From: Acidimicrobiales bacterium
GTDB taxonomy: Bacteria > Actinomycetota > Acidimicrobiia > Acidimicrobiales > Acidimicrobilacustridaceae
Assembly (NCBI GenBank): GCA_025455885.1
Contig: JALOLR010000002.1
Location: 124,001 to 188,000, forward strand
DNA: 64,000 bases
Reading direction: 5' to 3'
The translations under genes and the position numbers were made by a program. The notes below the pieces were generated by a model. That model ran no database searches and had not been told where the DNA came from. It saw only the letters and a list, made by a program, of their open reading frames with translations. Shown here piece after piece: positions 1 through 64,000 of the stretch (its first letter is position 1; every line of letters begins with the position of its first letter).

Positions 1-1
1 G

Positions 2-1351
2 TTCGCCGACCAGCGGGCCCGCGCCGTGGTGTTCCACTCCACGTTCGCGCCGGTCGTCGAACGGATCGCGGCGCGGCTCCCCCACCTCGAGCACCTGTTC
101 CAGGTCGCCGACGGCTCCGGCGCGGCGCTCGCTCGGGGCGCGGTCTGGTACCACGAGGTGATCGCCGGACTCCCGGCCGACCCGCCGCCGGTCCGACCGT
201 CCCCGGACGACCTCTACGTCCTGTGCACGGGCGGCACGACCGGCACGCCGAAGGGGGTGCTGTGGCGACAGGCCGACCTCTTCGTGGCCGCGCTCGGCGG
301 CATGAGCACGCGCACCCGGGCCGAGTTCACGTCACTCGCCGAGCTGGCCGAGGAGGCCGAGCTCAAGGGCGGCAAGCGCAACCTGGCCACCGCCCCGTTC
401 ATGCACGGCGCCGCCCAGTGGACCGCGCTCACCACCCTCACCCACGGCAACACCGTGATCGTGACGCCCGGCACGGGGTCCTTCGACCCTGCCGCGGTGT
501 GGGCCACCGTCGAACGGGAGCGGGTGACGCTGGTGCAGGTGGTGGGCGACTCGTTCGTCCGACCCCTGCTCGACGCACTCGACGACCAGGACGTCGACAG
601 CCTGCGGATCGTGAACAACGGAGGGGCTGTGCTGAGCGTCACCGCCAAGCAACGCATCCTCGAGCGGCTGCCGGGCCGGCTGATCGTCGACGGGCTGGGT
701 TCGTCGGAGGCCGGCCCCATCGGCAACCACATGACCTCCGACGACGCGACCACCACCGAGTTCACCCTCGGGCCGTTCGGGTGCGTCCTGGCCGAGGGCC
801 TCGACCGGGTCCTCGACGAGGGCGATCCGAGCGTGGGGTGGCTCACCACCCGCGGCCGCATCCCGCTCGGGTACCTGAACGACCCCGAGCGCACGGCGCG
901 CACCTTCCCGGTGATCGACGGCGTGCGCTACGCGGTCGCCGGCGACCGGGGCCGCTACCGCCCCGACGGCACGGTCGAGCTGCTCGGTCGTGACGCCGTC
1001 ACGATCAACACCGGCGGCGAGAAGGTCTTCGCCGAGGAGGTCGAGGAGGCCCTCCTCGCCCATCCGTCGGTGGCGGACGTCGTCGTGTGCGGCCGGCCCT
1101 CCGAACGTTGGGGCAACGAGGTGGTGGCCGTCGTGTCGCTGCGGCCGGGGGCGAGCGCCGACCCCGACGACCTGCGCCGCGTCGCCGGCCGCTCGCTGGC
1201 CCGCTACAAGCTGCCGAAGCAGATCGTGTTCCGCGACCGCGTGCAGCGCAGCCCGGCCGGCAAGGCCGACTACGCCTGGGCGCGGGCCCAGGCCGAGGCC
1301 GCCGACCCGGCTGCGGCGCCGGCTGCCGATCCGTCCGACCGGCGGCGTTGA
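2..1351 (+). CDS. Acyl-CoA synthetase, AMP-binding (FadD19-like), 5' end outside window
   Basis: Activates a carboxylic acid to its acyl-CoA through an acyl-adenylate. The P-loop-like A3 motif is [16 protein letters not shown] near residue 75 of the visible part. The A8 region [20 protein letters not shown] and the C-terminal SPAGKADY with its catalytic Lys are intact. The frame is open from base 2, so the start lies upstream; 449 codons are visible against about 530 for the family, so roughly 80 N-terminal residues are missing. The TGGTTG..WRQ signature is typical of mycobacterial FadD17/FadD19 ligases, which act on steroid side chains or other branched acids. A MaoC gene follows 23 bases later on the same strand. 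The substrate cannot be read from the sequence. Confidence 0.93.
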
Positions 1352-1374
1352 CCGCCCGACCCCGAGGAGCCCCC

Positions 1375-1839
1375 GTGCGCCGTGCCGTCAGTGGGAAGTG
1401 GTTCGAGGAGCTCGAACCGGGACAGGTGCTCGACCACGCCGTCACCCGGACCGTGACCGAGGCCGACAACACGTTCTTCAGCTGCCTGACCATGAACCCC
1501 CAGCCGTTGCACCTCGACGCCGAGTTCGCCGCGGAGACGGAGTTCGGCGAGCGCCTGGTCAACTCGATGCTCACCCTGTCCCTGCTCGTCGGGATGACCG
1601 TCGCCGAGACGACGCTCGGCACGACCGTGGCCAACCTCGGGTTCACCGAGATCGACCTCCCCCGCCCGGTGCTGATCGGTGACACGTTGTGGGCCGAGAC
1701 CGAGGTCGTGGCCGTCCGTGCGTCGGCGTCACGCCCCGACGCGGGCGTCGTGACCTTCGAGCACCGGGGCTTCAACCAGCGCGACGAGCTCGTGGTCCGG
1801 TGCGTGCGGACCGCGCTGATGCGGCGCAGGCCCACCTGA
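1375..1839 (+). CDS. MaoC-family dehydratase (hotdog fold)
   Basis: A 154-residue single-hotdog protein that probably hydrates or dehydrates an acyl-CoA thioester. The MaoC signature is seen as [14 protein letters not shown] near residues 37-50, with the conserved Asp and His of the hydratase site. GTG at 1375 is chosen because GAGGAG lies about 5 bases upstream and the family begins just before the W-F-E-x-L-x-P-G segment; the much longer open frame is a shadow over the ligase. It follows the ligase by 23 bases and is probably co-transcribed, consistent with a beta-oxidation-like pathway. A mesaconyl-CoA hydratase-like role is possible but not shown. Confidence 0.87.
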
Positions 1840-1866
1840 GCGGAGGCGACGCGGCGCCTGCCCCGG

Positions 1867-2619
1867 TCAGCTCTTGATCCGGGCCCGGAGGCGGGCCAGG
1901 AGGTCGGTGAACGCCGGTTGGCCCATCGACTCGAACTGCGGTCCCACCTCGGCGGCCACGGCGTCGGCCCCCGTGTCGATCCCACCGAGGGACCGCACCG
2001 TCGCCTTGGTGCGGCGGACGAGGGCCGGTGGCGCCGCCGCCGCGCCGCCGGCGATCTCGACGGCCCGGGCGAGGAGGTCCCCGTCGTCCACGCACTCCCA
2101 GGCCAGCCCGATCTCGGCGGCCCGCCGACCGTCGACGACCTGACCGAAGACCACCATGGCCATCACCGTCTGGTGATCGGTGACGCGCCGCAGGCGCCAG
2201 GTGTGGCCGCCCCCGGGGTGGATCCCGATCTGGAGGAAGCGGGTGTCGAAGCGCGCCGAGTCGGCGGCCACGATCACGTCGCACGCCAGCGCCATGTTCA
2301 TGCCCGCGCCGACGGCCGGGCCGTTGACCGCGGCCACCGTCGGCAGCGGCGACTCGGCGATGCGGAGGAACCCGGCGTAGATCGCCTCGAGCTCGGCGGT
2401 GCTCGAGCAGCCGGCCAGGTCGTCCAGGTCACCACCCGCGCAGAACGCCGAGCCGGCACCGGTGACGACGACCGCCCCCACGTCGGGGCGATCCTCGAGG
2501 TCGTCCATGGCGGCGACGATCTCGCCGTTGAGGGCGTTGGACACCACGTTGCGTCGGTCGGGGTCGTCGAGGGTGAGGACGGCGACCCGGTCGGCCACGT
2601 CCACGGTCAGCAGGCTCAT
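1867..2619 (-). CDS. Enoyl-CoA hydratase/isomerase family protein
   Basis: A 250-residue crotonase-fold protein, normal length for the family. The oxyanion-hole segments are visible: AFCAGGDLDDL near residue 60 and NGPAVGAGMNMALACDV near residue 105. The usual second catalytic Glu region is replaced by the stretch LQIGIHPGGGHTWRL, so hydratase, isomerase or another crotonase reaction cannot be decided. ATG at 2619 matches the conserved N-terminus; upstream in-frame starts would add an unrelated tail. It lies 68 bases downstream of a TetR gene on the same strand and converges on the MaoC gene. Confidence 0.88.
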   Translation of the reverse strand: MSLLTVDVADRVAVLTLDDPDRRNVVSNALNGEIVAAMDDLEDRPDVGAVVVTGAGSAFCAGGDLDDLAGCSSTAELEAIYAGFLRIAESPLPTVAAVNGPAVGAGMNMALACDVIVAADSARFDTRFLQIGIHPGGGHTWRLRRVTDHQTVMAMVVFGQVVDGRRAAEIGLAWECVDDGDLLARAVEIAGGAAAAPPALVRRTKATVRSLGGIDTGADAVAAEVGPQFESMGQPAFTDLLARLRARIKS

Positions 2620-2687
2620 GGCGAGAGTCTCGCCCACCGCGGACGGCCCCGGCATCGGACCGGGGGCCGACCGACGACGGGCGAGGC

Positions 2688-3284
2688 TCAGGTGTCGGCG
2701 ACGGCCCGCAGGCCGGCCGTCACGGCCACCGTGGCCGCGGCCAGGAACTCGGGGGTGAGCGGCTCGTTGCGGGCGTAGGCCCGGTGGTGCAGGGGACCGG
2801 CCACCAGGCTCCACGCGATCTCGACACGGGGCGGCCGGGACAGCTCGCCGCGCTCGGAGGCCCGGTCGAGGATCTCGCTGAGCAGGGCCAGGCGGGGCGC
2901 GAGGAACTTGGCCTCGACCGCCGCCCGCAGCTCGGCGTCGCGTCGCAGCTCGCCGGCGAGGACCCCGGCCAGGTCGTCGCGTCGCACCGACATGGTGCGC
3001 GCCATGGCTGCGACCAGCGCGGCGATGTCACCGTCGAACGTGCCGGTGTCGATGGCGACCGGCTCGGGGTGGAGGCCGGCCAGGGCGGCCACGACCAGGT
3101 CCTCCTTGGTCGCCCAGCGCCGGTAGAGGGTGGCCGACGACACGCCCGAGCGTTGGATGACGGCGGCCACCGTGAAGCCCGCGTAGCCCTCCTCGGCCAG
3201 CACGTCGAGGGTGGCCGACAGGATGGCCTCGTCGGCGGCCTCGCTGCGCTGGCGCCCGGCGCGCGACGTCGTGCGGGCGCTCAC
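2688..3284 (-). CDS. TetR/AcrR-family transcriptional regulator
   Basis: A 198-residue repressor-type regulator. The N-terminal helix-turn-helix reads GFTVAAVIQRSGVSSATLYR followed by RWATKEDLVVAAL, the canonical TetR recognition helix, near residues 35-65. The C-terminal ligand-binding domain resembles the TetR_C class that contains a conserved leucine-rich helix. GTG at 3284 is chosen because GGAGGG precedes it at good spacing and it starts just before the DNA-binding domain. It probably forms an operon with the enoyl-CoA hydratase and is divergent from the P450/cupin pair, so it may control both. I could not pick out a convincing operator in the 209-base gap. Confidence 0.9.
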   Translation of the reverse strand: MSARTTSRAGRQRSEAADEAILSATLDVLAEEGYAGFTVAAVIQRSGVSSATLYRRWATKEDLVVAALAGLHPEPVAIDTGTFDGDIAALVAAMARTMSVRRDDLAGVLAGELRRDAELRAAVEAKFLAPRLALLSEILDRASERGELSRPPRVEIAWSLVAGPLHHRAYARNEPLTPEFLAAATVAVTAGLRAVADT

Positions 3285-3493
3285 CGCCGGCCCTCCGGGC
3301 CGGTTCGGGGCCCGTCCACGAGTCGGTGCCCACGACGGCCGTCCACGACCGAGACGGTAGACGCTGGCCTCCCTGTCGAGGTCCGGGACGGCCGATCCCG
3401 GCCCAGGACGGCGCGGGACGACGGTCGGATCACACGAAGTACCCTGCAGGCGATTGGCGCCGGTCAGGCCGGCGACGGGACCAGGGAGCGCGC

Positions 3494-4681
3494 GTGGAGC
3501 GACTGAAGATCGACCTCTTGTCACCGGAGCTGTACGGCGGAGACCCCTACCCGACCTACGCCTGGATGCGGGCCAACGAGCCCGTCTACTGGGACGACGT
3601 CAACGAGCTCTGGGGCATCGCGCTCTACGACGACATCGTGGCGATCGAGAAGAACAAGGCCGTCTTCGTCAACTCCGACAAGGAGAAGGGCGGCTACCGC
3701 CCGAACCTCCCGGCCGACGGCGCCATCATCGGCCTCGACGACCCCATCCACCTGAAGCGCCGCAACCTGGTGTCACGCCGCTTCACGCCCCGGGCGGCGT
3801 CGAACTGGGAGGACGACATCCGCGCGAAGGTGAACCGGCTCATCGACGGCGTGGCCGCCAACGGTGGCTCGGCGGAGATCGTCAACGACCTCGCCGCCCC
3901 GCTCCCGGCGATGATGATCGGCCGCCTCCTCGGGTTCGACGAGGAGGACTGGCCGAAGCTGAAGCACTGGTCCGAGACGACCATCGCCCTCGGCGGCGGG
4001 CCTCGCTACTTCAACGAGGTGGGCATGACGTCCGCCATCGAGTTCGCCGGTGCGGCCGCCGAGCTCTTCGAGACCAAGAAGGGCTGCCCCGCCGACGACG
4101 TCCTCAGCCACTACACCACCGCCGAGATCGACGGGTGCCCGATGTCGATCGAGGACGTGATCGCCGACTCGTTGCTCCTCCTCGACGGCGGAGCCGAGAC
4201 CACCCGCACGGTGATCGCCCGCACCATCCTCGAGCTCATCGACCACCCCGAGGAGCTGGCCAAGCTGCGCGACGGTGCCGACATGGTGGTGGCGGTCGAG
4301 GAGATGATCCGGTGGGTCACCCCGATCCACAACATGTGCCGGGTGGCCACGGTCGACACCGAGGTCAACGGGGTGACGATTCCGGCCGGGCACCAGGTGG
4401 TGTTGATGTACAGCTCGGCCAACCGGGACGAGGCCCACTTCGACGACCCGGAGCGCTTCGACGTCACCCGTCACCCCAACAACCACATCGCCTTCGGCTT
4501 CGGCACCCACTTCTGCATGGGCGCCTCGCTCGCCCGCCTCGAGATCAAGGTCTTCTTCGAGGAGCTGCTGCGGCGCACCTCCGGGTGGCGCCTCGCCGAG
4601 GGCACGAGCCCGGTCGACATGCCCAACGCGTTCGTGCGCGGGCTCGAGTCGGCGCAGGTCGAGTTCGACATCGTGGCCTGA
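3494..4681 (+). CDS. Cytochrome P450
   Basis: A 395-residue soluble bacterial P450 monooxygenase. The heme-binding loop FGFGTHFCMGASLAR carries the thiolate Cys near residue 341, the I-helix oxygen-activation motif is GGAETT near residue 233, and the ExxR pair is in EEMIRW. The GTG start follows AGGGA by a few bases and precedes the usual N-terminal LLSPELYGGDPYPTYAWMR segment; an upstream open extension lacks P450 similarity. It resembles mycobacterial CYP families that oxidise steroids or fatty acids. Its stop overlaps the next start by one base (TGATG), so it is translationally coupled to a cupin gene. A ferredoxin partner is not present nearby. Confidence 0.94.
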   Translation: MERLKIDLLSPELYGGDPYPTYAWMRANEPVYWDDVNELWGIALYDDIVAIEKNKAVFVNSDKEKGGYRPNLPADGAIIGLDDPIHLKRRNLVSRRFTPRAASNWEDDIRAKVNRLIDGVAANGGSAEIVNDLAAPLPAMMIGRLLGFDEEDWPKLKHWSETTIALGGGPRYFNEVGMTSAIEFAGAAAELFETKKGCPADDVLSHYTTAEIDGCPMSIEDVIADSLLLLDGGAETTRTVIARTILELIDHPEELAKLRDGADMVVAVEEMIRWVTPIHNMCRVATVDTEVNGVTIPAGHQVVLMYSSANRDEAHFDDPERFDVTRHPNNHIAFGFGTHFCMGASLARLEIKVFFEELLRRTSGWRLAEGTSPVDMPNAFVRGLESAQVEFDIVA

Positions 4682-5211
4682 TGGACGCCCGGGACGACGC
4701 CGGCCCGGAGCTGCCCGTCGAGGGCCGCGAGGTCGTCTTCCGCCACATGGACGACCCGGACATGCCGTGGCAGCTGTGCCGGGCGCAGCGCAACGCCGAC
4801 GGCACCGAGGCCTTCGTGCGCGAGAAGTGGTTCGCGTTCAGCCCCGATCCGCAGTACCTGTCGCTCTACGCCGAGTACGACCCCGGGATGATCGTCCGAC
4901 GCCACGGGCACTACAGCCCGCACGTGGTGTTCGTGATCGAGGGCGGACTGTGGTTCGGCGACCGGTGGTGCCCCGCCGGGACCCACGTGGAGCTGCCCTT
5001 CGGGGCCGCCTTCGGCCCCATCCGGGCCGGTGACGAGGGGGCGCGGCTGTTCGAGGTGATGATGGGCGACCCGCGCTCGTGGGGCGACCGGCCCGAGCTC
5101 TACGAGGCCGCCCTCGCCGAGCACGGCGTCACCCCGCTGCCCGACCCGCCCGTGGACTTCCCCGACTGGCTGGCCGACCTGCGCACCCACTGGACCGGCT
5201 CCGACGACTGA
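4681..5211 (+). CDS. Cupin-domain protein coupled to the P450
   Basis: A 176-residue protein with a single cupin-like beta barrel: RRHGHYSPHVVFVIEGGLWF followed by the second motif region AGTHVELPFGAAFGPI. The two His residues in HGHYSPH could bind a metal, but the downstream His of the second cupin motif is not clearly kept. The ATG overlaps the P450 stop by one base, so the two products are made together and probably act on the same substrate. It may be a small-molecule binding or dioxygenase-like accessory protein; no specific reaction can be assigned. Confidence 0.75.
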   Translation: MDARDDAGPELPVEGREVVFRHMDDPDMPWQLCRAQRNADGTEAFVREKWFAFSPDPQYLSLYAEYDPGMIVRRHGHYSPHVVFVIEGGLWFGDRWCPAGTHVELPFGAAFGPIRAGDEGARLFEVMMGDPRSWGDRPELYEAALAEHGVTPLPDPPVDFPDWLADLRTHWTGSDD

Positions 5212-5250
5212 CGCCCGGCTGGCCCGCGATTCTCACCCGCCCCGCTCCCT

Positions 5251-5325
5251 CGGGTCGTTCGAGCTCGGGTCGTTCGAGCTCGGGTCGGCCGGGGTCGGGT
5301 CGGCCGGGGTCGGGTCGGCCGGGGC
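5251..5325. repeat. Five tandem 15-bp repeats in two variants
   Basis: Five head-to-tail 15-base units fill the gap between two convergent genes. Units 1-2 are CGGGTCGTTCGAGCT. Units 3-5 are CGGGTCGGCCGGGGT, the last ending in C. All share CGGGTCG at the start. The array ends exactly at the nitroreductase stop codon. Variants 1-2 contain the 8-base palindrome CGAGCTCG at their junctions. Confidence 0.9.
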
Positions 5326-5988
5326 TCAGGCGGGGCCGGGCCAGAGGGGTTCGGGGGTCTCGAAGCCCACCGGCTGGCCCCAGCGGTTCCGGAACGACAC
5401 CTCGTGGGCGGGCTGGCGGGTGGCCACCCCCCAGCGGCCGGTCGGGTAGCCGAACGACACGCAGCAGTTCATGTGCCAGCCCTCGTCGGCGGGGACCCCG
5501 AGGATCTCCTTCACCTCGGCGTCGTGGAAGGCCAGCACCTGGGTGAGCGAGCTGCCCACACCCTCGGCCCGCGCCGCGAGCTGGGCGCTCCACACCGCCG
5601 GGTAGACCGAGCTCCCGCTGGTGTCGTGCTGGGCGAACCCGAAGAGGTAGAGCGGCACGTCCTCGAAGTGGTCGGCCAGCCAGTTCGCCGAGCGCTGCAC
5701 CGACAACATGGAGACGGACTCCGGGTCGTCGGGGTCGGCGTGGGCGGCGGCCAACCGCTCGGCGTAGATGGTCGTCCACAGCGTGGCCATCGCGGCGCGG
5801 TAGAGGGGGCCGAGCCGCGCCTTGACCTCGGGGTCGTCGACGAGCAGGAATCGCCAGTTCTGGGTGTTGCCACCGCTCGGGGCGCGCACGGCGGCGTCGA
5901 GGATCCGGGCCTGCACGTCCATCGGGATCGGCTCGGTGGTGACCCGGCGCATCGCCCGGGTGGTGTAGAGGGCTTCGAGGACGTCCAT
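5326..5988 (-). CDS. Nitroreductase-family FMN-dependent oxidoreductase
   Basis: A 220-residue flavoenzyme. The N-terminal FMN-phosphate signature TTRAMRRVTTEPIP and the APSGGNTQNWRFLLV loop, both typical of nitroreductases, lie within the first 45 residues. The C-terminal FGYPTGRWG segment is also a family feature. It probably reduces a small electron acceptor using NAD(P)H; this actinobacterial subgroup is often annotated only as nitroreductase. ATG at 5988 is the natural start; the longer frame merges with the upstream gene. It begins 2 bases after the stop of the SCO6745-family gene, so the two form an operon. Its stop abuts the 15-bp repeat array. Confidence 0.88.
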   Translation of the reverse strand: MDVLEALYTTRAMRRVTTEPIPMDVQARILDAAVRAPSGGNTQNWRFLLVDDPEVKARLGPLYRAAMATLWTTIYAERLAAAHADPDDPESVSMLSVQRSANWLADHFEDVPLYLFGFAQHDTSGSSVYPAVWSAQLAARAEGVGSSLTQVLAFHDAEVKEILGVPADEGWHMNCCVSFGYPTGRWGVATRQPAHEVSFRNRWGQPVGFETPEPLWPGPA

Positions 5989-5990
5989 GG

Positions 5991-6731
5991 TCAGCGCTCC
6001 TTCCACGTGGTGTGGACGGCAGTGAGCAGGGCCACCAGTTCGTCGAGCTCGTCGGCGTCGAGCACCGACAGGGCCCTGGCCATGGCGGCGTCGGTGCCCG
6101 CTTCGGCCACCTTCCATCGCGCCTCGAAGGTGGCCGGCTCGGCCATCCCCTCGAGGTCCCAGCCGAAGATCGGGGCCATGAAGGCGCTGCGGAAGGCCAC
6201 GGCCTCCGAGGCGTGCAGCCCTGCGGCGAGCACCGCCCCGCCGTGGTAGGCGCCTCGCAGCTCGCGCAGGGCGTTGACCTGGTGCTGCACGAGGGCCTTC
6301 GGTCGGTCGGGCCCGGGCGTCGGGTGGGTGCGCCACCCGGCGAACAGCGACGCCCCCGCCGGCGAGGTGGCGTCGACGACCGTCGTGAGCAGCTCGCCGA
6401 GTCGGCCGAGGCCGTCGTGGTCGGCGATGTGGGCGTCGCCGTAGTCGGCGGCGACCTCGGCGAACAGCGCGGCGCCCTCGGCGGGGCTCATCACGGCCCG
6501 GCCGGAGTCCCACTGCGTGCGGATCTGGTCGGGGTTCCAGAAGTAGAAGGCGGCGCTCACGACGTCGGCGTCGACGTCGCCGAGCACCCCCCCGCGGCCC
6601 AGCACGTAGAAGTCGATGCCCGAGAAGCCGGCCTCCCCGCCCCGGGCGTAGGTGGCGCCGTCGGTCATGAAGGCGCCGCCGAGCTCCTGGATGGCGTCGG
6701 CGGTGGCCCGCGATGCGTCCTCTGGTGTCAT
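5991..6731 (-). CDS. SCO6745-family protein (HTH_67-like, function unknown)
   Basis: A 246-residue mostly helical protein. It matches the actinobacterial SCO6745 family in pattern: SAAFYFWNPDQIRTQW in the N-terminal third, then WRTHPTPGPDRPKALVQHQVNALRELR split between two helices, and GGAVLAAGLHASEAVAF towards the C-terminus. These proteins sit near nitroreductase, P450 and acyl-CoA genes in many actinobacteria. No catalytic motif is evident. It is the first gene of a two-gene operon with the nitroreductase. The family assignment is from pattern memory, not a search. Confidence 0.7.
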   Translation of the reverse strand: MTPEDASRATADAIQELGGAFMTDGATYARGGEAGFSGIDFYVLGRGGVLGDVDADVVSAAFYFWNPDQIRTQWDSGRAVMSPAEGAALFAEVAADYGDAHIADHDGLGRLGELLTTVVDATSPAGASLFAGWRTHPTPGPDRPKALVQHQVNALRELRGAYHGGAVLAAGLHASEAVAFRSAFMAPIFGWDLEGMAEPATFEARWKVAEAGTDAAMARALSVLDADELDELVALLTAVHTTWKER

Positions 6732-6910
6732 CGATCCCCCTGGTCGGCCGACGGGGGCGCTCGCCCCCGATCGGCGGCCACCCTACCGAGGGGCGGTGGG
6801 CCCGTGAGCCGTCGACGTCGGGCGGGGTTCGGCCGCCGGGTCACGGTGTAGCGTCGCCCCCCGACGTCGATCGGCCCGACACGCGGGCCGCCACGAGGGG
6901 GACCGAGCCG

Positions 6911-7402
6911 ATGGCCGACACCGGGCAGGCGATGCCGTTCAAGGGCGAGAAGCAGCGCAGCAAGGTGGTGATGTCACCTGAGGAGGTCGACGCCTTCCTG
7001 CAGGAGCGCCGGGCGATGACCATGTCGACGATCTGCGCTGACGGCAGCATCCACTCGATCGCCATGTGGTACGGCTTCCTCGAGGGGGCGGTGGCCATCG
7101 AGAGCAAGGCCAAGGCCCAGAAGGTCGTCAACCTGCGGCGCAACCCGAACCTCACGATGATGGTCGAGGACGGCGACACCTACGAGGAGCTCCGGGGCGT
7201 GACCCTCGTCGGCAGGGGCGAGATCGTCGAGGAGCCCGATCGGATCTGGGAGCTCGGGGTGAGCGTCTTCGAGCGCTACAACGCCCCGTACACCGAAGAG
7301 ATGAAGCCGTTCGTGGAGGTCATGCTGCGCAAGCGGGTGGTCGTGAAGCTCCACGTCGACAGGGTGATCTCCTGGGACCACCGCAAGCTCTCCCAGGGCT
7401 GA
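6911..7402 (+). CDS. PPOX-class flavin- or F420-binding oxidoreductase
   Basis: A 163-residue split-barrel protein of the pyridoxamine 5'-phosphate oxidase superfamily. The core strand pattern AMTMSTICADGSIHSIAMWY and AIESKAKAQKVVNLRRNPNL fits the family, where the K-x-x-N-L-R-R-N-P segment contacts the cofactor phosphate. Actinobacterial members with this length are mostly F420- or FMN-dependent reductases. ATG at 6911 has a G-rich GAGGGGG about 10 bases upstream. It is probably expressed with the dienelactone hydrolase that follows 61 bases later. Confidence 0.85.
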   Translation: MADTGQAMPFKGEKQRSKVVMSPEEVDAFLQERRAMTMSTICADGSIHSIAMWYGFLEGAVAIESKAKAQKVVNLRRNPNLTMMVEDGDTYEELRGVTLVGRGEIVEEPDRIWELGVSVFERYNAPYTEEMKPFVEVMLRKRVVVKLHVDRVISWDHRKLSQG

Positions 7403-7463
7403 TCGGTCCCGGACCGGCCATGCGCGGACACCGGGCACCGCACGACCACGACGAGGCGGGCCC

Positions 7464-8180
7464 GTGAACCGGCCCACGACGACCGTCACGCTGCCCACCG
7501 CCGACGGACCGATGCCGACCGTCCTCGCCGTCCCCGACGGTGAGCCCCGGGGTGGGGTCGTGGTGGTCCAGGAGGCGTTCGGCCTGACCGGCCACATCGA
7601 GCGCGTCACGGCGGCGCTGGCCGACGCGGGCCACCTGGCCGTCGCCCCTGCGCTGTTCCACCGGTCCGGCTCCCCGGTGTTCGGCTACGAGGACGTCGCC
7701 GACCTCGGTCCGGTGATCATGGCCCTGACCGCGGAGGGGATCACCGCCGACGTCGATGCCGCGCTGGCCGCGCTGGCCGACCGCGGGGTCGGAGCCGCCC
7801 GTCAGGGGATCATCGGCTTCTGCATGGGGGGCAGCGTGGCCTGTGCCACCGCCGCCCGCCTCGAGCTCGGCGCGGCGGTGACCTTCTATGGGGGCGGGGT
7901 CACGACCGGACGCTTCGGCCTCCCTGCGCTCCTCGACGTCGCCTCTGCGCTGCGCACGCCGTGGCTCGGCCTGTACGGCGACCTCGACGCGCACATCCCG
8001 GTCGAGGAGGTCGAGCAGCTGCGGGCCGCCGCGGCCCGGGCGCCGGTCCCCACCGACATCGTCCGGTACGCCGAGGCCGATCACGGCTTCCACTGCGACG
8101 AACGGCCGGCGTTCCACCCGGGGTCGTCGGCCGATGCGTGGGCCCGCACCCTCGCCTTCCTGGACCGACACCTCGGCTGA
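7464..8180 (+). CDS. Dienelactone hydrolase family protein
   Basis: A 238-residue alpha/beta hydrolase. The catalytic triad of the DLH family is visible: nucleophile Cys in GFCMGGS near residue 119, Asp in GDLDAHIP near residue 174, and His in EADHGFHCDER near residue 204. A Cys rather than Ser nucleophile is the hallmark of dienelactone hydrolases that open lactone rings in chloroaromatic degradation, although many members have other esters as substrates. The start is GTG at 7464. It follows the PPOX gene on the same strand. Confidence 0.92.
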   Translation: MNRPTTTVTLPTADGPMPTVLAVPDGEPRGGVVVVQEAFGLTGHIERVTAALADAGHLAVAPALFHRSGSPVFGYEDVADLGPVIMALTAEGITADVDAALAALADRGVGAARQGIIGFCMGGSVACATAARLELGAAVTFYGGGVTTGRFGLPALLDVASALRTPWLGLYGDLDAHIPVEEVEQLRAAAARAPVPTDIVRYAEADHGFHCDERPAFHPGSSADAWARTLAFLDRHLG

Positions 8181-8298
8181 GAGGCCGCGCCGCGCCGGCT
8201 GCGCCCCTCGTTGCGTCCGGGACGATCGTGCCGCGGGCCCGTGTCAGACTCCCGCCGGAGGCCGCGACGGACGACGGCCGTCGAACGGGGGCCGCGCC

Positions 8299-9834
8299 AT
8301 GAGCCGACACGACACCATCGCCGTGAGGAGGGGGACGAACCGACGACGATCGCGGTGGACGGCCCCGGCGGCGCTGGCCCTGGGGCTCGTCCTGCTGGCC
8401 GGTGCGTGCACCGACGACGAGTCGACGGCCCCCGAGGTGCCGGCCACCACCCTGGTGCCCGCCGACGTCGACGTCACCGGGCCGATCACCGGCGGGATCC
8501 GCGACGTGGTCTACGTGCCGATGCCCCCGGGGCTCGACGAGGAGTTCGGCTACGTCGAGGAGGAGTACTTCGTCACCGGTGACGCTCCGTCGTACGAGCC
8601 GACCGCGCCCCTGACCGAGGACGGCCGGTGGACGCTGACCGAGGGCCCCGAGGCGCCCTACGCCTCACGGGTGGTGGTGCGCCGCCCGGTCGACCCGGCC
8701 GACTTCAACGGCACCGTGGTGGTCGAGTGGCTCAACGTGAGCGCGGGCCGCGAGTCCGACCCGGACTTCGGCTTCCTGCACCCGTACCTCATGCGCGAGG
8801 GCTACGCCTACGTCTCGGTCTCCGCCCAGGCCGGCGGGATCATGGGCGGCGGGGCGATCCTCGAGGTCCCGGGCGTCGACCCCGAGGCGCTCCTCCCCGC
8901 GAAGGAGTGGGACCCCGAACGCTACGCCCCGCTCGACGTGCCCCCCGACGAGCACTCCTACGGGATCTTCACCGACGCCGCCGAGCTGGTGCGGGCCCCC
9001 GGGCCCGTCGATCCGCTCGGCGGCCTCCGCCCCGACGAGGTGATCGCCGTGGGCCAGTCGCAGTCGGCCTCCCGTCTCGTGGCCTACGCCAACGGGGTCC
9101 AGCCGCTGACCGACGCCTTCGACGGGTTCCTGATCCACAGCCGGAGCGACAGCTCGGCCGGGTTCGGGGAGGAGCCGACCGACGACCCGCCCGACGTCGT
9201 CGCCATCCGGGACGACCTCGGCGTCCCTGTCGTCGTCGTGCAGTCCGAGACCGAGGCCATCCGCTCGAACATCCCGGCGGGCGGGCCGCCCGACACCGCC
9301 GACGTCCGCATCTGGCAGGTCGCCGGCACCGCCCATGCCGACCAGTCGACCCTCGACCACGGCCGGGCGTCCGGATCGAGGTGGACGACGTCGACCTACG
9401 ACCCGACCCCCTACTGCGGACGGGTCAACGACGGTCCGATGACGCCCGTCGTGCGCGGAGCGATGGCGGCCCTGCGGGGCTGGGTGGTCGACGGCACGCC
9501 TGCGGCGACGGCGCCTCGCATCGAGGTGGCCGAGGGTGCGATCGTGCGCGACGCCGACGGCAACGCCCTCGGCGGGGTGCGCACCCCGGCGGTCGACGCC
9601 CCGGTGTCGACGCTGACCGGCGAGGGCAACCCCTCGAGCATCTTCTGCATCCTCTTCGGCCAGGAGATGCCCTTCTCCGCCGAGCGGCTCGCCGCCCTGT
9701 ACCCCGACGACGCCGCCTACGTGGCGAGGGTGACCGCGTCGGCCGACGCCGCCGTCGCCGCAGGGTTCATGCTCCCGGAGGAGCGCGACGCGATCGTCAC
9801 CGAGGCCGAGGCCGACGGCGTCCCGACCGGCTGA
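8299..9834 (+). CDS. Lipoprotein of the alpha/beta-hydrolase domain family
   Basis: A 511-residue exported lipoprotein. After an Arg-rich N-terminus comes a hydrophobic stretch ending in the lipobox LLAGAC (Cys near residue 35), then an acidic linker. The mature part has the pattern of the large actinobacterial alpha/beta-hydrolase domain family: FNGTVVVEWLNVSAG, a nucleophile elbow-like VGQSQSASRLVAYAN with Ser near residue 257, and a candidate His in VAGTAHADQS. It probably hydrolyses an ester or lactone at the cell surface. ATG at 8299 is used because the upstream open frame is antisense-like shadow. No signal for co-transcription with the preceding gene beyond direction. Confidence 0.82.
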   Translation: MSRHDTIAVRRGTNRRRSRWTAPAALALGLVLLAGACTDDESTAPEVPATTLVPADVDVTGPITGGIRDVVYVPMPPGLDEEFGYVEEEYFVTGDAPSYEPTAPLTEDGRWTLTEGPEAPYASRVVVRRPVDPADFNGTVVVEWLNVSAGRESDPDFGFLHPYLMREGYAYVSVSAQAGGIMGGGAILEVPGVDPEALLPAKEWDPERYAPLDVPPDEHSYGIFTDAAELVRAPGPVDPLGGLRPDEVIAVGQSQSASRLVAYANGVQPLTDAFDGFLIHSRSDSSAGFGEEPTDDPPDVVAIRDDLGVPVVVVQSETEAIRSNIPAGGPPDTADVRIWQVAGTAHADQSTLDHGRASGSRWTTSTYDPTPYCGRVNDGPMTPVVRGAMAALRGWVVDGTPAATAPRIEVAEGAIVRDADGNALGGVRTPAVDAPVSTLTGEGNPSSIFCILFGQEMPFSAERLAALYPDDAAYVARVTASADAAVAAGFMLPEERDAIVTEAEADGVPTG

Positions 9835-9924
9835 GCCGCGCCGCCGTCCGGGGCCCGGACCGGCGGGACGGTCGGGATCCGTCCAGGACCTCGCTGGAGG
9901 TGACGGAACGGGCGCTGACCGGCC

Positions 9925-11178
9925 TCAGCGCTCGACCGCGGGGTCGGTGGCGGAGCCGGTGTCGAACGGGCCGAGGTCGATCGGGCCGAGGTCGATCGCC
10001 TCGTGGTCGCCGACGGCCGGGTCGGCCTCGGCGATGACCAGCGCGGCGAGGGCGGTGGTGAGCGGGACGGCGAGGACCAACCCGATGCTGCCCACCAGGG
10101 TGCGGACGATCTCCACGGCGACGAGCTCGCTGGTGAGGGCCCGCTCCCAGGGCCGGTTGCCCTGGAGGAACACCAACAGCAGCGGCAGGGACGCACCGGC
10201 GTAGGCCAGCACCAGCGTGTTGACCACCGAGGCGATGTGGTCGCGGCCCACCCGGACCGCCGAGCGGTAGAGGGCGCGCCGCGTGAGGTCCGGGGAGGTC
10301 CGTCGCAGCTCGACGACGGTCGAGACCTGCGTGACGGTGACGTCGTCGAGGACGCCGAGGGCACCGATGACGATGCCGGCCACGAGCAGCGCGCGGAGGT
10401 CGATCACCTCGGCGGTGATGCTGAGGGTGATCGCCTCGTCGCCCAGCAGCCCGGTGAAGCCGGCCATGCCCACGAAGACCTGGGCGAGCACGGCCGTGAC
10501 CGCCAGGCTGACGAGGGTGCCGACGAGGGCGACGGTGGACGACGGGTTCAGACCGTGCGCGAGGTACAGGACCGCGAAGGCGATCACGACCGTGGCGGCG
10601 AGGGCGACCGGCAGCGCGGGGTCGCCGCGCAGCAGCGACGGCAGGAGGAACACCATGATCACGGCCAGCGCCACGCCGATGCCGAGCAGCGCCCTGGCTC
10701 CCTTCCACCCTGCGAAGGCGACGACGGCCGCGGCGAACAACGCTCCCAGCAGGAGCAGCGGGACGTCGCGTTGCTTGTCGACGTAGCTGTACTGGAACTC
10801 CTCGGGCGCCTGCGGGTTGCGGGCCAGCACCACCTCGTCGCCGGCGGCCAGGTCGGGCTTGGAGAGGTCGCTCGCCTGGATCGTGAAGGTCGCCCCGCCG
10901 CTTCGCTCGCCGGAGGTGAGCTCGACGGCGACGAACTGGCATTCGGTGGCGGCGCCGACGACCTCGATGCTCAGGCAGTCGTCGACCCGGACCGAGGTGA
11001 CGGTGGCGTCGACGAACTCGAGCGTGGCGCCGCCGGGGTTCAGCTCGGGCGCCTCGCCCCGCGGCCAGAGCCACGCCATCGCCGCGACGGCCAGCACGGC
11101 GACGAGGGCGACCCCGACGGTGAGCCCCCGGCGGAGACGGGCGTCGGTCGACGCATGAGCGGCGTGATGCCCGGACAC
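9925..11178 (-). CDS. YibE/F family integral membrane protein
   Basis: A 417-residue membrane protein. It has an N-terminal transmembrane helix, an extracytoplasmic domain of about 110 residues, then roughly seven hydrophobic segments. The YibE/F signature GALGVLDDVTVTQ is present near residue 266. The molecular function of the family is not established; a transport role is often supposed. The start GTG at 11178 lies just ahead of the first hydrophobic helix. It faces the lipoprotein gene and is divergent from the second P450. A long frame on the opposite strand over this gene is a GC-rich shadow. Confidence 0.88.
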   Translation of the reverse strand: MSGHHAAHASTDARLRRGLTVGVALVAVLAVAAMAWLWPRGEAPELNPGGATLEFVDATVTSVRVDDCLSIEVVGAATECQFVAVELTSGERSGGATFTIQASDLSKPDLAAGDEVVLARNPQAPEEFQYSYVDKQRDVPLLLLGALFAAAVVAFAGWKGARALLGIGVALAVIMVFLLPSLLRGDPALPVALAATVVIAFAVLYLAHGLNPSSTVALVGTLVSLAVTAVLAQVFVGMAGFTGLLGDEAITLSITAEVIDLRALLVAGIVIGALGVLDDVTVTQVSTVVELRRTSPDLTRRALYRSAVRVGRDHIASVVNTLVLAYAGASLPLLLVFLQGNRPWERALTSELVAVEIVRTLVGSIGLVLAVPLTTALAALVIAEADPAVGDHEAIDLGPIDLGPFDTGSATDPAVER

Positions 11179-11253
11179 CGCTCCGAGTATGGCGATCCGG
11201 GCCGCCGCGGTGGTCGATGCCCGGCTGGTGCGACGCCGCCCGGGCCACTAATC

Positions 11254-11267
11254 TGACACTGGCGTCA
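11254..11267. promoter_or_regulatory. Imperfect palindrome upstream of the second P450, possible operator
   Basis: TGACACTGGCGTCA reads as an inverted repeat TGAC-N6-GTCA with one further matched pair. It lies 70 bases before the P450 start, in the promoter region. It could be a repressor or activator site. The matching regulator is not identifiable in the window. Confidence 0.4.
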
Positions 11268-11336
11268 TGTACGAGGGGAGCCCCGGGCCCCGCCGGGCGC
11301 GGGCGCAGGGCGCCGGACCGGAGGGTGGAACCGCTC

Positions 11337-12533
11337 ATGACCACGACCGAGCCCGAGCTCTACTACGACCCGTACGACTTCGAGATCGACTCGGACCCGT
11401 ACCCCGTGTGGAGGCGGCTGCGCGAGGAGCAGCCGCTCTACCGCAACGAGCGCTACGACTTCTGGGCGCTCAGCCGCTTCGCCGACGTCGAGTCCTGCCT
11501 GGTCGACTGGCGGACGTACAGCTCGGCGAAGGGCACTCTCCTCGAGCTCATCAAGGCCGACATCGAGCTGCCCGCCGGATCGATCATCTTCGAGGACCCA
11601 CCGGGCCACGACCTGCACCGCGGCGTGCTCTCACGGGTGTTCACCCCGAAGAAGATGGCGGCCATCGAGCCCAAGGTGCGTGAGTTCTGCGCGCTGACCC
11701 TCGACCCGCTGGTCGGGTCGGGCGGCTTCGACTTCATCGCCGACCTGGGTGCGCAGATGCCGATGCGCACCATCGGCATGCTGCTCGGCATCCCCGAGAG
11801 CGACCAGGAGGCGCTCCGCGACCGGATCGACGAGGGCCTCCGGCTCGAGGAGGGGAAGGCCCCCGATCCCAACGCGCAGCTCGGGGAGATGGGCGAGGCG
11901 TTCGCCGAGTACATCGACTGGCGGGTCGACCACCCCTCCGACGACCTCATGACCGAGTTGCTCCAGGCCGAGTACGTCGACCTCGACGGCGAGCAGCGGC
12001 GGCTGACCCGCGACGAGGTCCTCGGGTTCGTCAACCTGCTCGCCGCGGCCGGCAACGAGACGACGACCCGGCTCATCGGTTGGACCGGCAAGGTGCTCGC
12101 CGAGCACCCCGACCAGCGCCGCCGCCTGGTGGAGGACCGCTCGCTGGTGCCGAACGCCATCGAGGAGATCCTCCGCTACGAGGCACCGTCGCCCGTGCAG
12201 GCCCGCTACGTCACCGCCACCGTCGAGCACCACGGCCAGGAGGTCCCCGAGGGCAGCGTCGTGCTGTTGTTGAACGGGTCGGCGAACCGCGACGACCGCA
12301 AGTTCCCGGACGGCGACCGCTTCGACATCGGGCGGCGGATCGACCACCACCTCTCGTTCGGCTACGGGCTCCACTTCTGCCTGGGAGCGGCGCTGGCCCG
12401 ACTGGAGGGCCGCGTCGCCCTCGACGAGGTGTTGACCCGCTTCCCGTCCTGGGAGGTCGACTGGGACAATGCCGTACAGGCCCGCACCTCCACGGTGCGG
12501 GGCTGGGAGCGCCTGCCCGTGCGAACCGGCTGA
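11337..12533 (+). CDS. Cytochrome P450
   Basis: A 398-residue P450. The heme loop FGYGLHFCLGAALARLE has the ligand Cys at residue 348, the I-helix motif is AAGNETTTR near residue 237, and the K-helix ExxR is in EEILRYEA. The I-helix has Asn-Glu ahead of the double Thr rather than the acidic-Thr usual form, which still supports oxygen activation. ATG at 11337 is preceded by GGAGGGTGG. This type (CLGAALARLEGR) is common among actinobacterial P450s for fatty acids, steroids or terpenes. It stands alone, with a palindromic site 70 bases upstream. Confidence 0.94.
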   Translation: MTTTEPELYYDPYDFEIDSDPYPVWRRLREEQPLYRNERYDFWALSRFADVESCLVDWRTYSSAKGTLLELIKADIELPAGSIIFEDPPGHDLHRGVLSRVFTPKKMAAIEPKVREFCALTLDPLVGSGGFDFIADLGAQMPMRTIGMLLGIPESDQEALRDRIDEGLRLEEGKAPDPNAQLGEMGEAFAEYIDWRVDHPSDDLMTELLQAEYVDLDGEQRRLTRDEVLGFVNLLAAAGNETTTRLIGWTGKVLAEHPDQRRRLVEDRSLVPNAIEEILRYEAPSPVQARYVTATVEHHGQEVPEGSVVLLLNGSANRDDRKFPDGDRFDIGRRIDHHLSFGYGLHFCLGAALARLEGRVALDEVLTRFPSWEVDWDNAVQARTSTVRGWERLPVRTG

Positions 12534-12586
12534 TCCGACGGTCACGGCCGCGGCCGGCGATCCCGAGGATCAGGACAGTCGGAGGG

Positions 12587-14299
12587 TCAGAGGGTCTCGT
12601 AGAGGATGTTCGAGATCACGGCCTCGTCGGTGAAGACCCCGCCGATGTCGGTCTCGAAGTCGGCGAGCTCGCCGGCGTCGTTGACCATCAGGGCGTAGGC
12701 GACGGTCCGACCGCTCCTGGTCTCGATGTAGCCCGCCAGGTTCTGTGCGACGAGCACCGGCGGTCCGTCGTCGGCACCGGGGCCCACGGTGGTGCCGGTC
12801 TTGGCGAAGACCTTGCCGGCGGCCGGGAGGTCGGTGCCGGTGGTGGCCAGGGAGCCGTTCACCCCGAGGACGGGCAGGGCGTCCTTGAACACCTCGGCGT
12901 TCGGGGTACCGGCCATCGCCACGAGGAGGCTGACGATCGCCTCGGGCGTCGCTCTGCTGTCGGGTGAGCCGCTGCCGTTGGTGGGGAAGTCGAACTGGGC
13001 GCCGTCGATCCCGAACTCCTCGGTGAGGAACGTGCGCTCGGCGGCGAGTGCCCCGTCGACGGTCCGCTCGCCCTCGGTGAGGCCGAAGAGGCTCAGTGAC
13101 AGGTTGGCCCCGAGGTTGAGGCTGACCTTCAGGACGAGCTGGGCGTTCTGGGCGTAGGGAGCCGACTCGAAGGCGGCGACCCGGGTGTCGGCGGCCGAGG
13201 GCGACGCCGGCGGGAGGGCGGCCGGGTCGTTGGGGGCGATGGACGGAGCGGTGACCGTGACCCCGGCGCGTCGGAGGGCGTCGATGAAGGCGATGCGGGC
13301 GAACGTGTCGGGGTCCTCGACCCGGAACGTCTGCACGAACTCCGGGTCGCCGGAGAGAGGGGCCGCGTAGTCGGTGGCGATGCTCCCCTCCACGGTGCCG
13401 GAGCAGCCGGCCTGCCCGAGGCACTCGATCAGGCGGAGCGCGCCCTGCTCGGTGATGTCGTCCTCGGTGCCGCCGAGGGCGACGTCGCTCTCGGTGCCCG
13501 GTGCGGCGGTGACGACCTGGCCCTCGACCGTGAAGGCCTCGGTTCGGGGGCGGTACTGCACGTCGGCCGGCTGTCCGGTCTCGGTGGGGGTGACCCGCAC
13601 GTCCACCTGGTTGTCGTTCACGATCATCGGCGTGATCAACAGCTTGCCGTTGGGCACGCGGTACGGCTCGAAGTACCGGGCGTCGACCACCACGTCACCC
13701 GACACGGTGTCGATGCCGGCCGCCTTGACCTGGGCGGCGAGCTGGTCGAGGCCGAAGAGCGGGTCCTGAGGGGTGAGCTGGGAGCCACCGAGGTTGTTGG
13801 CGTCGTTGTGGTCGAGGTTGGTGAACTCGACCGTGTCGGCGTCGATGCGCCGGCCCCCGAAGGTGAGGTCGCCTCCGGCCACCAGGACCAGGTCACCGCC
13901 GAGCGTGCCGGCGACGACCTCGCCCTCCCGGTGCACGGTGGTGGTCTGGCGGGCGTCGGGGCCGAGGGCGGTGAGCGCCGAGCCCACCGAGAAGAGCTTG
14001 CGGGTGGAGCCGGTGAAGGCCATCTCCTCGGCGTTGAGCGAGTAGAGGGTCTCGCCGGTCTCGACGTCGCGGGCCAGCAACAGCCAGGTCGCGTCGGCGT
14101 AGCGGGGCTTGCCCATCACGTCGAGGATCTCCTGCGGCAGCTCGGCCCCCCCGACCGTGCTGTCCGGGCTCGACGCCTCGTCGCTCGTGCACGCCGCGGC
14201 GGCGAGGGCCAGCGCGGCGACGACCGCGAGGAACCATCGACCGGTGCCTCCCGGCCGTCGTGCGGACGGTGCGGTGCGCGGGCGTGCGGCGGTGAGCAT
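12587..14299 (-). CDS. dacB: D-alanyl-D-alanine carboxypeptidase/endopeptidase, PBP4 type (lipoprotein)
   Basis: A 570-residue penicillin-binding protein that trims peptidoglycan cross-links outside the membrane. The active-site motifs are in order: STRK (SxxK) near residue 97, SLN (SxN) near residue 394 and KTGT near residue 508. The large insertion between SxxK and SxN is a PBP4/DacB feature. The N-terminus has a hydrophobic segment ending in ALAAAAC, so it is probably lipid-anchored. The ATG start lacks a strong ribosome binding site. It converges on the second P450 and is divergent from the DUF4190-like gene. Confidence 0.9.
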   Translation of the reverse strand: MLTAARPRTAPSARRPGGTGRWFLAVVAALALAAAACTSDEASSPDSTVGGAELPQEILDVMGKPRYADATWLLLARDVETGETLYSLNAEEMAFTGSTRKLFSVGSALTALGPDARQTTTVHREGEVVAGTLGGDLVLVAGGDLTFGGRRIDADTVEFTNLDHNDANNLGGSQLTPQDPLFGLDQLAAQVKAAGIDTVSGDVVVDARYFEPYRVPNGKLLITPMIVNDNQVDVRVTPTETGQPADVQYRPRTEAFTVEGQVVTAAPGTESDVALGGTEDDITEQGALRLIECLGQAGCSGTVEGSIATDYAAPLSGDPEFVQTFRVEDPDTFARIAFIDALRRAGVTVTAPSIAPNDPAALPPASPSAADTRVAAFESAPYAQNAQLVLKVSLNLGANLSLSLFGLTEGERTVDGALAAERTFLTEEFGIDGAQFDFPTNGSGSPDSRATPEAIVSLLVAMAGTPNAEVFKDALPVLGVNGSLATTGTDLPAAGKVFAKTGTTVGPGADDGPPVLVAQNLAGYIETRSGRTVAYALMVNDAGELADFETDIGGVFTDEAVISNILYETL

Positions 14300-14419
14300 C
14301 GCCGCACGGTAGTCAGGCCGGACAGGATCGCCCGACGCGGCGGAGAGCGGCTGCTACGTTCGCCGTGCACCCAGGAGGCGGCCCGGGGGTCGGTGACCGC
14401 GTGGGTCGGAGGGGGACTC

Positions 14420-14956
14420 GTGAGCGACGCACCCGGTGGGCCGGACTGGTACCAGGCCAGCGACGGGAAGTGGTACCCCTCGCAGCCGGCGCAGGCTCCC
14501 TACGGCGGCGCACCGGCGACCCCGCCGCCGCCGGGCGGGGTCCAGCCGTCGGGCGGCTACCAGGCACCCGCCGCGAACCCGTACGGGCAGCCGCCCACCG
14601 GCCAGATGCCGACGCAGGCCCCGTCGAACGGGATGGCGACGACGGCGATGGTGCTCGGCATCGTCGCCCTGGTCACCTTCTGGTTCTGCGGCCTGGGCTC
14701 CCTGTTGGGCGTCATCGCCATCGTCCTGGGCGCCCTCGGCATGTCCGCCGCGAAGAAGTTGCCCGGCGAACCGCTGATCGGCCGTGCCAAGGCCGGTCTC
14801 ATCATGGGCATCGTGTCGGTCGTGCTGAGCGTCATCTTCCTGATCGGATGGTTGGTGCTGATCAACGTGGGCAGCGACAACGACCTGGAGATCAACAGCG
14901 ACCCGTCGAACGGGATCTGTGACGAGTCGCGGTTCCTGCAGGACCCCGACTGCTGA
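14420..14956 (+). CDS. DUF4190-like membrane protein with Pro/Gly-rich N-terminus
   Basis: A 178-residue protein. Residues 1-70 are rich in Pro, Gly, Gln and Tyr and begin with a GPDWYQASDGKWYP motif, seen in many actinobacterial membrane proteins. Two transmembrane helices follow, separated by MSAAKKLPGEPLIGRAKAGL, the DUF4190 pattern. The C-terminal tail is acidic and Cys-containing. GTG at 14420 has GGAGGGGG at ideal spacing; the longer frame upstream overlaps the PBP4 gene antisense. Function unknown; it ends 26 bases from the convergent PPK2 gene. Confidence 0.8.
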   Translation: MSDAPGGPDWYQASDGKWYPSQPAQAPYGGAPATPPPPGGVQPSGGYQAPAANPYGQPPTGQMPTQAPSNGMATTAMVLGIVALVTFWFCGLGSLLGVIAIVLGALGMSAAKKLPGEPLIGRAKAGLIMGIVSVVLSVIFLIGWLVLINVGSDNDLEINSDPSNGICDESRFLQDPDC

Positions 14957-14982
14957 GGGCCCCGGGCCGGTCCGTGGCCCGT

Positions 14983-15861
14983 TCAGTAGAGCTCGGGCAC
15001 GAAGGTCTGGGTGTCCATCGGCGGGCGGACCCGCTTGCCCGTGGACTTCGGACGCACCGGCAGCTCCGGCGGCGGCGGCGTCAGGTCGTCGTAGGGGATC
15101 TGGGAGAGCAGGTGGCTGATGCAGTTCAGCCGGGCGTTGCGCTTGATCTCGCCGTCGACCACGAACCAGGGGCTGAGCTTGGTGTCGGTGTAGGCGAACA
15201 TCTCGTCCTTGGCCCAGGAGTAGTCCTCCCACCGGCTGCGTGACTCGAGGTCCATCGGCGAGAGCTTCCAGTGCTTGGTCGGGTCCTTGAGGCGGGCCTT
15301 GAACCGGTGCTCCTGCTCCTTGTCGCTGATGGAGAACCAGTACTTGATGAGGATGATTCCCGAGCGCTGGAGCATCCGCTCGAACTGGGGGCAGGAGCGC
15401 ATGAACTCCTCCACCTCCTCCTCGGTGGCGAACCCCATCACCCGTTCGACACCGGCGCGGTTGTACCAGGAGCGGTCGAACAGGACGACCTCCCCGGCGG
15501 CCGGGAGGTGCTCGACGTAGCGCTGGAAGTACCACTGGGTGCGCTCGCGGTCGCTCGGAATGCCGAGGGCCACCACCCTGATGACCCGTCCGCTCGTGCG
15601 CTCGGTGATGCGGGTGATGACCCCGCCCTTCCCGGCGGCGTCGCGCCCTTCGAAGATCACCACGACCCGGAGGCCCTGGGCCTTCACCCACTCCTGGAGC
15701 TTCACGAGCTCGATCTGGAGCCGGACCAGCTCGGCCTCGTACACCTCGCTGCGCAGCGCGCCGGAGCTGGTGTAGGCCTCCGGGCCGAACCGCTTCTCGC
15801 TCACCTTCGTCTCCGAGCGGCCGTGGTGCGTGCCCCCGTCGTCGTCATCGGACTTCGTCAT
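14983..15861 (-). CDS. ppk2: Polyphosphate kinase 2
   Basis: A 292-residue PPK2-family kinase that transfers phosphate between polyphosphate and nucleotides. Walker A is FEGRDAAGKGG near residue 70, the lid and Walker B region is VVLFDRSWYNRAGVE near residue 125, and DYSWAKDEMFAYTDT and WFVVDGEIKRNARLN complete the family pattern. The length fits class I PPK2, which usually phosphorylates diphosphates. The N-terminal 35 residues are charged and variable. The ATG has no clear ribosome binding site and may be read from a nearly leaderless transcript. Confidence 0.93.
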   Translation of the reverse strand: MTKSDDDDGGTHHGRSETKVSEKRFGPEAYTSSGALRSEVYEAELVRLQIELVKLQEWVKAQGLRVVVIFEGRDAAGKGGVITRITERTSGRVIRVVALGIPSDRERTQWYFQRYVEHLPAAGEVVLFDRSWYNRAGVERVMGFATEEEVEEFMRSCPQFERMLQRSGIILIKYWFSISDKEQEHRFKARLKDPTKHWKLSPMDLESRSRWEDYSWAKDEMFAYTDTKLSPWFVVDGEIKRNARLNCISHLLSQIPYDDLTPPPPELPVRPKSTGKRVRPPMDTQTFVPELY

Positions 15862-15949
15862 CGCATCGACGGTAGCAATGCGACCCCGGTCGTCCGTCGA
15901 TCTGCGCCGAAGCGACGAGTCGACGGGCGGCCCCGGCGGCCCCGACCGC

Positions 15950-16552
15950 TCAACGCTCGTCGGGGGTGAGCCACCGGTCGACGCCGGGATCCTCCCAGGC
16001 CACCAGGCGGTCGAGGAGCGCGTCGGCGTCGCGCTCGATCATCACCAGGGAGCGGTGCTCGGGGCGCAGCAGTCCCGCTTCCGAGGCCCCGTCGAGGAAG
16101 TCGAGGAGCGGCGCGAAGTACCCGGCCACATCGAGCACGCCGCAGGGCTTGGCGTGGACGCCGAGCTGGGTCCAGGTGAGCGCCTCGAAGAACTCGTCGA
16201 GCGTGCCGAAGCCACCGGGCAGCATCACGAAGGCATCGGCGGCGTCGGCCATGGAGGCCTTACGGCCGTGCATGGTCTCGACGACCTCGAGCTCGGTGAG
16301 ACCGGGGTGGGCCACCTCGAGCTCGGCCAGGGCCCGGGTGATGACCCCGTGCACCCGGCCGCCGTTGGCCATGGCGGCGTCGGCCAGCACCCCCATGAGG
16401 CCGACCTGCCCGCCGCCGTACACGAGCCCGAGGTCGCGCCGGGCGAGCGTCTCGCCGAGCGCCACCGCCGCCTCGGCGAAGGCCGGGTCGGCACCGTGGG
16501 CGGAACCGCAGAACACGGCGATCGATCGGAGGGAGGTGTTCGTCGGGGGCAC
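15950..16552 (-). CDS. LOG family (TIGR00730) Rossmann-fold protein
   Basis: A 200-residue protein of the lysine-decarboxylase-like LOG family. Key motifs are GGGQVGLMGVLADAAM near residue 45 and PGGFGTLDEFFEALTW near residue 110, the latter matching the PGGxGTxxE active-site motif. Characterised members release free cytokinin bases from their riboside 5'-monophosphates. Many bacterial members act on other nucleotide monophosphates. Start is GTG at 16552. It lies between PPK2 and the divergent glutaminase. Confidence 0.9.
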   Translation of the reverse strand: MPPTNTSLRSIAVFCGSAHGADPAFAEAAVALGETLARRDLGLVYGGGQVGLMGVLADAAMANGGRVHGVITRALAELEVAHPGLTELEVVETMHGRKASMADAADAFVMLPGGFGTLDEFFEALTWTQLGVHAKPCGVLDVAGYFAPLLDFLDGASEAGLLRPEHRSLVMIERDADALLDRLVAWEDPGVDRWLTPDER

Positions 16553-16662
16553 GCAGGCCTTTCGGGGTCGGGACCGGGCCGAACGAGCGTAGAGCGGTCG
16601 ACCGGGGTCGCCGGCCGGCCCGGGCGCGACCGGCAGGGGTCGGCTCTGGTAGAGAGGGCGGC

Positions 16663-17697
16663 GTGTCCGTCCGTTACGACGGTGCGGCCCGACCCGCTGC
16701 CGACGACCCCCGGAGGGGCATGACCGCCGACCACCACGAACGCCGCCTCTGGTTCGCCCAGAGCTGCGCCGAGCTGCACCGGCGCTTCGCCGACGTCACC
16801 GACGGTGAGCCGGCTGACTACATCCCCGAGCTGGCCCGGGTCGATCCCGACCGGTTCGCCATCGCGGCCATGACGGTGCGGGGCGAGGGCGTGGAGGTGG
16901 GCGACGCCGACGACCTGTTCACGATCCAGTCGAGCTCGAAGCTCGTGGTGCACGGCCTGGCGCTCGACGCCCACGGGCGCGACGCCGTCCTGCGCCGGGT
17001 GGGCGTGGCCCCGACCGGCGACCCGTTCAACGCCATCGAGCTCGACGAGGTGGGCAACCGGGCCCCGAACCCGATGGTGAACGCCGGGGCCATCGCCGTC
17101 ACCGACATGGTGCCCGGGACCGGGCTCGACGCCCGCCTCGCCGCGGTGCTCGACACGTTCGAGGCGTGGCTCGGCCGGCGGCCGGTCGTCGACGAGGCGG
17201 TCTGGGCGTCGGAGCGGGCGACGGGGAACCGCAACCGGGCTCTCGCCTACCTCATGCTCAGCCGGGGCATCATCAGCGACCGGGTGGAGGAGACCCTCGA
17301 CCTGTACTTCGCCCAGTGCTCGATCCTCGTCACCGTCGGCGACCTCGCCGTGATCGGCGCGACGCTGGCCAACGCCGGCGTGAATCCGCTCACCGGGCAG
17401 CGGGCCGTGGGGCGCACGTTCGCCCGCGACCTGCTGACCGTGGCGCTGACGTGCGGCATGTACGACTACGCCGGCGAGTGGGCCTACACGGTGGGCATCC
17501 CGGCCAAGAGCGGGGTCGGCGGGGGGATCGTGGGGTCGCTGCCCGACGTCGGCGGGATCGCCGTGTTCTCCCCGCGCCTCGACCGTCACGGGAACAGCGT
17601 CCGAGGCATCAAGGTGTTCGAGGAGCTCTCCGAGCGGTTCGACATGCACCTCTTCGACCCCGATCGGCCGTGGCGACGCCGCACCGACGACGGCTGA
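16663..17697 (+). CDS. glsA: Glutaminase
   Basis: A 344-residue glutaminase converting glutamine to glutamate and ammonia. The serine-hydrolase-like catalytic motif QSSSK (Ser-x-x-Lys) lies near residue 90, and GNRAPNPMVNAGAI near residue 132 is a family signature. The C-terminal AKSGVGGGIVGSLPDVGGI segment completes the fold. GTG at 16663 has AGAGGG four bases upstream. An internal ATG at 16720 has a ribosome-binding-like run but at a spacing of only one base, so it is less likely. A strong hairpin follows the stop. Confidence 0.94.
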   Translation: MSVRYDGAARPAADDPRRGMTADHHERRLWFAQSCAELHRRFADVTDGEPADYIPELARVDPDRFAIAAMTVRGEGVEVGDADDLFTIQSSSKLVVHGLALDAHGRDAVLRRVGVAPTGDPFNAIELDEVGNRAPNPMVNAGAIAVTDMVPGTGLDARLAAVLDTFEAWLGRRPVVDEAVWASERATGNRNRALAYLMLSRGIISDRVEETLDLYFAQCSILVTVGDLAVIGATLANAGVNPLTGQRAVGRTFARDLLTVALTCGMYDYAGEWAYTVGIPAKSGVGGGIVGSLPDVGGIAVFSPRLDRHGNSVRGIKVFEELSERFDMHLFDPDRPWRRRTDDG

Positions 17698-17728
17698 GCG
17701 GCACGCCGGCGCAGACACGCCCGCCCGG

Positions 17729-17775
17729 CCCCGGGGCGAGCCGGGAGCCACCCCTGGCTCCACGTCGCCCCGGGG
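17729..17775. terminator. Strong bidirectional hairpin between convergent genes
   Basis: An 11-bp perfect outer stem (CCCCGGGGCGA pairing with TCGCCCCGGGG) encloses a second 6-bp stem GGAGCC/GGCTCC. It lies between the stops of glutaminase and CsbD. There is no T-tract, as is common in high-GC actinobacteria. Confidence 0.7.
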
Positions 17776-17784
17776 CGTCGGGGG

Positions 17785-18030
17785 TCAGTCGCGTCGCTGG
17801 GCGGCGCGCTGCTCGGCCTCGGACACGTCGGCCTGGGCGCGGGCCTTCTCGGCGGCGGCCTCCTTCTCGGCGACCTCGCGCTCGCTGCGGGCCTTCTCCT
17901 GCTGGGCCTCGCCCTCGTCGGCCATGGCGTCGTTGCCGGTGACGTTGCCGGCGACCTCCTTGGCCTTGCCCTTCACGTCCTCGACGATGCCGGACAGCCC
18001 TGCGGCCGGGCCGCTCTCGTGATCACCCAT
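17785..18030 (-). CDS. CsbD-like stress protein
   Basis: An 81-residue hydrophilic protein. The CsbD signature VKGKAKEVAGNVTGND lies at residues 19-34, and the rest is a charged Ala/Glu-rich helix likely to form a coiled coil. CsbD proteins are induced by general stress in Bacillus; their mechanism is unknown. ATG at 18030 has AAGGAG at good spacing, which rejects the longer frame. It converges on glutaminase across a strong hairpin. Confidence 0.88.
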   Translation of the reverse strand: MGDHESGPAAGLSGIVEDVKGKAKEVAGNVTGNDAMADEGEAQQEKARSEREVAEKEAAAEKARAQADVSEAEQRAAQRRD

Positions 18031-18164
18031 CGGTGTGCTCCTTCGGTTCGGGGTGTGGAACAGCTCTCCCCTACCCACGCGCCGCGGAATCCGTGCAACC
18101 GGTCCGGTGCCAGGACGCGGGCATCGCGCTTCCCGTGGCATCCCGCCGTCTGCGAGAGTTGCCC

Positions 18165-18992
18165 ATGCTCTTCGCCGAATCCCCCGTCGTCCCCTCCCGG
18201 AGAGCGCGACGGCTCGCCGGTCTCGCCGCGGCCCTGCTCGTGGCGGCGGGCTGCGGGGCCGACTCGGGACAGGCGGCGGAAGGCGATCCGCCGGAGTCAC
18301 CGGGGGCGCGACTGGCGGGCCGCTACGCCCACTACGACGTGGTCGCGTACCAGAGCACGGACATGAAGACACTCATCATCAGCTACGGGTTCACCGACCT
18401 CGCCGAGCAGGACGGCCAGCTGGTGGCCACCGACTCGTTCTGCAGCTCGGAGCACCGCAGCGACCAGCCGATCAGCGTCGAGCTCTCCGACACCGCGACG
18501 CAGGCCATCATCCCGATCCCCACCCCGGTGACGCTCACCGTCACCGACGGCCGGGCGCGGATCTCGCGCCCGGAGACCCCGACGGGCATCGGCGTGGACC
18601 TCGTGAACCCGGCTGACGATCCCCTGCCCACCGACCCCTCCGATCCGCGCATCGCCGACGACGACGGCGACGGAAAGCCGGGGGTGACGGCCACCGTGCG
18701 CGTCTCGGAGGACCTGAGCGGCGAGATCTACCTGGCCCGCCGGGAGATCTTCGCCTACGTCGTGGACGAGCAGGCCGACGGCTCGCTCACGGGCACGGTG
18801 GACGATCGCTCCGAGCAGCTCGTCATCGCCGCCACCGACGACATCTTCCTCACCCAGGCCGAGTGGATCCAGTACGAGGACCGCTCGAAGAGCCCGATCA
18901 TCCTGATCCCCGTCGAGGGCGACTGGGACTGCGAGCGCCTGATGGCCGAGCGGCCCCGCCTCTTCCCGCCGACCCCCGAGGTCGACTGGTAG
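18165..18992 (+). CDS. Hypothetical lipoprotein
   Basis: A 275-residue exported protein. The N-terminus has Arg residues, a hydrophobic stretch and the lipobox LLVAAGC with Cys near residue 25. The mature part is beta-rich, with an Asp-rich loop ADDDGDGKPG that resembles a calcium-binding loop, near residues 160-170. I recognise no family. ATG at 18165 has a GAGAG run upstream; an in-frame GTG at 18135 is an alternative. It is divergent from CsbD and precedes the DUF222-HNH gene. Confidence 0.72.
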   Translation: MLFAESPVVPSRRARRLAGLAAALLVAAGCGADSGQAAEGDPPESPGARLAGRYAHYDVVAYQSTDMKTLIISYGFTDLAEQDGQLVATDSFCSSEHRSDQPISVELSDTATQAIIPIPTPVTLTVTDGRARISRPETPTGIGVDLVNPADDPLPTDPSDPRIADDDGDGKPGVTATVRVSEDLSGEIYLARREIFAYVVDEQADGSLTGTVDDRSEQLVIAATDDIFLTQAEWIQYEDRSKSPIILIPVEGDWDCERLMAERPRLFPPTPEVDW

Positions 18993-19092
18993 CGACGGGG
19001 CGACCCCTCGCCCATCCGGGTCCGTCGGCCCGTCGGGCACGGTGGATCGGCAGCCAGAAATCACAGTAATTGTCTGGAATTCTAGCTGTGTT

Positions 19093-19108
19093 TCGTACGC
19101 CTGTTCGG
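19093..19108. promoter_or_regulatory. Possible LexA (SOS) box
   Basis: TCGTACGCCTGTTCGG matches the actinobacterial LexA box TCGAAC-N4-GTTCGA at 10 of 12 defined positions. It sits 12 bases before the DUF222-HNH start, in a locally AT-rich promoter. Several mycobacterial 13E12 (DUF222) genes are known LexA targets. Confidence 0.5.
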
Positions 19109-19120
19109 TAGACTGGTGGT

Positions 19121-20674
19121 ATGGCCGAAAAGGGCGACAGCGACACCGAGACGGGCGTGGAGGCGGATGCGGAGGTGGGCACGGACCCGGGCGTGGGCCA
19201 CGGGAGCGACGACGCGGTCGTGCGGTCGCTGCTGGAGGCCCGGGACCGGCTGGAGGCCCGGCTGTGCGAGGCGCTGGTCCGGTTCTTCTCGACCGGTGGC
19301 CACGACGTCGAGGGGTGGCGGTCACCGGTCGGGTGGCTGAAGGCCAACGGCGGGCTCACCGACCGCGAGGCGAAGCGGTTGGCGGTCCGGGCCCTGCGGC
19401 TGGGTCGCTGGCCCGAGCTGGCCGGGCTGTGGTTCACCGGTGGGGTGAGCGGGGCGCAGGTCGACACGGTGACGGCGCTGGTCCCCACGCACCTGGTCGA
19501 CCTGTACGCCGACCACGACGCCGAGGTGTCGCCGTGCCTGGTGGGCCTCGACGCCGCCCGGACGAGGATCGCGGTGCGGGAATGGGTGCTGCGGGCGGAG
19601 TCGGTCCTGGCCCCCGATCCCGCCGCCACCGATGCCCCGGCGCCGGTGGATGCCAGGGTGCACCTGTCACGCACGATGGGCGGTCGAGGGATCCTCGACG
19701 GCGATCTCGATCCGCTCACCGCGGAGCTGCTGACGAGCGCGTTGCGCGTGCTCGAGCGGCCCGACGAGCCGGGTGGGTTCCGCACCGCCGCCGAGCGGCG
19801 CGGCGAGGCGCTGCGGGCCATGACTCGCTTCGTGCTCGACCACCACGACAGCCGCGGCCAGCGACCCGGACGGCAGCACCCCCACGTCGTGGCGGTGATG
19901 GATCTGCCCGATCTCTACGCGGCGATGCTGGCCGCGCTCGGGGTGCGCACCGCCGCCGACCTCGACCTGCTGCTCGCCGCCCGCCCCACGTCCCTCGTCG
20001 AGGAGGCGCTGCTGCGCCACGCGCTGGTCGCCTCGACGGGCGCCGCCACCGCCCCCGACGGCCACCGCCTCCCCCCGGCGGCGGTGCGCGAGCTCTTCGG
20101 CGACGGCACCACCATCGAGCGGCTCGTCACCGCCCGGGGCCGCGTGCTCGACCACGGTCGACGCATCCGCCTCGCCGACGGCGCCCTGCGCGATGCCCTC
20201 GTCGTCCGTGACCAGGGCTGCCGGTTCCCCGGCTGTGATGCCTCCGCCGAGTGGATCGACGCTCACCACCTCCGCCGCTGGACCGACGGCGGCCCGACGA
20301 GCCTGGCCAACCTGGTCGGGCTGTGCGGCTCCCACCACGGGGTCGTGCACCGCCAGGGATGGGCGCTCACCTGCGCCCGAGACGGCACCCTCACCTTCAC
20401 CCGCCCCGACGGGATCTCCCTCACGTCCCCACCGCCACGGGCCCGATCGGCGCTGTGTCTCCCGCTCCGGCTCCCACCGCTCGACGAGCTCCTCCCCGAG
20501 CCGGTCGGCGCCGGGTCGCTCCCCGGCGACGACGACGGCCGGCCCCTGCACCGCACCGGGGTCCACCACGGCCACCGCTGGCACCTGCACCTCTCGTCCG
20601 AGCCCGCCGTGGACGAGGACGCCGCAGCCGCAGCCGCCCGACGTCGGTTCGCCGATCTCGCCCGCGCCGCCTGA
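19121..20674 (+). CDS. DUF222 / HNH endonuclease domain protein (13E12 family)
   Basis: A 517-residue protein with an N-terminal DUF222 helical region (about residues 25-330) and a C-terminal HNH nuclease domain. The HNH core reads DQGCRFPGCDASAEWIDAHH near residue 365, then NLVGLCGSHHGVVH, with paired Cys for zinc and the catalytic His. Members are multi-copy in many actinobacteria and are probably nucleases of unknown target. The ATG follows a possible LexA box, which would make it DNA-damage inducible. It ends 75 bases before the tRNA-Arg gene but is not part of the integrated element. Confidence 0.9.
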   Translation: MAEKGDSDTETGVEADAEVGTDPGVGHGSDDAVVRSLLEARDRLEARLCEALVRFFSTGGHDVEGWRSPVGWLKANGGLTDREAKRLAVRALRLGRWPELAGLWFTGGVSGAQVDTVTALVPTHLVDLYADHDAEVSPCLVGLDAARTRIAVREWVLRAESVLAPDPAATDAPAPVDARVHLSRTMGGRGILDGDLDPLTAELLTSALRVLERPDEPGGFRTAAERRGEALRAMTRFVLDHHDSRGQRPGRQHPHVVAVMDLPDLYAAMLAALGVRTAADLDLLLAARPTSLVEEALLRHALVASTGAATAPDGHRLPPAAVRELFGDGTTIERLVTARGRVLDHGRRIRLADGALRDALVVRDQGCRFPGCDASAEWIDAHHLRRWTDGGPTSLANLVGLCGSHHGVVHRQGWALTCARDGTLTFTRPDGISLTSPPPRARSALCLPLRLPPLDELLPEPVGAGSLPGDDDGRPLHRTGVHHGHRWHLHLSSEPAVDEDAAAAAARRRFADLARAA

Positions 20675-20749
20675 CGGCACCGGCGGGTCGCTGACCGGTC
20701 GACGGATACGCTCCGGCACAGCGACGCGGCGCGTGCCGCGTCGTCCCCC

Positions 20750-20821
20750 GCCCTCGTAGCTCAGGGGATAGAGCATCGGTTTCCTAAACCGTGTGCCCAG
20801 GTTCGAATCCTGGCGGGGGCA
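20750..20821 (+). tRNA. tRNA-Arg (CCT anticodon)
   Basis: A complete cloverleaf can be folded. The acceptor stem is GCCCTCG/CGGGGGC with one G-T pair, the D arm contains AGCTCAGGGGATAGAGC, the anticodon loop is TTCCTAA and the T arm is CCAGGTTCGAATCCTGG. The anticodon CCT reads AGG. CCA is not encoded (ACA follows). Its 3' 40 bases are the attachment site of the downstream mobile element. Confidence 0.95.
20781..20820 (+). repeat. attL core (40-bp direct repeat, copy 1)
   Basis: This copy starts in the anticodon loop at TTCCTAAACC and runs to the end of the tRNA acceptor stem. It is identical over 40 bases to 31706-31745 and diverges immediately outside. It remains part of the functional tRNA gene. 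Confidence 0.95.
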
Positions 20822-20879
20822 CAGGATAATCCCAGGTCAGAGCATCACGAGACCTTGCCGGCTAAGTAACTAGGCCGCT

Positions 20880-20902
20880 TGTCCCATCAAGTGTCCCACT
20901 AC
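20880..20902 (+). repeat. Putative integrase arm sites, left end
   Basis: Two direct repeats, TGTCCCATCAA and TGTCCCACTAC, start 12 bases apart, between attL and the integrase start. The same pair occurs near attR. They are candidate binding sites for the N-terminal arm-binding domain of the integrase and may also autoregulate int. Confidence 0.6.
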
Positions 20903-20922
20903 TTCTGGGCTACGCTCCGAAG

Positions 20923-22071
20923 ATGCCCACGAGACTCGCTCCCGGCATTCGAGAGAAGCGACCCGGCTACTTCGAGGTCCGCGTCTACGGGGGCGTCGAT
21001 CCGAAGACCGGCAAGGGCCGTCAGGTCACCCGCACCATCCGAGGGTCGGTGAAGGAGGCCAACGAGCTCCGAGCCACCCTGCTCATCGAGGTTGCTCGCA
21101 CAGGGGCACCTCATCCGCATGGACTCGCCGAGCTCTTCGATGCGGTCCTCGAGCACCTGGAGGCTCTCGGGCGGGAGCCCACGACACTCCACGGCTACCG
21201 ACGGATGGCCGACCGCATCATCGAGGAGGTGGGCGACAAGCCGCTGCGCAAACTGCGGGCGTCCGACTGTGACCGGTTCTACGCCGCTCTTCTTCGAGGG
21301 GGCTCCTCCCCCGCCCGGGTGCGCCGCTACCACGCGTTGCTCCACCGCTCACTCGCTCAGGGCGTTCGGTGGGAGTGGGTGCCGGACAACGTCTCGGATC
21401 GTGCATCTCCCCCACCCGAGCCTCGTCGGCAGATGCAGCTCCAATCGATCGAAGCGGTGGCCCGACTCATCCAGGTGGCCGAAGAGAGCAAAGAGCCGGA
21501 GCTCGGCGTCGCCTTCCGTGTCCTCGCAGCGATGGGCGGACGGCGGGGCGAGGTGTGCGGACTGCGGTGGAGCGACATCGACTTCGACTCCGGCCTCTGC
21601 GCCATCCGGCGGGCCGTGAAGCAGGTCCCTGGCCAGCCGCTCGTGGTGGGCGACGCCAAGAACCACCAGCAGCGGATCGTGCAGCTCGACCGCACCACCC
21701 TCGAGAGACTCGACCGACACCATCGAGAGATGCTCGAACGGGCGCAGACCTGCGGCCATGACCTGGCCGAGGACGCCTACGTGCTGTCCGACTCTGCGGA
21801 CGGCAGCGAGCCATGGAGGCCCTCCCGACTGACCCAGGCGCTGAGGCGGCTGCGCGATCGCGCCGGGTACACCGGTCGCCTGCACGACCTCCGCCACTGG
21901 CACGCCTCCCTGCTGCTCAACGCAGGAGAGGCTCCTGTGGTCGTCGCCGAACGACTCGGGCATCGTGATCCCTCCACCACCCACCGGTTCTACGCCCACG
22001 CCCTCCCACGAGCGGATGGCCGAGCGGCACAGCTGGTCGACGACGCGCTCCAGCCGCCCGAAAATGCGTGA
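20923..22071 (+). CDS. int: Tyrosine recombinase / phage-type integrase
   Basis: A 382-residue site-specific recombinase that would integrate and excise the element at the tRNA-Arg site. An arm-binding N-terminal domain (GYFEVRVYGGVDPKTGKGRQ) is followed by a SAM-like core-binding domain and the catalytic domain. Catalytic residues are visible: Arg in GGRRGEVCGLRW near residue 207, HDLRHWH near residue 322, LGHRDPSTTHRFYAH with the last His and the nucleophile Tyr near residue 356. It starts 102 bases from attL, the usual arrangement for tRNA-integrating elements. No frame damage is seen, so it may be active. Confidence 0.96.
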   Translation: MPTRLAPGIREKRPGYFEVRVYGGVDPKTGKGRQVTRTIRGSVKEANELRATLLIEVARTGAPHPHGLAELFDAVLEHLEALGREPTTLHGYRRMADRIIEEVGDKPLRKLRASDCDRFYAALLRGGSSPARVRRYHALLHRSLAQGVRWEWVPDNVSDRASPPPEPRRQMQLQSIEAVARLIQVAEESKEPELGVAFRVLAAMGGRRGEVCGLRWSDIDFDSGLCAIRRAVKQVPGQPLVVGDAKNHQQRIVQLDRTTLERLDRHHREMLERAQTCGHDLAEDAYVLSDSADGSEPWRPSRLTQALRRLRDRAGYTGRLHDLRHWHASLLLNAGEAPVVVAERLGHRDPSTTHRFYAHALPRADGRAAQLVDDALQPPENA

Positions 22072-22122
22072 CCACACCTTGCCCGACGTTCCGGGCTCAA
22101 CGCTGGTCGACCCAGCTCGTCG

Positions 22123-22509
22123 ATGCCCGCAGCGGGGACCCTCGACCTGGTCTCGGGCCGTGATCTCGCAGCCCTTGCAGCGTGGCTGACGAAACGCACT
22201 CCGCAGTCGGCGGGATCAGGTCGACAGGCCGGTGATGGACCTGTCGGGCCAGAACGGGCGGTCTTCGATGCTCCCCGGCGAAGTCCAGGTCGCGACCCCC
22301 TCCACGTCATGGAGCACACCAGCGCCAAGCTCGACGAGTGCAGCCGGCGGGTGAAGAACGAGACCCTCGGGCATCGAGGACGCAAGGCCGACCTGCTCCA
22401 TCGGTGCCGTCGTCTCTTGCTCGCCGTGCAGGACCGCCTCGACTCGCTCGGCGAAGCGAAACTCGCGGGGCCGTTGTGCGCTCGTGACCCGCCGGGACAA
22501 GGTCAGTGA
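22123..22509 (+). pseudogene. ISL3-family transposase fragment
   Basis: The 128-residue frame matches the middle of ISL3-type transposases in order: LDLVSGRDLAALAAWL, then GPERAVFDA, then KLDECSRRVKNETLGHRGRK, then RCRRLLLAVQDRLDSLGEAKL. The N-terminal zinc-binding part, the first catalytic Asp region and the C-terminal third with the last catalytic Glu are absent, and spacing is shortened in the middle. It is therefore an internal relic, not a working transposase. It lies between int and the low-GC cargo, marking a likely past insertion or rearrangement point. Family assignment is from pattern recognition. Confidence 0.75.
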
Positions 22510-22799
22510 ATCAGCCGATCTCGCCGGAAAAGAAATCTGCGGAGCAGCAGCGCATCGACAAGCAGAAGAAACGAGGCAAGACCGAAGGCCGTCACAACAT
22601 TCCAGGGCGATGGCAAACGCAGACCACCGAGATAGCCCGCGCCAAAGGCATAGACGACCACTAGAAATGCTGCCGAGAAAGCTCCTATCGAAGCTACCGC
22701 AAGAGTCTGCACGAATCCTCGCACGATCAAGCTCGACTTGGGCGGAGACCGCAGATTCGCGGACGCGCTTGCGGTCGTAGATCTTGCAACCCTAGCCAT
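22503..22799 (-). CDS. Small two-helix membrane protein, last gene of the carrier-protein operon
   Basis: A 98-residue protein with a basic N-terminal tail, two transmembrane helices (around LAVASIGAFSAAFLVVVYAF and VVTAFGLASFLLLVDALLL) and a basic C-terminus. No family recognised. ATG at 22799 overlaps the carrier-protein stop by 8 bases (ATGGCTAG), mirroring the overlap one gene upstream; an in-frame ATG at 22826 is an alternative. It may anchor the carrier or the acyltransferase at the membrane, or be the export component. Base composition is clearly lower in GC than the chromosome around the element. Confidence 0.65.
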   Translation of the reverse strand: MARVARSTTASASANLRSPPKSSLIVRGFVQTLAVASIGAFSAAFLVVVYAFGAGYLGGLRLPSPWNVVTAFGLASFLLLVDALLLRRFLFRRDRLIH

Positions 22800-23040
22800 G
22801 AATTCGAAAGTTCCGATAGTAGCCATAGACGTCAGCCACCGTGAACAGAGACATCAACAGTTCATCGGGAACGGGGCCGGCAGCAACCTCTTCTAGAAGA
22901 ACTGCAACTTCCACCATCATTATGGAGTCGAAGCCGAGATCACCTACCAATTGAGAACTACCTTCGACCGACCCCGGTCGAAGGTCGAAGAAGTCCTCAA
23001 ACCCCCGACAGAAGTCCGCAAGCCCAACCGGTTCAGGCAT
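22792..23040 (-). CDS. Acyl carrier protein-like (phosphopantetheine carrier)
   Basis: An 82-residue acidic protein with the carrier-protein core: an N-terminal helix (LADFCRGFEDFF), the attachment motif DLGFDSIMMVEV with Ser39 as the predicted 4'-phosphopantetheine site, and an acidic helix III region ending in FTVADVYGYY. The motif FDS replaces the LDS of housekeeping ACP, typical of dedicated biosynthetic carriers. ATG at 23040 overlaps the GNAT stop by 8 bases (ATGCCTGA), so it is translationally coupled; a longer frame starting at 23154 overlaps GNAT extensively and is rejected. A phosphopantetheinyl transferase is not in the element, so it must come from the host. Confidence 0.85.
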   Translation of the reverse strand: MPEPVGLADFCRGFEDFFDLRPGSVEGSSQLVGDLGFDSIMMVEVAVLLEEVAAGPVPDELLMSLFTVADVYGYYRNFRIHG

Positions 23041-23689
23041 CTCGCAGCAGGTTCTTGTCGCCATCCATAGCGAGGGCGCCAGGGCGCTTGCCCTCCACTG
23101 CTGCGAGCAAGCGTGATTCCTCCAATGTGGCACGGTGCCTGGCCCAACGCTCACGGGTAACCGAAACGGTGATCAGGTCGACGTAGGCGCCATTGACATA
23201 CTCGTGCTCTGTCAGGCGACCCTCCTCTATCCAAACCTCCCCGAAAGCTGTCTCGAATCGGTTCGCTGAATTCTGGATAGTCGCCCCGTATAGCTTACGA
23301 AACGGAAAGACAAGGAACAGATAGTCGATAAAGATCACCATGGATTCAAGCGGCCATGCCACCCCGTGAAAATCCGGAAAGATGTACTGAGCGATGTACG
23401 CGTGCCCATTTCGGAAATCGGCCTGGTAGGCCGCAACTATCCCGATGACCTGACCACTGCCATTCCGCACGACAAGGAAGTTGCACAGCACACCCTGAGT
23501 GAGGGAGGCTAGCCACTGTTCGGGACTAGGCGTCGTGCCACGGTGTCGATACAGAGTCCCAATCCGTGGATCCAGTTCAGCAAGCCGGAGCGCTTCGTAA
23601 TCCGAACCAGTGATTGGACGTAGGCTCACATACCTGCCGCGGTAGGGCAATGACTCCGGCTCGTTCCCACCTCGACCGGTTTGTGTCAC
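23033..23689 (-). CDS. GNAT-family acyltransferase, first gene of the carrier-protein operon
   Basis: A 218-residue RimJ/RimL-like N-acyltransferase. The family start YVSLRPITGSDYEALRLAEL, the central strand VIGIVAAYQADFRNGHAYIA and the late KLYGATIQNSANRF segment fit the fold. The usual pyrophosphate-binding Q/RxxGxG/A is replaced by HGVAWPLES, which may reflect an acyl-carrier-protein rather than acyl-CoA donor; that is inference. GTG at 23689 starts the frame. It is directly coupled to the carrier-protein gene, suggesting it uses the carrier-bound acyl group. Confidence 0.75.
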   Translation of the reverse strand: MTQTGRGGNEPESLPYRGRYVSLRPITGSDYEALRLAELDPRIGTLYRHRGTTPSPEQWLASLTQGVLCNFLVVRNGSGQVIGIVAAYQADFRNGHAYIAQYIFPDFHGVAWPLESMVIFIDYLFLVFPFRKLYGATIQNSANRFETAFGEVWIEEGRLTEHEYVNGAYVDLITVSVTRERWARHRATLEESRLLAAVEGKRPGALAMDGDKNLLRDA

Positions 23690-23778
23690 TTGTCGCCCCT
23701 ACATGGTCAGTCGTTTCAGAGAGCCGTCTCAGCCTCTGGAGAAATGGGCCCTGCCTCGGCCAACCTCAAGTGTGTCCG

Positions 23779-24282
23779 TCACCAAGCCCCAGAACAGACA
23801 TTGCTCCACAGAACGGGCAACGACCCAAATGTGAGGTCACAACCGAACTTGTAGGCATTCCCGGCATTCGACACATGACCATAAGTGTGCATCTCGTACG
23901 CGGGCCCGAAGTTGCTGTAGAAGGCCCCCCACATGTCTGCCTTAACTTCCTGCCCATACGATGCGGTGTTCTTGTAGGCTTGATACTCGCAGTTGGTAAT
24001 GGCCCAGCCCGGAAAGGCACTGTGATAGCAATACGAGTCGCCGTGCAGGACTTGATTACCTATCGCAGAGGCTGACTGCTGAAACTCCCAACCCAAGAAT
24101 ATCTCGGTAGCGGTCACTCCAAACTGTTCAAGAATGACGCTCTTGGAGAAGGCATTATGGACATGAATAGGATTGGCGTTGTGTGCTTCAGCACTGACGT
24201 AGCTGTTCGCCACGATGGCCGCCGGCGAAGCAATCGCTCCAATCACCGCCACCGAGCTTGCCAATCGCCCCGCTCGATTCAT
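23779..24282 (-). CDS. Exported protein of unknown function (167 aa)
   Basis: A 167-residue protein with a signal peptide (basic MNRAGR, hydrophobic stretch to SPAAIVA) and no further membrane helix. The mature part is rich in Asn, His, Tyr, Trp and Phe and has four Cys (SYCYH, TNCEY, FGCDL, NVCSG) that could form two disulfides; it ends in CSGAW. No family recognised. Its ATG overlaps the stop of the preceding gene by four bases (ATGA), so the two are translated together. Low GC and aromatic-rich composition set it apart from the host genes. Confidence 0.7.
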   Translation of the reverse strand: MNRAGRLASSVAVIGAIASPAAIVANSYVSAEAHNANPIHVHNAFSKSVILEQFGVTATEIFLGWEFQQSASAIGNQVLHGDSYCYHSAFPGWAITNCEYQAYKNTASYGQEVKADMWGAFYSNFGPAYEMHTYGHVSNAGNAYKFGCDLTFGSLPVLWSNVCSGAW

Positions 24283-24671
24283 CCCTGTCCACCCCTTTCC
24301 GCCGGCACCTGCGCCCTGCCGCCATCAGGTGGCATTCGCTCCGTCTCTACTTGGTGCGGGGTGAGTGCATCGATCCCGCGGATAATCGCTGCGCAATTCT
24401 CGTCAAACTCCCATCGCACCGATGCCCCGGGTTCGCCCCCGTCGGGCACCATCGCGCTTACAGAAATCGGCTCGACTACGACACACTTGTCCCCGTCGCG
24501 CTTGGCCTGTCCAATCGCATCACCGATCTTGACCTCTCTCCCGTCGACGTATGCGACGGGGGGTGGTGGCTCTGCAGGGCCACCAGCGAGCACCGGAACG
24601 ACACCCCCCACCGCTAGACCGACTACCAGCCCACAGATGATGAGGAGTAATGCACGTTTCGCGATCGACAT
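24279..24671 (-). CDS. Exported or membrane-anchored protein of unknown function (130 aa)
   Basis: A 130-residue protein. An N-terminal hydrophobic helix (residues 6-28) may be a signal peptide or an anchor. The mature domain begins after a Pro-rich linker (PAEPPPPVAYVDG) and has two Cys (DKCVV and ENCAA). The C-terminal 25 residues are charged and probably disordered. ATG at 24671 is supported by AGGAGCT at good spacing, rejecting the longer frame. It overlaps the 167-residue exported protein by four bases and is divergent from the adenylate-forming gene. No family recognised. Confidence 0.7.
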   Translation of the reverse strand: MSIAKRALLLIICGLVVGLAVGGVVPVLAGGPAEPPPPVAYVDGREVKIGDAIGQAKRDGDKCVVVEPISVSAMVPDGGEPGASVRWEFDENCAAIIRGIDALTPHQVETERMPPDGGRAQVPAERGGQG

Positions 24672-25038
24672 GGGAGCTCCTGAAAAATTGGGTCCCGCAT
24701 GAGAGGAATTACTTGAACGTCCCGCGCTACCAAGAAAGCGACGACGCTTAACTCCTTTCCTAGACTGACAGACCACCACTCCGAACGCAAGGAAAGCTTC
24801 AAAGCTGTTTCTAAGTGGATGCCGAGCCGTGGACCGGAACGATCGTCTGCGTGTCAGGGAACGGACCGAGGCAGCGGTGTCCGCCGTCGGGGACATCGGT
24901 CCTGGCCAACTTGGAGTCGCAGCAATCGGCAGATCGCGAACGGGGCCATCCGACCCGAGCCACGACCTGTGGCGGCGTCACGGCTCCGACGCAGGCTTGC
25001 GGCTACCGTCAACGAACGAGCGATCGGAGGGTGGGCTC
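24672..25038. other. 367-bp gap between divergent cargo genes
   Basis: This gap separates the exported-protein operon from the adenylate-forming enzyme and should hold both promoters. Its left half is relatively AT-rich and its right half GC-rich, so the composition boundary of the cargo lies here. I see no gene, hairpin or operator that I can support. Confidence 0.5.
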
Positions 25039-26547
25039 GTGGACGTCGGGGCGCTTTTCGCAGGGCGGGTCAGGGCGGCGCCAGAGACCGTGGCGTTGAC
25101 CGAGTCCGGTCGGGGGTCGTCGACGTACGCCCATCTCGCAGACCGGGTGCAGGCGGTCGCGCAGGTGCTCGGTTCCCGAACTGGCCCCACCGATGTGGTT
25201 TGGAGTCCGGCGACGCGCGGGGATCTTGTGATCCTCGTGCTCGGGGCGGTGATGGCCGGCCGGGCGGTGCATCTCGGGCGGGCCCGCCCCGGCACTGCGG
25301 CGCCAGTGGCGCTGGACGTCGGTCGGGGGGACGACGTGGTGGTGCTCGCCGACCAGGCGTGGCGCCAAGAGGTCAGTGGCTTCGCGATCGTGTTGGAGAC
25401 ATCGGGCACCACCGGTCACCCGAAGCAGGTGGTCCACACCGCACGCAGCCTCGGTCACGGCCTGTGGAATACGGCCGCTGTTGAAGACGAACTGCTCCGC
25501 CCATCAGAGGCGGCGCCGGGACCGCTGTCCGAGCGGCTCGCCCTGTTGGCTGAACGGTCCCCGCACGGACTGTCGTTCCTGACGGGCCTGGATGAACGCT
25601 CGATCGCAGGGCTCACCATGGTGTTCCGCGCCCTCCTCATGGGTGAGCGGCTCGTGATCCCGGCCAGCAGTTCGGCTCCAGACGTGAGCGCCGCTCTCGA
25701 ACACGACGGCGCCACGAACCTCGGAGTCCCACCGCTCACGGCCCAGCGCCTGGTCCGGGAGTGGGCCCGAGCCGACCGGCCCCCGCCCGGGCTCCTGCAT
25801 GTCGGTATCGGCGGCTCGGCGATCCTGCCCGCCCTGGCCGAGCAGCTCGAGCGAACGTTCCAGTGCCCGGTGACCTCGGGCTACGGGTCGACCGAGCTCG
25901 GGGGGGTGGCCATCATGAGCCGCCCTTGGGACCCGGCCGCTCAGCGCTGGACGACGATCGGGAGACCGCTCGCCGACGTCACTGTCGAGCTGACCGACAC
26001 CGCCGACGGTGACCGGGAGCTTGTCGTCAACTCACCCGCGCACATGGAGGGGACGATCGGCGCCGACGGTGGATTCGCCCGTTGCGCGGGCGCTCACCGA
26101 ACCGGGGACCTCGCCCGCATCGAACCCGACGGCACCGTGACCATCACCGGGCGCCTGGGCTACCTCATCCAACGCGGAGCCCAGAAAATCGATCCCGTTA
26201 CCATCGAGCGAGTCCTCGAAACTCACCCCGACGTCCTCGTCGCCGCCGTCCTCGGTGTCCCCAGCAGGGTGCCCGGCGAAGAAGACATCATCGCCCTCGT
26301 GGTGCCTGCTCCGTCGGCCCACGTCGAGGATCTGAACAGCAGACTGCGCGCCCACTGCCGCGCCTCGCTTCCCGCCAGTTCGACACCTCGACGCATCGTG
26401 GTGGTCGCAGAGTTGCCCCTTGCGGCCGATTCGACACCTCAACGAGCTGCGCTACTGAGGGTCCACCAGGACCTGTCGGCGTCCTCAGGGGAGGGGCCGA
26501 CTATGCTCGAAGCCGATCTGTTCGACACCCCTGCGCCGTCGAACTGA
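25039..26547 (+). CDS. Adenylate-forming enzyme (acyl/aryl/amino-acid ligase), A10 lysine missing
   Basis: A 502-residue ANL-superfamily enzyme. Motifs in order: A3 ETSGTTGHPKQV near residue 120, A5 SGYGSTELGG near 282, A7 HRTGDLARI near 353, A8 GRLGYLIQRGAQKIDP near 371. In the A10 position, where the catalytic Lys of PxxxxGK is expected, the sequence reads LPLAADSTPQRAAL, so that Lys is lost. GTG at 25039 has GGAGGG eight bases upstream; the in-frame upstream 70 codons look non-coding. GC matches the host better than the cargo to its left. It could load a substrate on the element's carrier protein, which lies about 2 kb away on the other strand. Confidence 0.88.
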   Translation: MDVGALFAGRVRAAPETVALTESGRGSSTYAHLADRVQAVAQVLGSRTGPTDVVWSPATRGDLVILVLGAVMAGRAVHLGRARPGTAAPVALDVGRGDDVVVLADQAWRQEVSGFAIVLETSGTTGHPKQVVHTARSLGHGLWNTAAVEDELLRPSEAAPGPLSERLALLAERSPHGLSFLTGLDERSIAGLTMVFRALLMGERLVIPASSSAPDVSAALEHDGATNLGVPPLTAQRLVREWARADRPPPGLLHVGIGGSAILPALAEQLERTFQCPVTSGYGSTELGGVAIMSRPWDPAAQRWTTIGRPLADVTVELTDTADGDRELVVNSPAHMEGTIGADGGFARCAGAHRTGDLARIEPDGTVTITGRLGYLIQRGAQKIDPVTIERVLETHPDVLVAAVLGVPSRVPGEEDIIALVVPAPSAHVEDLNSRLRAHCRASLPASSTPRRIVVVAELPLAADSTPQRAALLRVHQDLSASSGEGPTMLEADLFDTPAPSN

Positions 26548-26782
26548 ACGAATTGGGACCACGCGCCGCCGCCGGTTCGCAGGCTCGCTGCCAGCTCATC
26601 GGGGAGCGGATTATTCGCCGCACCGTGACCCTCACCCAGGGATCAGTCCCCCTTCAGATCCGAAGCGCCGACTTCCTCACACGGGCGATGACGTAGCCCA
26701 GTCGCGACGCGAGCCGACTCCGGGAGTGGGGTAAGGGAGAGACGGCTACGCGTCGGTGCCGTCCTGACCCTGGGAGACCCAG

Positions 26783-27004
26783 ATGGCACTCGACGAATGG
26801 CCGGAGCTGCTCACCGTCACGGAGGCTGCTGAACTACTTCGGATCAGCCGAACGACCGCGTACGCGGAGGCGAAGCGCTACCTGAGCACCGGGGAAGGCC
26901 TGCCGGTGATCAGGGTGGGACGAAGCCTGCGCGCCCCACGTGAGCGGCTGCGCCGGCTCATCGAAGGCGCCCCGACCACGAGCAACCGCGGCGAGGCGGC
27001 GTGA
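26783..27004 (+). CDS. Helix-turn-helix protein, excisionase-like
   Basis: A 73-residue DNA-binding protein of the AlpA/excisionase (MerR-like winged helix) type: LLTVTEAAELLRISRTTAY AEA split over the recognition helix, then IRVGRSLRAPRERLRRLIEG. Such proteins direct excision of tRNA-integrated elements or regulate their transfer genes. Its stop overlaps the GTG start of the next gene (GTGA). Position ahead of the relaxase suggests an operon for excision and transfer. Confidence 0.82.
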   Translation: MALDEWPELLTVTEAAELLRISRTTAYAEAKRYLSTGEGLPVIRVGRSLRAPRERLRRLIEGAPTTSNRGEAA

Positions 27005-27429
27005 AGCCGGTAGACGAGACACCGATCCTCGTCCTCACTGAGCCGGCACTCCAGGTCCGCCGTTCGCTGGAGCCGACGGCGTGGCTCGTGCTCGAGGAGC
27101 TCGTGCTCCGCTCCGACGCGCTACGCCCGCTTGCGCCTGTCAGGGTCGACGTCCGCTCACTCGCGACTGCGCTCGGCCGCTCGAAGGACGCCGTCGCCCG
27201 AGCCCTCCAGATCCTCATCGAGTCCGGTCTCGTCGAACGCCACTCGAGCAGGGACGAGCTGACCGGCCGGTTCGGTGCCGCCAGCTACCGGATCGACCTC
27301 CACTCCTCCGGGCTCCGCCGACCACAGCCATCGGACATCGCGGGCCCGACCTCCGTCGCCTCACGCGCCGCCAGACCAACCGCTCATGCCGCTCCCCTAA
27401 CACCCCGCAACCGCCTCTTCGAACCATGA
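27001..27429 (+). CDS. Winged-helix DNA-binding protein
   Basis: A 142-residue protein. Residues 25-85 form a winged helix-turn-helix: AWLVLEELVLRS, VDVRSLATALGRSKDAVARA, LQILIESGLVERHSS. The C-terminal third is Pro/Arg-rich and probably disordered. Similar proteins accompany TrwC relaxases in actinobacterial elements and may regulate them or act as oriT accessory factors. GTG at 27001 is fixed by the four-base overlap with the excisionase-like gene. Confidence 0.72.
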   Translation: MKPVDETPILVLTEPALQVRRSLEPTAWLVLEELVLRSDALRPLAPVRVDVRSLATALGRSKDAVARALQILIESGLVERHSSRDELTGRFGAASYRIDLHSSGLRRPQPSDIAGPTSVASRAARPTAHAAPLTPRNRLFEP

Positions 27430-27517
27430 CCCGCCACCGATCCAGCCTTCCCTCCACCTCGCCCTCCCCGGTCCCGGCCATCCCCACGAAAGCACCCCAG
27501 GAACCAGTCACGAACTT

Positions 27518-27552
27518 GCACTCACCAGAGTGCCACGGTCCCGGACCGGGAC
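27518..27552. promoter_or_regulatory. Two adjacent inverted repeats before the relaxase, candidate oriT
   Basis: GCACTC-ACCA-GAGTGC (27518-27533) and GTCCCGG-A-CCGGGAC (27538-27552) are two perfect short inverted repeats side by side, 59 bases before the chosen relaxase start. TrwC-type relaxases recognise an inverted repeat beside nic, usually just upstream of their gene. No nic sequence can be named. Confidence 0.4.
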
Positions 27553-27610
27553 GGGATCACCGGATCCGGAACAACCAGCTACGGCAAGAGCAACTCGGCC
27601 GAGTGGCCCC

Positions 27611-30190
27611 GTGCCGAGCATCGGGAAGATCCATCTCCAGGGCGAGGGCTACTACCTCGCTGCGGTCGCCGAAGGTGTCGACGAGTACTACCGCGGCGTC
27701 GGTGAGGCACCTGGTCGCTGGGTCGGCAGCGCCGCTGACCAGCTCGGGCTCGACCGCGAAGTCACGGCCGACGACCTCCATGCCGTTTGGTCGGGCCTCG
27801 ACCCGACCACCGGTGAACAGCTCGGCCGATTCGGTGGCCGACGAATCGCCGGCTTCGACCTCACCTTCCGGGCACCGAAGTCGGTGTCCTTGCTCGTCGG
27901 GCTCGCTGACGAACCGATCGCCACGCAGGTTCGCGAAGCCCACGAGGCAGCCGTCGACGCTGCTCTGGGCTACGTGGAGCGCGAGGCCGCCCGCTCACGG
28001 ACCGGGTCGCAGGGCTCCCACCAGATCGAAGTCGAAGGGCTCGTCGCCGCGGCGTTTAGGCATCGCACGAGCCGGGCGGGGGACCCGCACCTTCACACGC
28101 ACGTCCTGGTGGCCAACATGGCGCGATGCCCTGACGGGCGGTGGCGGACCCTGGATGGCCGGTTGTTGTACCTGCACGCCAAGACCGCCGGCTACCTCTA
28201 CGAAGCTCACCTGCGCGCCGAACTCACCCAGCGGCTCGGGGTGGACTGGGAGGCGGTCCGCAACGGGATCGCCGATGTGGCCGGCATCCCCAAGACTGTG
28301 CTGCGGCACTTCTCGGATCGGCGCCGCCAGATCGAGGAGCACCTCAGCGAGACGGGGTTCCGGTCCGCTCGCGCCGCAGAGCTCGCCGCGCTCGAGACAC
28401 GGCAAGCCAAGACCGCACCCGACCACGGCCAATCCATGAAGACCCTGTGGACCGAGAAGGCCCTGGACATTGGATGGGACCCACGTGACCTCGGATCGGT
28501 CCCGGACTTGGTCCCGAGATCGGTCCCGGAACCGGTCCCGACTTCGCTGTTCGCCCAGCTCCTGGCCCCGGAGGGCTTGACGACCAAGGCATCCACGTTC
28601 GACCGCCGCGACGTCCTGCGATCGCTCGCCGAACGGGCACCACGAGGAGCGACCGTGGCCAGCATCGAGACCTTGGCCGACCGATTCCTCACCCATCCCG
28701 AAGTCATCCGGCTCGGCAGGTCGTCCGAACCGACCCAATCAGAGGCGATCCGCCGAACGGACGGGACCATCATCCCGGCGCTCAACGGCCAGCGCTGGTC
28801 GACCGCAGAACTCATCGCCCTCGAGACCCACCTCGTCGAACGAGCATGCGCCCGCGCCTGCACCGGCGCGGGCGTCGTCCCCACCGACAAGGTGTCGAAC
28901 GTCCTGCGCGGGCGCCCGACCCTGGGCGCCGAGCAGGCCGAGATGGTCGTGCGACTCTGCCGCAGCGGCAACGGCGTCGACGTCGTCACCGCCGCAGCCG
29001 GGACCGGCAAGACCTTCACGCTCGACGCCGCCCATCTCGCCTGGCACCACGCCGGCTACCGGGTCCTCGGCGCCGCTGTCGCCGGCATCGCCGCCCAAGA
29101 GCTTCAGAGCTCAGCCGGCATCCCCTCGACCACGCTCGCCAAGTTGCGGATCGAGCTCGACAACGGTGGTCAACATCTCGACCACCGCACCGTGCTCGTC
29201 ATCGACGAAGCCGGCATGGCCGGAACACGAACTCTCGCCCCCATCCTCGACGCCGCGGACCGGGCCGGCGCCAAAGTCGTCCTCGTCGGTGACCCCCGAC
29301 AACTCCCCGAGATCGACGCCGGTGGCGTGCTCGCCGGACTTGTCCGACGCCTCGACCCCATCCAGCTCGTCGAGAACCGCCGCCAACGCGACGACTGGGA
29401 ACGCCACGCGCTCGGCGAGCTCCGCGACGGCGACACCACCCACGCCCTCGCCGCCTACGAGGACCACGACCGCATCGTGACCTGCCGAGCCGCCCCGATC
29501 CTCCGCCGGCGCCTCATCAGCGACTGGTGGGCCCTGTACGCCACCGGCGACACCACCGCGATGCTCGCCTACCGCCGAGCCGACGTCGACGAGCTCAACG
29601 GCCGCGCCCGAGCCGTCCTGGAGCGAGCCGGCCACCTCACCGGCCCCGAGCTCGTGGTCAACGAGCGACCGTTCCAGGCCGGGGATCAGATCGTCTGTCT
29701 CCGCAACGACCGCCGGCTCGGCGTCAACAACGGCACCCGCGCCTCGATCACCCACGTCGACCCTGACCGGCGAACCATCACCATCGCCACCCTCAAGCAC
29801 CAGGTCACCCTGCCCGCCTACTACCTCGACGGCGGCCACATCGCCCACGGCTACGCCACCACCATCCACAAGGCCCAGGGCGCCACCGTCGACCACGCCC
29901 TCCTGCTCGGATCCGACGAGCTCACCCGCGAGAGCGGCTACGTCGCCCTCAGCCGCGGCCGCCACACCAACCGCATCTACATAACGGGCGAACCACCCCG
30001 CGGCGTCGACCTCAGCGACGGCCCACCTGAACCCGGACCCGATCCCACCAACGTCCTCCGGCGAGCCCTCCAACGCACCACCGCCAAAGACCTCGCCATC
30101 GACACCGGCCAACCCGAACCAGCACCTCCGACCAGAGCGGTCGAGCCGCCGTCAGTCGGATGGGACATCACCGACGACCTCTTCGGTTAG
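27611..30190 (+). CDS. TrwC-type conjugative relaxase with helicase domain
   Basis: An 859-residue bifunctional MobF-type protein that nicks at oriT and unwinds DNA. Near the N-terminus IGKIHLQGEGYYLA holds the catalytic Tyr pair. The three-His metal motif is in GDPHLHTHVLVANM near residue 160. The helicase half has Walker A AAGTGKT near 462, Walker B VLVIDEAGM near 531, GDPRQLPEIDAGG and the late TIHKAQG/VALSRGR motifs. A linker with repeated Val-Pro pairs lies near residue 300. GTG at 27611 is preferred because relaxases start with a short x-SIGK segment; GTG at 27530 is an alternative. It is the main evidence for transfer by conjugation. Confidence 0.93.
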   Translation: MPSIGKIHLQGEGYYLAAVAEGVDEYYRGVGEAPGRWVGSAADQLGLDREVTADDLHAVWSGLDPTTGEQLGRFGGRRIAGFDLTFRAPKSVSLLVGLADEPIATQVREAHEAAVDAALGYVEREAARSRTGSQGSHQIEVEGLVAAAFRHRTSRAGDPHLHTHVLVANMARCPDGRWRTLDGRLLYLHAKTAGYLYEAHLRAELTQRLGVDWEAVRNGIADVAGIPKTVLRHFSDRRRQIEEHLSETGFRSARAAELAALETRQAKTAPDHGQSMKTLWTEKALDIGWDPRDLGSVPDLVPRSVPEPVPTSLFAQLLAPEGLTTKASTFDRRDVLRSLAERAPRGATVASIETLADRFLTHPEVIRLGRSSEPTQSEAIRRTDGTIIPALNGQRWSTAELIALETHLVERACARACTGAGVVPTDKVSNVLRGRPTLGAEQAEMVVRLCRSGNGVDVVTAAAGTGKTFTLDAAHLAWHHAGYRVLGAAVAGIAAQELQSSAGIPSTTLAKLRIELDNGGQHLDHRTVLVIDEAGMAGTRTLAPILDAADRAGAKVVLVGDPRQLPEIDAGGVLAGLVRRLDPIQLVENRRQRDDWERHALGELRDGDTTHALAAYEDHDRIVTCRAAPILRRRLISDWWALYATGDTTAMLAYRRADVDELNGRARAVLERAGHLTGPELVVNERPFQAGDQIVCLRNDRRLGVNNGTRASITHVDPDRRTITIATLKHQVTLPAYYLDGGHIAHGYATTIHKAQGATVDHALLLGSDELTRESGYVALSRGRHTNRIYITGEPPRGVDLSDGPPEPGPDPTNVLRRALQRTTAKDLAIDTGQPEPAPPTRAVEPPSVGWDITDDLFG

Positions 30191-30282
30191 CACCGAAGCG
30201 AGAGCACGAGCCACGCAACCAGGCTGCGCTCAGCAAGAGCTCGCTCCCTCCGCTACACCGCCCCTGCGCAACCCTGTCTGAG

Positions 30283-30801
30283 TCAGTCCCGCCCTCGCCA
30301 CGGCTGCGCAGCCTCCTCGTCGGAAACTGCCACCTCCTCGTAGAGCGCCGCCGCTTCCTGGTGCCGATGATCCGCCGCCCGCTCAAGAAGCTCCCATGGA
30401 TCTTGGGGCTCGGGGTTGCGTGGACGTGACCAGAAAACCTCGCTACGCCCAGATCGGGATCGCCGGACCGCCCCAGGTAGATCGAGCAGCAGAGCCCCCG
30501 TGGCTCGAAGTGGATCCGACCCCAGGCCTTGAATGGCGAAAATCTTCATTCGCGCCTTGAGAATCGCCGCCAACTCACTGGGGTTGCGGAGCATTCGATA
30601 GTTGTTCGTGATCAGCCAGTCGAAGCCCTCCTGGCGAAGCGCGAGCATGAGTGCCCGATCGTCCAACTCGGAGAGCGCTGGATCAATACGCCGAACAGGA
30701 ATCAGCTCGACATCAACCAGGAACTCCGCCAAAGACGCCAGGATCGGCTCGGGAAAGTTGACATCGAGAGCCATCCGAGTTGGGTTTGCGCCCGCCTCCA
30801 C
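30283..30801 (-). CDS. PIN-like toxin, VapC45 type
   Basis: A 172-residue protein with a PIN-like nuclease pattern: MALDVNFPEPILASLAEFL with the first acidic residue, LSELDDRALMLALRQEGFDW with paired acids, and LITNNYRMLRNPSEL. This is the layout of the VapC45-like PIN domain. The C-terminal 60 residues are charged and outside the domain. GTG at 30801 starts the frame; ATG at 30774, right at the domain edge, is an equally good start. It lies 4 bases after the stop of a MerR-like/DUF433 gene, the usual antitoxin partner of this type. It would cleave RNA and stabilise the element. Confidence 0.72.
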   Translation of the reverse strand: MEAGANPTRMALDVNFPEPILASLAEFLVDVELIPVRRIDPALSELDDRALMLALRQEGFDWLITNNYRMLRNPSELAAILKARMKIFAIQGLGSDPLRATGALLLDLPGAVRRSRSGRSEVFWSRPRNPEPQDPWELLERAADHRHQEAAALYEEVAVSDEEAAQPWRGRD

Positions 30802-30805
30802 CGAG

Positions 30806-31468
30806 CTAGGCCGCCAGACGATGCTCGAGCTCGATCGCCTCTCTCAATGCCTCCGGGCTTTCGTCCGGGTAGAGCCGACGGATGTCTTCGAGCGTGAACC
30901 CTCGGTCGGCCAGCGCAACAACTGAGGACGTCGTGAGCCGTGAGTGCTCAAGGTGTGGCTCCCCGCTCACCTTGCCCGGGACGATCCTGAGATGAGGCAT
31001 CGGGCGGCGGAGGTCAGGGCCCCACTCGTCGGCGCTGACATCGAACGGGCCGAGCACATCAAGGAGATCGGAGGCCAATGGCCCCTGCCCAGCGAGATCC
31101 CGGACCTGGTCCTTCTCCCGGATAATGACCTGTCCCGTTCGGTCTACGCAGAGAGGGCTCGCATGGCCACCCTCGCCGACAGACCAAAGATCTACTCCTT
31201 GGGCCTCGAGCTGTACGAGCGCTCTCCGCACCTGACTCATCGGACTCGCCGGCACACGGTCGGCATGCTTCGGATGGCGAAGCCAGTAGACGATCCGAAG
31301 GGACATCAGGTCGCCGTACGACCAGAGCTTTGGGCGCTCCTTGGACACCGATGGGGAAACAATTCCCTTACGAGCCCAGTCGTAGACGGTCGAGATGGGA
31401 ACGCCGGCTAGCGAAGCAGCCCGGTTCGCCTCGTAACAGCCCTCGAAGATGCTGCTGACCCTGTCCAC
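30806..31468 (-). CDS. MerR-like HTH / DUF433 antitoxin, VapB45 type
   Basis: A 220-residue protein. The N-terminal domain is a MerR-like helix-turn-helix (ANRAASLAGVPISTVYDWAR). The C-terminal DUF433-like domain has TTSSVVALADRGFTLEDIRR and LYPDESPEALREAIELEHRL. Two-domain proteins of this size pair with VapC45-type toxins in mycobacteria. Start is GTG at 31468. It precedes the toxin by 4 bases and probably represses the operon. The pair lies at the attR end, a common place for addiction modules. Confidence 0.75.
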   Translation of the reverse strand: MDRVSSIFEGCYEANRAASLAGVPISTVYDWARKGIVSPSVSKERPKLWSYGDLMSLRIVYWLRHPKHADRVPASPMSQVRRALVQLEAQGVDLWSVGEGGHASPLCVDRTGQVIIREKDQVRDLAGQGPLASDLLDVLGPFDVSADEWGPDLRRPMPHLRIVPGKVSGEPHLEHSRLTTSSVVALADRGFTLEDIRRLYPDESPEALREAIELEHRLAA

Positions 31469-31519
31469 GGGCTGGACGGTAGCCGTCTGGCCCAGCCGGT
31501 TCCGAGCTTTCCGGTCGGA

Positions 31520-31584
31520 TGTCCCGTGCCAGCCCGAGAGGTCGCCAGACGATGTGTCCCATCAGAGTGTCCCACTAGTGGGAC
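31520..31584. repeat. Putative integrase arm sites, right end, with 16-bp palindrome
   Basis: TGTCCCGTGCC (31520), TGTCCCATCAG (31555) and TGTCCCACTAG (31568) repeat the arm-site consensus found near attL. The last is part of a perfect 16-bp palindrome, GTCCCACTAGTGGGAC, at 31569-31584. The rest of the gap between the antitoxin start and attR (31469-31705) holds nothing else I can support. Confidence 0.6.
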
Positions 31585-31705
31585 GCCAACGGCCCGAGAT
31601 CGGCTAACACCGCCCGACACTAGGTGGACGCACGCAAGGCTCTGAGCAGGGTAAACAGCCCATACGACGACACCGGGCAGCACCAGCCGAACGGACGAGG
31701 TCGCA

Positions 31706-31745
31706 TTCCTAAACCGTGTGCCCAGGTTCGAATCCTGGCGGGGGC
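31706..31745 (+). repeat. attR core (40-bp direct repeat, copy 2)
   Basis: This copy repeats the tRNA-Arg 3' end exactly from TTCCTAAACC to GGGGGC. It lacks the 5' half of the tRNA, so it is not a gene. Host sequence resumes immediately and the stop of the alpha/beta hydrolase follows 17 bases on. Confidence 0.95.
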
Positions 31746-31762
31746 GCTGCGGATGCGGCTGG

Positions 31763-32632
31763 TCAGCCGACCGACGAGTCGGCCCAGTCGAGCAGCTGAG
31801 GGGCCAGCTCGGGCCAGCGGGCGAAGAGGCCGGCCTCCGGGTCCGCCTCGCGTGCCACCTGGCGGTCGATCCACGCCGTGTCCGGCCAGGGCGGCTCGAC
31901 CAGGGTGGCGTTCGGCAACAACGCGGCGAGGGACTCACTCGTGGCGCGGGTGTGGTGCATGTCGCTCTCACCGCTGCGGAACACCAGGGTCGGGAGCGTG
32001 AAGGCCCGAGCCTCCTCGTCGGGCAGGCCGGGGATCAGGGCGTCGCCGCACGGGCAGTACGCCAGCATCCACCGGTCCATGGTGACGAGGAAGTCGGCCG
32101 GGTCGAGGTCGAGGAACCGCCGGCGGTTCCCCGGGTTGCGCTCGAGCACCTCCTGCCATTCGGGGAGCTCGACGACCGCCTCCATCCCTCCGTTCCAGGC
32201 CGCCCGGATCGACTCGCCGCAGTAGTGGACACCGAGGGACATGAGCCCGTAGGTGCCCCCGGAGACCCAGAGCATGGCGAGGCCCTTGGCGACGTCGGGG
32301 TTGCGCACCGCCGTGAGGAGCGAGACGCGGGCGCCCCCCGAGCCGCCCATGATGACGGCCGGACCGAGTTCGAGCTGGCGCAGCAGCTGGGCGAGCGTGT
32401 CGCCCTGCATGCTCGACTCGGTGTCACCCTCGAAGCAGACGCTCGACTCGCCGCAGTTCGGGCGGTCCCAGATCAGCGCCCGCTTCCCGGCCGCGGCCAG
32501 GGCCTCGGCCAGCTCGCGCACCCCCGGCGACTCCTTGGTGAAGCGGCCCCCCGGGGTGATGGTCCAGGTCTCCTCCCCGTCCCCGATGAGCTCGTACGCC
32601 ACGTCCAACCCGTTGACCTCAGCGACTGTCAT
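31763..32632 (-). CDS. Alpha/beta hydrolase
   Basis: A 289-residue hydrolase. The elbow VIMGGSGGARVSLLTA near residue 97 carries the nucleophile Ser, WDRPNCGESS near residue 55 matches the oxyanion strand loop, and the acid and His probably lie in RSGESDMHH near residue 225 and in the C-terminal region, though the last is not certain. ATG at 32632 is used; it lies only 25 bases from the divergent amidohydrolase start. The 3' end is just outside attR, so the element inserted next to this gene without touching it. Confidence 0.83.
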   Translation of the reverse strand: MTVAEVNGLDVAYELIGDGEETWTITPGGRFTKESPGVRELAEALAAAGKRALIWDRPNCGESSVCFEGDTESSMQGDTLAQLLRQLELGPAVIMGGSGGARVSLLTAVRNPDVAKGLAMLWVSGGTYGLMSLGVHYCGESIRAAWNGGMEAVVELPEWQEVLERNPGNRRRFLDLDPADFLVTMDRWMLAYCPCGDALIPGLPDEEARAFTLPTLVFRSGESDMHHTRATSESLAALLPNATLVEPPWPDTAWIDRQVAREADPEAGLFARWPELAPQLLDWADSSVG

Positions 32633-32657
32633 GTGACCGATGCTACAGTTGACGTCC
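32633..32657. promoter_or_regulatory. Overlapping divergent -10 elements, bidirectional promoter
   Basis: Only 25 bases separate two divergent start codons. TACAGT (32644-32649) lies 8 bases before the + ATG, and on the - strand TAGCAT (32646-32641) lies 8 bases before the other ATG. Both fit TAnnnT -10 elements and imply leaderless transcripts in both directions. Confidence 0.5.
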
Positions 32658-33818
32658 ATGTTAGAAAACCTCTTCGTCGTGGATGCCGACAGCCACTGGT
32701 CCGAGACCGCCGATCTGTTCACCAGCCGTGCGCCCGCCTCGGTGAAGGACCGGGTCCCCCACGTCGAGGTCATCGACGGTCAGCCGTCGTGGGTGTTCGA
32801 CGGCCACCCCCTCGGCATCTACGCCGCCGGCGCGGTGATCGGCCGCGACGGCCACAAGCACAAGGCCATCGAGTCGCTGATGACCTGGGCCCCCGAGGAC
32901 GCCCACGCCGGCGCCTCCGACCCCGCGGAGCGGATCAAGGTCCTCGACGAGTTCGGCATCGACGCCCAGGTCATCTTCCCGAGCACCATCGGCCTCGGCG
33001 GCCAGGACCTCGGCATGATCGAGGACGAGGCCCTGAAGCGGCTCACCATCGAGATCTACAACGACCGCATGGCCGAGATCCAGGCCGAGTCGGACAACCG
33101 CCTCCTCCCCATGCCGCTCATGCCCGCCTGGAACGTCGAAGCCTGCGCCTACGAGGCGGCCCGGGTCGCCGGCCTCGGCGCCCGCGGCGTGAACATGACC
33201 TCGGACCCCCACGACCTCGGCGCCCCCGACCTCGCCAACCCGGCCTGGGACCCGTTCTGGGAGGTGTGCGCCGACCTGCAGCTCCCGGTGCACTTCCACA
33301 TCGGGGCCAGCGTGACCGGCATGACCTTCTACGGCCACTACCCCTGGCCGTCGCAGGCCGACGGCACCAAGCTCGCCATCGGCGGCACCCTGTTGTTCAT
33401 CGGCAACGCCCGGGTGGTCACCAACCTCATCCTGTCCCGCGTGTTCGACCGGTTCCCCAAGCTCCAGGCCGTGTCGGTCGAGAGCGGCGTCGGCTGGATC
33501 CCGTTCATCCTCGAGACGCTCGACTACGAGATGGGCGAGAACGCCCCCGACGAGCTCGAGAAGTTCGAGAAGCCGCCGTCGGAGTACTTCCGCACGAACA
33601 TGTACGCCACCTTCTGGTTCGAGAACAACCGCAACAAGCTCCCGGACCTCATCGACGCCGTCGGCGAGGACCGCATCCTGTTCGAGACCGACTTCCCGCA
33701 CCCGACCTGCCTCTACCCCGACCCGCTGCAGAGCGTCGAGGCCAAGATGGGCACCCTGGAACCGTCCGTCCAGGCCAAGATCATGGGCGAGAACAGCCGC
33801 CGGCTCTACCGGCTCTGA
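32658..33818 (+). CDS. Amidohydrolase family 2 protein
   Basis: A 386-residue TIM-barrel metal-dependent hydrolase or decarboxylase (ACMSD-like). The N-terminal VVDADSHWSE supplies the first metal ligands; LPVHFHIGASVTG, with the mid-barrel His, and RILFETDFPHPTCLYPD, with the catalytic Asp, follow near residues 215 and 345. Mycobacterial homologues are linked to aromatic or acyl degradation. ATG at 32658 is preferred, since VVDADSHW is normally near the N-terminus; an in-frame ATG at 32640 is possible. It is followed after 13 bases by MmsA. Confidence 0.88.
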   Translation: MLENLFVVDADSHWSETADLFTSRAPASVKDRVPHVEVIDGQPSWVFDGHPLGIYAAGAVIGRDGHKHKAIESLMTWAPEDAHAGASDPAERIKVLDEFGIDAQVIFPSTIGLGGQDLGMIEDEALKRLTIEIYNDRMAEIQAESDNRLLPMPLMPAWNVEACAYEAARVAGLGARGVNMTSDPHDLGAPDLANPAWDPFWEVCADLQLPVHFHIGASVTGMTFYGHYPWPSQADGTKLAIGGTLLFIGNARVVTNLILSRVFDRFPKLQAVSVESGVGWIPFILETLDYEMGENAPDELEKFEKPPSEYFRTNMYATFWFENNRNKLPDLIDAVGEDRILFETDFPHPTCLYPDPLQSVEAKMGTLEPSVQAKIMGENSRRLYRL

Positions 33819-33831
33819 GCCGACCCCGCCC

Positions 33832-35316
33832 ATGAGAGCCATCGGCCACTGGATCGACGGGCACCCCCGGCCGGGCCGTTCCGGGCGGTCGGGACCGGTG
33901 TTCGACCCCGCCACCGGGGAACAGACCGGCGAGGTGGCCCTCGCCTCGGCCGCCGAGGTCGACGAGGCCGTGAAGGTCGCCGCGGCGGCGGCCGCCGACT
34001 GGGGCGCGGCGTCGCTCAAGACCCGCGCCACGGTCATGTTCCGCTACCGCGAGCTGCTCGACCGCCACCGCGACGAGCTGGCCGCCATCGTGACCAGCGA
34101 GCACGGCAAGGTGCTCGACGACGCCGCCAGCGAGCTCGCCCGGGGCATCGAGAACGTCGAGTTCGCGTGCGGCCTCCCCCACCTCCTCCAGGGCGCGCTC
34201 AGCACCGAGGTGGCCGGCGGGGTCGACGTACAGACGGTGCTCGAGCCGCTCGGGGTGGTGGCCGGGATCACCCCGTTCAACTTCCCGGCGATGGTGCCGC
34301 TGTGGATGGCCGCCAACGCCATCGCGGCCGGCAACTCCTTCGTCCTCAAGCCCTCCGAGAAGGACCCGTCGGCGGCGCTGCGCCTGGCCGAACTGGCCGG
34401 CGAGGCCGGTCTGCCCGACGGCGTGCTCACCGTGGTGCAGGGCGACGCCGAGGCCGTCGAGGCGATCCTCGCCCACCCCGACGTCGCGGCCGTCTCCTTC
34501 GTCGGCAGCACGCCCGTGGCCCGCCACGTCCACGAGACCGGCACCGCCCACGGCAAGCGGGTCCAGGCCCTCGGCGGCGCCAAGAACCACATGGTCGTCC
34601 TCCCCGACGCCGACCTCGACGCCGCCGCCGACGCGGCCGTCAGCGCCGGCTACGGATCGGCCGGGGAACGGTGCATGGCCATCTCCGTGGTCGTCGCGGT
34701 CGGCCCGATCGCCGACGCCCTCGTCGAGGCCATCGCCGCCCGCATCCCCGACATCGTCGTCGGGCCGGGCGACGAGCCCGGTTCGATGATGGGACCGCTC
34801 GTCACCGCCGCTCACCGGGACCGGGTGCGCGACTACGTCGTCAACGCCCCCGGGGAGGGCGCCCGGGTGGTCGTCGACGGGTCGACGCCACCGCGCCAAC
34901 AGGGCTTCTTCCTGGGCTGCTCGCTCCTCGACGGGGTCGCGCCCGGCATGCGGGTCTACGACGACGAGATCTTCGGCCCGGTGCTCGGCGTGGTGCGGGC
35001 CGCGAACATCGACGAAGCCATCGCCCTCGTGAACGCCACCCCGTACGGCAACGGCGTCGCGCTGTTCACCTCCGACGGCGCGGCCGCTCGCCACTTCCAG
35101 CGCCGGGTCCACATCGGCATGGTCGGCATCAACGTCGCCATCCCCGTACCGGTCGCGTCCCACTCCTTCGGCGGGTGGAAGAGCTCGATCTTCGGCGACC
35201 ACGCCATCTACGGCCCCGACGGCCTGCGCTTCTACACCCGACCGAAGGTCGTCACCTCGCGCTGGCCGACCCCCGGCACGAGCACCATCGACCTCGGGTT
35301 CCCCCGCAACGACTGA
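33832..35316 (+). CDS. mmsA: CoA-acylating methylmalonate-semialdehyde dehydrogenase
   Basis: A 494-residue aldehyde dehydrogenase. VAGITPFNFPAMVPLWM near residue 142 and the catalytic Cys in YGSAGERCMAIS near residue 283 are MmsA hallmarks. LGGAKNHMVV replaces the usual general-base Glu motif of ALDH, as in all CoA-acylating MMSDH. It converts methylmalonate semialdehyde to propionyl-CoA and malonate semialdehyde to acetyl-CoA, using NAD and CoA, in valine or inositol breakdown. It probably shares a transcript with the amidohydrolase and converges on the DUF427 operon. Confidence 0.94.
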   Translation: MRAIGHWIDGHPRPGRSGRSGPVFDPATGEQTGEVALASAAEVDEAVKVAAAAAADWGAASLKTRATVMFRYRELLDRHRDELAAIVTSEHGKVLDDAASELARGIENVEFACGLPHLLQGALSTEVAGGVDVQTVLEPLGVVAGITPFNFPAMVPLWMAANAIAAGNSFVLKPSEKDPSAALRLAELAGEAGLPDGVLTVVQGDAEAVEAILAHPDVAAVSFVGSTPVARHVHETGTAHGKRVQALGGAKNHMVVLPDADLDAAADAAVSAGYGSAGERCMAISVVVAVGPIADALVEAIAARIPDIVVGPGDEPGSMMGPLVTAAHRDRVRDYVVNAPGEGARVVVDGSTPPRQQGFFLGCSLLDGVAPGMRVYDDEIFGPVLGVVRAANIDEAIALVNATPYGNGVALFTSDGAAARHFQRRVHIGMVGINVAIPVPVASHSFGGWKSSIFGDHAIYGPDGLRFYTRPKVVTSRWPTPGTSTIDLGFPRND

Positions 35317-35333
35317 GGTCCGCCACCGGAGCG

Positions 35334-36014
35334 TCAGCCGGCGCCCGGCATGTCGTGGGTGAGCTCCACCCGGTCGTCGTAGAAGCTCAGCATCCCCCGG
35401 ATGGCCTCGCTCTCGGGCAACGGGTCGTCGTAGCTCCACGCGACGTCGGCGACCGTCATCCCGTCGACCACCGCGCTCCAGTACGACGCCGTGCCCTTGT
35501 AGGGGCAGAACGAGGTGGTGGCGCTGCGAACCAGCACGTCGGTGCGCACCAGCTCGCGGGCGACGTAGAGGCGCGGCGGGAGCGCCGTCTCGTACACCCC
35601 CGTGGTCGACGTGGTGTCGACCAGGACCACGCCGCCCACCGCCACGCGCAGGTGCCGGGAGGTCCGGAGGCACTCGACGCGGTGGTAGGGGTTGCGGGCG
35701 TGCAGGAAGGTCTCCTCGTCCTCCTCGAACCAGGCGTCGGCCGCCTCCCACGCCACGGTCACGTGCCCGGGCGCCGCCGGCTCCTGTGTGGAGGCCAACC
35801 CGGTGACGTGGCCCTCGGGGAAGGCGTACACCGGAGGGCCACCGCCGCGGTGCACGAGGAGCACCTCCTCGCTGTCGACGACGGTGCGCCCGTCCACCAC
35901 CGCCCGCACGCGGCGCGGCAGCGGCTCGACGTACACCGTCCCGTCCGGGATCGGGGGCACGAACCGCCCGGCCCGGTGGGCGCTGAGCGGGCCCCGACCC
36001 GACGAGAGGCTCAC
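35334..36014 (-). CDS. DUF427 protein with two repeats
   Basis: A 226-residue protein made of two DUF427 beta domains. The first is RRVRAVVDGRTVVDSEEVLLVHRG split over two strands; the second is HLRVAVGGVVLVDTTSTTGVYE then SFCPYKGTASYWS, the most conserved DUF427 segment. The domain's function is not known. GTG at 36014 overlaps the upstream stop (GTGA), so it is coupled to the DUF427-thioesterase fusion. The very long frame that continues upstream in this phase is a shadow. Confidence 0.8.
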   Translation of the reverse strand: MSLSSGRGPLSAHRAGRFVPPIPDGTVYVEPLPRRVRAVVDGRTVVDSEEVLLVHRGGGPPVYAFPEGHVTGLASTQEPAAPGHVTVAWEAADAWFEEDEETFLHARNPYHRVECLRTSRHLRVAVGGVVLVDTTSTTGVYETALPPRLYVARELVRTDVLVRSATTSFCPYKGTASYWSAVVDGMTVADVAWSYDDPLPESEAIRGMLSFYDDRVELTHDMPGAG

Positions 36015-37345
36015 AGCGCCGTGCGGTGGTCGACCGTGCCGGCGTGGGTCATCGCCCGGACCATGGCGTCGACCGAGAACGAGGCGACCAGACGGCCGTC
36101 GAGGTCGTACACCCGGCACTCCGAACGGGTCATGCCGTCGCCGGCGAACGTGGACAGGTGGCGGTAGCGCATCCACCGGTCGGCGTGGACGTCGGCGTGC
36201 ACGGACAACGCGATGGCGTTGATGGCGGTGGACACGGTGCGGTGGGCCTGGTGCTGGTTCACCTCGGCGTGGGGTCGCATGGCGGCGGCGATCGAGAGGT
36301 GCCCGGTGAACTGGGCGAGCAGACCGGCGTGGAGCGCCCGGTCGTCGGGGACTTCCCGGAACTTCACCCACGCGTCGATCTCGGGTGGTCCGACCGGCGC
36401 GTCGGGGGAGCCGTCGTAGGCGTCGTCGACGATGCGCAGCGCCCGACCGGTGACGGACATGTCGTAGGGAGGGCTCTCGTACGGGCCGGCGGCATCGGGT
36501 CCCGGATCCTCGTGGCGGATGAGGTCGGGGGCGGTCTCGTCGAGCAGCAGCGTCCCGGCCGCGCACGTGCGGCCCCCCTGGGTCACCCGCACCCCGACCG
36601 CGGTGAAGGTGCGGCCGTGGGTGATCTCGTCGAGCTCGAACTCCAGGGGGCGGCGGGCGTCGCCGGGGCGGGTGAACACCATGTGGGCCGACACCACCCG
36701 GCGGCCGCCGCTGTGCCGGGCGGCGGCGACCATCGCCTGGCCGAGCATCTGGCTGCCCTCGACGACCGGGCGGAACGCGTCGAAGCGGCCCGAGCCCAGC
36801 CAGCGCCGGTCCCCGTCGTGGTGCACGTCGAGGATCTCGACCAGGTCGACGGCGTCCCCCCAGTTCGGGAAGCCGAGGGTCACGACGCCCCGGGGGTCCT
36901 CGGTGTCCCAGTCGTCGACCAGCTCGACGCGCACCCGGTCGTGGTCGAACGACACGAGCCCGGCCAGCGCGACGGCTGCAGCCGACGGCTCGTCGACGCC
37001 CCACGCCACATCGCTGCCGTCGGTCCGGGGCGGCGCCTCCGCAGCCCACCCTCGTGCCGACTGACCGGCCTGGCCCGGGGCGATCGTGCCGGCCAGGCTC
37101 CACAGCCGGGCCTCGCCCTTGACCGGACAGCTCACCCGCCGACCCTCGTCGACGAGCAGGTCCGCCCGTACGTCCCCGGCCGGGAACCACAGCGTGGGCT
37201 CGACGCCGTCCTCCTCCACCCGCACGGTCGCCGTCGACTCGGCGACGAGGGTGTCCCCCCACCAGGCCCGGGCTCGCAGCGCCTGGTCGACGACGACGAG
37301 GCGGCGCGCTCCCTCGGCGGTCTCAGCGGGGGACGCAGGCTCCAC
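36011..37345 (-). CDS. DUF427 domain fused to a TesB-like acyl-CoA thioesterase
   Basis: A 444-residue fusion. Residues 1-140 form a DUF427 domain (LRARAWWGDTLVAESTATVR, CPVKGEARLWSLAG). Residues 165-444 form a double-hotdog TesB-like thioesterase: GSQMLGQAMVAAARHSGGRR, VVSAHMVFTRPGD, and a late LSTFAGDGMTRSECRVYDLD. Its product would be free acid and CoA. Start is uncertain: GTG at 37345 is used because it precedes the DUF427 domain; GTG at 37441 is an alternative. It is the first gene of a two-gene operon with a second DUF427 protein. Confidence 0.78.
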   Translation of the reverse strand: MEPASPAETAEGARRLVVVDQALRARAWWGDTLVAESTATVRVEEDGVEPTLWFPAGDVRADLLVDEGRRVSCPVKGEARLWSLAGTIAPGQAGQSARGWAAEAPPRTDGSDVAWGVDEPSAAAVALAGLVSFDHDRVRVELVDDWDTEDPRGVVTLGFPNWGDAVDLVEILDVHHDGDRRWLGSGRFDAFRPVVEGSQMLGQAMVAAARHSGGRRVVSAHMVFTRPGDARRPLEFELDEITHGRTFTAVGVRVTQGGRTCAAGTLLLDETAPDLIRHEDPGPDAAGPYESPPYDMSVTGRALRIVDDAYDGSPDAPVGPPEIDAWVKFREVPDDRALHAGLLAQFTGHLSIAAAMRPHAEVNQHQAHRTVSTAINAIALSVHADVHADRWMRYRHLSTFAGDGMTRSECRVYDLDGRLVASFSVDAMVRAMTHAGTVDHRTAL

Positions 37346-37532
37346 AGCGCGGGGAACGTAGCACCCGCCACGCGACGCCTGACGGAGCGCCTGTCGACGG
37401 TCGCCGTCTGCCGGCGGGGCGCAGGCCGCCCGTTCATCCACTGTGGGCGATGACGGACCTCACCGGAGATGGTGGAGTCGGCATCTCGCCCGGGGACCGA
37501 CTCCGCGCAACCGCTCCCCCTCGGAGGACTCT

Positions 37533-37745
37533 GTGTTCGCACTCTCCAGCGCCGGGTGGATCAGTCTCGGCATCCTCGGACTGATCATCTGGGTCGCGCT
37601 CGCGTTCTGGCCGGCGCGTGTCGCCGGCCGCAAGGGCCACAGCTTCATCGGCTACTTCATCCTGAGCCTCTTCTTCTTCCCGCTGGCCCTGATCATGGCC
37701 TACGTCGTGAAGGACCGGGCCGGCCTGTCGGTCCGGTCCGTCTGA
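37533..37745 (+). CDS. Small two-helix membrane protein
   Basis: A 70-residue protein with two transmembrane helices, WISLGILGLIIWVALAFWPA and GYFILSLFFFPLALIMAYVV, joined by a basic loop with RVAGRKGHS. It resembles short actinobacterial proteins with a similar hairpin layout, of unknown function. GTG at 37533 is supported by TCGGAGGA five bases ahead. It precedes the LURP-one gene by 11 bases and is probably in its operon. Confidence 0.75.
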   Translation: MFALSSAGWISLGILGLIIWVALAFWPARVAGRKGHSFIGYFILSLFFFPLALIMAYVVKDRAGLSVRSV

Positions 37746-37756
37746 GGAGGTCGGTC

Positions 37757-38269
37757 ATGGGTCTTCGAGATCGACGCGGCGGTGGCGGCGGTGGGCACCA
37801 CCGCTTCCAGATGCGCACCAAGGTGATGTCGATCGGCGACGACTCGTGGATCGAGGACGAGAACGGATCGAGGATCTACAAGGCCAACGGCAAGGCCCTC
37901 CACCTCCGCAAGAAGTTCATCCTCGAGGACGCGAACGGCAACGACCTCGCCGAGATTCAGGAGCGTGTCCTGAGCGTCCGCGACAAGATGGTCATCGAGC
38001 GCGACTCTGGCAGCGCCACAGTGCACAAGGCGCTCATCGGGATCCGCGAGCGGTACCAGATCGACGTCGACGGAGGACCGGACCTGAAGGCCCACGGGAA
38101 CTTCGTGGACCACGAGTACGAGATCGAACGCGACGGCGACACGGTGGCCACCGTCTCCAAGCGATGGTTCCGCGTCCGCGACACCTACGGGATCGAGATC
38201 GCCGACGGCGAGGACGACGTGTTGCTGCTGGCCGTCGCCGTCTGCATCGACGCCATGGCGCACGACTGA
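37757..38269 (+). CDS. LURP-one-related (tubby-like barrel) protein
   Basis: A 170-residue beta-rich protein. The repeating strand pattern YKANGKALHLRKKFILEDAN, MVIERDSGSATVHKAL, then VATVSKRWFRVRDTYGIEI matches the LURP-one/YxjI family, a tubby-like barrel that probably binds phospholipid or another membrane ligand. ATG at 37757 follows GAGGAGG. The N-terminal Gly-rich stretch is a short leader segment, not a signal peptide. A strong hairpin follows the gene. Confidence 0.85.
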   Translation: MGLRDRRGGGGGGHHRFQMRTKVMSIGDDSWIEDENGSRIYKANGKALHLRKKFILEDANGNDLAEIQERVLSVRDKMVIERDSGSATVHKALIGIRERYQIDVDGGPDLKAHGNFVDHEYEIERDGDTVATVSKRWFRVRDTYGIEIADGEDDVLLLAVAVCIDAMAHD

Positions 38270-38292
38270 TCCCCGAGGGAGCCGGAGCATCC

Positions 38293-38324
38293 GTCTCGTG
38301 CCGGCACCGATGCCGGTGTGAGAC
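38293..38324 (+). terminator. Hairpin after the LURP-one gene
   Basis: A 14-bp stem, GTCTCGTGCCGGCA against TGCCGGTGTGAGAC with a 4-base CCGA loop, closes completely in the + strand RNA because the three differing positions are G-U pairs. It lies 23 bases after the stop and is followed by a short CTT run. Confidence 0.65.
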
Positions 38325-38338
38325 GACCTTCTCGAAGA

Positions 38339-38376
38339 CTCGGGCCGGCGAGGCCGGCTCGCCCGGCCGGCCCGAG
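38339..38376. terminator. GC-rich hairpin before the DM13 gene end
   Basis: CTCGGGCCGG pairs with CCGGCCCGAG across an 18-base GC-rich loop. It lies 7 bases from the stop of the convergent DM13 gene, so it could end transcription in both directions. Confidence 0.5.
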
Positions 38377-38383
38377 CGAACGG

Positions 38384-39109
38384 TCAGCCGGTGGCGGTGG
38401 GGGCTTCACCGAAGCTCGAGGAGAACCGCTCGCACCAGATCACGACCGATCGGATGGTGGTGAGGTCGAGGTCGGCGGGGATCTCGTAGTTCTGGCTCCC
38501 GATGTTGCCCTTCAGCCGGCCCAGCTCGACGAGCTCGTCGTAGTCGCCGCTGCCCACCTCGGCGGTGGACAGCACGACCCGCAGGTCCGGGCCGTTGTCG
38601 GTGTCGAGGTTCTCGATGCGCAGGACGCGCGATCCGTCGGGCTGCACGACGACGAAGGCGTCGCCCGAGGTGGGATGGTCGACGCTGACGAACGCGCCTG
38701 CGGTGACGGCGACAGGAGCGCCGAGCCGCTGAGCCTCGACGAGAGCGGCCTCGTACGGGTCGGTCGGCAACGGTGGCGCCGGCGGCACGACCGGGTCCCC
38801 GGCCGGCGGCTCCGCGGGGACATCGGCCGGGGTCGCCTCGACGACGGGGGGCTCGCCCGCCACGACGAGACCGGGGAGCGCCTCGTCGACCTTGTCGTCG
38901 ATGAAGAGCTTCTGCGGCTGGAACACGACGAGGACGAACGCGGCGGCTACGGCGAACACCACGGTGGCGGCCCCCGCCAGGGCCCAGCGCCGCCGACGTC
39001 GGCGGCGGCTCGCGTCTGTCCCGCCGTCGTCCGAGGGCGGGATCGCGGGATACGGCGGGTCGGAGCTGTCGGGGGGGGATGGGGTGTCTGATGCGGAGGT
39101 CGTGGTCAT
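38384..39109 (-). CDS. DM13-domain membrane-anchored protein
   Basis: A 241-residue protein with a Pro/Ser-rich cytoplasmic N-terminus, a run of Arg residues, one transmembrane helix (WALAGAATVVFAVAAAFVLV) and an external DM13 domain. The DM13 pattern is HPTSGDAFVVVQPDGSRVLR, NGPDLRVVLS, and KGNIGSQNYEIPADLDL towards the end, with the conserved Cys in VVIWCERFS. DM13 domains have been proposed to be redox or heme related. ATG at 39109 is used. It is divergent from a two-component system, 111 bases away, and may be its target. Confidence 0.85.
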   Translation of the reverse strand: MTTTSASDTPSPPDSSDPPYPAIPPSDDGGTDASRRRRRRRWALAGAATVVFAVAAAFVLVVFQPQKLFIDDKVDEALPGLVVAGEPPVVEATPADVPAEPPAGDPVVPPAPPLPTDPYEAALVEAQRLGAPVAVTAGAFVSVDHPTSGDAFVVVQPDGSRVLRIENLDTDNGPDLRVVLSTAEVGSGDYDELVELGRLKGNIGSQNYEIPADLDLTTIRSVVIWCERFSSSFGEAPTATG

Positions 39110-39220
39110 GGACTCACCATGCCGGGCCGATCTCTCGCGCGGCCCACGGACTCCGCAACGATGTCGAAACTCCGGGTTCCGCCCGCCACCGTGGAACCCG
39201 CCGGGCCTACGGTGGCGCTC

Positions 39221-39946
39221 GTGGACAAGTCCCCCAACGCCGGCACGGTGCTCGTCGTCGACGACGAGCCGACGGTCCGCGACGTGGTGGCGGAGTATCT
39301 GCGCCGGGAGGGCTACGAGGTGCACGCCCTCGGCGACGGATCCGCGGCGACCGATTGGCTGGCGGTCAACACGCCGGATCTCGTCGTCCTCGACGTGATG
39401 CTGCCCGGCACCGACGGCCTCACGGTGCTGAAGGAGCTCCGCCGCGGCAGCGACGTCCCCGTGATCCTGCTCACCGCCCGGGTGGAGGAGGTCGACCGCA
39501 TCCTCGGCCTCGAGCTCGGTGCCGACGACTACGTCGTCAAGCCCTTCTCCCCCCGTGAGGTCGCAGCCCGGGTGCGCTCCGTGCTGCGCCGCACCCAGCC
39601 CGTCGCCGCACCCGTCGGGGGCGGAGGGACGGTCGGCGAGGAGCCCGTGCTCGACTTCGGTGCGTTGCGCATCGACCGGCTCGCTCGCGAGGTCGAGGTG
39701 GACGACCGCCTCGTGACGCTCACCCCGAAGGAGTTCGACCTCCTCGAGCACCTCGCCTCCTCTCCCCGCCAGGTCTTCTCCCGTCGCCAGCTCCTGACCT
39801 CGGTGTGGGACTCCTCCCCCGACTACCAGGACCCGGCCACCGTCACCGTGCACGTCGGCCGGTTGCGCCAGAAGCTCGAGGCCGACGCCGACGAGCCCCG
39901 CTGGATCGTCACCGTGTGGGGCGTCGGCTACCGGTTCGAGCCATGA
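39221..39946 (+). CDS. OmpR/PhoB-family response regulator
   Basis: A 241-residue regulator. The receiver domain has the acidic pair VVDDEP, the phosphoacceptor Asp in LVVLDVMLPG (residue 58), Thr in ILLTAR and Lys in YVVKPFSPRE. The C-terminal winged helix has TPKEFDLLEHLAS and TVTVHVGRLRQKLE. The start is uncertain: GTG at 39221 gives the usual 10-residue lead; ATGs at 39119 and 39161 are in frame. Its stop overlaps the kinase ATG (ATGA). The sensor's ligand is unknown, but the divergent DM13 gene is a likely target. Confidence 0.92.
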   Translation: MDKSPNAGTVLVVDDEPTVRDVVAEYLRREGYEVHALGDGSAATDWLAVNTPDLVVLDVMLPGTDGLTVLKELRRGSDVPVILLTARVEEVDRILGLELGADDYVVKPFSPREVAARVRSVLRRTQPVAAPVGGGGTVGEEPVLDFGALRIDRLAREVEVDDRLVTLTPKEFDLLEHLASSPRQVFSRRQLLTSVWDSSPDYQDPATVTVHVGRLRQKLEADADEPRWIVTVWGVGYRFEP

Positions 39947-41163
39947 GCGCGCTCCTCGGGGCGGCGGCGTGGAACGAACAGATCGCCGACTACCCGGGCC
40001 GGGCGCTCGTCGCCTCCACCGCCCTCCTGGCCGTGGTGGTCGCCGCCGGGCTGGCGGTCCGAGCCATGAACCGTCGGACCCGGTCGCTCCGCGCCCAGCT
40101 GCTGACGATCACCCTCGCCGGCCTCGCCCTCGGCACCCTGGCGGCGTTCGCCCTCGCCTACGTCATGGTGCTCGACAGCAGCGACCTGGCCACCGTCGTG
40201 TCCGTGCTGATCATCACCTCGGTCTTCGCCACGGGGCTCGTGCTCGTCGCCACCACGCCGCTCAGCCGCGACGTGCGCCATCTCGAGGACGTCGTCGGGC
40301 GCATCGAACACGGCGACCGCGAGGCCCGGGCCCTCCTCGACCGCGCCGACGAGCTGGGGCACGTGGGTCGGGCGGTCGACCAGCTCAACGCCCGCCTCGG
40401 CGAGCTCGAGGCGACCCGCACCGCACTCGAAGAAGAGCGCAACCTCGTGCTGTCGAACATCAGCCACGACCTGCGCACCCCCCTGGCCGCGCTGCGGGCG
40501 GCCATCGAGGCGCTGGCCGACGGCGTCGTCGACGACACCCCTCGCTACTACCGCTCGATGCAGCGCGACGTCGAGGCGCTCACCGTCCTCGTCGACGACC
40601 TCTTCCTGTTGGTCCGGGTGGAGAGCGGCCGCCTCGACCTCGCCGTCGAGTCGATCGACCTGGCCGAGATCGCCGACGAGGCCCTGGAAGCCCTGGCTCC
40701 CACCGCCGCCGCAGGCGGCATCGACCTGACGCTGCTCACCACCGGCCGCGTGGGGACCACCGGGGACCCGAGTGCGCTGGGGCGCGTCGTACGCAACCTG
40801 CTCGACAACGCCATCCGCCATGCCCCGCCGGGATCGAACGTGGAGGTCTCGGTGGGCGCCGATCCGGCCGGGCCGTGGGTGCGGGTCGTCGACGCCGGGC
40901 CGGGGTTCCCGCCCGGCTTCGAGGATGCCGCCTTCGACCGGTTCACCCGCGCCGACGCCAGCCGGACCCGCGACACGGGCGGTGCGGGGCTGGGCCTGGC
41001 CATCGCCCGAGGCCTGGTCGAGGCCCACGGCGGCGAGGTCTGGGTGGAACCGCCCCCGGGCGGACGAGTCGCCTTCCGGCTCCCGCCGGAGCCGCTCGAA
41101 CCCCCCGGACCCGAGGCCGACCGGCACCCGTCGTCGACGGAGCGTCACCTCGCGGTGGACTGA
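39943..41163 (+). CDS. Sensor histidine kinase
   Basis: A 406-residue membrane kinase. Three hydrophobic segments (near residues 20-40, 52-80, 85-105) are followed by a HAMP-like region, the phosphoacceptor His in ISHDLRTPLAALRAAIE (residue 175) and the ATP-binding N, G1 and G2 boxes NLLDNAIRHAP, VVDAGPGFPP and GGAGLGLAIARGL. The periplasmic loops are short, so it may sense a membrane signal. Its ATG overlaps the response regulator stop, so the pair is co-expressed. Confidence 0.93.
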   Translation: MSALLGAAAWNEQIADYPGRALVASTALLAVVVAAGLAVRAMNRRTRSLRAQLLTITLAGLALGTLAAFALAYVMVLDSSDLATVVSVLIITSVFATGLVLVATTPLSRDVRHLEDVVGRIEHGDREARALLDRADELGHVGRAVDQLNARLGELEATRTALEEERNLVLSNISHDLRTPLAALRAAIEALADGVVDDTPRYYRSMQRDVEALTVLVDDLFLLVRVESGRLDLAVESIDLAEIADEALEALAPTAAAGGIDLTLLTTGRVGTTGDPSALGRVVRNLLDNAIRHAPPGSNVEVSVGADPAGPWVRVVDAGPGFPPGFEDAAFDRFTRADASRTRDTGGAGLGLAIARGLVEAHGGEVWVEPPPGGRVAFRLPPEPLEPPGPEADRHPSSTERHLAVD

Positions 41164-41271
41164 CCCGGGCTCGGCGGATGAGCCGCCGTCCCGTGTGCGA
41201 CTGCCGCCCGTCCGCTCGTCCGTGCAGACGAACGATGATGCGCTTGGGGCTGGCCGAGCGGCCGGCGGGCG

Positions 41272-42291
41272 CTAGCCGGTGAACGCCGGCGTCACCTCGA
41301 CCGCAGCGGCCGCAGGGGGGGCAGCCGTCGTGGGCGACGGGACCGGCAACGAGACCGTGATCGGGCTCTCGTTGGCGATCGTGGCCCGGACCGCCAGCAC
41401 GAACGCGGTGACGAAGAAGGTCTCGCCGAGCTCGCCACACGACACCGGCGACTCCACCGTCGGAGGACTGACGAAGATCTCGTCGGCCAGCGCCTGGATC
41501 GCCGCGAGCAGCTCCGGAGAGTCCGCGTTGGGTGGTTCGACCTCGGTGCTGCAAGCATTGATGGCCACGGTCCACGCCGCCGCGGCCTCGGGCCCGGCCA
41601 GGAGCGCCACCTCGGCGGCCACCTCGTCGATCAACCCCTCCAACCCGCCACCGAACGTCTCATCGAGGATCATGGGGAGCGGGGTGGCCGCCACCGGGTC
41701 GACGAGCGTGTAGCCCTCCGGGACACCGACGACCTCGAAGCTCACCTGGTCGATCTCGCCGAGATCGCCGATGGCCGCCGGCGTGCCCAGGATCTCGTCG
41801 ACCACGATCTCCTCGAACTCCTCGTCCCCGCCGCTGCCCTCGCTGGGGTAGGGGTAGTGGCCCGGGCCGGGGTACGGCGGGAAGTTGATCGGCGTACCGC
41901 CCCAGGTGTCGTCCCAGTCGTCCTCGCTCACCTCTTCGGGGACGCAACGCAGCTCGTTGCCGTCGACGTCCTCGATCACCAGCACGACGTCGATCCCACC
42001 GTTCTCCACCGTCGGCGCAGGCCCCTCGGGGGTGCCGCCCTCCACCGCCACCGGGAAGGTGGTGAGCTCGAGGACGGCGTCCTCCTCGTTCTTGCCGTAG
42101 CCGAAGTACGCCGAGCACGACTCGAAGGTGCCGTCGGTGGTCGGCTCGGCGGCGATCGTGTTGGCGTCGTCGGCGCCGTCGACAGCACCGGCCGTGCTCA
42201 CCACCACCGGGGCGGCCCCTGCGAACGTCGTCACCGTCGCCGTGGCCACGCCCACCGACGCCAACAGGCCCTTGCTGCGCATGATCGACAC
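41272..42291 (-). CDS. Secreted protein of unknown function
   Basis: A 339-residue exported protein with a signal peptide (basic start, hydrophobic stretch to TAGAVDG). The mature part is very acidic, with Pro/Gly-rich segments such as INFPPYPGPGHYPYPSEGSG, four Cys and no recognised domain. It ends in an Ala/Pro-rich tail. GTG at 42291 is chosen because GGTGGGAG lies 6 bases upstream; ATG at 42282 is an alternative. It converges on the histidine kinase. Confidence 0.7.
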   Translation of the reverse strand: MSIMRSKGLLASVGVATATVTTFAGAAPVVVSTAGAVDGADDANTIAAEPTTDGTFESCSAYFGYGKNEEDAVLELTTFPVAVEGGTPEGPAPTVENGGIDVVLVIEDVDGNELRCVPEEVSEDDWDDTWGGTPINFPPYPGPGHYPYPSEGSGGDEEFEEIVVDEILGTPAAIGDLGEIDQVSFEVVGVPEGYTLVDPVAATPLPMILDETFGGGLEGLIDEVAAEVALLAGPEAAAAWTVAINACSTEVEPPNADSPELLAAIQALADEIFVSPPTVESPVSCGELGETFFVTAFVLAVRATIANESPITVSLPVPSPTTAAPPAAAAVEVTPAFTG

Positions 42292-42369
42292 GATCGGCTC
42301 CCACCCGGCCACCCACCGTGGGCGCGCCGATACGGTCAGGCTAGGGCAGTCGACCGATCCGGTAAAGGA

Positions 42370-43059
42370 TCAGGTCGGATCCGGTCCCGGTTCGGGGTCC
42401 ATCGGGGGCATCAGCGTCGTGAGCGGCGCCGGCAGGTTCCCCCTGCGCAGGCCCTTCACGAGGTTCTCGCCCAGCTGGGTGCGGCGCCCGTCGGTGTGGA
42501 GCCGACCCGGCCATCCCATCAGCTGGTGGTAGGCCGAAGCGGCGAAGATCATGGCGAAGGCCACCCGGTGCCGTCGCCACGCCGGGGCGACGAAGATCTG
42601 ATCGGCGACCGCTTCGTCGCGCCACCACCGCAGCGCGCCCACCTGGTCCTCGTTGCGCACCGGGAGGTGGAAGAACGCCCCCTTCGAGACCACCGTGCCC
42701 GCCGGCACGCACGGGTCGGAGTACCCCACGAGGGTCATCGCCGGTCGGGGCGACGAGAGCTCGGGGAGAGCGACGAACCACATCGGTGGCGTGTGGGGCA
42801 GGGCCCGGGGGTTGAACCAGAGCCGGGGGCGGAGCTCCTCGTCGAGGTCGGCCCGCCAGATCTCGAACAGCTCGGCGGTGTCGCCCGGGTCGTCGACCAC
42901 CGCCCCGTCGGGGTGGTCGCCCCCGACCCAGCTCCGCACCTGCCAGCGCCCTCCGGGCCGGGCCGCCCCCCGCTCGTACCACGCGGGGAAGAGCTGGTCG
43001 GGCAGCGGTCGGTCGTTGCCGGCCGGGCTGTCAGGATCGAGACCTCCCCACTCGGCCAC
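42370..43059 (-). CDS. Hypothetical protein, possibly GNAT-like
   Basis: A 229-residue soluble protein. The C-terminal half has QIFVAPAWRRHRVAFAMIFA followed by a helix with SAYHQLMGW, which resembles an acetyl-CoA-binding GNAT motif A, but the Q/RxxGxG pattern is not exact. The N-terminal half is rich in Trp and Pro and unrecognised. GTG at 43059 is used because the longer frame is a shadow. It is 26 bases downstream of the RIC-type gene on the same strand and may share its transcript. Confidence 0.5.
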   Translation of the reverse strand: MAEWGGLDPDSPAGNDRPLPDQLFPAWYERGAARPGGRWQVRSWVGGDHPDGAVVDDPGDTAELFEIWRADLDEELRPRLWFNPRALPHTPPMWFVALPELSSPRPAMTLVGYSDPCVPAGTVVSKGAFFHLPVRNEDQVGALRWWRDEAVADQIFVAPAWRRHRVAFAMIFAASAYHQLMGWPGRLHTDGRRTQLGENLVKGLRRGNLPAPLTTLMPPMDPEPGPDPT

Positions 43060-43085
43060 GGAGCGGACGCTACCGCCGGCCCCGG

Positions 43086-43799
43086 TCAGGCGTCGCCGTC
43101 GAGGGTCTGTCCCCTTCCGAGCACCACCGGGAACAGCACGTTGTTCTCCTTGTGCACGTGGAGGTGCGTGTCGGCCTCCAGGTCGGCCAGCCCCTCCAGG
43201 AGCGCCCGGTAGCTGGCGCAGCCGTCCTCGGGGACGGTGTAGCCCTGGGTCAACGAGCGGAGCTGGGCCAACAGCACCCCGGCGCGGTCGTGGTCGGCCA
43301 CCATCACCGAGATCGGCCCGTCCGGTTCGGCCGGTCCCATCGCCGGCCGCTCCGCCGCACCGTGGAGCCAACGAATCATCGGGAACAGCACTTGCTCCTC
43401 GCGGCGCAGATGCGGTTCGAGGTCGGCGCGGAGCTCGTCGTAGGTGGCCTCCACGAGAGCCAGCTCGGGATGGCGACCGCCGTGCACCCCGGCCACCTTC
43501 GCGGCGAGGGCCGACAGACGCGGCATCTCCTCGTGGAGGTACCGATGGTGGGTCGCCTCGATGTGGTCGACGAGGGCTGCGGGATCGAGCAGAGCCCACT
43601 CGGGGTGGGGCCCGGGGGCGAGCGCCGTCAGGTCCTCGAGCACGTCGTCGGCGTCGACGCCCTCATCGGCACAGGCGGCACGAAGGTGCTGCGCACCCCC
43701 GCAGCAGTAGTCCAGCCCGTGGCGCTCGAGGACCCGGGCCGCCCCCCGCCGTGTGCTGACGAGCTCGGCCAGCGTCGGATCCTCACCGATCTCTTCCAC
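43086..43799 (-). CDS. ric: Iron-sulfur cluster repair di-iron protein (RIC/ScdA/YtfE)
   Basis: A 237-residue protein that repairs Fe-S clusters damaged by nitric oxide or oxidants. The N-terminal ScdA domain has RHGLDYCCGGAQHL with the Cys pair. The hemerythrin-like domain has the His/Glu di-iron ligands in HIEATHHRYLHEEMPRL, HLRREEQVLFPMI, VADHDRAG and HLHVHKENNVLFP. GTG at 43799 is chosen because GGGAGG lies 6 bases upstream; the ATG at 43805 would have no spacing from that site. It is divergent from a small membrane protein. Confidence 0.93.
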   Translation of the reverse strand: MEEIGEDPTLAELVSTRRGAARVLERHGLDYCCGGAQHLRAACADEGVDADDVLEDLTALAPGPHPEWALLDPAALVDHIEATHHRYLHEEMPRLSALAAKVAGVHGGRHPELALVEATYDELRADLEPHLRREEQVLFPMIRWLHGAAERPAMGPAEPDGPISVMVADHDRAGVLLAQLRSLTQGYTVPEDGCASYRALLEGLADLEADTHLHVHKENNVLFPVVLGRGQTLDGDA

Positions 43800-43871
43800 G
43801 AGCATCCTCCCGATGTGCGGCCGTCATCACATACTTCAATAGTGTGGGACTCTATGATCTATCCTGACCGG

Positions 43872-44084
43872 GTGGCAACGTGGGACGACGAGCACGAGGA
43901 CGGGCGCCGGAGCCAGGACCGGGCCGCAGCCGAGGGGGGCGGACGGACCCCGGCCGGTGAGCGCGCGCCGCATCGCGCCGACGCGCCGGTGCACCCACGG
44001 CTGCCCGCCGCCCTGTTGATGCTCGGCGTCGTGGTGCTCCTCGTCGTGATCTCGTTGCTCGGCGCGCTGGGCCAGGGCGGCTGA
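43872..44084 (+). CDS. Small C-terminally anchored membrane protein
   Basis: A 70-residue protein with a charged, disordered N-terminal part and one C-terminal transmembrane helix, AALLMLGVVVLLVVISLLGA. No family recognised. GTG at 43872 is preferred because TATGAT at 43853-43858 looks like its -10 element, implying a very short leader; an in-frame ATG at 43854 lies inside that element. Its divergence from RIC suggests a shared NO- or redox-responsive promoter region, which is inference. Confidence 0.5.
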   Translation: MATWDDEHEDGRRSQDRAAAEGGGRTPAGERAPHRADAPVHPRLPAALLMLGVVVLLVVISLLGALGQGG

Positions 44085-44210
44085 CCGAGGGGCGCCGGCC
44101 CCCACCAGCAGCCGACCCACGATCGCCGCCGGATCGCGAGCAGACTTGAGGCCGCGGTCTGATCGGCCGATCAACCCATGGGCGCCGGACGGGCACCCGC
44201 AGAGGAGACG

Positions 44211-45248
44211 ATGCCAGTGAGCACCGCCGAGATCACCGTCGCCGTCGTGGCCCTCATCCTGTTCGTCGTCGCCCTGGCGGTGATCTTCGGGATGTTCGTC
44301 ACGGTCGGGCAGAGCACGGTCGCCGTGGTCACCCAGTTCGGGAAGTACAAGCGCCTGATGCAGCCGGGCCTCAACCTGAAGATCCCGCTGCTCGAGAAGG
44401 TGCACCAGCGCATCCCGGTGCAGAACCAGGCCGTCGAGCTGCAGTTCCAGGCCACGACCATCGACCAGGCCAACGTCAACTTCTCGACGATGGTGCTCTA
44501 CACGGTCGCCGACGCCAGCGAGGAGACCATCACCCGCGTGGCCTTCAAGTTCCTCGACCAGCGCAACTTCATGCAGGCCCTCGTGCGCTCGATCGAAGGA
44601 ACCATCCGCAGCTACGTGGCCACGAAGCGCCAGGCCGAGATCCTGGGGCTGCGCACCGAGATCGTGCAGCACGTCAAGGAGGAGTTCGACACCCAGATCG
44701 CCGAGTGGGGCTACCACCTGCTCGACCTCCAGGTGAACGACATGAGCTTCGGCGCCGCCATCACCCAGTCGATGGAGCGGGTGGTGGCGTCGAACAACGA
44801 GCGCGTCGCCGCCGAGAACGAGGGCGCCGCACTGCTGATCCGCGAGACCAAGAAGGCCGAGGCCGAGGGCGCCGCGATCAAGATCTCGGCGGCCGCCGAG
44901 ATGGAGGCGGCCCGCCTGCGAGGTCAGGGCGTGGCGGCGTTCCGTCGAGAGGTCGCCCAGGGCATGGCCGAGGCGGCCAAGGCCATGGAGGACGCCCACC
45001 TCGACCCCAGCTTCGTGCTCTTCGCGATGTGGACCGAGGCCATCCGCCACTTCGCCGCGGAGGGCGAGGGCAACCTCATCACCCTCGACGGATCGGTCGA
45101 CGGCATGTCGACGACCATCCGCCAGATGATGGCCGCCGGGCACTTCATCGGGGTCCCCGTCGACGGGGCGGGCGCCGACCCGACGCCCACGCGGTCCGCC
45201 TCGCGCTCCTTCGACCTGCCCATCGTCCCGCCCGACCCGGAGGGCTGA
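44211..45248 (+). CDS. SPFH/Band 7 domain membrane protein
   Basis: A 345-residue stomatin/HflK-like protein. An N-terminal transmembrane helix (residues 5-30) is followed by the SPFH core (TVGQSTVAVVTQFGKYKRLM, PGLNLKIPLLEKVHQRIPVQ), then a coiled-coil region rich in Ala and Glu (ERVAAENEGAALLIRETKKA). Such proteins scaffold membrane microdomains or regulate proteases. ATG at 44211 has GAGGAGA just ahead. It is followed after 47 bases by a four-helix membrane protein, which may be a partner. Confidence 0.9.
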   Translation: MPVSTAEITVAVVALILFVVALAVIFGMFVTVGQSTVAVVTQFGKYKRLMQPGLNLKIPLLEKVHQRIPVQNQAVELQFQATTIDQANVNFSTMVLYTVADASEETITRVAFKFLDQRNFMQALVRSIEGTIRSYVATKRQAEILGLRTEIVQHVKEEFDTQIAEWGYHLLDLQVNDMSFGAAITQSMERVVASNNERVAAENEGAALLIRETKKAEAEGAAIKISAAAEMEAARLRGQGVAAFRREVAQGMAEAAKAMEDAHLDPSFVLFAMWTEAIRHFAAEGEGNLITLDGSVDGMSTTIRQMMAAGHFIGVPVDGAGADPTPTRSASRSFDLPIVPPDPEG

Positions 45249-45295
45249 ACCCCGGGAGGCGGGCATCGCCTCTCCACCCGTGGGAAGCTCGCGAG

Positions 45296-45817
45296 ATGAA
45301 CGAGCCCCACGACGCCCCGGGCCCGCCCCCGCCGCCCCCGCAGGACGACCGCGGTTCGGCCGGCATGCTGGGCGGGCTGTTCCGTGATCCCTCCACCCTC
45401 GCCGCCACCGGCCTGTTGACCGCCTCGATCCTCAACGTGGTCGGCGGGTTCATCAACTTCCTGACCGACCCCGTGGGCGAGGGGATCCGCGGCCGGCTGC
45501 TCTCCCTCACCGACGTCGTGGAGATCGGCGACGTGGCCCTCCTGGGCCTGGCCGTCGCCCTCCTCGTGCTCACCGTCGACCCTCCCGGGGGCATCAGCCG
45601 CCCTCTGCTGCTCAACGTCACCGCGGCACTGGCCGCGGTGATCGCCGCCTTCGGCATCCTCCGGGCGTTCGTCCTGGTCAGCCAGACCGGCCCCGGCCCC
45701 TTCCGGGTCGCCGGGTTCCTCGTCACCATCGGCATCGCCCTCGCAGCGGCCACCGTGTCCTACTGGGCGGCGCGTGAGTCGTTCCTGAAGGAACAACTGC
45801 ACGGGCGCCACGCCTGA
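45296..45817 (+). CDS. Multi-helix membrane protein of unknown function
   Basis: A 173-residue protein with a Pro-rich cytoplasmic N-terminus (PGPPPPPPQDD) and four predicted transmembrane helices. No family recognised. It begins 47 bases after the SPFH gene on the same strand and may interact with it. ATG at 45296 is the natural start; the longer frame overlaps the SPFH gene out of phase. It converges on the first MFS exporter gene. Confidence 0.72.
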   Translation: MNEPHDAPGPPPPPPQDDRGSAGMLGGLFRDPSTLAATGLLTASILNVVGGFINFLTDPVGEGIRGRLLSLTDVVEIGDVALLGLAVALLVLTVDPPGGISRPLLLNVTAALAAVIAAFGILRAFVLVSQTGPGPFRVAGFLVTIGIALAAATVSYWAARESFLKEQLHGRHA

Positions 45818-45889
45818 CGGGCCGCCTGACTGACAGACCGACACCCCCGAGACTCCGGGAGCGCCGGGCGGTCAGGTGACTCGGGCCGC

Positions 45890-47449
45890 TCAGGCCTCCG
45901 AGGCCTCGAAGGCCAGACCGACCGGGGCCTCCGCGGCGCGGGGCTTGCGGGGGAGGAACGCGAAGGCGGCGATGGCACCGGCCACGGCGAAGCCGGCGGC
46001 GGTGAGGCTCCCGGCGCTCATGCCGTCGATGAACGACGAGCGGGCGGCATCGGCGATCGGCACCTGGGCCACCTGAGGAGCCTGGGCGGCGACCGACAAC
46101 GCCGCGGCCACCGACTCCCTGGCCGCGGCCAGCGCCTCGGCGGGGACGGGGAACGCGGCCACGCCGTTCACCAGCGCGGGGCCGTAGACCGAGGCGAACA
46201 CGCTGCCGACGACAGCGACGCCGAGCACGCCGCCGAGCTCGCGGGTGAGATCGTTGACGGCCGCACCGGCGCCGGCCTGCTCGCGGGGCAGGGAGCCCAT
46301 CACCGCCTCGGTCGCCGGGGCGGTGACCAGCGACAGACCGATGGCGAGGAACGCCATCGAGATCACGACCGGACCGAAGTAAGCGCTGTCCACGCCGAGG
46401 GTGCTGGCGATGACCAGCCCGAGCGCCAGGCTCAGCAGGCCGGTTCCGACCACGGGTCGGGCCCCGAACCGCAGTGCCAACCGGGCGCCGATCGGGGCGG
46501 TCACCCCGGCGAAGATGGCGAAGGGGAGGGTGTGCAGTCCCGCCGACAGCGTCGAGTAGCCCAGGACGAACTGGAAGTACTGGGTGATCATGAAGATGAA
46601 CCCGAAGAGGCAGAAGAAGGCCACGGCGATCGAGGCGGCGGCGGCGCTGAACCGGGGGATCCGGAAGATGCGCACGTTGATGAGGGGCTTCTCGACGCGC
46701 AGCTCCCAGCCGATGAAGGCGGCGAGCAACAGGGCGGAGCCCACGAAACCGCCGATGGTGGCGACCGACGTCCAGCCCCAACGCGGCGCCTCGATCACCG
46801 TGAAGACCAGCAGACCGATGGCCCCGATCGAGAGCAGGGTGCCGAGGACGTCGAACCGGTGCGCCTCCGGGTCCCTGGAGGTGGGCAGCAGGATGGCGCC
46901 GGCGACGAGGGCGATGATCACGATGGGGACGTTGACGAGGAAGACCGAGCCCCACCAGAAGTGCTCGAGGAGGAATCCACCGGTGATGGGCCCGAAGGCG
47001 ACGGCGAGGCCGGACACCGCCGACCAGGCGCCGATGGCCTTGGCCCGCTCGCTCGGTTCGGTGAAGACGTTGGTGAGGATGGCCAGCGTCGCCGGGAAGA
47101 CGAGGGCGGCACCGATGCCCATCGCCCCCCGGGCGAGGATGAGCTGGGTCGACGAGGTGGCGACCGCGCCGAGGACCGAGGTGACGCCGAAGAGCACGAG
47201 GCCGACCTGCATGGCGCCCTTGCGCCCGAAGCGGTCGCCGAGCCCGCCGCCGAGCAGCAGCAGCCCGGCGAAGACCAGGGCGTACGCGTCGACGATCCAC
47301 TGGAGCTCGGAGATCGAGGCGTCGAGCTCCCGGTTGAGGGTGGGAAGGGCCACGTTGACGATGGTGTTGTCGACCACGACGAGGAACACGCTGAGGGCGA
47401 GGACCACGAGGATCCACCAACGGCGGCGATGAATGGTGTCAGTGTCCAC
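45890..47449 (-). CDS. MFS drug exporter, DHA2 family (14 TM), copy 1
   Basis: A 519-residue efflux pump that should export hydrophobic drugs with protons. Motif A is GGGLGDRFGRKG near residue 70, with NTIVNVALPTLNRELDAS in helix 1 and GGFLLEHFWWGSVFLVNVP in the middle region. Fourteen hydrophobic helices fit DHA2. GTG at 47449 has GAGGAG five bases ahead. Twin palindromic operators lie just upstream, next to a divergent TetR gene, so it is probably inducible by the TetR ligand. A near-duplicate gene lies on the other side of the regulator. Confidence 0.92.
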   Translation of the reverse strand: MDTDTIHRRRWWILVVLALSVFLVVVDNTIVNVALPTLNRELDASISELQWIVDAYALVFAGLLLLGGGLGDRFGRKGAMQVGLVLFGVTSVLGAVATSSTQLILARGAMGIGAALVFPATLAILTNVFTEPSERAKAIGAWSAVSGLAVAFGPITGGFLLEHFWWGSVFLVNVPIVIIALVAGAILLPTSRDPEAHRFDVLGTLLSIGAIGLLVFTVIEAPRWGWTSVATIGGFVGSALLLAAFIGWELRVEKPLINVRIFRIPRFSAAAASIAVAFFCLFGFIFMITQYFQFVLGYSTLSAGLHTLPFAIFAGVTAPIGARLALRFGARPVVGTGLLSLALGLVIASTLGVDSAYFGPVVISMAFLAIGLSLVTAPATEAVMGSLPREQAGAGAAVNDLTRELGGVLGVAVVGSVFASVYGPALVNGVAAFPVPAEALAAARESVAAALSVAAQAPQVAQVPIADAARSSFIDGMSAGSLTAAGFAVAGAIAAFAFLPRKPRAAEAPVGLAFEASEA

Positions 47450-47469
47450 GGAGGCTCCTCGGGAAATAA

Positions 47470-47503
47470 GGTACGATGTACCACAACTAAGGTACACTGT
47501 ATC
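47470..47503. promoter_or_regulatory. Twin palindromic TetR operators
   Basis: GGTACGATGTACC (47470-47482) is a perfect inverted repeat with a 3-base centre. GGTACACTGTATC (47491-47503) is the same with one mismatch. Their starts are 21 bases apart, two helical turns. They lie between the divergent MFS and TetR genes. Confidence 0.75.
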
Positions 47504-47536
47504 TCTCCACTGTCAACCCCTCGCTGGAACACGTCC

Positions 47537-48154
47537 GTGACCCGACCCACCCCGCGTTCAAGACGACACCGCACCCCGTCCGCCGACGTGGAGGCGGCGC
47601 TGCTCGCCAGCGCCATCGACCTGCTCGAGACCGAGGGACCCGACGCGCTCACCGTGCGGCGCATCGCCGCCGCCGCCGGCGTGTCGCCCACCGGCGTCTA
47701 CAACCATTTCGCCGGCAAGAACGGCATCGTCGACGCCATCTTCCAACGGGGCTTCGCCACGCTCACCGAGGCCATGGCCGTGCTGGCCGAGACCCACGAC
47801 CCCGCCGAGGCGCTCCTGCTCGGTGCCCACCGCTACCGGGCGCTGGCCCTCGAACACCCCACCACCTACGCGGTGATGTTCCTCAAGTCCGTCCCCGGCT
47901 TCGAGCCGTCGGAGGAGTCCCACGAGGCCGCCATCAAGTCCTTCGACGGCCTGCTGGCCTGCGTGACCCGTGGCATCGACAGCGGCGCCCTCCGACCCGG
48001 CGACCCGGTCGACGTCGCCACCCAGTGGTGGTCGGGCATGCACGGCGCCATCGCCCTCGAGCTGGCCGGCATCGGGTTCGTCGAGGACCGCGACCGGCTC
48101 TACGAACAGTTGCTGGCCACCATGCTCCGCGGCCTGGCCACCGACTCCCGCTGA
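47537..48154 (+). CDS. TetR/AcrR-family regulator of the exporter genes
   Basis: A 205-residue repressor. The DNA-binding domain reads LTVRRIAAAAGVSPTGVYNH then FAGKNGIVDAIFQRGF near residues 40-75. The C-terminal half has the TetR_C_33-like pattern (EHPTTYAVMFLKSVPGFEP, WSGMHGAIALELAG). GTG at 47537 gives the usual N-terminal lead; it has only a weak ribosome binding site. It is divergent from MFS copy 1, with twin operators between, and likely represses both genes. It ends 36 bases from the convergent MFS copy 2. Confidence 0.92.
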   Translation: MTRPTPRSRRHRTPSADVEAALLASAIDLLETEGPDALTVRRIAAAAGVSPTGVYNHFAGKNGIVDAIFQRGFATLTEAMAVLAETHDPAEALLLGAHRYRALALEHPTTYAVMFLKSVPGFEPSEESHEAAIKSFDGLLACVTRGIDSGALRPGDPVDVATQWWSGMHGAIALELAGIGFVEDRDRLYEQLLATMLRGLATDSR

Positions 48155-48190
48155 TCGGGCCGGCGCCCGAGCCGCCCGCTTCGCCGCCCG

Positions 48191-49750
48191 TCAGGCCTCG
48201 CGGCCCTCGATGGCCAGCCCGACCGGTGCCTCGGCGACGCGCTCCCGGTCGGGCAGGAACACCAGCGCGGCCACCGCCCCGAGCACCGCGAAGCCCGCCG
48301 CGGTGAGCGAGCCGGCGGCCATGCCGTCCATGAACGAGGCCCGGGCGGCGTCGGCGATCGGGGTGCGGGCGACCTCGGGCGCCTGGGCGGCCACGGCCAG
48401 CGCGGCCGCCACCGACTCCTTGGCCACGTCGAGCACGTCCGCCGGGATGGGGAAGGCGGCCACGCCCCGTCCGAGCGCCGGGCCGAACACCGAGGCGAAG
48501 ACGCTGCCGACCACGGCCACCCCGAGCACGCCGCCCACCTCCCGGGTCAGGTCGTTCACCGCCGCGCCGGCCCCCGCCTGCTCCTTGGGGAGCGAGCTCA
48601 TCACCGCCTCGGTGGCCGGGGCGGTGACCAGCGACAGCCCGATCGCCAGGAAGGCCATCGAGACGATGATCGGTCCCCAGTACGCACTGTCGACCTCGAC
48701 GGTGCTGGCCAGCACGAGCCCCACCGCGAGGCTCGACAACCCCGTGGCCACCACTCGGCGCGGCCCGTGCCGTAGCGCGAGCCGGGCGGCGATCGGCGCG
48801 GTGATGCCTGCGAAGACCGCGAAGGGGAGCGTGTGCACCCCGGCCTCGAGCGTCGAGTAGCCGAGGACGAACTGGAAGTACTGGGTGATGATGAAGATGA
48901 ATCCGAACAGGCAGAAGAACGCCACCGCGATCGAACCGGCGGCGGCGCTGAAGCGGGGGATCCGGAAGATCCGGACGTTGATGAGCGGCTTGTCGACCCG
49001 CAGCTCCCACCAGACGAACGCGGCCAGCAGGAGGGCGGAGCCCACGAACCCGGCGATCGTGGCGGGCGCGGTCCACCCCCAGCGGGGCGCCTCGATCACG
49101 GTGAGCACCAAGAGCCCGATGGCGGCGATCGACGCGACGGTGCCCACGACGTCGAACCGACCCACGTCCGGGTCGCGGGACGTGGGCAGCACGACGGCCC
49201 CGAAGCCCAGGGCGACCACGACGATCGGGACGTTGACCAGGAACACCGAGCCCCACCAGAAGTGCTCGAGCAGGAAGCCGCCGGCGATCGGGCCGAACGC
49301 CACCGCCAGACCCGACACCGCCGACCACACGCCGATGGCCTTGGCCCGCTCGGTCGGGTCGGTGAACACGTTGGTCAGGATCGCCAGCGTGGCCGGGAAC
49401 ACCAGCGCCGCCCCGACGCCCATCGCGCCCCGGGCCAGGATCAGCTGGGTGGTCGTGGTCGACAGTGCGCCGAGCACCGACGTCAGTCCGAAGACGACCA
49501 GGCCGATCTGCATCGCCCCCTTCCTGCCGAACCGGTCTCCGAGTCCGCCGCCGAGCAGCAGGAGACCGGCGAACACGAGGGCGTAGGCGTCGACGATCCA
49601 CTGCAGCTGCGAGATCGACGCGTCCAGCTCACGGTTGAGCGTCGGGAGGGCCACGTTCACGATCGTGTTGTCCACCACCACCAGGAACACGCTCGTCGCC
49701 AGCACCACGAGGATCAGCCAGCGCCGCCGGTGGATGACCTCGGTGTCCAT
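48191..49750 (-). CDS. MFS drug exporter, DHA2 family (14 TM), copy 2
   Basis: A 519-residue pump, exactly as long as copy 1 and identical to it over long stretches, including NTIVNVALPTLNRELDASIS and FRIPRFSAAA in the middle. Motif A GDRFGRKG is intact. Differences are concentrated in loops and in the C-terminal helices, so the two may differ in substrate. ATG at 49750 matches the copy 1 start. It lacks the GGTAC palindromes upstream, so its control may differ. It faces the CrtO-like gene across 115 bases. Confidence 0.92.
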   Translation of the reverse strand: MDTEVIHRRRWLILVVLATSVFLVVVDNTIVNVALPTLNRELDASISQLQWIVDAYALVFAGLLLLGGGLGDRFGRKGAMQIGLVVFGLTSVLGALSTTTTQLILARGAMGVGAALVFPATLAILTNVFTDPTERAKAIGVWSAVSGLAVAFGPIAGGFLLEHFWWGSVFLVNVPIVVVALGFGAVVLPTSRDPDVGRFDVVGTVASIAAIGLLVLTVIEAPRWGWTAPATIAGFVGSALLLAAFVWWELRVDKPLINVRIFRIPRFSAAAGSIAVAFFCLFGFIFIITQYFQFVLGYSTLEAGVHTLPFAVFAGITAPIAARLALRHGPRRVVATGLSSLAVGLVLASTVEVDSAYWGPIIVSMAFLAIGLSLVTAPATEAVMSSLPKEQAGAGAAVNDLTREVGGVLGVAVVGSVFASVFGPALGRGVAAFPIPADVLDVAKESVAAALAVAAQAPEVARTPIADAARASFMDGMAAGSLTAAGFAVLGAVAALVFLPDRERVAEAPVGLAIEGREA

Positions 49751-49865
49751 GCGTGCACCCCTCTGCCGGCCGCCACCCCCGTGGGTCACCGGGCATCGAC
49801 GATGATGGCACGGCTCACCGGCGCCGGTACCACCGCTCGCGCCGCCCGGCCGGTACCGTCGCCGC

Positions 49866-50381
49866 GTGGTCGATCTCTCCCTCGGCGCGACGCTCGTCGT
49901 CGACGTCGTGGCCTGGGCGCTGATCGGCGTGGTGGTGGGCTACGGCATGCACCGGGTGCCGCTGCGACGGCTCGAGCGCGACACGTGGATCACCCGCCCG
50001 CGCCGGTTCGAGCGCGAGGGCCGTCTGTACGAGCGCCTCGGGATCCGCCGCTGGAAGGACCGGACCCCCGAGCTCGGCGGCCTCTTCCGCGGCGGCGTGT
50101 CCAAGCGGACCTCGGGAGGGCGCGGCCGCCTGGAGCGCTACGCCGCCGAGACCCGTCGGGCCGAGTACACGCACTGGGCGGTGATGGCCGCGGGCCCGCT
50201 CTTCGCGCTGTGGAACCCGTGGTACCTGACGATCGCGATGCTCGTCTACGCGATCGCCGCCAACCTGCCCTGCCTGCTGATCCAGCGCTACAACCGGGCG
50301 CGCATCACCAGGATCGCGGTCCGCGCTGCCGTCCGGAACCCCCGACCCGAGGGGGACGGCCGGGCGCCGACGGGCACCTGA
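49866..50381 (+). CDS. CrtO-like acyltransferase (glycosyl-diaponeurosporenoate acyltransferase family)
   Basis: A 171-residue membrane protein. The motif YERLGIRRWKDRTPELGGLF then RGGVSKR near residues 55-80 is the signature of Staphylococcus CrtO, the last enzyme of staphyloxanthin synthesis, which acylates the sugar of a carotenoid glycoside. Helices flank the motif on both sides. The start is GTG at 49866. It is on the opposite strand from the glycosyltransferase gene and their ends overlap by 94 bases. Its place in a carotenoid cluster supports the assignment. Confidence 0.78.
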   Translation: MVDLSLGATLVVDVVAWALIGVVVGYGMHRVPLRRLERDTWITRPRRFEREGRLYERLGIRRWKDRTPELGGLFRGGVSKRTSGGRGRLERYAAETRRAEYTHWAVMAAGPLFALWNPWYLTIAMLVYAIAANLPCLLIQRYNRARITRIAVRAAVRNPRPEGDGRAPTGT

Positions 50382-51487
50382 CGCCCCCGCCAGGTCACCG
50401 AGCGACGCCACCACCGGGCCCACGAGGAGCGGGCGAACAGCCCGACGAAGCCGGCGAGCAGGGCGGGGTGGGCGGGGGCCACCCACCAGCGGAACCGACC
50501 GACGCGCCGGGTGAGCGCCCGGAACTGCACCGCGAAGGCCGCCCACGCGGCGACGGCGACCAGCACACCCCGGCGGTCACGCCGGCGCAGCGCCGACAGC
50601 GGACCGCCGAGGCCGGCGGTCACCCACAGCGCCACGAGGACCGAACGCCACCACGGCACGGCGGCCGACCCGGCCGCCATGTTCTTCGTCCAGCCCTCGA
50701 CGAGCTGCGCCGGGCCCGACGGATACATCCGGAAGCCCACGAGGTCGCCCCCCGCCCGGGCGGTGACGGCCATCCCCCCGGCCCGGTAGGCACGGGCGAG
50801 CGCGATGTCCTCGACGACGTCGGCGGCCACCGAGGCGAAGCCCCCCACCGCGCCGAGCTCGGCCCGACCGGTGACGAGGCACGGTCCGAACGCCGCGTCC
50901 GATCCTCCGGCGCGGCCCGGCGTGGCGGCACCCGACCCCATCACGGACACCAGGTTGCAGGGCGCCGACCACTGCTCGTAGCCCGACTCCGGCCGGTGTT
51001 CGGGCAATACCGACACCAGGCCGCCGTGGGTGCGGTGCTCGGCCACCAACTCGGCGAGCGCCCCGGGACCCAGGGTGACGTCAGCATCGAGGAGGACCAG
51101 GATCGGTGCGGTGGTGGCCGCCACGCCGACCTGGCACGCCCACGGTTTGCCTGCCCAGCCCTCGGGCAGGTCCCCCGCCGGTACCACACGGGCGCCGTGG
51201 GCGGCGGCGACGGCGGCGGTGTCGTCGGTCGAGCCGTCGTCGACGACGACGACCTCGTGCGCGGCGGGGAGCTGCGCGGCCACCGACGCCAGCAGCGCGC
51301 CGATGGTGGCGCCCTCGTCGCGTGCGGGGACGATCACGGCCACCGACGGCCGCGCCGCGACCGGGCGCAGCGGGATCACCCGGCCGTCGGCCCCGAGCGC
51401 GGGCAGGCGCCAACCGAGCCACCACCCGGCCGCCCACCCCGCGACCCAACCGGCGACCGGGACCGCTCCCGCCGCCCGTCGGTTCAC
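50288..51487 (-). CDS. Family 2 glycosyltransferase, CrtQ-like
   Basis: A 399-residue membrane glycosyltransferase. The GT2 fold is clear: SVAVIVPARDEGATIGALL, VVVVDDGSTDDT, the metal-binding Asp in LVLLDADVTLG, and a late VEDIALARAYRAGG with the acid base. C-terminal hydrophobic helices anchor it. It resembles the CrtQ carotenoid glycosyltransferase class, likely adding a sugar to a hydroxylated carotenoid. GTG at 51487 starts the frame. Its last 94 bases lie antisense to the CrtO-like gene. It begins 7 bases after the CrtZ stop. Confidence 0.8.
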   Translation of the reverse strand: MNRRAAGAVPVAGWVAGWAAGWWLGWRLPALGADGRVIPLRPVAARPSVAVIVPARDEGATIGALLASVAAQLPAAHEVVVVDDGSTDDTAAVAAAHGARVVPAGDLPEGWAGKPWACQVGVAATTAPILVLLDADVTLGPGALAELVAEHRTHGGLVSVLPEHRPESGYEQWSAPCNLVSVMGSGAATPGRAGGSDAAFGPCLVTGRAELGAVGGFASVAADVVEDIALARAYRAGGMAVTARAGGDLVGFRMYPSGPAQLVEGWTKNMAAGSAAVPWWRSVLVALWVTAGLGGPLSALRRRDRRGVLVAVAAWAAFAVQFRALTRRVGRFRWWVAPAHPALLAGFVGLFARSSWARWWRRSVTWRGRQVPVGARPSPSGRGFRTAARTAILVMRARL

Positions 51488-51494
51488 GGTCGCC

Positions 51495-51983
51495 TCACGC
51501 CGAGCGGCGGGCCGCGGTGGCGTCGGCGGTCGGAGCGCTCTCCCGCCAGGCCTCACCCAGGGGGACGAGCATGCCGAAGGGCTCGCCGCTGGCGACGTGG
51601 TGACGACGGTGCGCCCTCGACAGCCGACGGGCCAGTGCCGAGCGGCGGGCCACGAACGCCCCACCGGGGACACGCCGGTGCACCACGCCGTCGTGGACGA
51701 ACGCGTAGGTGGCGCCGTAGGCGGTGACCCCGGCCCCGACGGCGAGGAGGCTGCGCAGCTTCGGGTAGCGGGCCCCGATCGCCATGGCCGTCACCGTGCC
51801 GGCGGCGAAGGCGACCGGGTAGAGGTCGTTGCGCTCGAACAGCCCGACGCGGGGCTCGTGGTGGCTCTCGTGCCAGGCCAGGCCCGGCCCGTGCATCACC
51901 CAGCGGTGCGCGGCGTACGCCACCGGCTCCATGACCACGAAGGCGGCGGCCGCCTCGAGGCCATGGCGAAGCGCCGACCTCAC
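51495..51983 (-). CDS. crtZ: Beta-carotene hydroxylase
   Basis: A 162-residue di-iron membrane hydroxylase. The four His clusters of CrtZ are all present: HRWVMHG, HESHHEP, HDGVVHRR and HRRHH. It would hydroxylate the beta-ionone rings at C3 to give cryptoxanthin and zeaxanthin. GTG at 51983 overlaps the CrtYd stop (GTGA), so it is coupled to the cyclase. The cyclase pair upstream and the glycosyltransferase downstream make a short ordered pathway. Confidence 0.92.
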   Translation of the reverse strand: MRSALRHGLEAAAAFVVMEPVAYAAHRWVMHGPGLAWHESHHEPRVGLFERNDLYPVAFAAGTVTAMAIGARYPKLRSLLAVGAGVTAYGATYAFVHDGVVHRRVPGGAFVARRSALARRLSRAHRRHHVASGEPFGMLVPLGEAWRESAPTADATAARRSA

Positions 51984-52315
51984 GCCGACACCTCGTCGTC
52001 CGTGCGTGCGCCGTCAGGGCGCCCGAGGGCCTTCCAGCGGGCCAGCACCGCGGTGAGCAGGGAGAATCCGAACACGTAGTCCTCCACCGGGATGTCCCAC
52101 GGGAAGCGGGGGCCCAGGTGTTCATCGGGGTTGTAGAGCACGATCGGCGCCGACAGCTTGGTGAACCAACCGTTGACCAGCACCATGAAGGCGTAGCAGA
52201 TCCCCATCGCGATCCAGAAGCGGGAGTCCGAGAAGATCCCGCTGCGGAGCCAGAGGCGCTCGTAGAGCACGACGACCACCACCGACGCCAGGGCGAAGAG
52301 CGTGTACTCCCCCAT
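51980..52315 (-). CDS. crtYd: Lycopene cyclase subunit CrtYd
   Basis: A 111-residue membrane protein with three helices, one half of the actinobacterial heterodimeric lycopene cyclase. FPWDIPVEDYVFGFSLLT near residue 72 is the conserved segment with the acidic pair. It has a one-base overlap with the CrtYc stop (TGATG) and a four-base overlap with crtZ. Together with CrtYc it should make beta-carotene from lycopene. Confidence 0.9.
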   Translation of the reverse strand: MGEYTLFALASVVVVVLYERLWLRSGIFSDSRFWIAMGICYAFMVLVNGWFTKLSAPIVLYNPDEHLGPRFPWDIPVEDYVFGFSLLTAVLARWKALGRPDGARTDDEVSA

Positions 52316-52680
52316 CAGGCGTCCTGGGTCCGTCGCCCGGCCGCGGCCCGAGCAGCCAGCCACGGCACCCGGCCGTCGAGCATGTTGCGGACGCTCTCGT
52401 AGGACAACAGCGCGCACAGGGGCACGACCACGAAGAAGACGAGCTCGTCGAGGGGCACGCCGAAGGGCAGGACGACACCGGTGACGTACTGATCGTTGAA
52501 GAACCAGTGGTCCCGGGCGATGGCCACCGCGTCCCACACGTAGAAGACCACCACCACCGGCCCGAGCGCCCGCAGGGTGCGGACTGGACGGCGGTACACG
52601 CGAGCCGAGAAGACCCATTCGAGCGGCAGGGTCACGACCAGACAGGCGGCCATGACGAACAGGTACTGTCCCTTGTCCAC
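52315..52680 (-). CDS. crtYc: Lycopene cyclase subunit CrtYc
   Basis: A 121-residue membrane protein, the second half of the heterodimeric cyclase. The segments YVWDAVAIARDHWFF and GVPLDELVFFVVVPLCALL near residues 47 and 75 are typical of CrtYc. GTG at 52680 starts the operon crtYc-crtYd-crtZ-crtQ-like on this strand. It is divergent from crtI across 141 bases, which must hold both promoters. No elongase gene is present, so a C40 rather than C50 product is expected. Confidence 0.9.
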   Translation of the reverse strand: MDKGQYLFVMAACLVVTLPLEWVFSARVYRRPVRTLRALGPVVVVFYVWDAVAIARDHWFFNDQYVTGVVLPFGVPLDELVFFVVVPLCALLSYESVRNMLDGRVPWLAARAAAGRRTQDA

Positions 52681-52821
52681 GGCCCGTCTCCCGGTCCCAT
52701 CCTGTCTGCCGGACGAAGGCGAGCGCCCCGTCCGAGGAGTTCCGACGTTGTCCTCTGAAGCCCCCACCGTACGCCCCTGCGCACCGCGAACCGCAGGCGC
52801 GGACCCGATGGGCGGTGCCTG

Positions 52822-54291
52822 ATGCGCGTCGTCGTCGTGGGGGCCGGTCTCGGCGGCCTGGCCGCGGCGTGCCACCTGCGCGGCGCCGGGCACGACGTGT
52901 TGGTGCTCGAACGGCGGCCCGGCCCCGGCGGGCGCGCCCACGATCTGTCGATCGACGGCTACCGGTTCGACGCCGGTCCCACCGTGTTCACGATGCCCGA
53001 GCTGGTCGACGACTGCTTCCACGCCCTCGGGGTCGACCCTGCCGCCTACCTCACCACGCGGCCCGTCGACCCGCTGTACCGCACCACGTTCGCCGACGGG
53101 AGCGTGCTGCACGTCCGCCGGGGGCGTGAGGCGATGGCCGCGGAGATCGCCGAGGTCTGCGGTCCGGCCGAGGCCGCCGCCTTCCACCGCTTCGCCGACT
53201 GGCTCGGCGAGCTCTACGAGGTGGAGATGCCCAACTTCATCGGGCGCAACTTCGACACGCCGCTGCAGCTGGCCAAGCCGCTCGGACCGGCGTTGCGCCT
53301 CCTGCGGATGGGGGGCTTCCGCAAGCTGTCCTCCAAGGTCGCCGACCACTTCAACGACGAACGGCTCCACAAGGTCTTCGGCTTCCAGGCCCTCTACGCG
53401 GGTCTGGCCCCCTACGAGGCGCTGGCCGTCTACTGCATCATCACCTACATGGACTCGATCGCCGGGGTGTACCACCCGGAGGGGGGCATGCAGGCCATCC
53501 CCACCTCGCTGGCGGCCGCCCTCGTCGACCACGGGGTCGAGTTCCGCTACGACACCCCGATCGACCGGATCATGCTCGCCGAGGGCACCTCGGGGCGGGT
53601 GACCGGGGTGCGCACCGAGGACGGCGAGATCGTGGGCGCCGACGCGGTGGTGTGCAACCCCGACCTGCCGGTGGCCTACCGCACCCTGCTCCCCGGCACG
53701 CCGATGCCCCGCCAGGCCCGTCGGGGTGCCTATTCACCCTCCTGCATACTCTGGCACGTCGGTCTGCGCGGCACCCCGGGGCCCGAGGCGGCCCACCACA
53801 ACATCCACTTCGGGGACGACTGGCGGGGCGCCTTCGACGCCCTCCTCGGCCAGGGCGTGAGGATGCCCGACCCGTCGCTCCTGGTGAGCGTGCCCACCGT
53901 CGACGAGCCGAGCATGGCCCCCGAGGGCGGCAGCGTGCTGTACGTCCTCGAACCGTGCCCGAACCTCGACGGCCGCGTCGACTGGACCACCGAGCGGGAC
54001 CGGGCCCGAGACGACCTCTACGAACGGATCGCCGCCCTCGGCTACCCGACCGACATCGCCGTGGAGCGCCTGCTCGACCCGCTCGACTGGGAGCGCGACG
54101 GCATGGAGCGCGGCACGCCCTTCGCCCTCGCCCACACGTTCTTCCAGAGCGGGCCGTTCCGACCGAACAACATCACCCGCCACGCCCCGGGCCTCGTGTT
54201 CACCGGGTCCGGTACGGTGCCCGGCGTGGGGGTGCCGATGGTGCTGGTGAGCGGGCGACTGGCGGCCGAACGGGTCGCGGCCCTGGCGTGA
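52822..54291 (+). CDS. crtI: Phytoene desaturase
   Basis: A 489-residue FAD-dependent desaturase that converts phytoene to lycopene. The N-terminal dinucleotide-binding motif is VVVGAGLGGLAAACHL, and the C-terminal CrtI signature is PGVGVPMVLVSGRLAAERVA split around helices, preceded by FVFTGSGT-like residues. The ATG follows a GGCGGTG run. Its stop overlaps the crtB GTG by four bases, so the two are coupled. No crtE is in the window, so GGPP comes from elsewhere. Confidence 0.95.
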   Translation: MRVVVVGAGLGGLAAACHLRGAGHDVLVLERRPGPGGRAHDLSIDGYRFDAGPTVFTMPELVDDCFHALGVDPAAYLTTRPVDPLYRTTFADGSVLHVRRGREAMAAEIAEVCGPAEAAAFHRFADWLGELYEVEMPNFIGRNFDTPLQLAKPLGPALRLLRMGGFRKLSSKVADHFNDERLHKVFGFQALYAGLAPYEALAVYCIITYMDSIAGVYHPEGGMQAIPTSLAAALVDHGVEFRYDTPIDRIMLAEGTSGRVTGVRTEDGEIVGADAVVCNPDLPVAYRTLLPGTPMPRQARRGAYSPSCILWHVGLRGTPGPEAAHHNIHFGDDWRGAFDALLGQGVRMPDPSLLVSVPTVDEPSMAPEGGSVLYVLEPCPNLDGRVDWTTERDRARDDLYERIAALGYPTDIAVERLLDPLDWERDGMERGTPFALAHTFFQSGPFRPNNITRHAPGLVFTGSGTVPGVGVPMVLVSGRLAAERVAALA

Positions 54292-55181
54292 GCGCGGCGT
54301 CCGGGCCGATCACGCTCGAGCAGTCCTACGAGGAGTGCCGACGGCTGAACCGGGCCTACGGCACCACGTACTACTGGGCGACCTACGCGCTGCCCCGCGT
54401 CAAGCGACACCACGTCCACGCCCTGTACGGGTTCTGTCGCTTCGCCGACGAGATCGTCGACGACCCGGGGTTCGGCACCGTCGCGCAGCGGGAGGCGGCG
54501 CTGACCGGGTTCTCCGACCGCTTCTTCGCCGACCTCGCCGAGGGTCGTTCCGACGACCTGGTCCTGAAGGCCGTGATCCACACCATCAAGGCCTTCGACC
54601 TCGACGTCGACCTCTTCGTCCGCTTCCTGCGGTCGATGGCGATGGACCTCACCGTCGAGACCTACGAGACCTGGGCCGACCTCGAGGTCTACGTCGACGG
54701 CTCGGCGGCCGTGATCGGCGAGATGATGATGCCCATCCTCGAACCGCCCGACCTCGACCGGGCCCGGGCCGGGGCGCGGGCCCTCGGCATCGCCTTCCAG
54801 CTCACCAACTTCCTCCGCGACGTCGGCGAGGACCTCGACCGGGGGCGGGTCTACCTGCCCCAGGAAGACTTGCGGCGCTTCGGCGCCGACCCCCACCGCC
54901 GTCGCGTCGACGAGGAGTGGGTCCACCTCATGCGCTTCGAGATCGAGCGCTGCCACCAGCTCTACGCCGACGCCGACCTCGGCATCGCCGACCTGCCGGC
55001 GTCGTCGGCTCGGGGCATCTGGGCCGCCCGGCGCCTCTACGGGGGGATCCTCGGCCGGATCGAGGACAACGGTTACGACGTGTTCACCACGCGGGCACGG
55101 GTCCCGGCCTGGGAGAAGGCCCGGGTGGTGGCCCTCTCCGCCGCCGGCCGGCCGCCGCGGCCGGCACGACCGCGGTCCTGA
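54288..55181 (+). CDS. crtB: Phytoene synthase
   Basis: A 297-residue prenyl-diphosphate condensing enzyme. The two Asp-rich motifs are FADEIVDD near residue 53 and FLRDVGEDLDRGRVYLPQED near residue 178. Family length is normal. It joins two GGPP molecules into phytoene. GTG at 54288 overlaps the crtI stop. It is the last gene on the + strand of the carotenoid cluster and ends 8 bases from the convergent AIM24 gene. Confidence 0.95.
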   Translation: MSAASGPITLEQSYEECRRLNRAYGTTYYWATYALPRVKRHHVHALYGFCRFADEIVDDPGFGTVAQREAALTGFSDRFFADLAEGRSDDLVLKAVIHTIKAFDLDVDLFVRFLRSMAMDLTVETYETWADLEVYVDGSAAVIGEMMMPILEPPDLDRARAGARALGIAFQLTNFLRDVGEDLDRGRVYLPQEDLRRFGADPHRRRVDEEWVHLMRFEIERCHQLYADADLGIADLPASSARGIWAARRLYGGILGRIEDNGYDVFTTRARVPAWEKARVVALSAAGRPPRPARPRS

Positions 55182-55189
55182 CGGGGTCG

Positions 55190-55876
55190 CTAGAAGCCGA
55201 GCCCGGTCTTGGTCCCGGCCCCGCGGACCACACCCTCGGAGGGCTGGACCATCACCCAACCCTCACCGGAGAACGACATCTGGAACGTCTCGCCGGACCC
55301 CTTGCCGATCAGCGACTTCACGCTCACGTCGCTCTTGATCCCCATCTGCACCCCCTGGGTCCACATGACGACGGCCTGGGGATCGGCGAAGGTGGGCGCC
55401 GACGCGACGTCGAGCACGACCGGCGGCCCGTCGCAGCAGATGGCCACGTAACCGGTGCCGGTGAGCACCACGTTGTACATGCCGCCGGCCATCGCCCCGG
55501 CGCCGCCGATGGACTTGATGTCGTAGCCGATCGAGGCGCTGAACGCGAGCACGTTGGACCCGTTCACCCAGATGCTGTCGTTGTCGAGGTACATGATCTG
55601 GATCTCGGTCGCCTGGTTGGCGAGGAACACCTCGCCGGTGCCGGTCACGTCCATCACCGGCACCCCCTCACCCGTCATCTTGGACTTGAGGTAGCCGCCC
55701 ATCCCGCCCGAGCCGCCGTGGGAGAAGGAGGCCTCGCCCTGGTAGGCGACCATCGACCCGATCCGGGCCTTGACCGGCCCGTACTGCAGGAAGACCTTGA
55801 GCAGCTTCTTGTTCTGGAGCGTGAACGGGTCCGCTCCGGTCGTCTCCTTGAACTCGGTGAAGTCGGCGTGGATCAC
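55190..55876 (-). CDS. AIM24/TSPc-like beta-helix family protein
   Basis: A 228-residue beta-rich protein of the AIM24 family. Patterns such as KVFLQYGPVKARIGSMVAYQ, VNGSNVLAFSASIGYDIKSI and a late GKGSGETFQMSFSGEGWVMV fit the family, whose mitochondrial member is linked to inner-membrane structure; the bacterial role is unknown. GTG at 55876 has GGAGGG at good spacing. It lies 74 bases downstream of the Nramp-like gene on the same strand and may be read with it. Confidence 0.85.
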   Translation of the reverse strand: MIHADFTEFKETTGADPFTLQNKKLLKVFLQYGPVKARIGSMVAYQGEASFSHGGSGGMGGYLKSKMTGEGVPVMDVTGTGEVFLANQATEIQIMYLDNDSIWVNGSNVLAFSASIGYDIKSIGGAGAMAGGMYNVVLTGTGYVAICCDGPPVVLDVASAPTFADPQAVVMWTQGVQMGIKSDVSVKSLIGKGSGETFQMSFSGEGWVMVQPSEGVVRGAGTKTGLGF

Positions 55877-55950
55877 GGGGATCTCCCTCCGGTCGGGGAC
55901 GGTCGCGGGGCGCTCGCGGAGCGTAGAGCACCGGTCGCCGGGAGGGGCCG

Positions 55951-57231
55951 CTACCCCACGCCGAACCACCCGAGGACCGTCTGGACCAGCACCGCCGCGG
56001 CCAGCACGGCGATCACGACCACGCAGACCGTGGCCAGCACCCGGAACCAGGGCCGGTTGACGGCGTCGCCCAACACGGACCGGCGGTTGGCGAGGACGAG
56101 GATGAAGGCCAGCACCACCGGGGTGATGATCCCGTTGAGGACCTGCATGCCGAGCAGCAGGGAGATCAGGTTGCCGGGGATGAGGGCCACACCGGCCCCC
56201 ACGACGATGAGCGCCGTGAAGATCCCGAGGAACAGCGGGGCCTCCCGGAACGTGCGCGAGATCGACCGCTCCGCGCCGAGCGCCTCGGCCACGGCGTAGG
56301 AGGTGGCCAGCGGGACGACCGCCGCGGCCAGCGCCGACGCCCCGAGCAGACCGATCCCGAACAGGATCTCGGCGCCGGCGCCGGCGACCGGCTCGAGGGC
56401 CCGGGCCGCGTCGGCGGCCGAGTCGAGAGGCCCGCTGCCGCCGATCGTCGCCGCCGTGGCGATGATGATGGCCATGCTGACGAGGTTGGCGAGGACCGAG
56501 CCCACGATGCTGTCGGTCCGCACCATCCGGTAGTCGTCGGCCCCGGTGCCCCGATCGGCCACCGCCGCGGCCTGGTAGAGCTGCATGTAGGGCGTGACGG
56601 TCGTGCCGATCAGGGCGACCACGATGAAGAGGAACGCACCGTCGGCCACGAAGTTCGGGGCCGCCAGGTTGGCCGCCACCTCACCCCAGTCGGGTTCGGC
56701 GAGCACCGCGGCGATCGGGTAGGCGACGAACGCCAGCGCCAGCAACAGGAAAGCCCGCTCCGCGTAGCGGTAGTTCCCGAGCACCACCACGCCCCAGATG
56801 GCGAGGGCGGCGATCGGGATCGAGACGTACCGCGACACCCCGAAGAGCTCGAAGGCCGCCCCGATCCCGGCGAACTCCGACACGACCAGCCCGAGGTTGG
56901 CGACGACGAGGCACACAATGGCGAAGGTGGCCGCCCGCAGCGGGAAGTTCTCACGGATCAGGGCCATGAGGCCCTCACCGGTGAAGGCCCCCAGCCGAGC
57001 CGACATCTCCTGGACGACCACCAGCGCCACCGTCACGAGCAGCATCACGAACAGGGCGCGGTAGCCGAACTCCGAGCCGGCCGAGGCGTAGGTGGCCACG
57101 CCGCCGGCGTCGTTGCCGGCGTTGGCCGCGATGAGGCCCGGTCCGAGCACGAGCATCCAGAGCTTCCACCGGGCGCGCCGACGCCCCCGCGGTGCGGGGG
57201 TGACGTCGGCGGGCGGCCCGGTCTCGCTCAT
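55951..57231 (-). CDS. Nramp-family transporter, magnesium-type (NRMT-like)
   Basis: A 426-residue transporter with about 11 helices. Helix 1 reads GPGLIAANAGNDAGGVATY: aligned to the DPGN motif of manganese/iron Nramps the Asp is kept, Pro is Ala and the metal-binding Asn is Gly. In helix 6, TTVTPYMQLYQAA, the usual metal-binding Met is replaced by Thr. Loss of the soft ligands favours a hard ion such as Mg2+, as in the magnesium-transporting Nramp-related proteins. It starts 7 bases after an MgtE-like sensor gene, which strongly supports a magnesium role. Confidence 0.85.
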   Translation of the reverse strand: MSETGPPADVTPAPRGRRRARWKLWMLVLGPGLIAANAGNDAGGVATYASAGSEFGYRALFVMLLVTVALVVVQEMSARLGAFTGEGLMALIRENFPLRAATFAIVCLVVANLGLVVSEFAGIGAAFELFGVSRYVSIPIAALAIWGVVVLGNYRYAERAFLLLALAFVAYPIAAVLAEPDWGEVAANLAAPNFVADGAFLFIVVALIGTTVTPYMQLYQAAAVADRGTGADDYRMVRTDSIVGSVLANLVSMAIIIATAATIGGSGPLDSAADAARALEPVAGAGAEILFGIGLLGASALAAAVVPLATSYAVAEALGAERSISRTFREAPLFLGIFTALIVVGAGVALIPGNLISLLLGMQVLNGIITPVVLAFILVLANRRSVLGDAVNRPWFRVLATVCVVVIAVLAAAVLVQTVLGWFGVG

Positions 57232-57238
57232 GGTCCGC

Positions 57239-58567
57239 TCAGGAGAGGAGCCCCGAGAGGCGCCGGCGACGGTCGGGCAGGAGCGCGTCGACGACGTCGT
57301 CGGCCAGGATCCTCCCCACCGGGCGCCCGGCGTCCTCGACCACGACGATCGACGAACCCCGGTTCTCGACGAAGGCCTCGACGACGTCGGCGAGCGGCGT
57401 GTCCACCGTGACCGTCACCGGCGTCGGCTGGGTCTCGAGGTCGCGGAGGCACTGGTCGGGCTCGGCGACGAAGAGCTGGCCCATCGAGACGTCCTCGACG
57501 AGCACCCCGTCCCGGTCGACCACGAGCACGCCGTCGATGTCGCCGAGGTGCACGCGCTGGCCGAGCAACCGGCGCCGTGCCTCGGCCACCGTGGTGTCAC
57601 CCGGGCACGCCAGGATCGTGGTGGTCATGACCCCGCCGGCGGTGGCCGCGTCGTAGTCGAGCAGGTCGGTGAGGACCTCGGCGACCTCGGTGGGCATGGC
57701 CGCGAGGAGGTCGTCACGGGTCTCGGCGTCGAGGTCGCGGAGCGCGTCGGCGGCCTCGTCGGGCTCCATCCGCGCCACGAGCGACGCCGCCCGCTCGGGT
57801 TCGGCCTCGCGCAGGAGCGCGCGCAGCTCGTCGGGCTCCATCTCCTCGAGGGCGTCGGCGGCGGTTGCCTCGTCGAGGGCGTCGAGCAGCTCCTGGCGCT
57901 GTGAACGCCCGAGCTCCTCGAGGAGGTCGGCCAGCTCGCCGGGTCGCAGGCGCTGGAGCTCCCCGTTGGGCCGGCGCATGCGCACCGGTTCACCGGGCTG
58001 CGAGAAGGGCTGGATCGCGGCCCAGTCGATGACCCGGTCCGGATGAGGTTGGGCCCGCCACCGGGCCGGACCGAGCCGGCGCATCAGCGTGCCCAGCCCG
58101 ACGTCGGCCCCCACCAGGCGGTAGCCGGGTCCGACCCGGGCGAGGAAGAGGTCGGCCGCCCGGAAGACGCGGACGCCGTCGACGTCGACCATCTGGTGGT
58201 CGAGCACGTCGTCGGCGAGGCGGACCTCGTTGTCGCGTCGCACGACGTCACGCAGGTCGAAGCGCACGGACCGCAACGTCACGCGACGCGCCGCCATCTC
58301 CTCGATCGCCCCGGCCGGCACCCAGGCGAGACGGCGCCCGACCCGTACGACCAGGCCGGTGAGCGGCGGGTAGGGCTCGCCCTCCCACCGCACGACGATG
58401 TCGACGAGTCGGCCGACCTCGGCGCCGGAGCTGTGCACCACCGGCGACCCGGCCAACGTGGCCACGGACAGCAGGGACTGGGAGACGGCTTCGAGGGCCA
58501 ACAGCCGCTGGGTTCGCTGTTGACGGCGCTGACGCAGCGCGCGAGGGGCGTTCAGGGGACTGACCAT
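57239..58567 (-). CDS. Soluble PRC-barrel / MgtE_N / CBS protein (magnesium sensor without pore)
   Basis: A 442-residue cytoplasmic protein with no transmembrane helix. Residues 35-160 hold two PRC-barrel-like segments (GRLVDIVVRWEGEPYP, LARVGPGYRLVGADVG). Residues 200-305 form the MgtE N superhelix (LLEELGRSQRQELLDALDE, EMEPDELRALL). Residues 310-435 are a CBS pair (GVMTTTILACPGDTTVAEA, VENRGSSIVVVEDAG). In true MgtE these domains sense Mg2+ and gate a membrane pore that is absent here; the coupled Nramp-like gene may take its place. ATG at 58567 has GGAGG at good spacing. Confidence 0.88.
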   Translation of the reverse strand: MVSPLNAPRALRQRRQQRTQRLLALEAVSQSLLSVATLAGSPVVHSSGAEVGRLVDIVVRWEGEPYPPLTGLVVRVGRRLAWVPAGAIEEMAARRVTLRSVRFDLRDVVRRDNEVRLADDVLDHQMVDVDGVRVFRAADLFLARVGPGYRLVGADVGLGTLMRRLGPARWRAQPHPDRVIDWAAIQPFSQPGEPVRMRRPNGELQRLRPGELADLLEELGRSQRQELLDALDEATAADALEEMEPDELRALLREAEPERAASLVARMEPDEAADALRDLDAETRDDLLAAMPTEVAEVLTDLLDYDAATAGGVMTTTILACPGDTTVAEARRRLLGQRVHLGDIDGVLVVDRDGVLVEDVSMGQLFVAEPDQCLRDLETQPTPVTVTVDTPLADVVEAFVENRGSSIVVVEDAGRPVGRILADDVVDALLPDRRRRLSGLLS

Positions 58568-58648
58568 GTCGGGCCTCCGGGGGTGGGCGGGTGGGCGCCA
58601 CCACCTCCTCGACCGTCGCGCCCGGGCCGGGGCGGGTCGCAGTCCTCG

Positions 58649-58714
58649 TCAGGCGGGACGGTGAGGGGCGGGGCAGGAGCGCACCGTGGGACTTGGGGGT
58701 TCACACGTGGGCAT
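58649..58714 (-). CDS. Proline-rich leader peptide ORF (21 codons), candidate attenuator
   Basis: Within the 5' leader of the magnesium operon an ATG at 58714 opens a 21-codon frame, MPTCEPPSPTVRSCPAPHRP plus Ala, with 7 Pro. AGGAGGTGA (58729-58721) precedes it, 9 bases from GGAGG to ATG, a strong ribosome binding site. The stop lies 81 bases before the MgtE-like start. A second copy of the same TCGAGGAGGTG block lies at about 58612. Proline-rich leaders (mgtL, corL) control Mg transport genes in enterobacteria by ribosome stalling at low Mg2+. A similar role here is inference. Confidence 0.5.
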   Translation of the reverse strand: MPTCEPPSPTVRSCPAPHRPA

Positions 58715-58849
58715 GTGCCATCACCTCCTCGAGCTGTCGCGACGACCGTTGCGTCGGCCTTCGTGTCTACCACCTGGCCGGCCGAAACGGGCCATGCCCC
58801 TTGTCACCCGGAGCGCGAACTCCGGCGGTCCGGCGGGCAGGATTGGTCG

Positions 58850-59668
58850 GTGCGCCGCTCCCCGATCGTCCTGATCCCCCCGTCGGAGGGCAAGGTGGCG
58901 GGCGGTCGGGGCGCGCCCTGGGCCCCCGGGCGTTCCTCCTTCCCCGAGCTCGACGAGCGTCGGGAACAGGTGATGGCCGCCCTGAGAGCGGCGATGAGGC
59001 GCCCCGAAGCCGAGCTCGCCACACTGCTCGGCGTGAAGGGCGAGGCCCTCGCGGCCGCCGTGGCCGCCAACCGCGCCGTGGCCGACGCACCCACGATGCC
59101 GGCCATCGACCGCTACTCGGGTGTGCTGTACGACGCCCTCGACGCCCCGACGTTGTCGTCGCGGGACCGCGGCCGCCTCCGCCGTCAGGTGGTCGTCGTG
59201 TCGGGGCTGCTCGGCCTGGTCGGGCCCGCCGACCCGGTGCCCGACCACAAGCTGAAGATGTCGGCGACGCTCGCCCCTCTGGGCCGCCTCGCCACCTGGT
59301 GGCGGGCGCCGCTCACCGAGGCCCTGGCCCCCGTCGTCGACCGTCGGGTGGTGTGGGACCTGCTGCCCGGCGAGCACCGGGCGGCATGGGCGCCGGCGAT
59401 CGGGGGCCCGGGGGGCCCGGCCCGCACGATCTCGGTGCGGTTCCTCGACGAGACCCCGTCCCGCGACGGGGAGCGGCGGTTCACGTCGGTGAGCCACTGG
59501 AACAAGCTGTTGAAGGGGTCGCTGGTCCGTCACGTGCTCGCCCACCAGCTCGTCGACCCGACCGGCCTGGCCGGGTTCGAGCACCCGCAGGGCTACACCT
59601 ACGACCCCGGGCTCACCGAGGACGACGGCGGGCGGATCACCGCCGTCATGGTGCGCCCCGCCCGCTGA
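58850..59668 (+). CDS. yaaA: Peroxide stress protein YaaA family (UPF0246)
   Basis: A 272-residue protein. The N-terminal IVLIPPSEGKVAGG and the late SVSHWNKLLKGSLVRHVL are YaaA/DUF328 family motifs, and RYSGVLYDALDAPTLSS lies between them. E. coli YaaA limits free iron during peroxide stress and binds DNA. GTG at 58850 gives the conserved N-terminus; the longer frame runs antisense to the MgtE-like gene. It is divergent from the magnesium operon and converges on csoR with 4 bases between stops. Confidence 0.88.
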   Translation: MRRSPIVLIPPSEGKVAGGRGAPWAPGRSSFPELDERREQVMAALRAAMRRPEAELATLLGVKGEALAAAVAANRAVADAPTMPAIDRYSGVLYDALDAPTLSSRDRGRLRRQVVVVSGLLGLVGPADPVPDHKLKMSATLAPLGRLATWWRAPLTEALAPVVDRRVVWDLLPGEHRAAWAPAIGGPGGPARTISVRFLDETPSRDGERRFTSVSHWNKLLKGSLVRHVLAHQLVDPTGLAGFEHPQGYTYDPGLTEDDGGRITAVMVRPAR

Positions 59669-59672
59669 CCCG

Positions 59673-59960
59673 TCAGGTGCGCAGGAGCCGCTCGATGGCC
59701 GTCATGGCCTCGGCGAGCTCGTCATCGCCGGCCTCGTCGCTCTCCACGGCCGCGGCCACGACGCAGTGGCGCAGGTGCTCGTCGAGGAGCCCGAGGCCGA
59801 CGCCCTGCAGCGCCTTGGTGACGGAGGCGATCTGGGTGAGGACGTCGATGCAGTACTTGTCCTCCTCGATCATGCCCTGCAGGCCCCGCACCTGGCCCTC
59901 GATGCGCCGCAGGCGGGTGAGGTACTGGTCCTTCGTCAGCGAATAGCCCCTCGTGGTCAT
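59673..59960 (-). CDS. csoR: CsoR-family copper-sensing repressor
   Basis: A 95-residue all-helical repressor (DUF156). The copper ligands Cys-x24-His-x3-Cys are visible as CIDVLTQI, then LLDEHLRHCV. RLRRIEGQVRGLQGMIEED is the DNA-contacting helix. It would release its operator when Cu(I) binds. ATG at 59960 faces copZ across 55 bases that contain a C/G-run pseudo-palindrome typical of CsoR sites. Confidence 0.93.
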   Translation of the reverse strand: MTTRGYSLTKDQYLTRLRRIEGQVRGLQGMIEEDKYCIDVLTQIASVTKALQGVGLGLLDEHLRHCVVAAAVESDEAGDDELAEAMTAIERLLRT

Positions 59961-59970
59961 CTCCTCAGCC

Positions 59971-59993
59971 TACCGGGTAGGGTAGGGGGGTAT
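59971..59993. promoter_or_regulatory. Probable CsoR operator
   Basis: TACCGGGTAGGGTAGGGGGG followed by TAT (the other strand reads ATACCCCCC then TACCC) is a GC-run pseudo-palindrome flanked by TA, the usual form of CsoR operators. It lies midway between csoR and copZ. Confidence 0.6.
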
Positions 59994-60015
59994 CAGCCGA
60001 GCCCCGGAGGCCGAC

Positions 60016-60222
60016 GTGACCACCCGCACCTACCTGGTCCCCGACATCACCTGCGACCACTGCCGCAACGCCATCGAGACGGAGTTCGCCAAGCTCCCCG
60101 CGGCCGAGCTCGTCGAGGTCGACCTCAACGCGAAGACGGTCCGGGTCGAGGGCGACGTGGCCGAGGCCGACGGCCGCGCCGCCATCGACGAGGCCGGCTT
60201 CGACGTCGCCTCGGTGAGCTGA
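60016..60222 (+). CDS. copZ: Heavy-metal-associated copper chaperone (CopZ-like)
   Basis: A 68-residue ferredoxin-fold metallochaperone. The metal motif is DITCDHCRNAIE, a CxxC at residues 13-16. GTG at 60016 is 23 bases after the probable CsoR operator. It delivers Cu(I) to an exporter or to CsoR; no copper ATPase is in the window. The gene lies wholly antisense to the 3' end of the sterol desaturase frame, whose stop is at 60030. Confidence 0.9.
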   Translation: MTTRTYLVPDITCDHCRNAIETEFAKLPAAELVEVDLNAKTVRVEGDVAEADGRAAIDEAGFDVASVS

Positions 60223-61409
60223 GCCGCCTCGCGCTCGGCACGACGGGCGTAGGACCACCCCGGCCCGCGGAACACGTGGGAGAGGCGATCCCGCCAGGTC
60301 TCGGCCCGAGCCACGTCGGCGAACATCTCGAAGTGCTCGTGGGTGGCGATGCGCAGCGGGTCGAAGGTGTCGATGTTGCGGGTGAGCCCGTAGACCACGC
60401 GCTCGTCCTCACGGGCGAAGGTCCCGAAGAACCGGTCCCACACGATGAGGATGCTCCCGTGGTTGCGGTCGAGGTACTGCGGGTTGCTGCCGTGGTGCAC
60501 CCGGTGGTGCGAGGCCGTGTTCAACACCTCCTCGGCCGGGCCGAGCCGGTCGACGAGCTCGGTGTGGATCCAGTACTGGTACAGCAGGTTCACCCCCCGA
60601 GCGGTCTCGATGATCCCCGGGCGGACGCCGGCGAAGGCCATGAGCCCGTAGGGCAGGAACGACCCGAAGTGCTCGGCCACCGGCTGACGCAGCGCGGTGG
60701 AGAGGTTGTAGCGCTCGCTCGAGTGGTGCACGACGTGGATGGCCCACAGCCAGCGGCTCTCGTGCATCAGGCGGTGGTTCCAGTAGTAGACGAAGTCCCA
60801 GACGGCGATCGCCCCGAGCGTGACCAGGAAGCCGCCGCCGAGGTCGCGGCGGTGCCCGGAGCGCCGCCACACGGCGCGGGCCGAGGTCTGCGCCGTCCAC
60901 GCCGCACTCCCCGTGACGATGGCGCCGGCGACGGCCACCACCGAGGACGACGACGACACCGTGCGGGCCGCGGACGTCACCCGGGACCTCCGGCGGGCCC
61001 TCCGACGGTCCCGGGCCGCGAGGCCGCCGCCGGTCGACGCGGTGCCCGACGCGACCTCGCGGGCGGCGCCGGGCTCGGGGACCACCCCCGGCTCCGTGAC
61101 GCCGTCACGGCTCAACCGGGCCACCACGTCGGCGACGGTGGTGAGTGCGGCGGCCCCCACGACCGCGCCGACGGCCACCCGGGCGTAGCGACCGCGCCCG
61201 GGGGTGATGGGGGCCACCAGCTTGGACATCGCCAGGGGCACGAGGAACGAGCCGACGCCCATCGAGAGGCTGGCGATGGTGTCACGACGCTCGTAGTCGC
61301 CGGCGGTCGGCCCACGCTCCTCGGCCCGCCGGCGCAACAGCGCGTGCTCGATCCCCATCGTGGCGAAGAACCCCGGGATGGCAGCGACGACCAGGTCCAA
61401 CGGAACCAC
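60030..61409 (-). CDS. Sterol desaturase / fatty acid hydroxylase family protein
   Basis: A 459-residue di-iron membrane protein. The His boxes are HRLMHESRWLWAIHVVHHSS near residue 215 and NTASHHRVHHGSNP near residue 295. An Arg/Ser-rich linker near residues 120-160 separates the N-terminal helices from the core. The homologous part ends near the RRAEREA segment (about residue 395); the last 60 codons run antisense to copZ and are Ser/Ala-rich, so they look like unselected read-through. GTG at 61409 has GGAAGG ahead. Confidence 0.85.
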   Translation of the reverse strand: MVPLDLVVAAIPGFFATMGIEHALLRRRAEERGPTAGDYERRDTIASLSMGVGSFLVPLAMSKLVAPITPGRGRYARVAVGAVVGAAALTTVADVVARLSRDGVTEPGVVPEPGAAREVASGTASTGGGLAARDRRRARRRSRVTSAARTVSSSSSVVAVAGAIVTGSAAWTAQTSARAVWRRSGHRRDLGGGFLVTLGAIAVWDFVYYWNHRLMHESRWLWAIHVVHHSSERYNLSTALRQPVAEHFGSFLPYGLMAFAGVRPGIIETARGVNLLYQYWIHTELVDRLGPAEEVLNTASHHRVHHGSNPQYLDRNHGSILIVWDRFFGTFAREDERVVYGLTRNIDTFDPLRIATHEHFEMFADVARAETWRDRLSHVFRGPGWSYARRAEREAAQLTEATSKPASSMAARPSASATSPSTRTVFALRSTSTSSAAGSLANSVSMALRQWSQVMSGTR

Positions 61410-61464
61410 CGACCTTCCGACTCGACGTCAGTGTGCCCGGCCGGCGGGTGGGCGACCAAGTGCG

Positions 61465-62958
61465 TCAGAGCGTGCCGTCGTCGAGCATGGCCATCACCTC
61501 GACGGCCCGCCGACGCACGTCCGGCAGGTCCGCGAGCCGCCGCATCGCCGCCAGCTGGTTGCCCATCCGGTGGTTGTCCCGGAACGCGTCCTCGTGGCGG
61601 GCGAGGAAGTCCCAGTAGAGGGTGGTGAACGGGCAGGCGTCGGCACCGACGCGCCGGCGGGGGTCGTACCGGCAGCCCCGGCAGTGGTCGCTCATGCGGT
61701 TGAGGTAGGCGCCGCCGGCGGCGTAGGGCTTCGTGGCCATCCGCCCACCGTCGGCGTGGAGGCCCATCCCCACGACGTTCGGCACCATCACCCACTCGGC
61801 GCCATCCACGAACGAGGCCCACATCCAGTCGACCACGGCGTCGGGCGACACCCCGGTGAGCAGCGCCAGGTTGGCGAGCACCATCAGCCGTTCGATGTGG
61901 TGGACCCACCCGCGGCGGCGCAGGCCCTCGACGGTGGAGGACACGCAGGCCATGTGCGTGCCCTCACCGCGGAGGGCGGGCGGGAGGGCCCGGTCCGCGC
62001 CCAGGGCGTTGAGACCCCGGTACTCCGGCATCCAGCGCCGGTACACGCCCCAGACGTACTCGCGCCACCCGATCACCTGGCGGACGAACCCCTCCGCGGA
62101 GGCGATCGGCACGCGCCCCGCCCGCCACTGCTCCGTGGCGGCGTCGACCACCTCCCGGGGGTGCAACAGCCCGAGGTTCATCGCCGGGCTCAACGTCGAG
62201 TGCGCGAGCTTCCACTCGTCGCGGAGCATCGCGTCCTCGTGGGGCCCGAAGAGCGGGAGCACCTCCTCCGCGAAGTGGGCCAACCGGCGCTGGGCCGCGC
62301 CCCGGCTCGTCGGCCACGTGCCGTCGGGAGCGTCGCCCCACAGCTCGGCCGGTCCCCGCTCCAGCTCGTCGAGGACGGCCCGGTCGAGGTCGTCGAGCTC
62401 GTCGAGGATCGGCGCCGGCCAGGATCGACCGTCCTTCGGAGGAGGCTCACGGTTCTCGGCATCGAAGTTCCACCGGCCACCGGCCGGGTCGCCGCCGTCC
62501 ATCAGGTAGCCGAGGCGTCGACGCTGCCACCGGTAGAAGTCCTCCATCCGCAGCGACCGACGCCCGTCGGCCCATTCGCCGAACTCCTCGACCGAGCAGA
62601 GGAACTGCTCGTTGGGCACCACCTCGACACCCTCCCCGCGTAGCATCCGTTCGCCGTCGAACGACATCGGTGACATCGCCACGACGCGGGACGGGTGGTG
62701 GTCGTGCCGGTGGGCGGCGAGGCCGGCGGGCAGGGTCGGGGCGTGGCGGTGGTCGACCGCGAACCCCTCGTCGCGCAGCTCCTCGACGAAGCGGCGGAGC
62801 GCCGTGATCACGAGGTGCAGCCGCTGGCGGTGCCAACGCTTCGCGGTGAGCTTGGCCGTGCTCTCGACGACGAGGACCCGCACGCCCGACGGGCGGGCGT
62901 CCCGGAGCGGGCCCACGTCCCGCGAGAGCTGGTCGCCGAGCACCCACACGGTGTCCAC
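61465..62958 (-). CDS. FeS-containing photolyase/cryptochrome (PhrB-like)
   Basis: A 497-residue photolyase-related protein of the prokaryotic FeS-BCP group, which repairs (6-4) photoproducts with light using FAD and a 4Fe-4S cluster. The start VWVLGDQLSRDVGPLRDA is typical. The cluster Cys residues are seen in MACVSS, DHCRGCRYDP and ADACPF. ADP of FAD is probably bound near WREYVWGVYRRWM and the core HHIERLMVLANLALL. GTG at 62958 starts the frame, 9 bases after the RNA methyltransferase stop. Confidence 0.93.
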   Translation of the reverse strand: MDTVWVLGDQLSRDVGPLRDARPSGVRVLVVESTAKLTAKRWHRQRLHLVITALRRFVEELRDEGFAVDHRHAPTLPAGLAAHRHDHHPSRVVAMSPMSFDGERMLRGEGVEVVPNEQFLCSVEEFGEWADGRRSLRMEDFYRWQRRRLGYLMDGGDPAGGRWNFDAENREPPPKDGRSWPAPILDELDDLDRAVLDELERGPAELWGDAPDGTWPTSRGAAQRRLAHFAEEVLPLFGPHEDAMLRDEWKLAHSTLSPAMNLGLLHPREVVDAATEQWRAGRVPIASAEGFVRQVIGWREYVWGVYRRWMPEYRGLNALGADRALPPALRGEGTHMACVSSTVEGLRRRGWVHHIERLMVLANLALLTGVSPDAVVDWMWASFVDGAEWVMVPNVVGMGLHADGGRMATKPYAAGGAYLNRMSDHCRGCRYDPRRRVGADACPFTTLYWDFLARHEDAFRDNHRMGNQLAAMRRLADLPDVRRRAVEVMAMLDDGTL

Positions 62959-62967
62959 GACCCGACG

Positions 62968-63657
62968 CTAGGGGGCGGGCTCCGGGAGTGCGTGACCGTG
63001 CTGGCGGATCCAGGCGTGCATGGCGATCCCGGCCGCCACGCCCACGTTGATCGACCGAGTCGAGCCGTACTGCGCGATGGAGCACACCGTGTCGGCGGTG
63101 GCGAGGGCCTCCGGCGACAGCCCCGGGCCCTCCTGGCCGAAGAGGAGGACGCACGCCGGGGGGAGCGGCGTCGACTCGAGCGGCGACGCACCGGGCACGA
63201 TGTCGATGGCCACGACCGGGAGGCGCTCGGCGGCGGCCCACCCGCCGAGACCGGCGACGTCGATGTGGTGGTGCACGTGGAGGTAGCGGTCCGTGACCAT
63301 CGCACCCCGGCGGTTCCATCGTCGCCGCCCCACGACGTGCACCCCCGCGGCGTTGAAGGCGTTGGCGGTGCGCACCACGGTCCCGATGTTGAGGTCGTGC
63401 TGCCAGTTCTCGATCGCCACGTGGAACGGGTGACGCCGGGTGTCGAGGTCGGCCACGATCGCCGCGTTCGACCAGTAGCGGTAGCGATCGACCACGTTGC
63501 GGCGGTCCCCCTCCGCCAACAGAACGGGATCGAGGCGCGGATCGTCCGGCCAGGGCCGCGGGTGGGGCCCGACCCCGACCTCGACCCCGACCTCGGCGGC
63601 GGGCCGGTCGTCGGATGGCGCACCGGGACCCCTAGCCTCCCTGTCGATGACCACCAC
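62968..63657 (-). CDS. TrmH/SpoU-family RNA 2'-O-methyltransferase
   Basis: A 229-residue SPOUT methyltransferase. The three family motifs are visible: motif 1 NWQHDLNIGTVVRTANAFNA, motif 2 CVLLFGQEGPGLSPEAL, motif 3 TRSINVGVAAGIAMHAW. The deep trefoil knot binds S-adenosylmethionine. Substrate (tRNA or rRNA) is not clear. The start is unsure: GTG at 63657 overlaps the divergent lipoprotein start by 11 bases; internal starts would cut a low-complexity Val/Gly/Glu segment. It is followed closely by the photolyase gene. Confidence 0.85.
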   Translation of the reverse strand: MVVIDREARGPGAPSDDRPAAEVGVEVGVGPHPRPWPDDPRLDPVLLAEGDRRNVVDRYRYWSNAAIVADLDTRRHPFHVAIENWQHDLNIGTVVRTANAFNAAGVHVVGRRRWNRRGAMVTDRYLHVHHHIDVAGLGGWAAAERLPVVAIDIVPGASPLESTPLPPACVLLFGQEGPGLSPEALATADTVCSIAQYGSTRSINVGVAAGIAMHAWIRQHGHALPEPAP

Positions 63658-64000
63658 CTCCGATCGTCCGGCCCGGTCGCGCCGACGGGCGCTCGCGACG
63701 GTCATCGCCGTCCTCGCGATCATCGCAGCCTCGTGCACGGACGAGGGCGACGACGGCGGCGTCGAGGGTGGGACGATCCCGGAGTCCGGCCCGACCGTGA
63801 CCGTCCCGACCGTGCCACTCGCCGACCTCGACGACCTGTTGGTCCGACGCGTCGAGCGGGCCGGTCTCGCCGGCGCGGCACTGGTCGTGCAGCAGGACGG
63901 CGAGCGGTTGCACACCTTCACCACCGGCGCGGTCGACCCGTCGACCCCCCTCCGCCTGGCCGAGAGCGGGATGTGGATCACCGCGGCCACGATCATGTCG
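63647..64000 (+). CDS. Serine-hydrolase/beta-lactamase-like lipoprotein, 3' end outside window
   Basis: At least 118 residues are visible. The N-terminus MTTTSDRPARSRRRALATVI leads into a hydrophobic stretch and the lipobox IIAASC (Cys near residue 30). A mature segment follows with GLAGAALVVQQDGERLHTFT, typical of class C beta-lactamase-like proteins. At the expected SxxK, the sequence reads PLRLAESGMWITAATIMS, so the Lys and probably the Ser are missing. The frame is open to the window end. ATG at 63647 is divergent from and overlaps the methyltransferase start. Confidence 0.7.
   Translation, partial: MTTTSDRPARSRRRALATVIAVLAIIAASCTDEGDDGGVEGGTIPESGPTVTVPTVPLADLDDLLVRRVERAGLAGAALVVQQDGERLHTFTTGAVDPSTPLRLAESGMWITAATIMS

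Follow-up and report, generated by a model that had tools for sequence, protein, structure and literature searches.

Does a pore-less MgtE-like protein make the NRMT-type Nramp transporter encoded beside it sensitive to cytosolic Mg2+? This simple question is posed by two genes of the window, by which we mean the whole analysed stretch of 64,000 nucleotides from an Acidimicrobiales bacterium (contig JALOLR010000002.1). The available text of the 2014 description of such pairs (Shin et al. 2014; PMC4072509) does not settle what the MgtE-like gene does, and the co-occurrence of the two genes, their exchange with MgtE and the dead-pore forms of the partner reported here lead directly to the question. 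If the answer is yes, the gate of one transporter has become the regulatory subunit of another.

The gene pair and its two products

The pair and the parts of its products that are relevant here are as follows, with the evidence for each in brackets.

57239..58567, minus strand: sensor gene, pore-less MgtE-like, 442 amino acids (open reading frame; Pfam MgtE_N and CBS; model against the MgtE cytosolic domain)
57998..58471, minus strand: PRC-type beta-rich region of the sensor, residues 33-190 (strands in the model; PRC scores of homologues)
57650..57949, minus strand: MgtE N domain of the sensor, residues 207-306 (Pfam; alignment)
57278..57649, minus strand: CBS pair of the sensor, residues 307-430 (Pfam)
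55951..57231, minus strand: transporter gene, NRMT-type Nramp, 426 amino acids (Pfam Nramp; 332.7 bits to EleNRMT, 7qia)
57100..57111, minus strand: helix 1 site motif DAGG of the transporter, D41 and G44 (alignment)
56593..56604, minus strand: helix 6 site motif TTVT of the transporter, T210 and T213 (alignment)

Both open reading frames and the 7-base spacing had been placed correctly in the preliminary description: the sensor gene lies upstream, and 7 nt separate its stop codon (TGA) from the ATG of the transporter gene. In their own genome, the window transporter is the sole Nramp match and the window sensor the sole MgtE_N match. The locus is a member of an already described gene pair, consisting of NrmT and an MgtE-like gene (Shin et al. 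2014). A riboswitch search of the window at E up to 1 returned two unrelated weak rows and no M-box, no promoter-like sites were found at the window, and the single terminator-like site lies within the transporter gene and is near the shuffled mean of 0.6. Elsewhere in the window, G+C drops to 0.594 at 22001-24000, compared with 0.65 to 0.77 in the rest, and this is possibly a foreign stretch.

The transporter matches the Pfam Nramp family at E 1.2e-83. Its best match among solved proteins is EleNRMT (7qia), at 332.7 bits, and the next distinct protein, a classical Nramp, scores 91.2 bits. In an alignment with DraNramp, GNDAGG and GTTVTPY of the window stand against YMDPGN and GATVMPH; the Asp is kept, Asn is replaced by Gly and Met by Thr, exactly as first read from the DNA, and Ala is also replaced by Thr, so that the site reads DxxG-TxxT. 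At the helix-6 position where DraNramp has the proton-path His, the window has Tyr. The NRMT signature given in the accessible part of its publication is DxxG-TxxA/T (PMC8806188), and D41-A-G-G44 and T210-T-V-T213 fall within it. Judged by its sequence, the transporter is an NRMT, and its designation as a magnesium-type Nramp is upheld by the DxxG-TxxT signature and by a score to EleNRMT far above that of the next distinct protein. Mg2+ is the likeliest ion of the window NRMT, with Mn2+ possible too; EleNRMT itself is described in the same source as carrying both (PMC8806188).

The upstream protein was expected to hold an MgtE N domain and a CBS pair without the MgtE pore, and Pfam bears this out: MgtE_N matches residues 207-306 (E 1.1e-20), two CBS stretches follow and the protein ends after them. 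The pore family PF01769 has no match in the sensor protein and none in its own genome. The structural model of the sensor has a mean pLDDT of 82.5, and its C-terminal half corresponds to the MgtE cytosolic domain, with a TM-score of 0.87 by target length against 8gps and a Z of 22.6 against 2yvy (242 residues aligned, rmsd 2.7). D238, D270 and D274 of the sensor occupy the positions of E59, D91 and D95 of Tth MgtE, and the CBS pair has Asp at the D247 and D250 positions and Arg at the D226 position. In the accessible account of Tth MgtE, closing needs Mg4 (D91, D247), Mg5 (D226, D250), Mg6 (D95) and Mg7 (E59) (PMC5882242); the window sensor thus retains Asp at five of these six positions, the exception being the Arg at D226.

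These positions were compared across 165 cores, from which short matches, five duplicate loci and also L001 and L002 had been removed; the repeats L062, L064 and L065 are still included. Among the 103 NRMT-adjacent sensors without a pore-like tail, Asp is present at D91 in 95 and at D247 in 97, and Asp or Glu at D95 in 101, at E59 in 98 and at D250 in 85; Asp at D226 occurs in only 11. The real MgtEs compared vary at these positions too, with Asp or Glu at D91 in 10 of 13 and at D247 in 9 of 13, and the sensors are therefore no less conserved than the channels.

The region in front of the N domain had been described as PRC barrels, an added feature of the locus. A PRC-type region is supported by homologues, as five of the six sensor homologues scanned with PF05239 exceed the cut-off of 21.2 bits and the sixth falls just under it; the window protein alone scores a weak 14.1 bits, below that cut-off. 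The plural is not upheld, and the strands are predicted only: a second barrel was sought by comparing the two halves with hhalign, and the match was not significant (probability 0.2 percent). No PRC-type entry appears among 50 VIA rows, which mostly cover residues 267-435. Rather than being an addition at this locus, the region is a regular part of the partners, as a PRC model built from 33 of the sensors later scored matches 150 of 152 sensors and none of the 13 MgtEs compared.

Linkage, co-occurrence and exchange with MgtE

A survey of 119 genomes from the class of the window's genome separated full-length sensors into groups A, B and C. In all 14 genomes of group A (sensor E < 1e-120), the sensor adjoins an NRMT on the same strand (E < 1e-150), and in all 14 genomes of group B it adjoins a member of a second Nramp clade with DxxG-TxxA, the two genes being on opposite strands in G014 and G107. 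The 15 loci of group C have no Nramp neighbour, and two genomes, G073 and G088, carry sensors of both groups A and C. As all 28 sensors of groups A and B, the nearest to that of the window, stand beside an Nramp gene, chance is excluded.

The preliminary description had proposed the co-occurrence of the two genes as a check, and across 197 genomes of the phylum the outcome is positive: 45 of the 47 genomes with an NRMT (E up to 1e-60) carry the partner sensor, as against 3 of the 150 without (sensors not of the DUF1003 type), the phylum and class counts being raw by genome and not phylogeny-corrected. The two genes are linked in 35 of the 45 and on separate contigs in 10, and one genome (G154) has a truncated sensor. 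The sensors of the three NRMT-less genomes (G151, G202 and G239) each stand beside a more distant Nramp, at E about 1e-50 to 1e-52. Linkage, co-occurrence without linkage and the retained Mg-site residues thus lend good support to the proposal of a regulatory module from MgtE serving a magnesium-type Nramp. A mirror-tree correlation of 0.73 between sensor and NRMT (102 pairs; shuffle maximum 0.08) is obtainable from shared ancestry alone and is not counted as evidence. One genome, G204, has a second full-length sensor on contig 37.

A scan of named genomes across phyla with the NRMT alignment confirmed at least 561 relatives, of which the best 80 were kept; the scan patterns contain the site motif, and its conservation in these 80 loci is therefore imposed. 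At least three of the 80 (L062, L064 and L065) repeat class genomes. A sensor core lies within 1.3 kb of the NRMT in 64 of the best 80 (61 upstream on the same strand, one downstream and two on the other strand). Of the 16 loci without one, three have fewer than 110 bases upstream, and 13 hold stand-alone NRMTs, with no sensor detected and no truncation just upstream. M-boxes precede the pair or a lone NRMT in 11 of 16 loci from the best 80 scanned with Rfam, all Bacillota-type records. In two Mycobacterium loci (L075:3075-3998 and L076:3018-3926), the NRMT partner has been reduced to the PRC region and a portion of the N domain, with no CBS pair; L076, with PRC and a weak MgtE_N remnant, is counted as sensor-less. 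A natural fusion of sensor and NRMT was sought in the 80 scanned loci, and no reading frame has both matches; a 1144-residue frame at L052 has the Nramp match only, its extra length being read as a high-GC frame extension.

Two plasmids carry the pair. On that of Alicyclobacillus fastidiosus (L192:2992-5488), sensor and Nramp genes lie between a recombinase gene and transposase genes, a site that indicates the pair may move as a unit. On that of Mycolicibacterium aubagnense (L193:3004-7215), sensor, Nramp, hypothetical and MgtC/SapB-family genes stand in a row.

Within the class, the cassettes replace MgtE. An MgtE pore over the cut-off is found in 2 of 41 genomes with any sensor cassette, compared with 71 of 78 without (matches below the cut-off in cassette genomes G049 and G088 are not counted), and by genus in 3 of 27 compared with 50 of 52. 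CorA has no such relation, being present in 20 of 41 genomes with a cassette and 39 of 78 without. Eighteen cassette genomes have no MgtE, CorA or MgtA over the cut-off: 3 of 14 in group A, 11 of 14 in group B and 4 of 13 with group C only. In the phylum outside the class the exclusion is weaker: 20 of 45 genomes that carry an NRMT cassette also have MgtE, as do 84 of 134 that lack one, in a table that leaves out G151, G202 and G239. The overlap there occurs mostly where the partner frame has at least 600 residues (15 of 26, compared with 2 of 16 other NRMT genomes).

A single genome of the window's own genus, G072, illustrates the exchange. In it the crtI, crtB, AIM24, yaaA and CsoR-type genes follow one another as in the window (the crt and yaaA names are assigned by homology); the AIM24 and yaaA matches are 135 bases apart, neither gene of the pair is matched, and a full MgtE is encoded elsewhere in the genome. 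Both genes are absent as a unit, and MgtE is present instead. The CsoR-type repressor gene of the window (59673-59960) was considered as a part of the system and rejected, because it persists in pair-less G072. The listed AIM24 open reading frame (55190-55969) shares 19 bases with the end of the transporter gene; its match in G072 starts at residue 33, and the true start is therefore probably further in.

Dead-pore partners and the DUF1003 branch

At 15 loci the sensor runs on into a membrane domain of 188-222 residues: L088:38-1918 (Coriobacteriales), L133:1843-3744 (Eggerthellales) and 13 from the phylum search within L153-L169. Three of these tails match PF01769 (E 3.4e-9, 3.7e-6 and 4.6e-7), two of them from loci without an adjacent NRMT; the whole L088 and L133 proteins do not match PF01769 at E values of 0.01 or below. 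When the profile of the 15 tails is set against that of 13 real MgtE pores, the probability is 99.6 and the E is 6e-24. An Asp present in all 13 real pores is replaced in all 15 tails, as is the GG pair, and this Asp we take, by position, to be Tth D432. Mutation of Tth D432 abolishes MgtE conduction, according to the accessible part of the MgtE study (PMC5882242). Thirteen of the 15 dead-pore sensors adjoin an NRMT, and for the other two (L163 and L168) the NRMT is on another contig. The open reading frames beside L163 and L168, considered as a third partner, were dropped, as by their motifs they are presumably D-Ala-D-Ala-carboxypeptidase-like. At three further loci (L157, L160 and L165) there is a tail of 43-48 residues that by eye looks like one membrane helix. 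The series of dead pore, short tail and no pore suggests that a whole MgtE, with the function of its pore lost first, gave rise to the pore-less partner. In the sensor tree the split of all sensors from MgtE has a support of 0.0, and the tree does not give the order of pore loss.

Group C sensors have a different companion. A DUF1003 gene directly follows in 15 of 15 loci of the class (three proteins checked) and in 18 of 18 loci fetched from other classes of the phylum, 33 of 33 in all. The loci of this type are L033-L047 and L171-L188, together with L191:2983-4796, and the same order of sensor and DUF1003 is annotated in a plasmid record of Tsukamurella tyrosinosolvens. A single clade of the sensor tree takes in the DUF1003-type sensors (34 of 34, support 1.0), and no DUF1003 match occurs in the best 80 NRMT loci. 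An MgtE pore over the cut-off is present in only 1 of the 15 class genomes with the sensor-DUF1003 pair.

DUF1003 genes also occur away from sensors, and in four genomes of the class one has a CorA gene no more than about 1 kb away (G086:C19, G092:C73, G029:C9 and G115:C207), which may hint further at magnesium. A literature search, with subscription journals mostly outside its scope, found two publications that name DUF1003 and none joining it with magnesium. The sensor-DUF1003 pair is a candidate for a magnesium system whose membrane protein is as yet uncharacterised, and the pairing provides a testable link to magnesium for a family of unknown function. The relatives show parts of the pairing that appear, by sequence, to have been swapped and re-used. 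A broader reading, which we offer tentatively and hold to be somewhat short of probable, is that PRC-MgtE_N-CBS is a portable Mg-sensing subunit from a whole MgtE, its dead pore kept in one group beside NRMT and shed in the window form, and that a sister clade has been re-used with DUF1003, which would then be either a new transporter of magnesium or such a transporter's membrane partner.

Proposed mechanism and known systems

The two genes probably, if by no means certainly, form a magnesium-uptake unit in which the sensor is a detached MgtE gate that inhibits the NRMT at high Mg2+. The NRMT would let Mg2+, and probably Mn2+ as well, cross the membrane passively, and the sensor, a cytosolic gate separated from its MgtE-type channel, would bind Mg2+ between its N domain and CBS pair. 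At low cytosolic Mg2+ the sensor would be permissive; at high Mg2+ it would become compact and inhibit the NRMT as it would close an MgtE pore. Since the PRC-type region recurs among the partners and none of the compared MgtEs has it, it is the best candidate for a docking part, one that would replace the lost pore. Physical binding, inhibition, docking through the PRC region and Mg2+ as the physiological ion are steps that we infer. In favour of a gating unit are the NRMT signature, the linkage (28 of 28), the co-occurrence (45 of 47), the MgtE exchange together with G072, the Mg positions (five of six) and the M-boxes (11 of 16). Against it are the A. capsulatum member, with its Mn2+ transport and no gain from its partner, the stand-alone NRMTs, the CBS-less Mycobacterium partners, the Arg at D226 in the window, the coexistence with MgtE in 20 of 45 genomes outside the class and the lack of an M-box in the window.

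The ion is the point of one alternative, which we regard as unlikely: that the transporter chiefly imports Mn2+ and that Mn2+ or a different divalent ion is what its MgtE-like partner senses. The A. capsulatum NrmT, which has such a neighbour, is mainly a Mn2+ transporter in the accessible text of Shin et al., fully rescuing a Mn2+-import mutant, whereas rescue of a Mg2+ mutant needed low millimolar Mg2+ (PMC4072509). EleNRMT likewise carries Mn2+ in addition (PMC8806188, accessible part), the window transporter is the only Nramp of its own genome, and Acidobacteriaceae relatives have the same site letters, though these are imposed by the scan patterns. However, the sensor cassettes exchange with MgtE within the class, M-box riboswitches stand before 11 of the 16 related loci scanned, and 14 genomes of groups A or B lack MgtE, CorA and MgtA over the cut-off used. 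That the partner is not a gate but a metal chaperone, an assembly factor or a signalling protein is quite unlikely in our estimate. The same text names feedback regulation and metal-chaperone activity as proposals for the MgtE-like gene, and describes Ca_c0685 and Ca_c3329 as functional without the extra gene and a partial MgtE co-expressed with the A. capsulatum transporter as giving no better rescue (PMC4072509). The PRC region has no MgtE counterpart, and partners without a CBS pair exist (L075 and L076). The acidic N-domain and CBS positions that close MgtE are nevertheless kept, and one partner group retains a membrane pseudo-pore, so that a regulatory subunit fits better than a partner of another kind.

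The closest known system is that of Shin et al. (2014), in which, as far as its accessible text goes, most NrmT genes have a neighbouring gene with homology to the cytosolic domain of MgtE (PMC4072509). The same two kinds of gene adjoin and the same feedback role was proposed there, and the central idea of the present finding is therefore not new. The window differs from those pairs in having no M-box, and the PRC region and the pore-bearing variants are absent from the available part of that description. As far as searches of a mostly open-access literature show, four points go beyond what is in print: the coupling as measured here, the swap between cassette and MgtE, the partners with a dead pore and the branch associated with DUF1003. 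EleNRMT of Eggerthella lenta (PMC8806188; PDB 7qia) shares the DxxG site with the window transporter, and both lack the classical helix-6 His; the two are 44% identical and differ at the second helix-6 position, which is Ala in EleNRMT and Thr in the window. The sensor in turn has the same fold as the MgtE cytosolic domain (2yvy, 2zy9 and 8gps), with an N domain, a CBS pair and most of the gating acids kept, but, unlike the MgtE channel, it has no pore and carries a PRC-type region in front.
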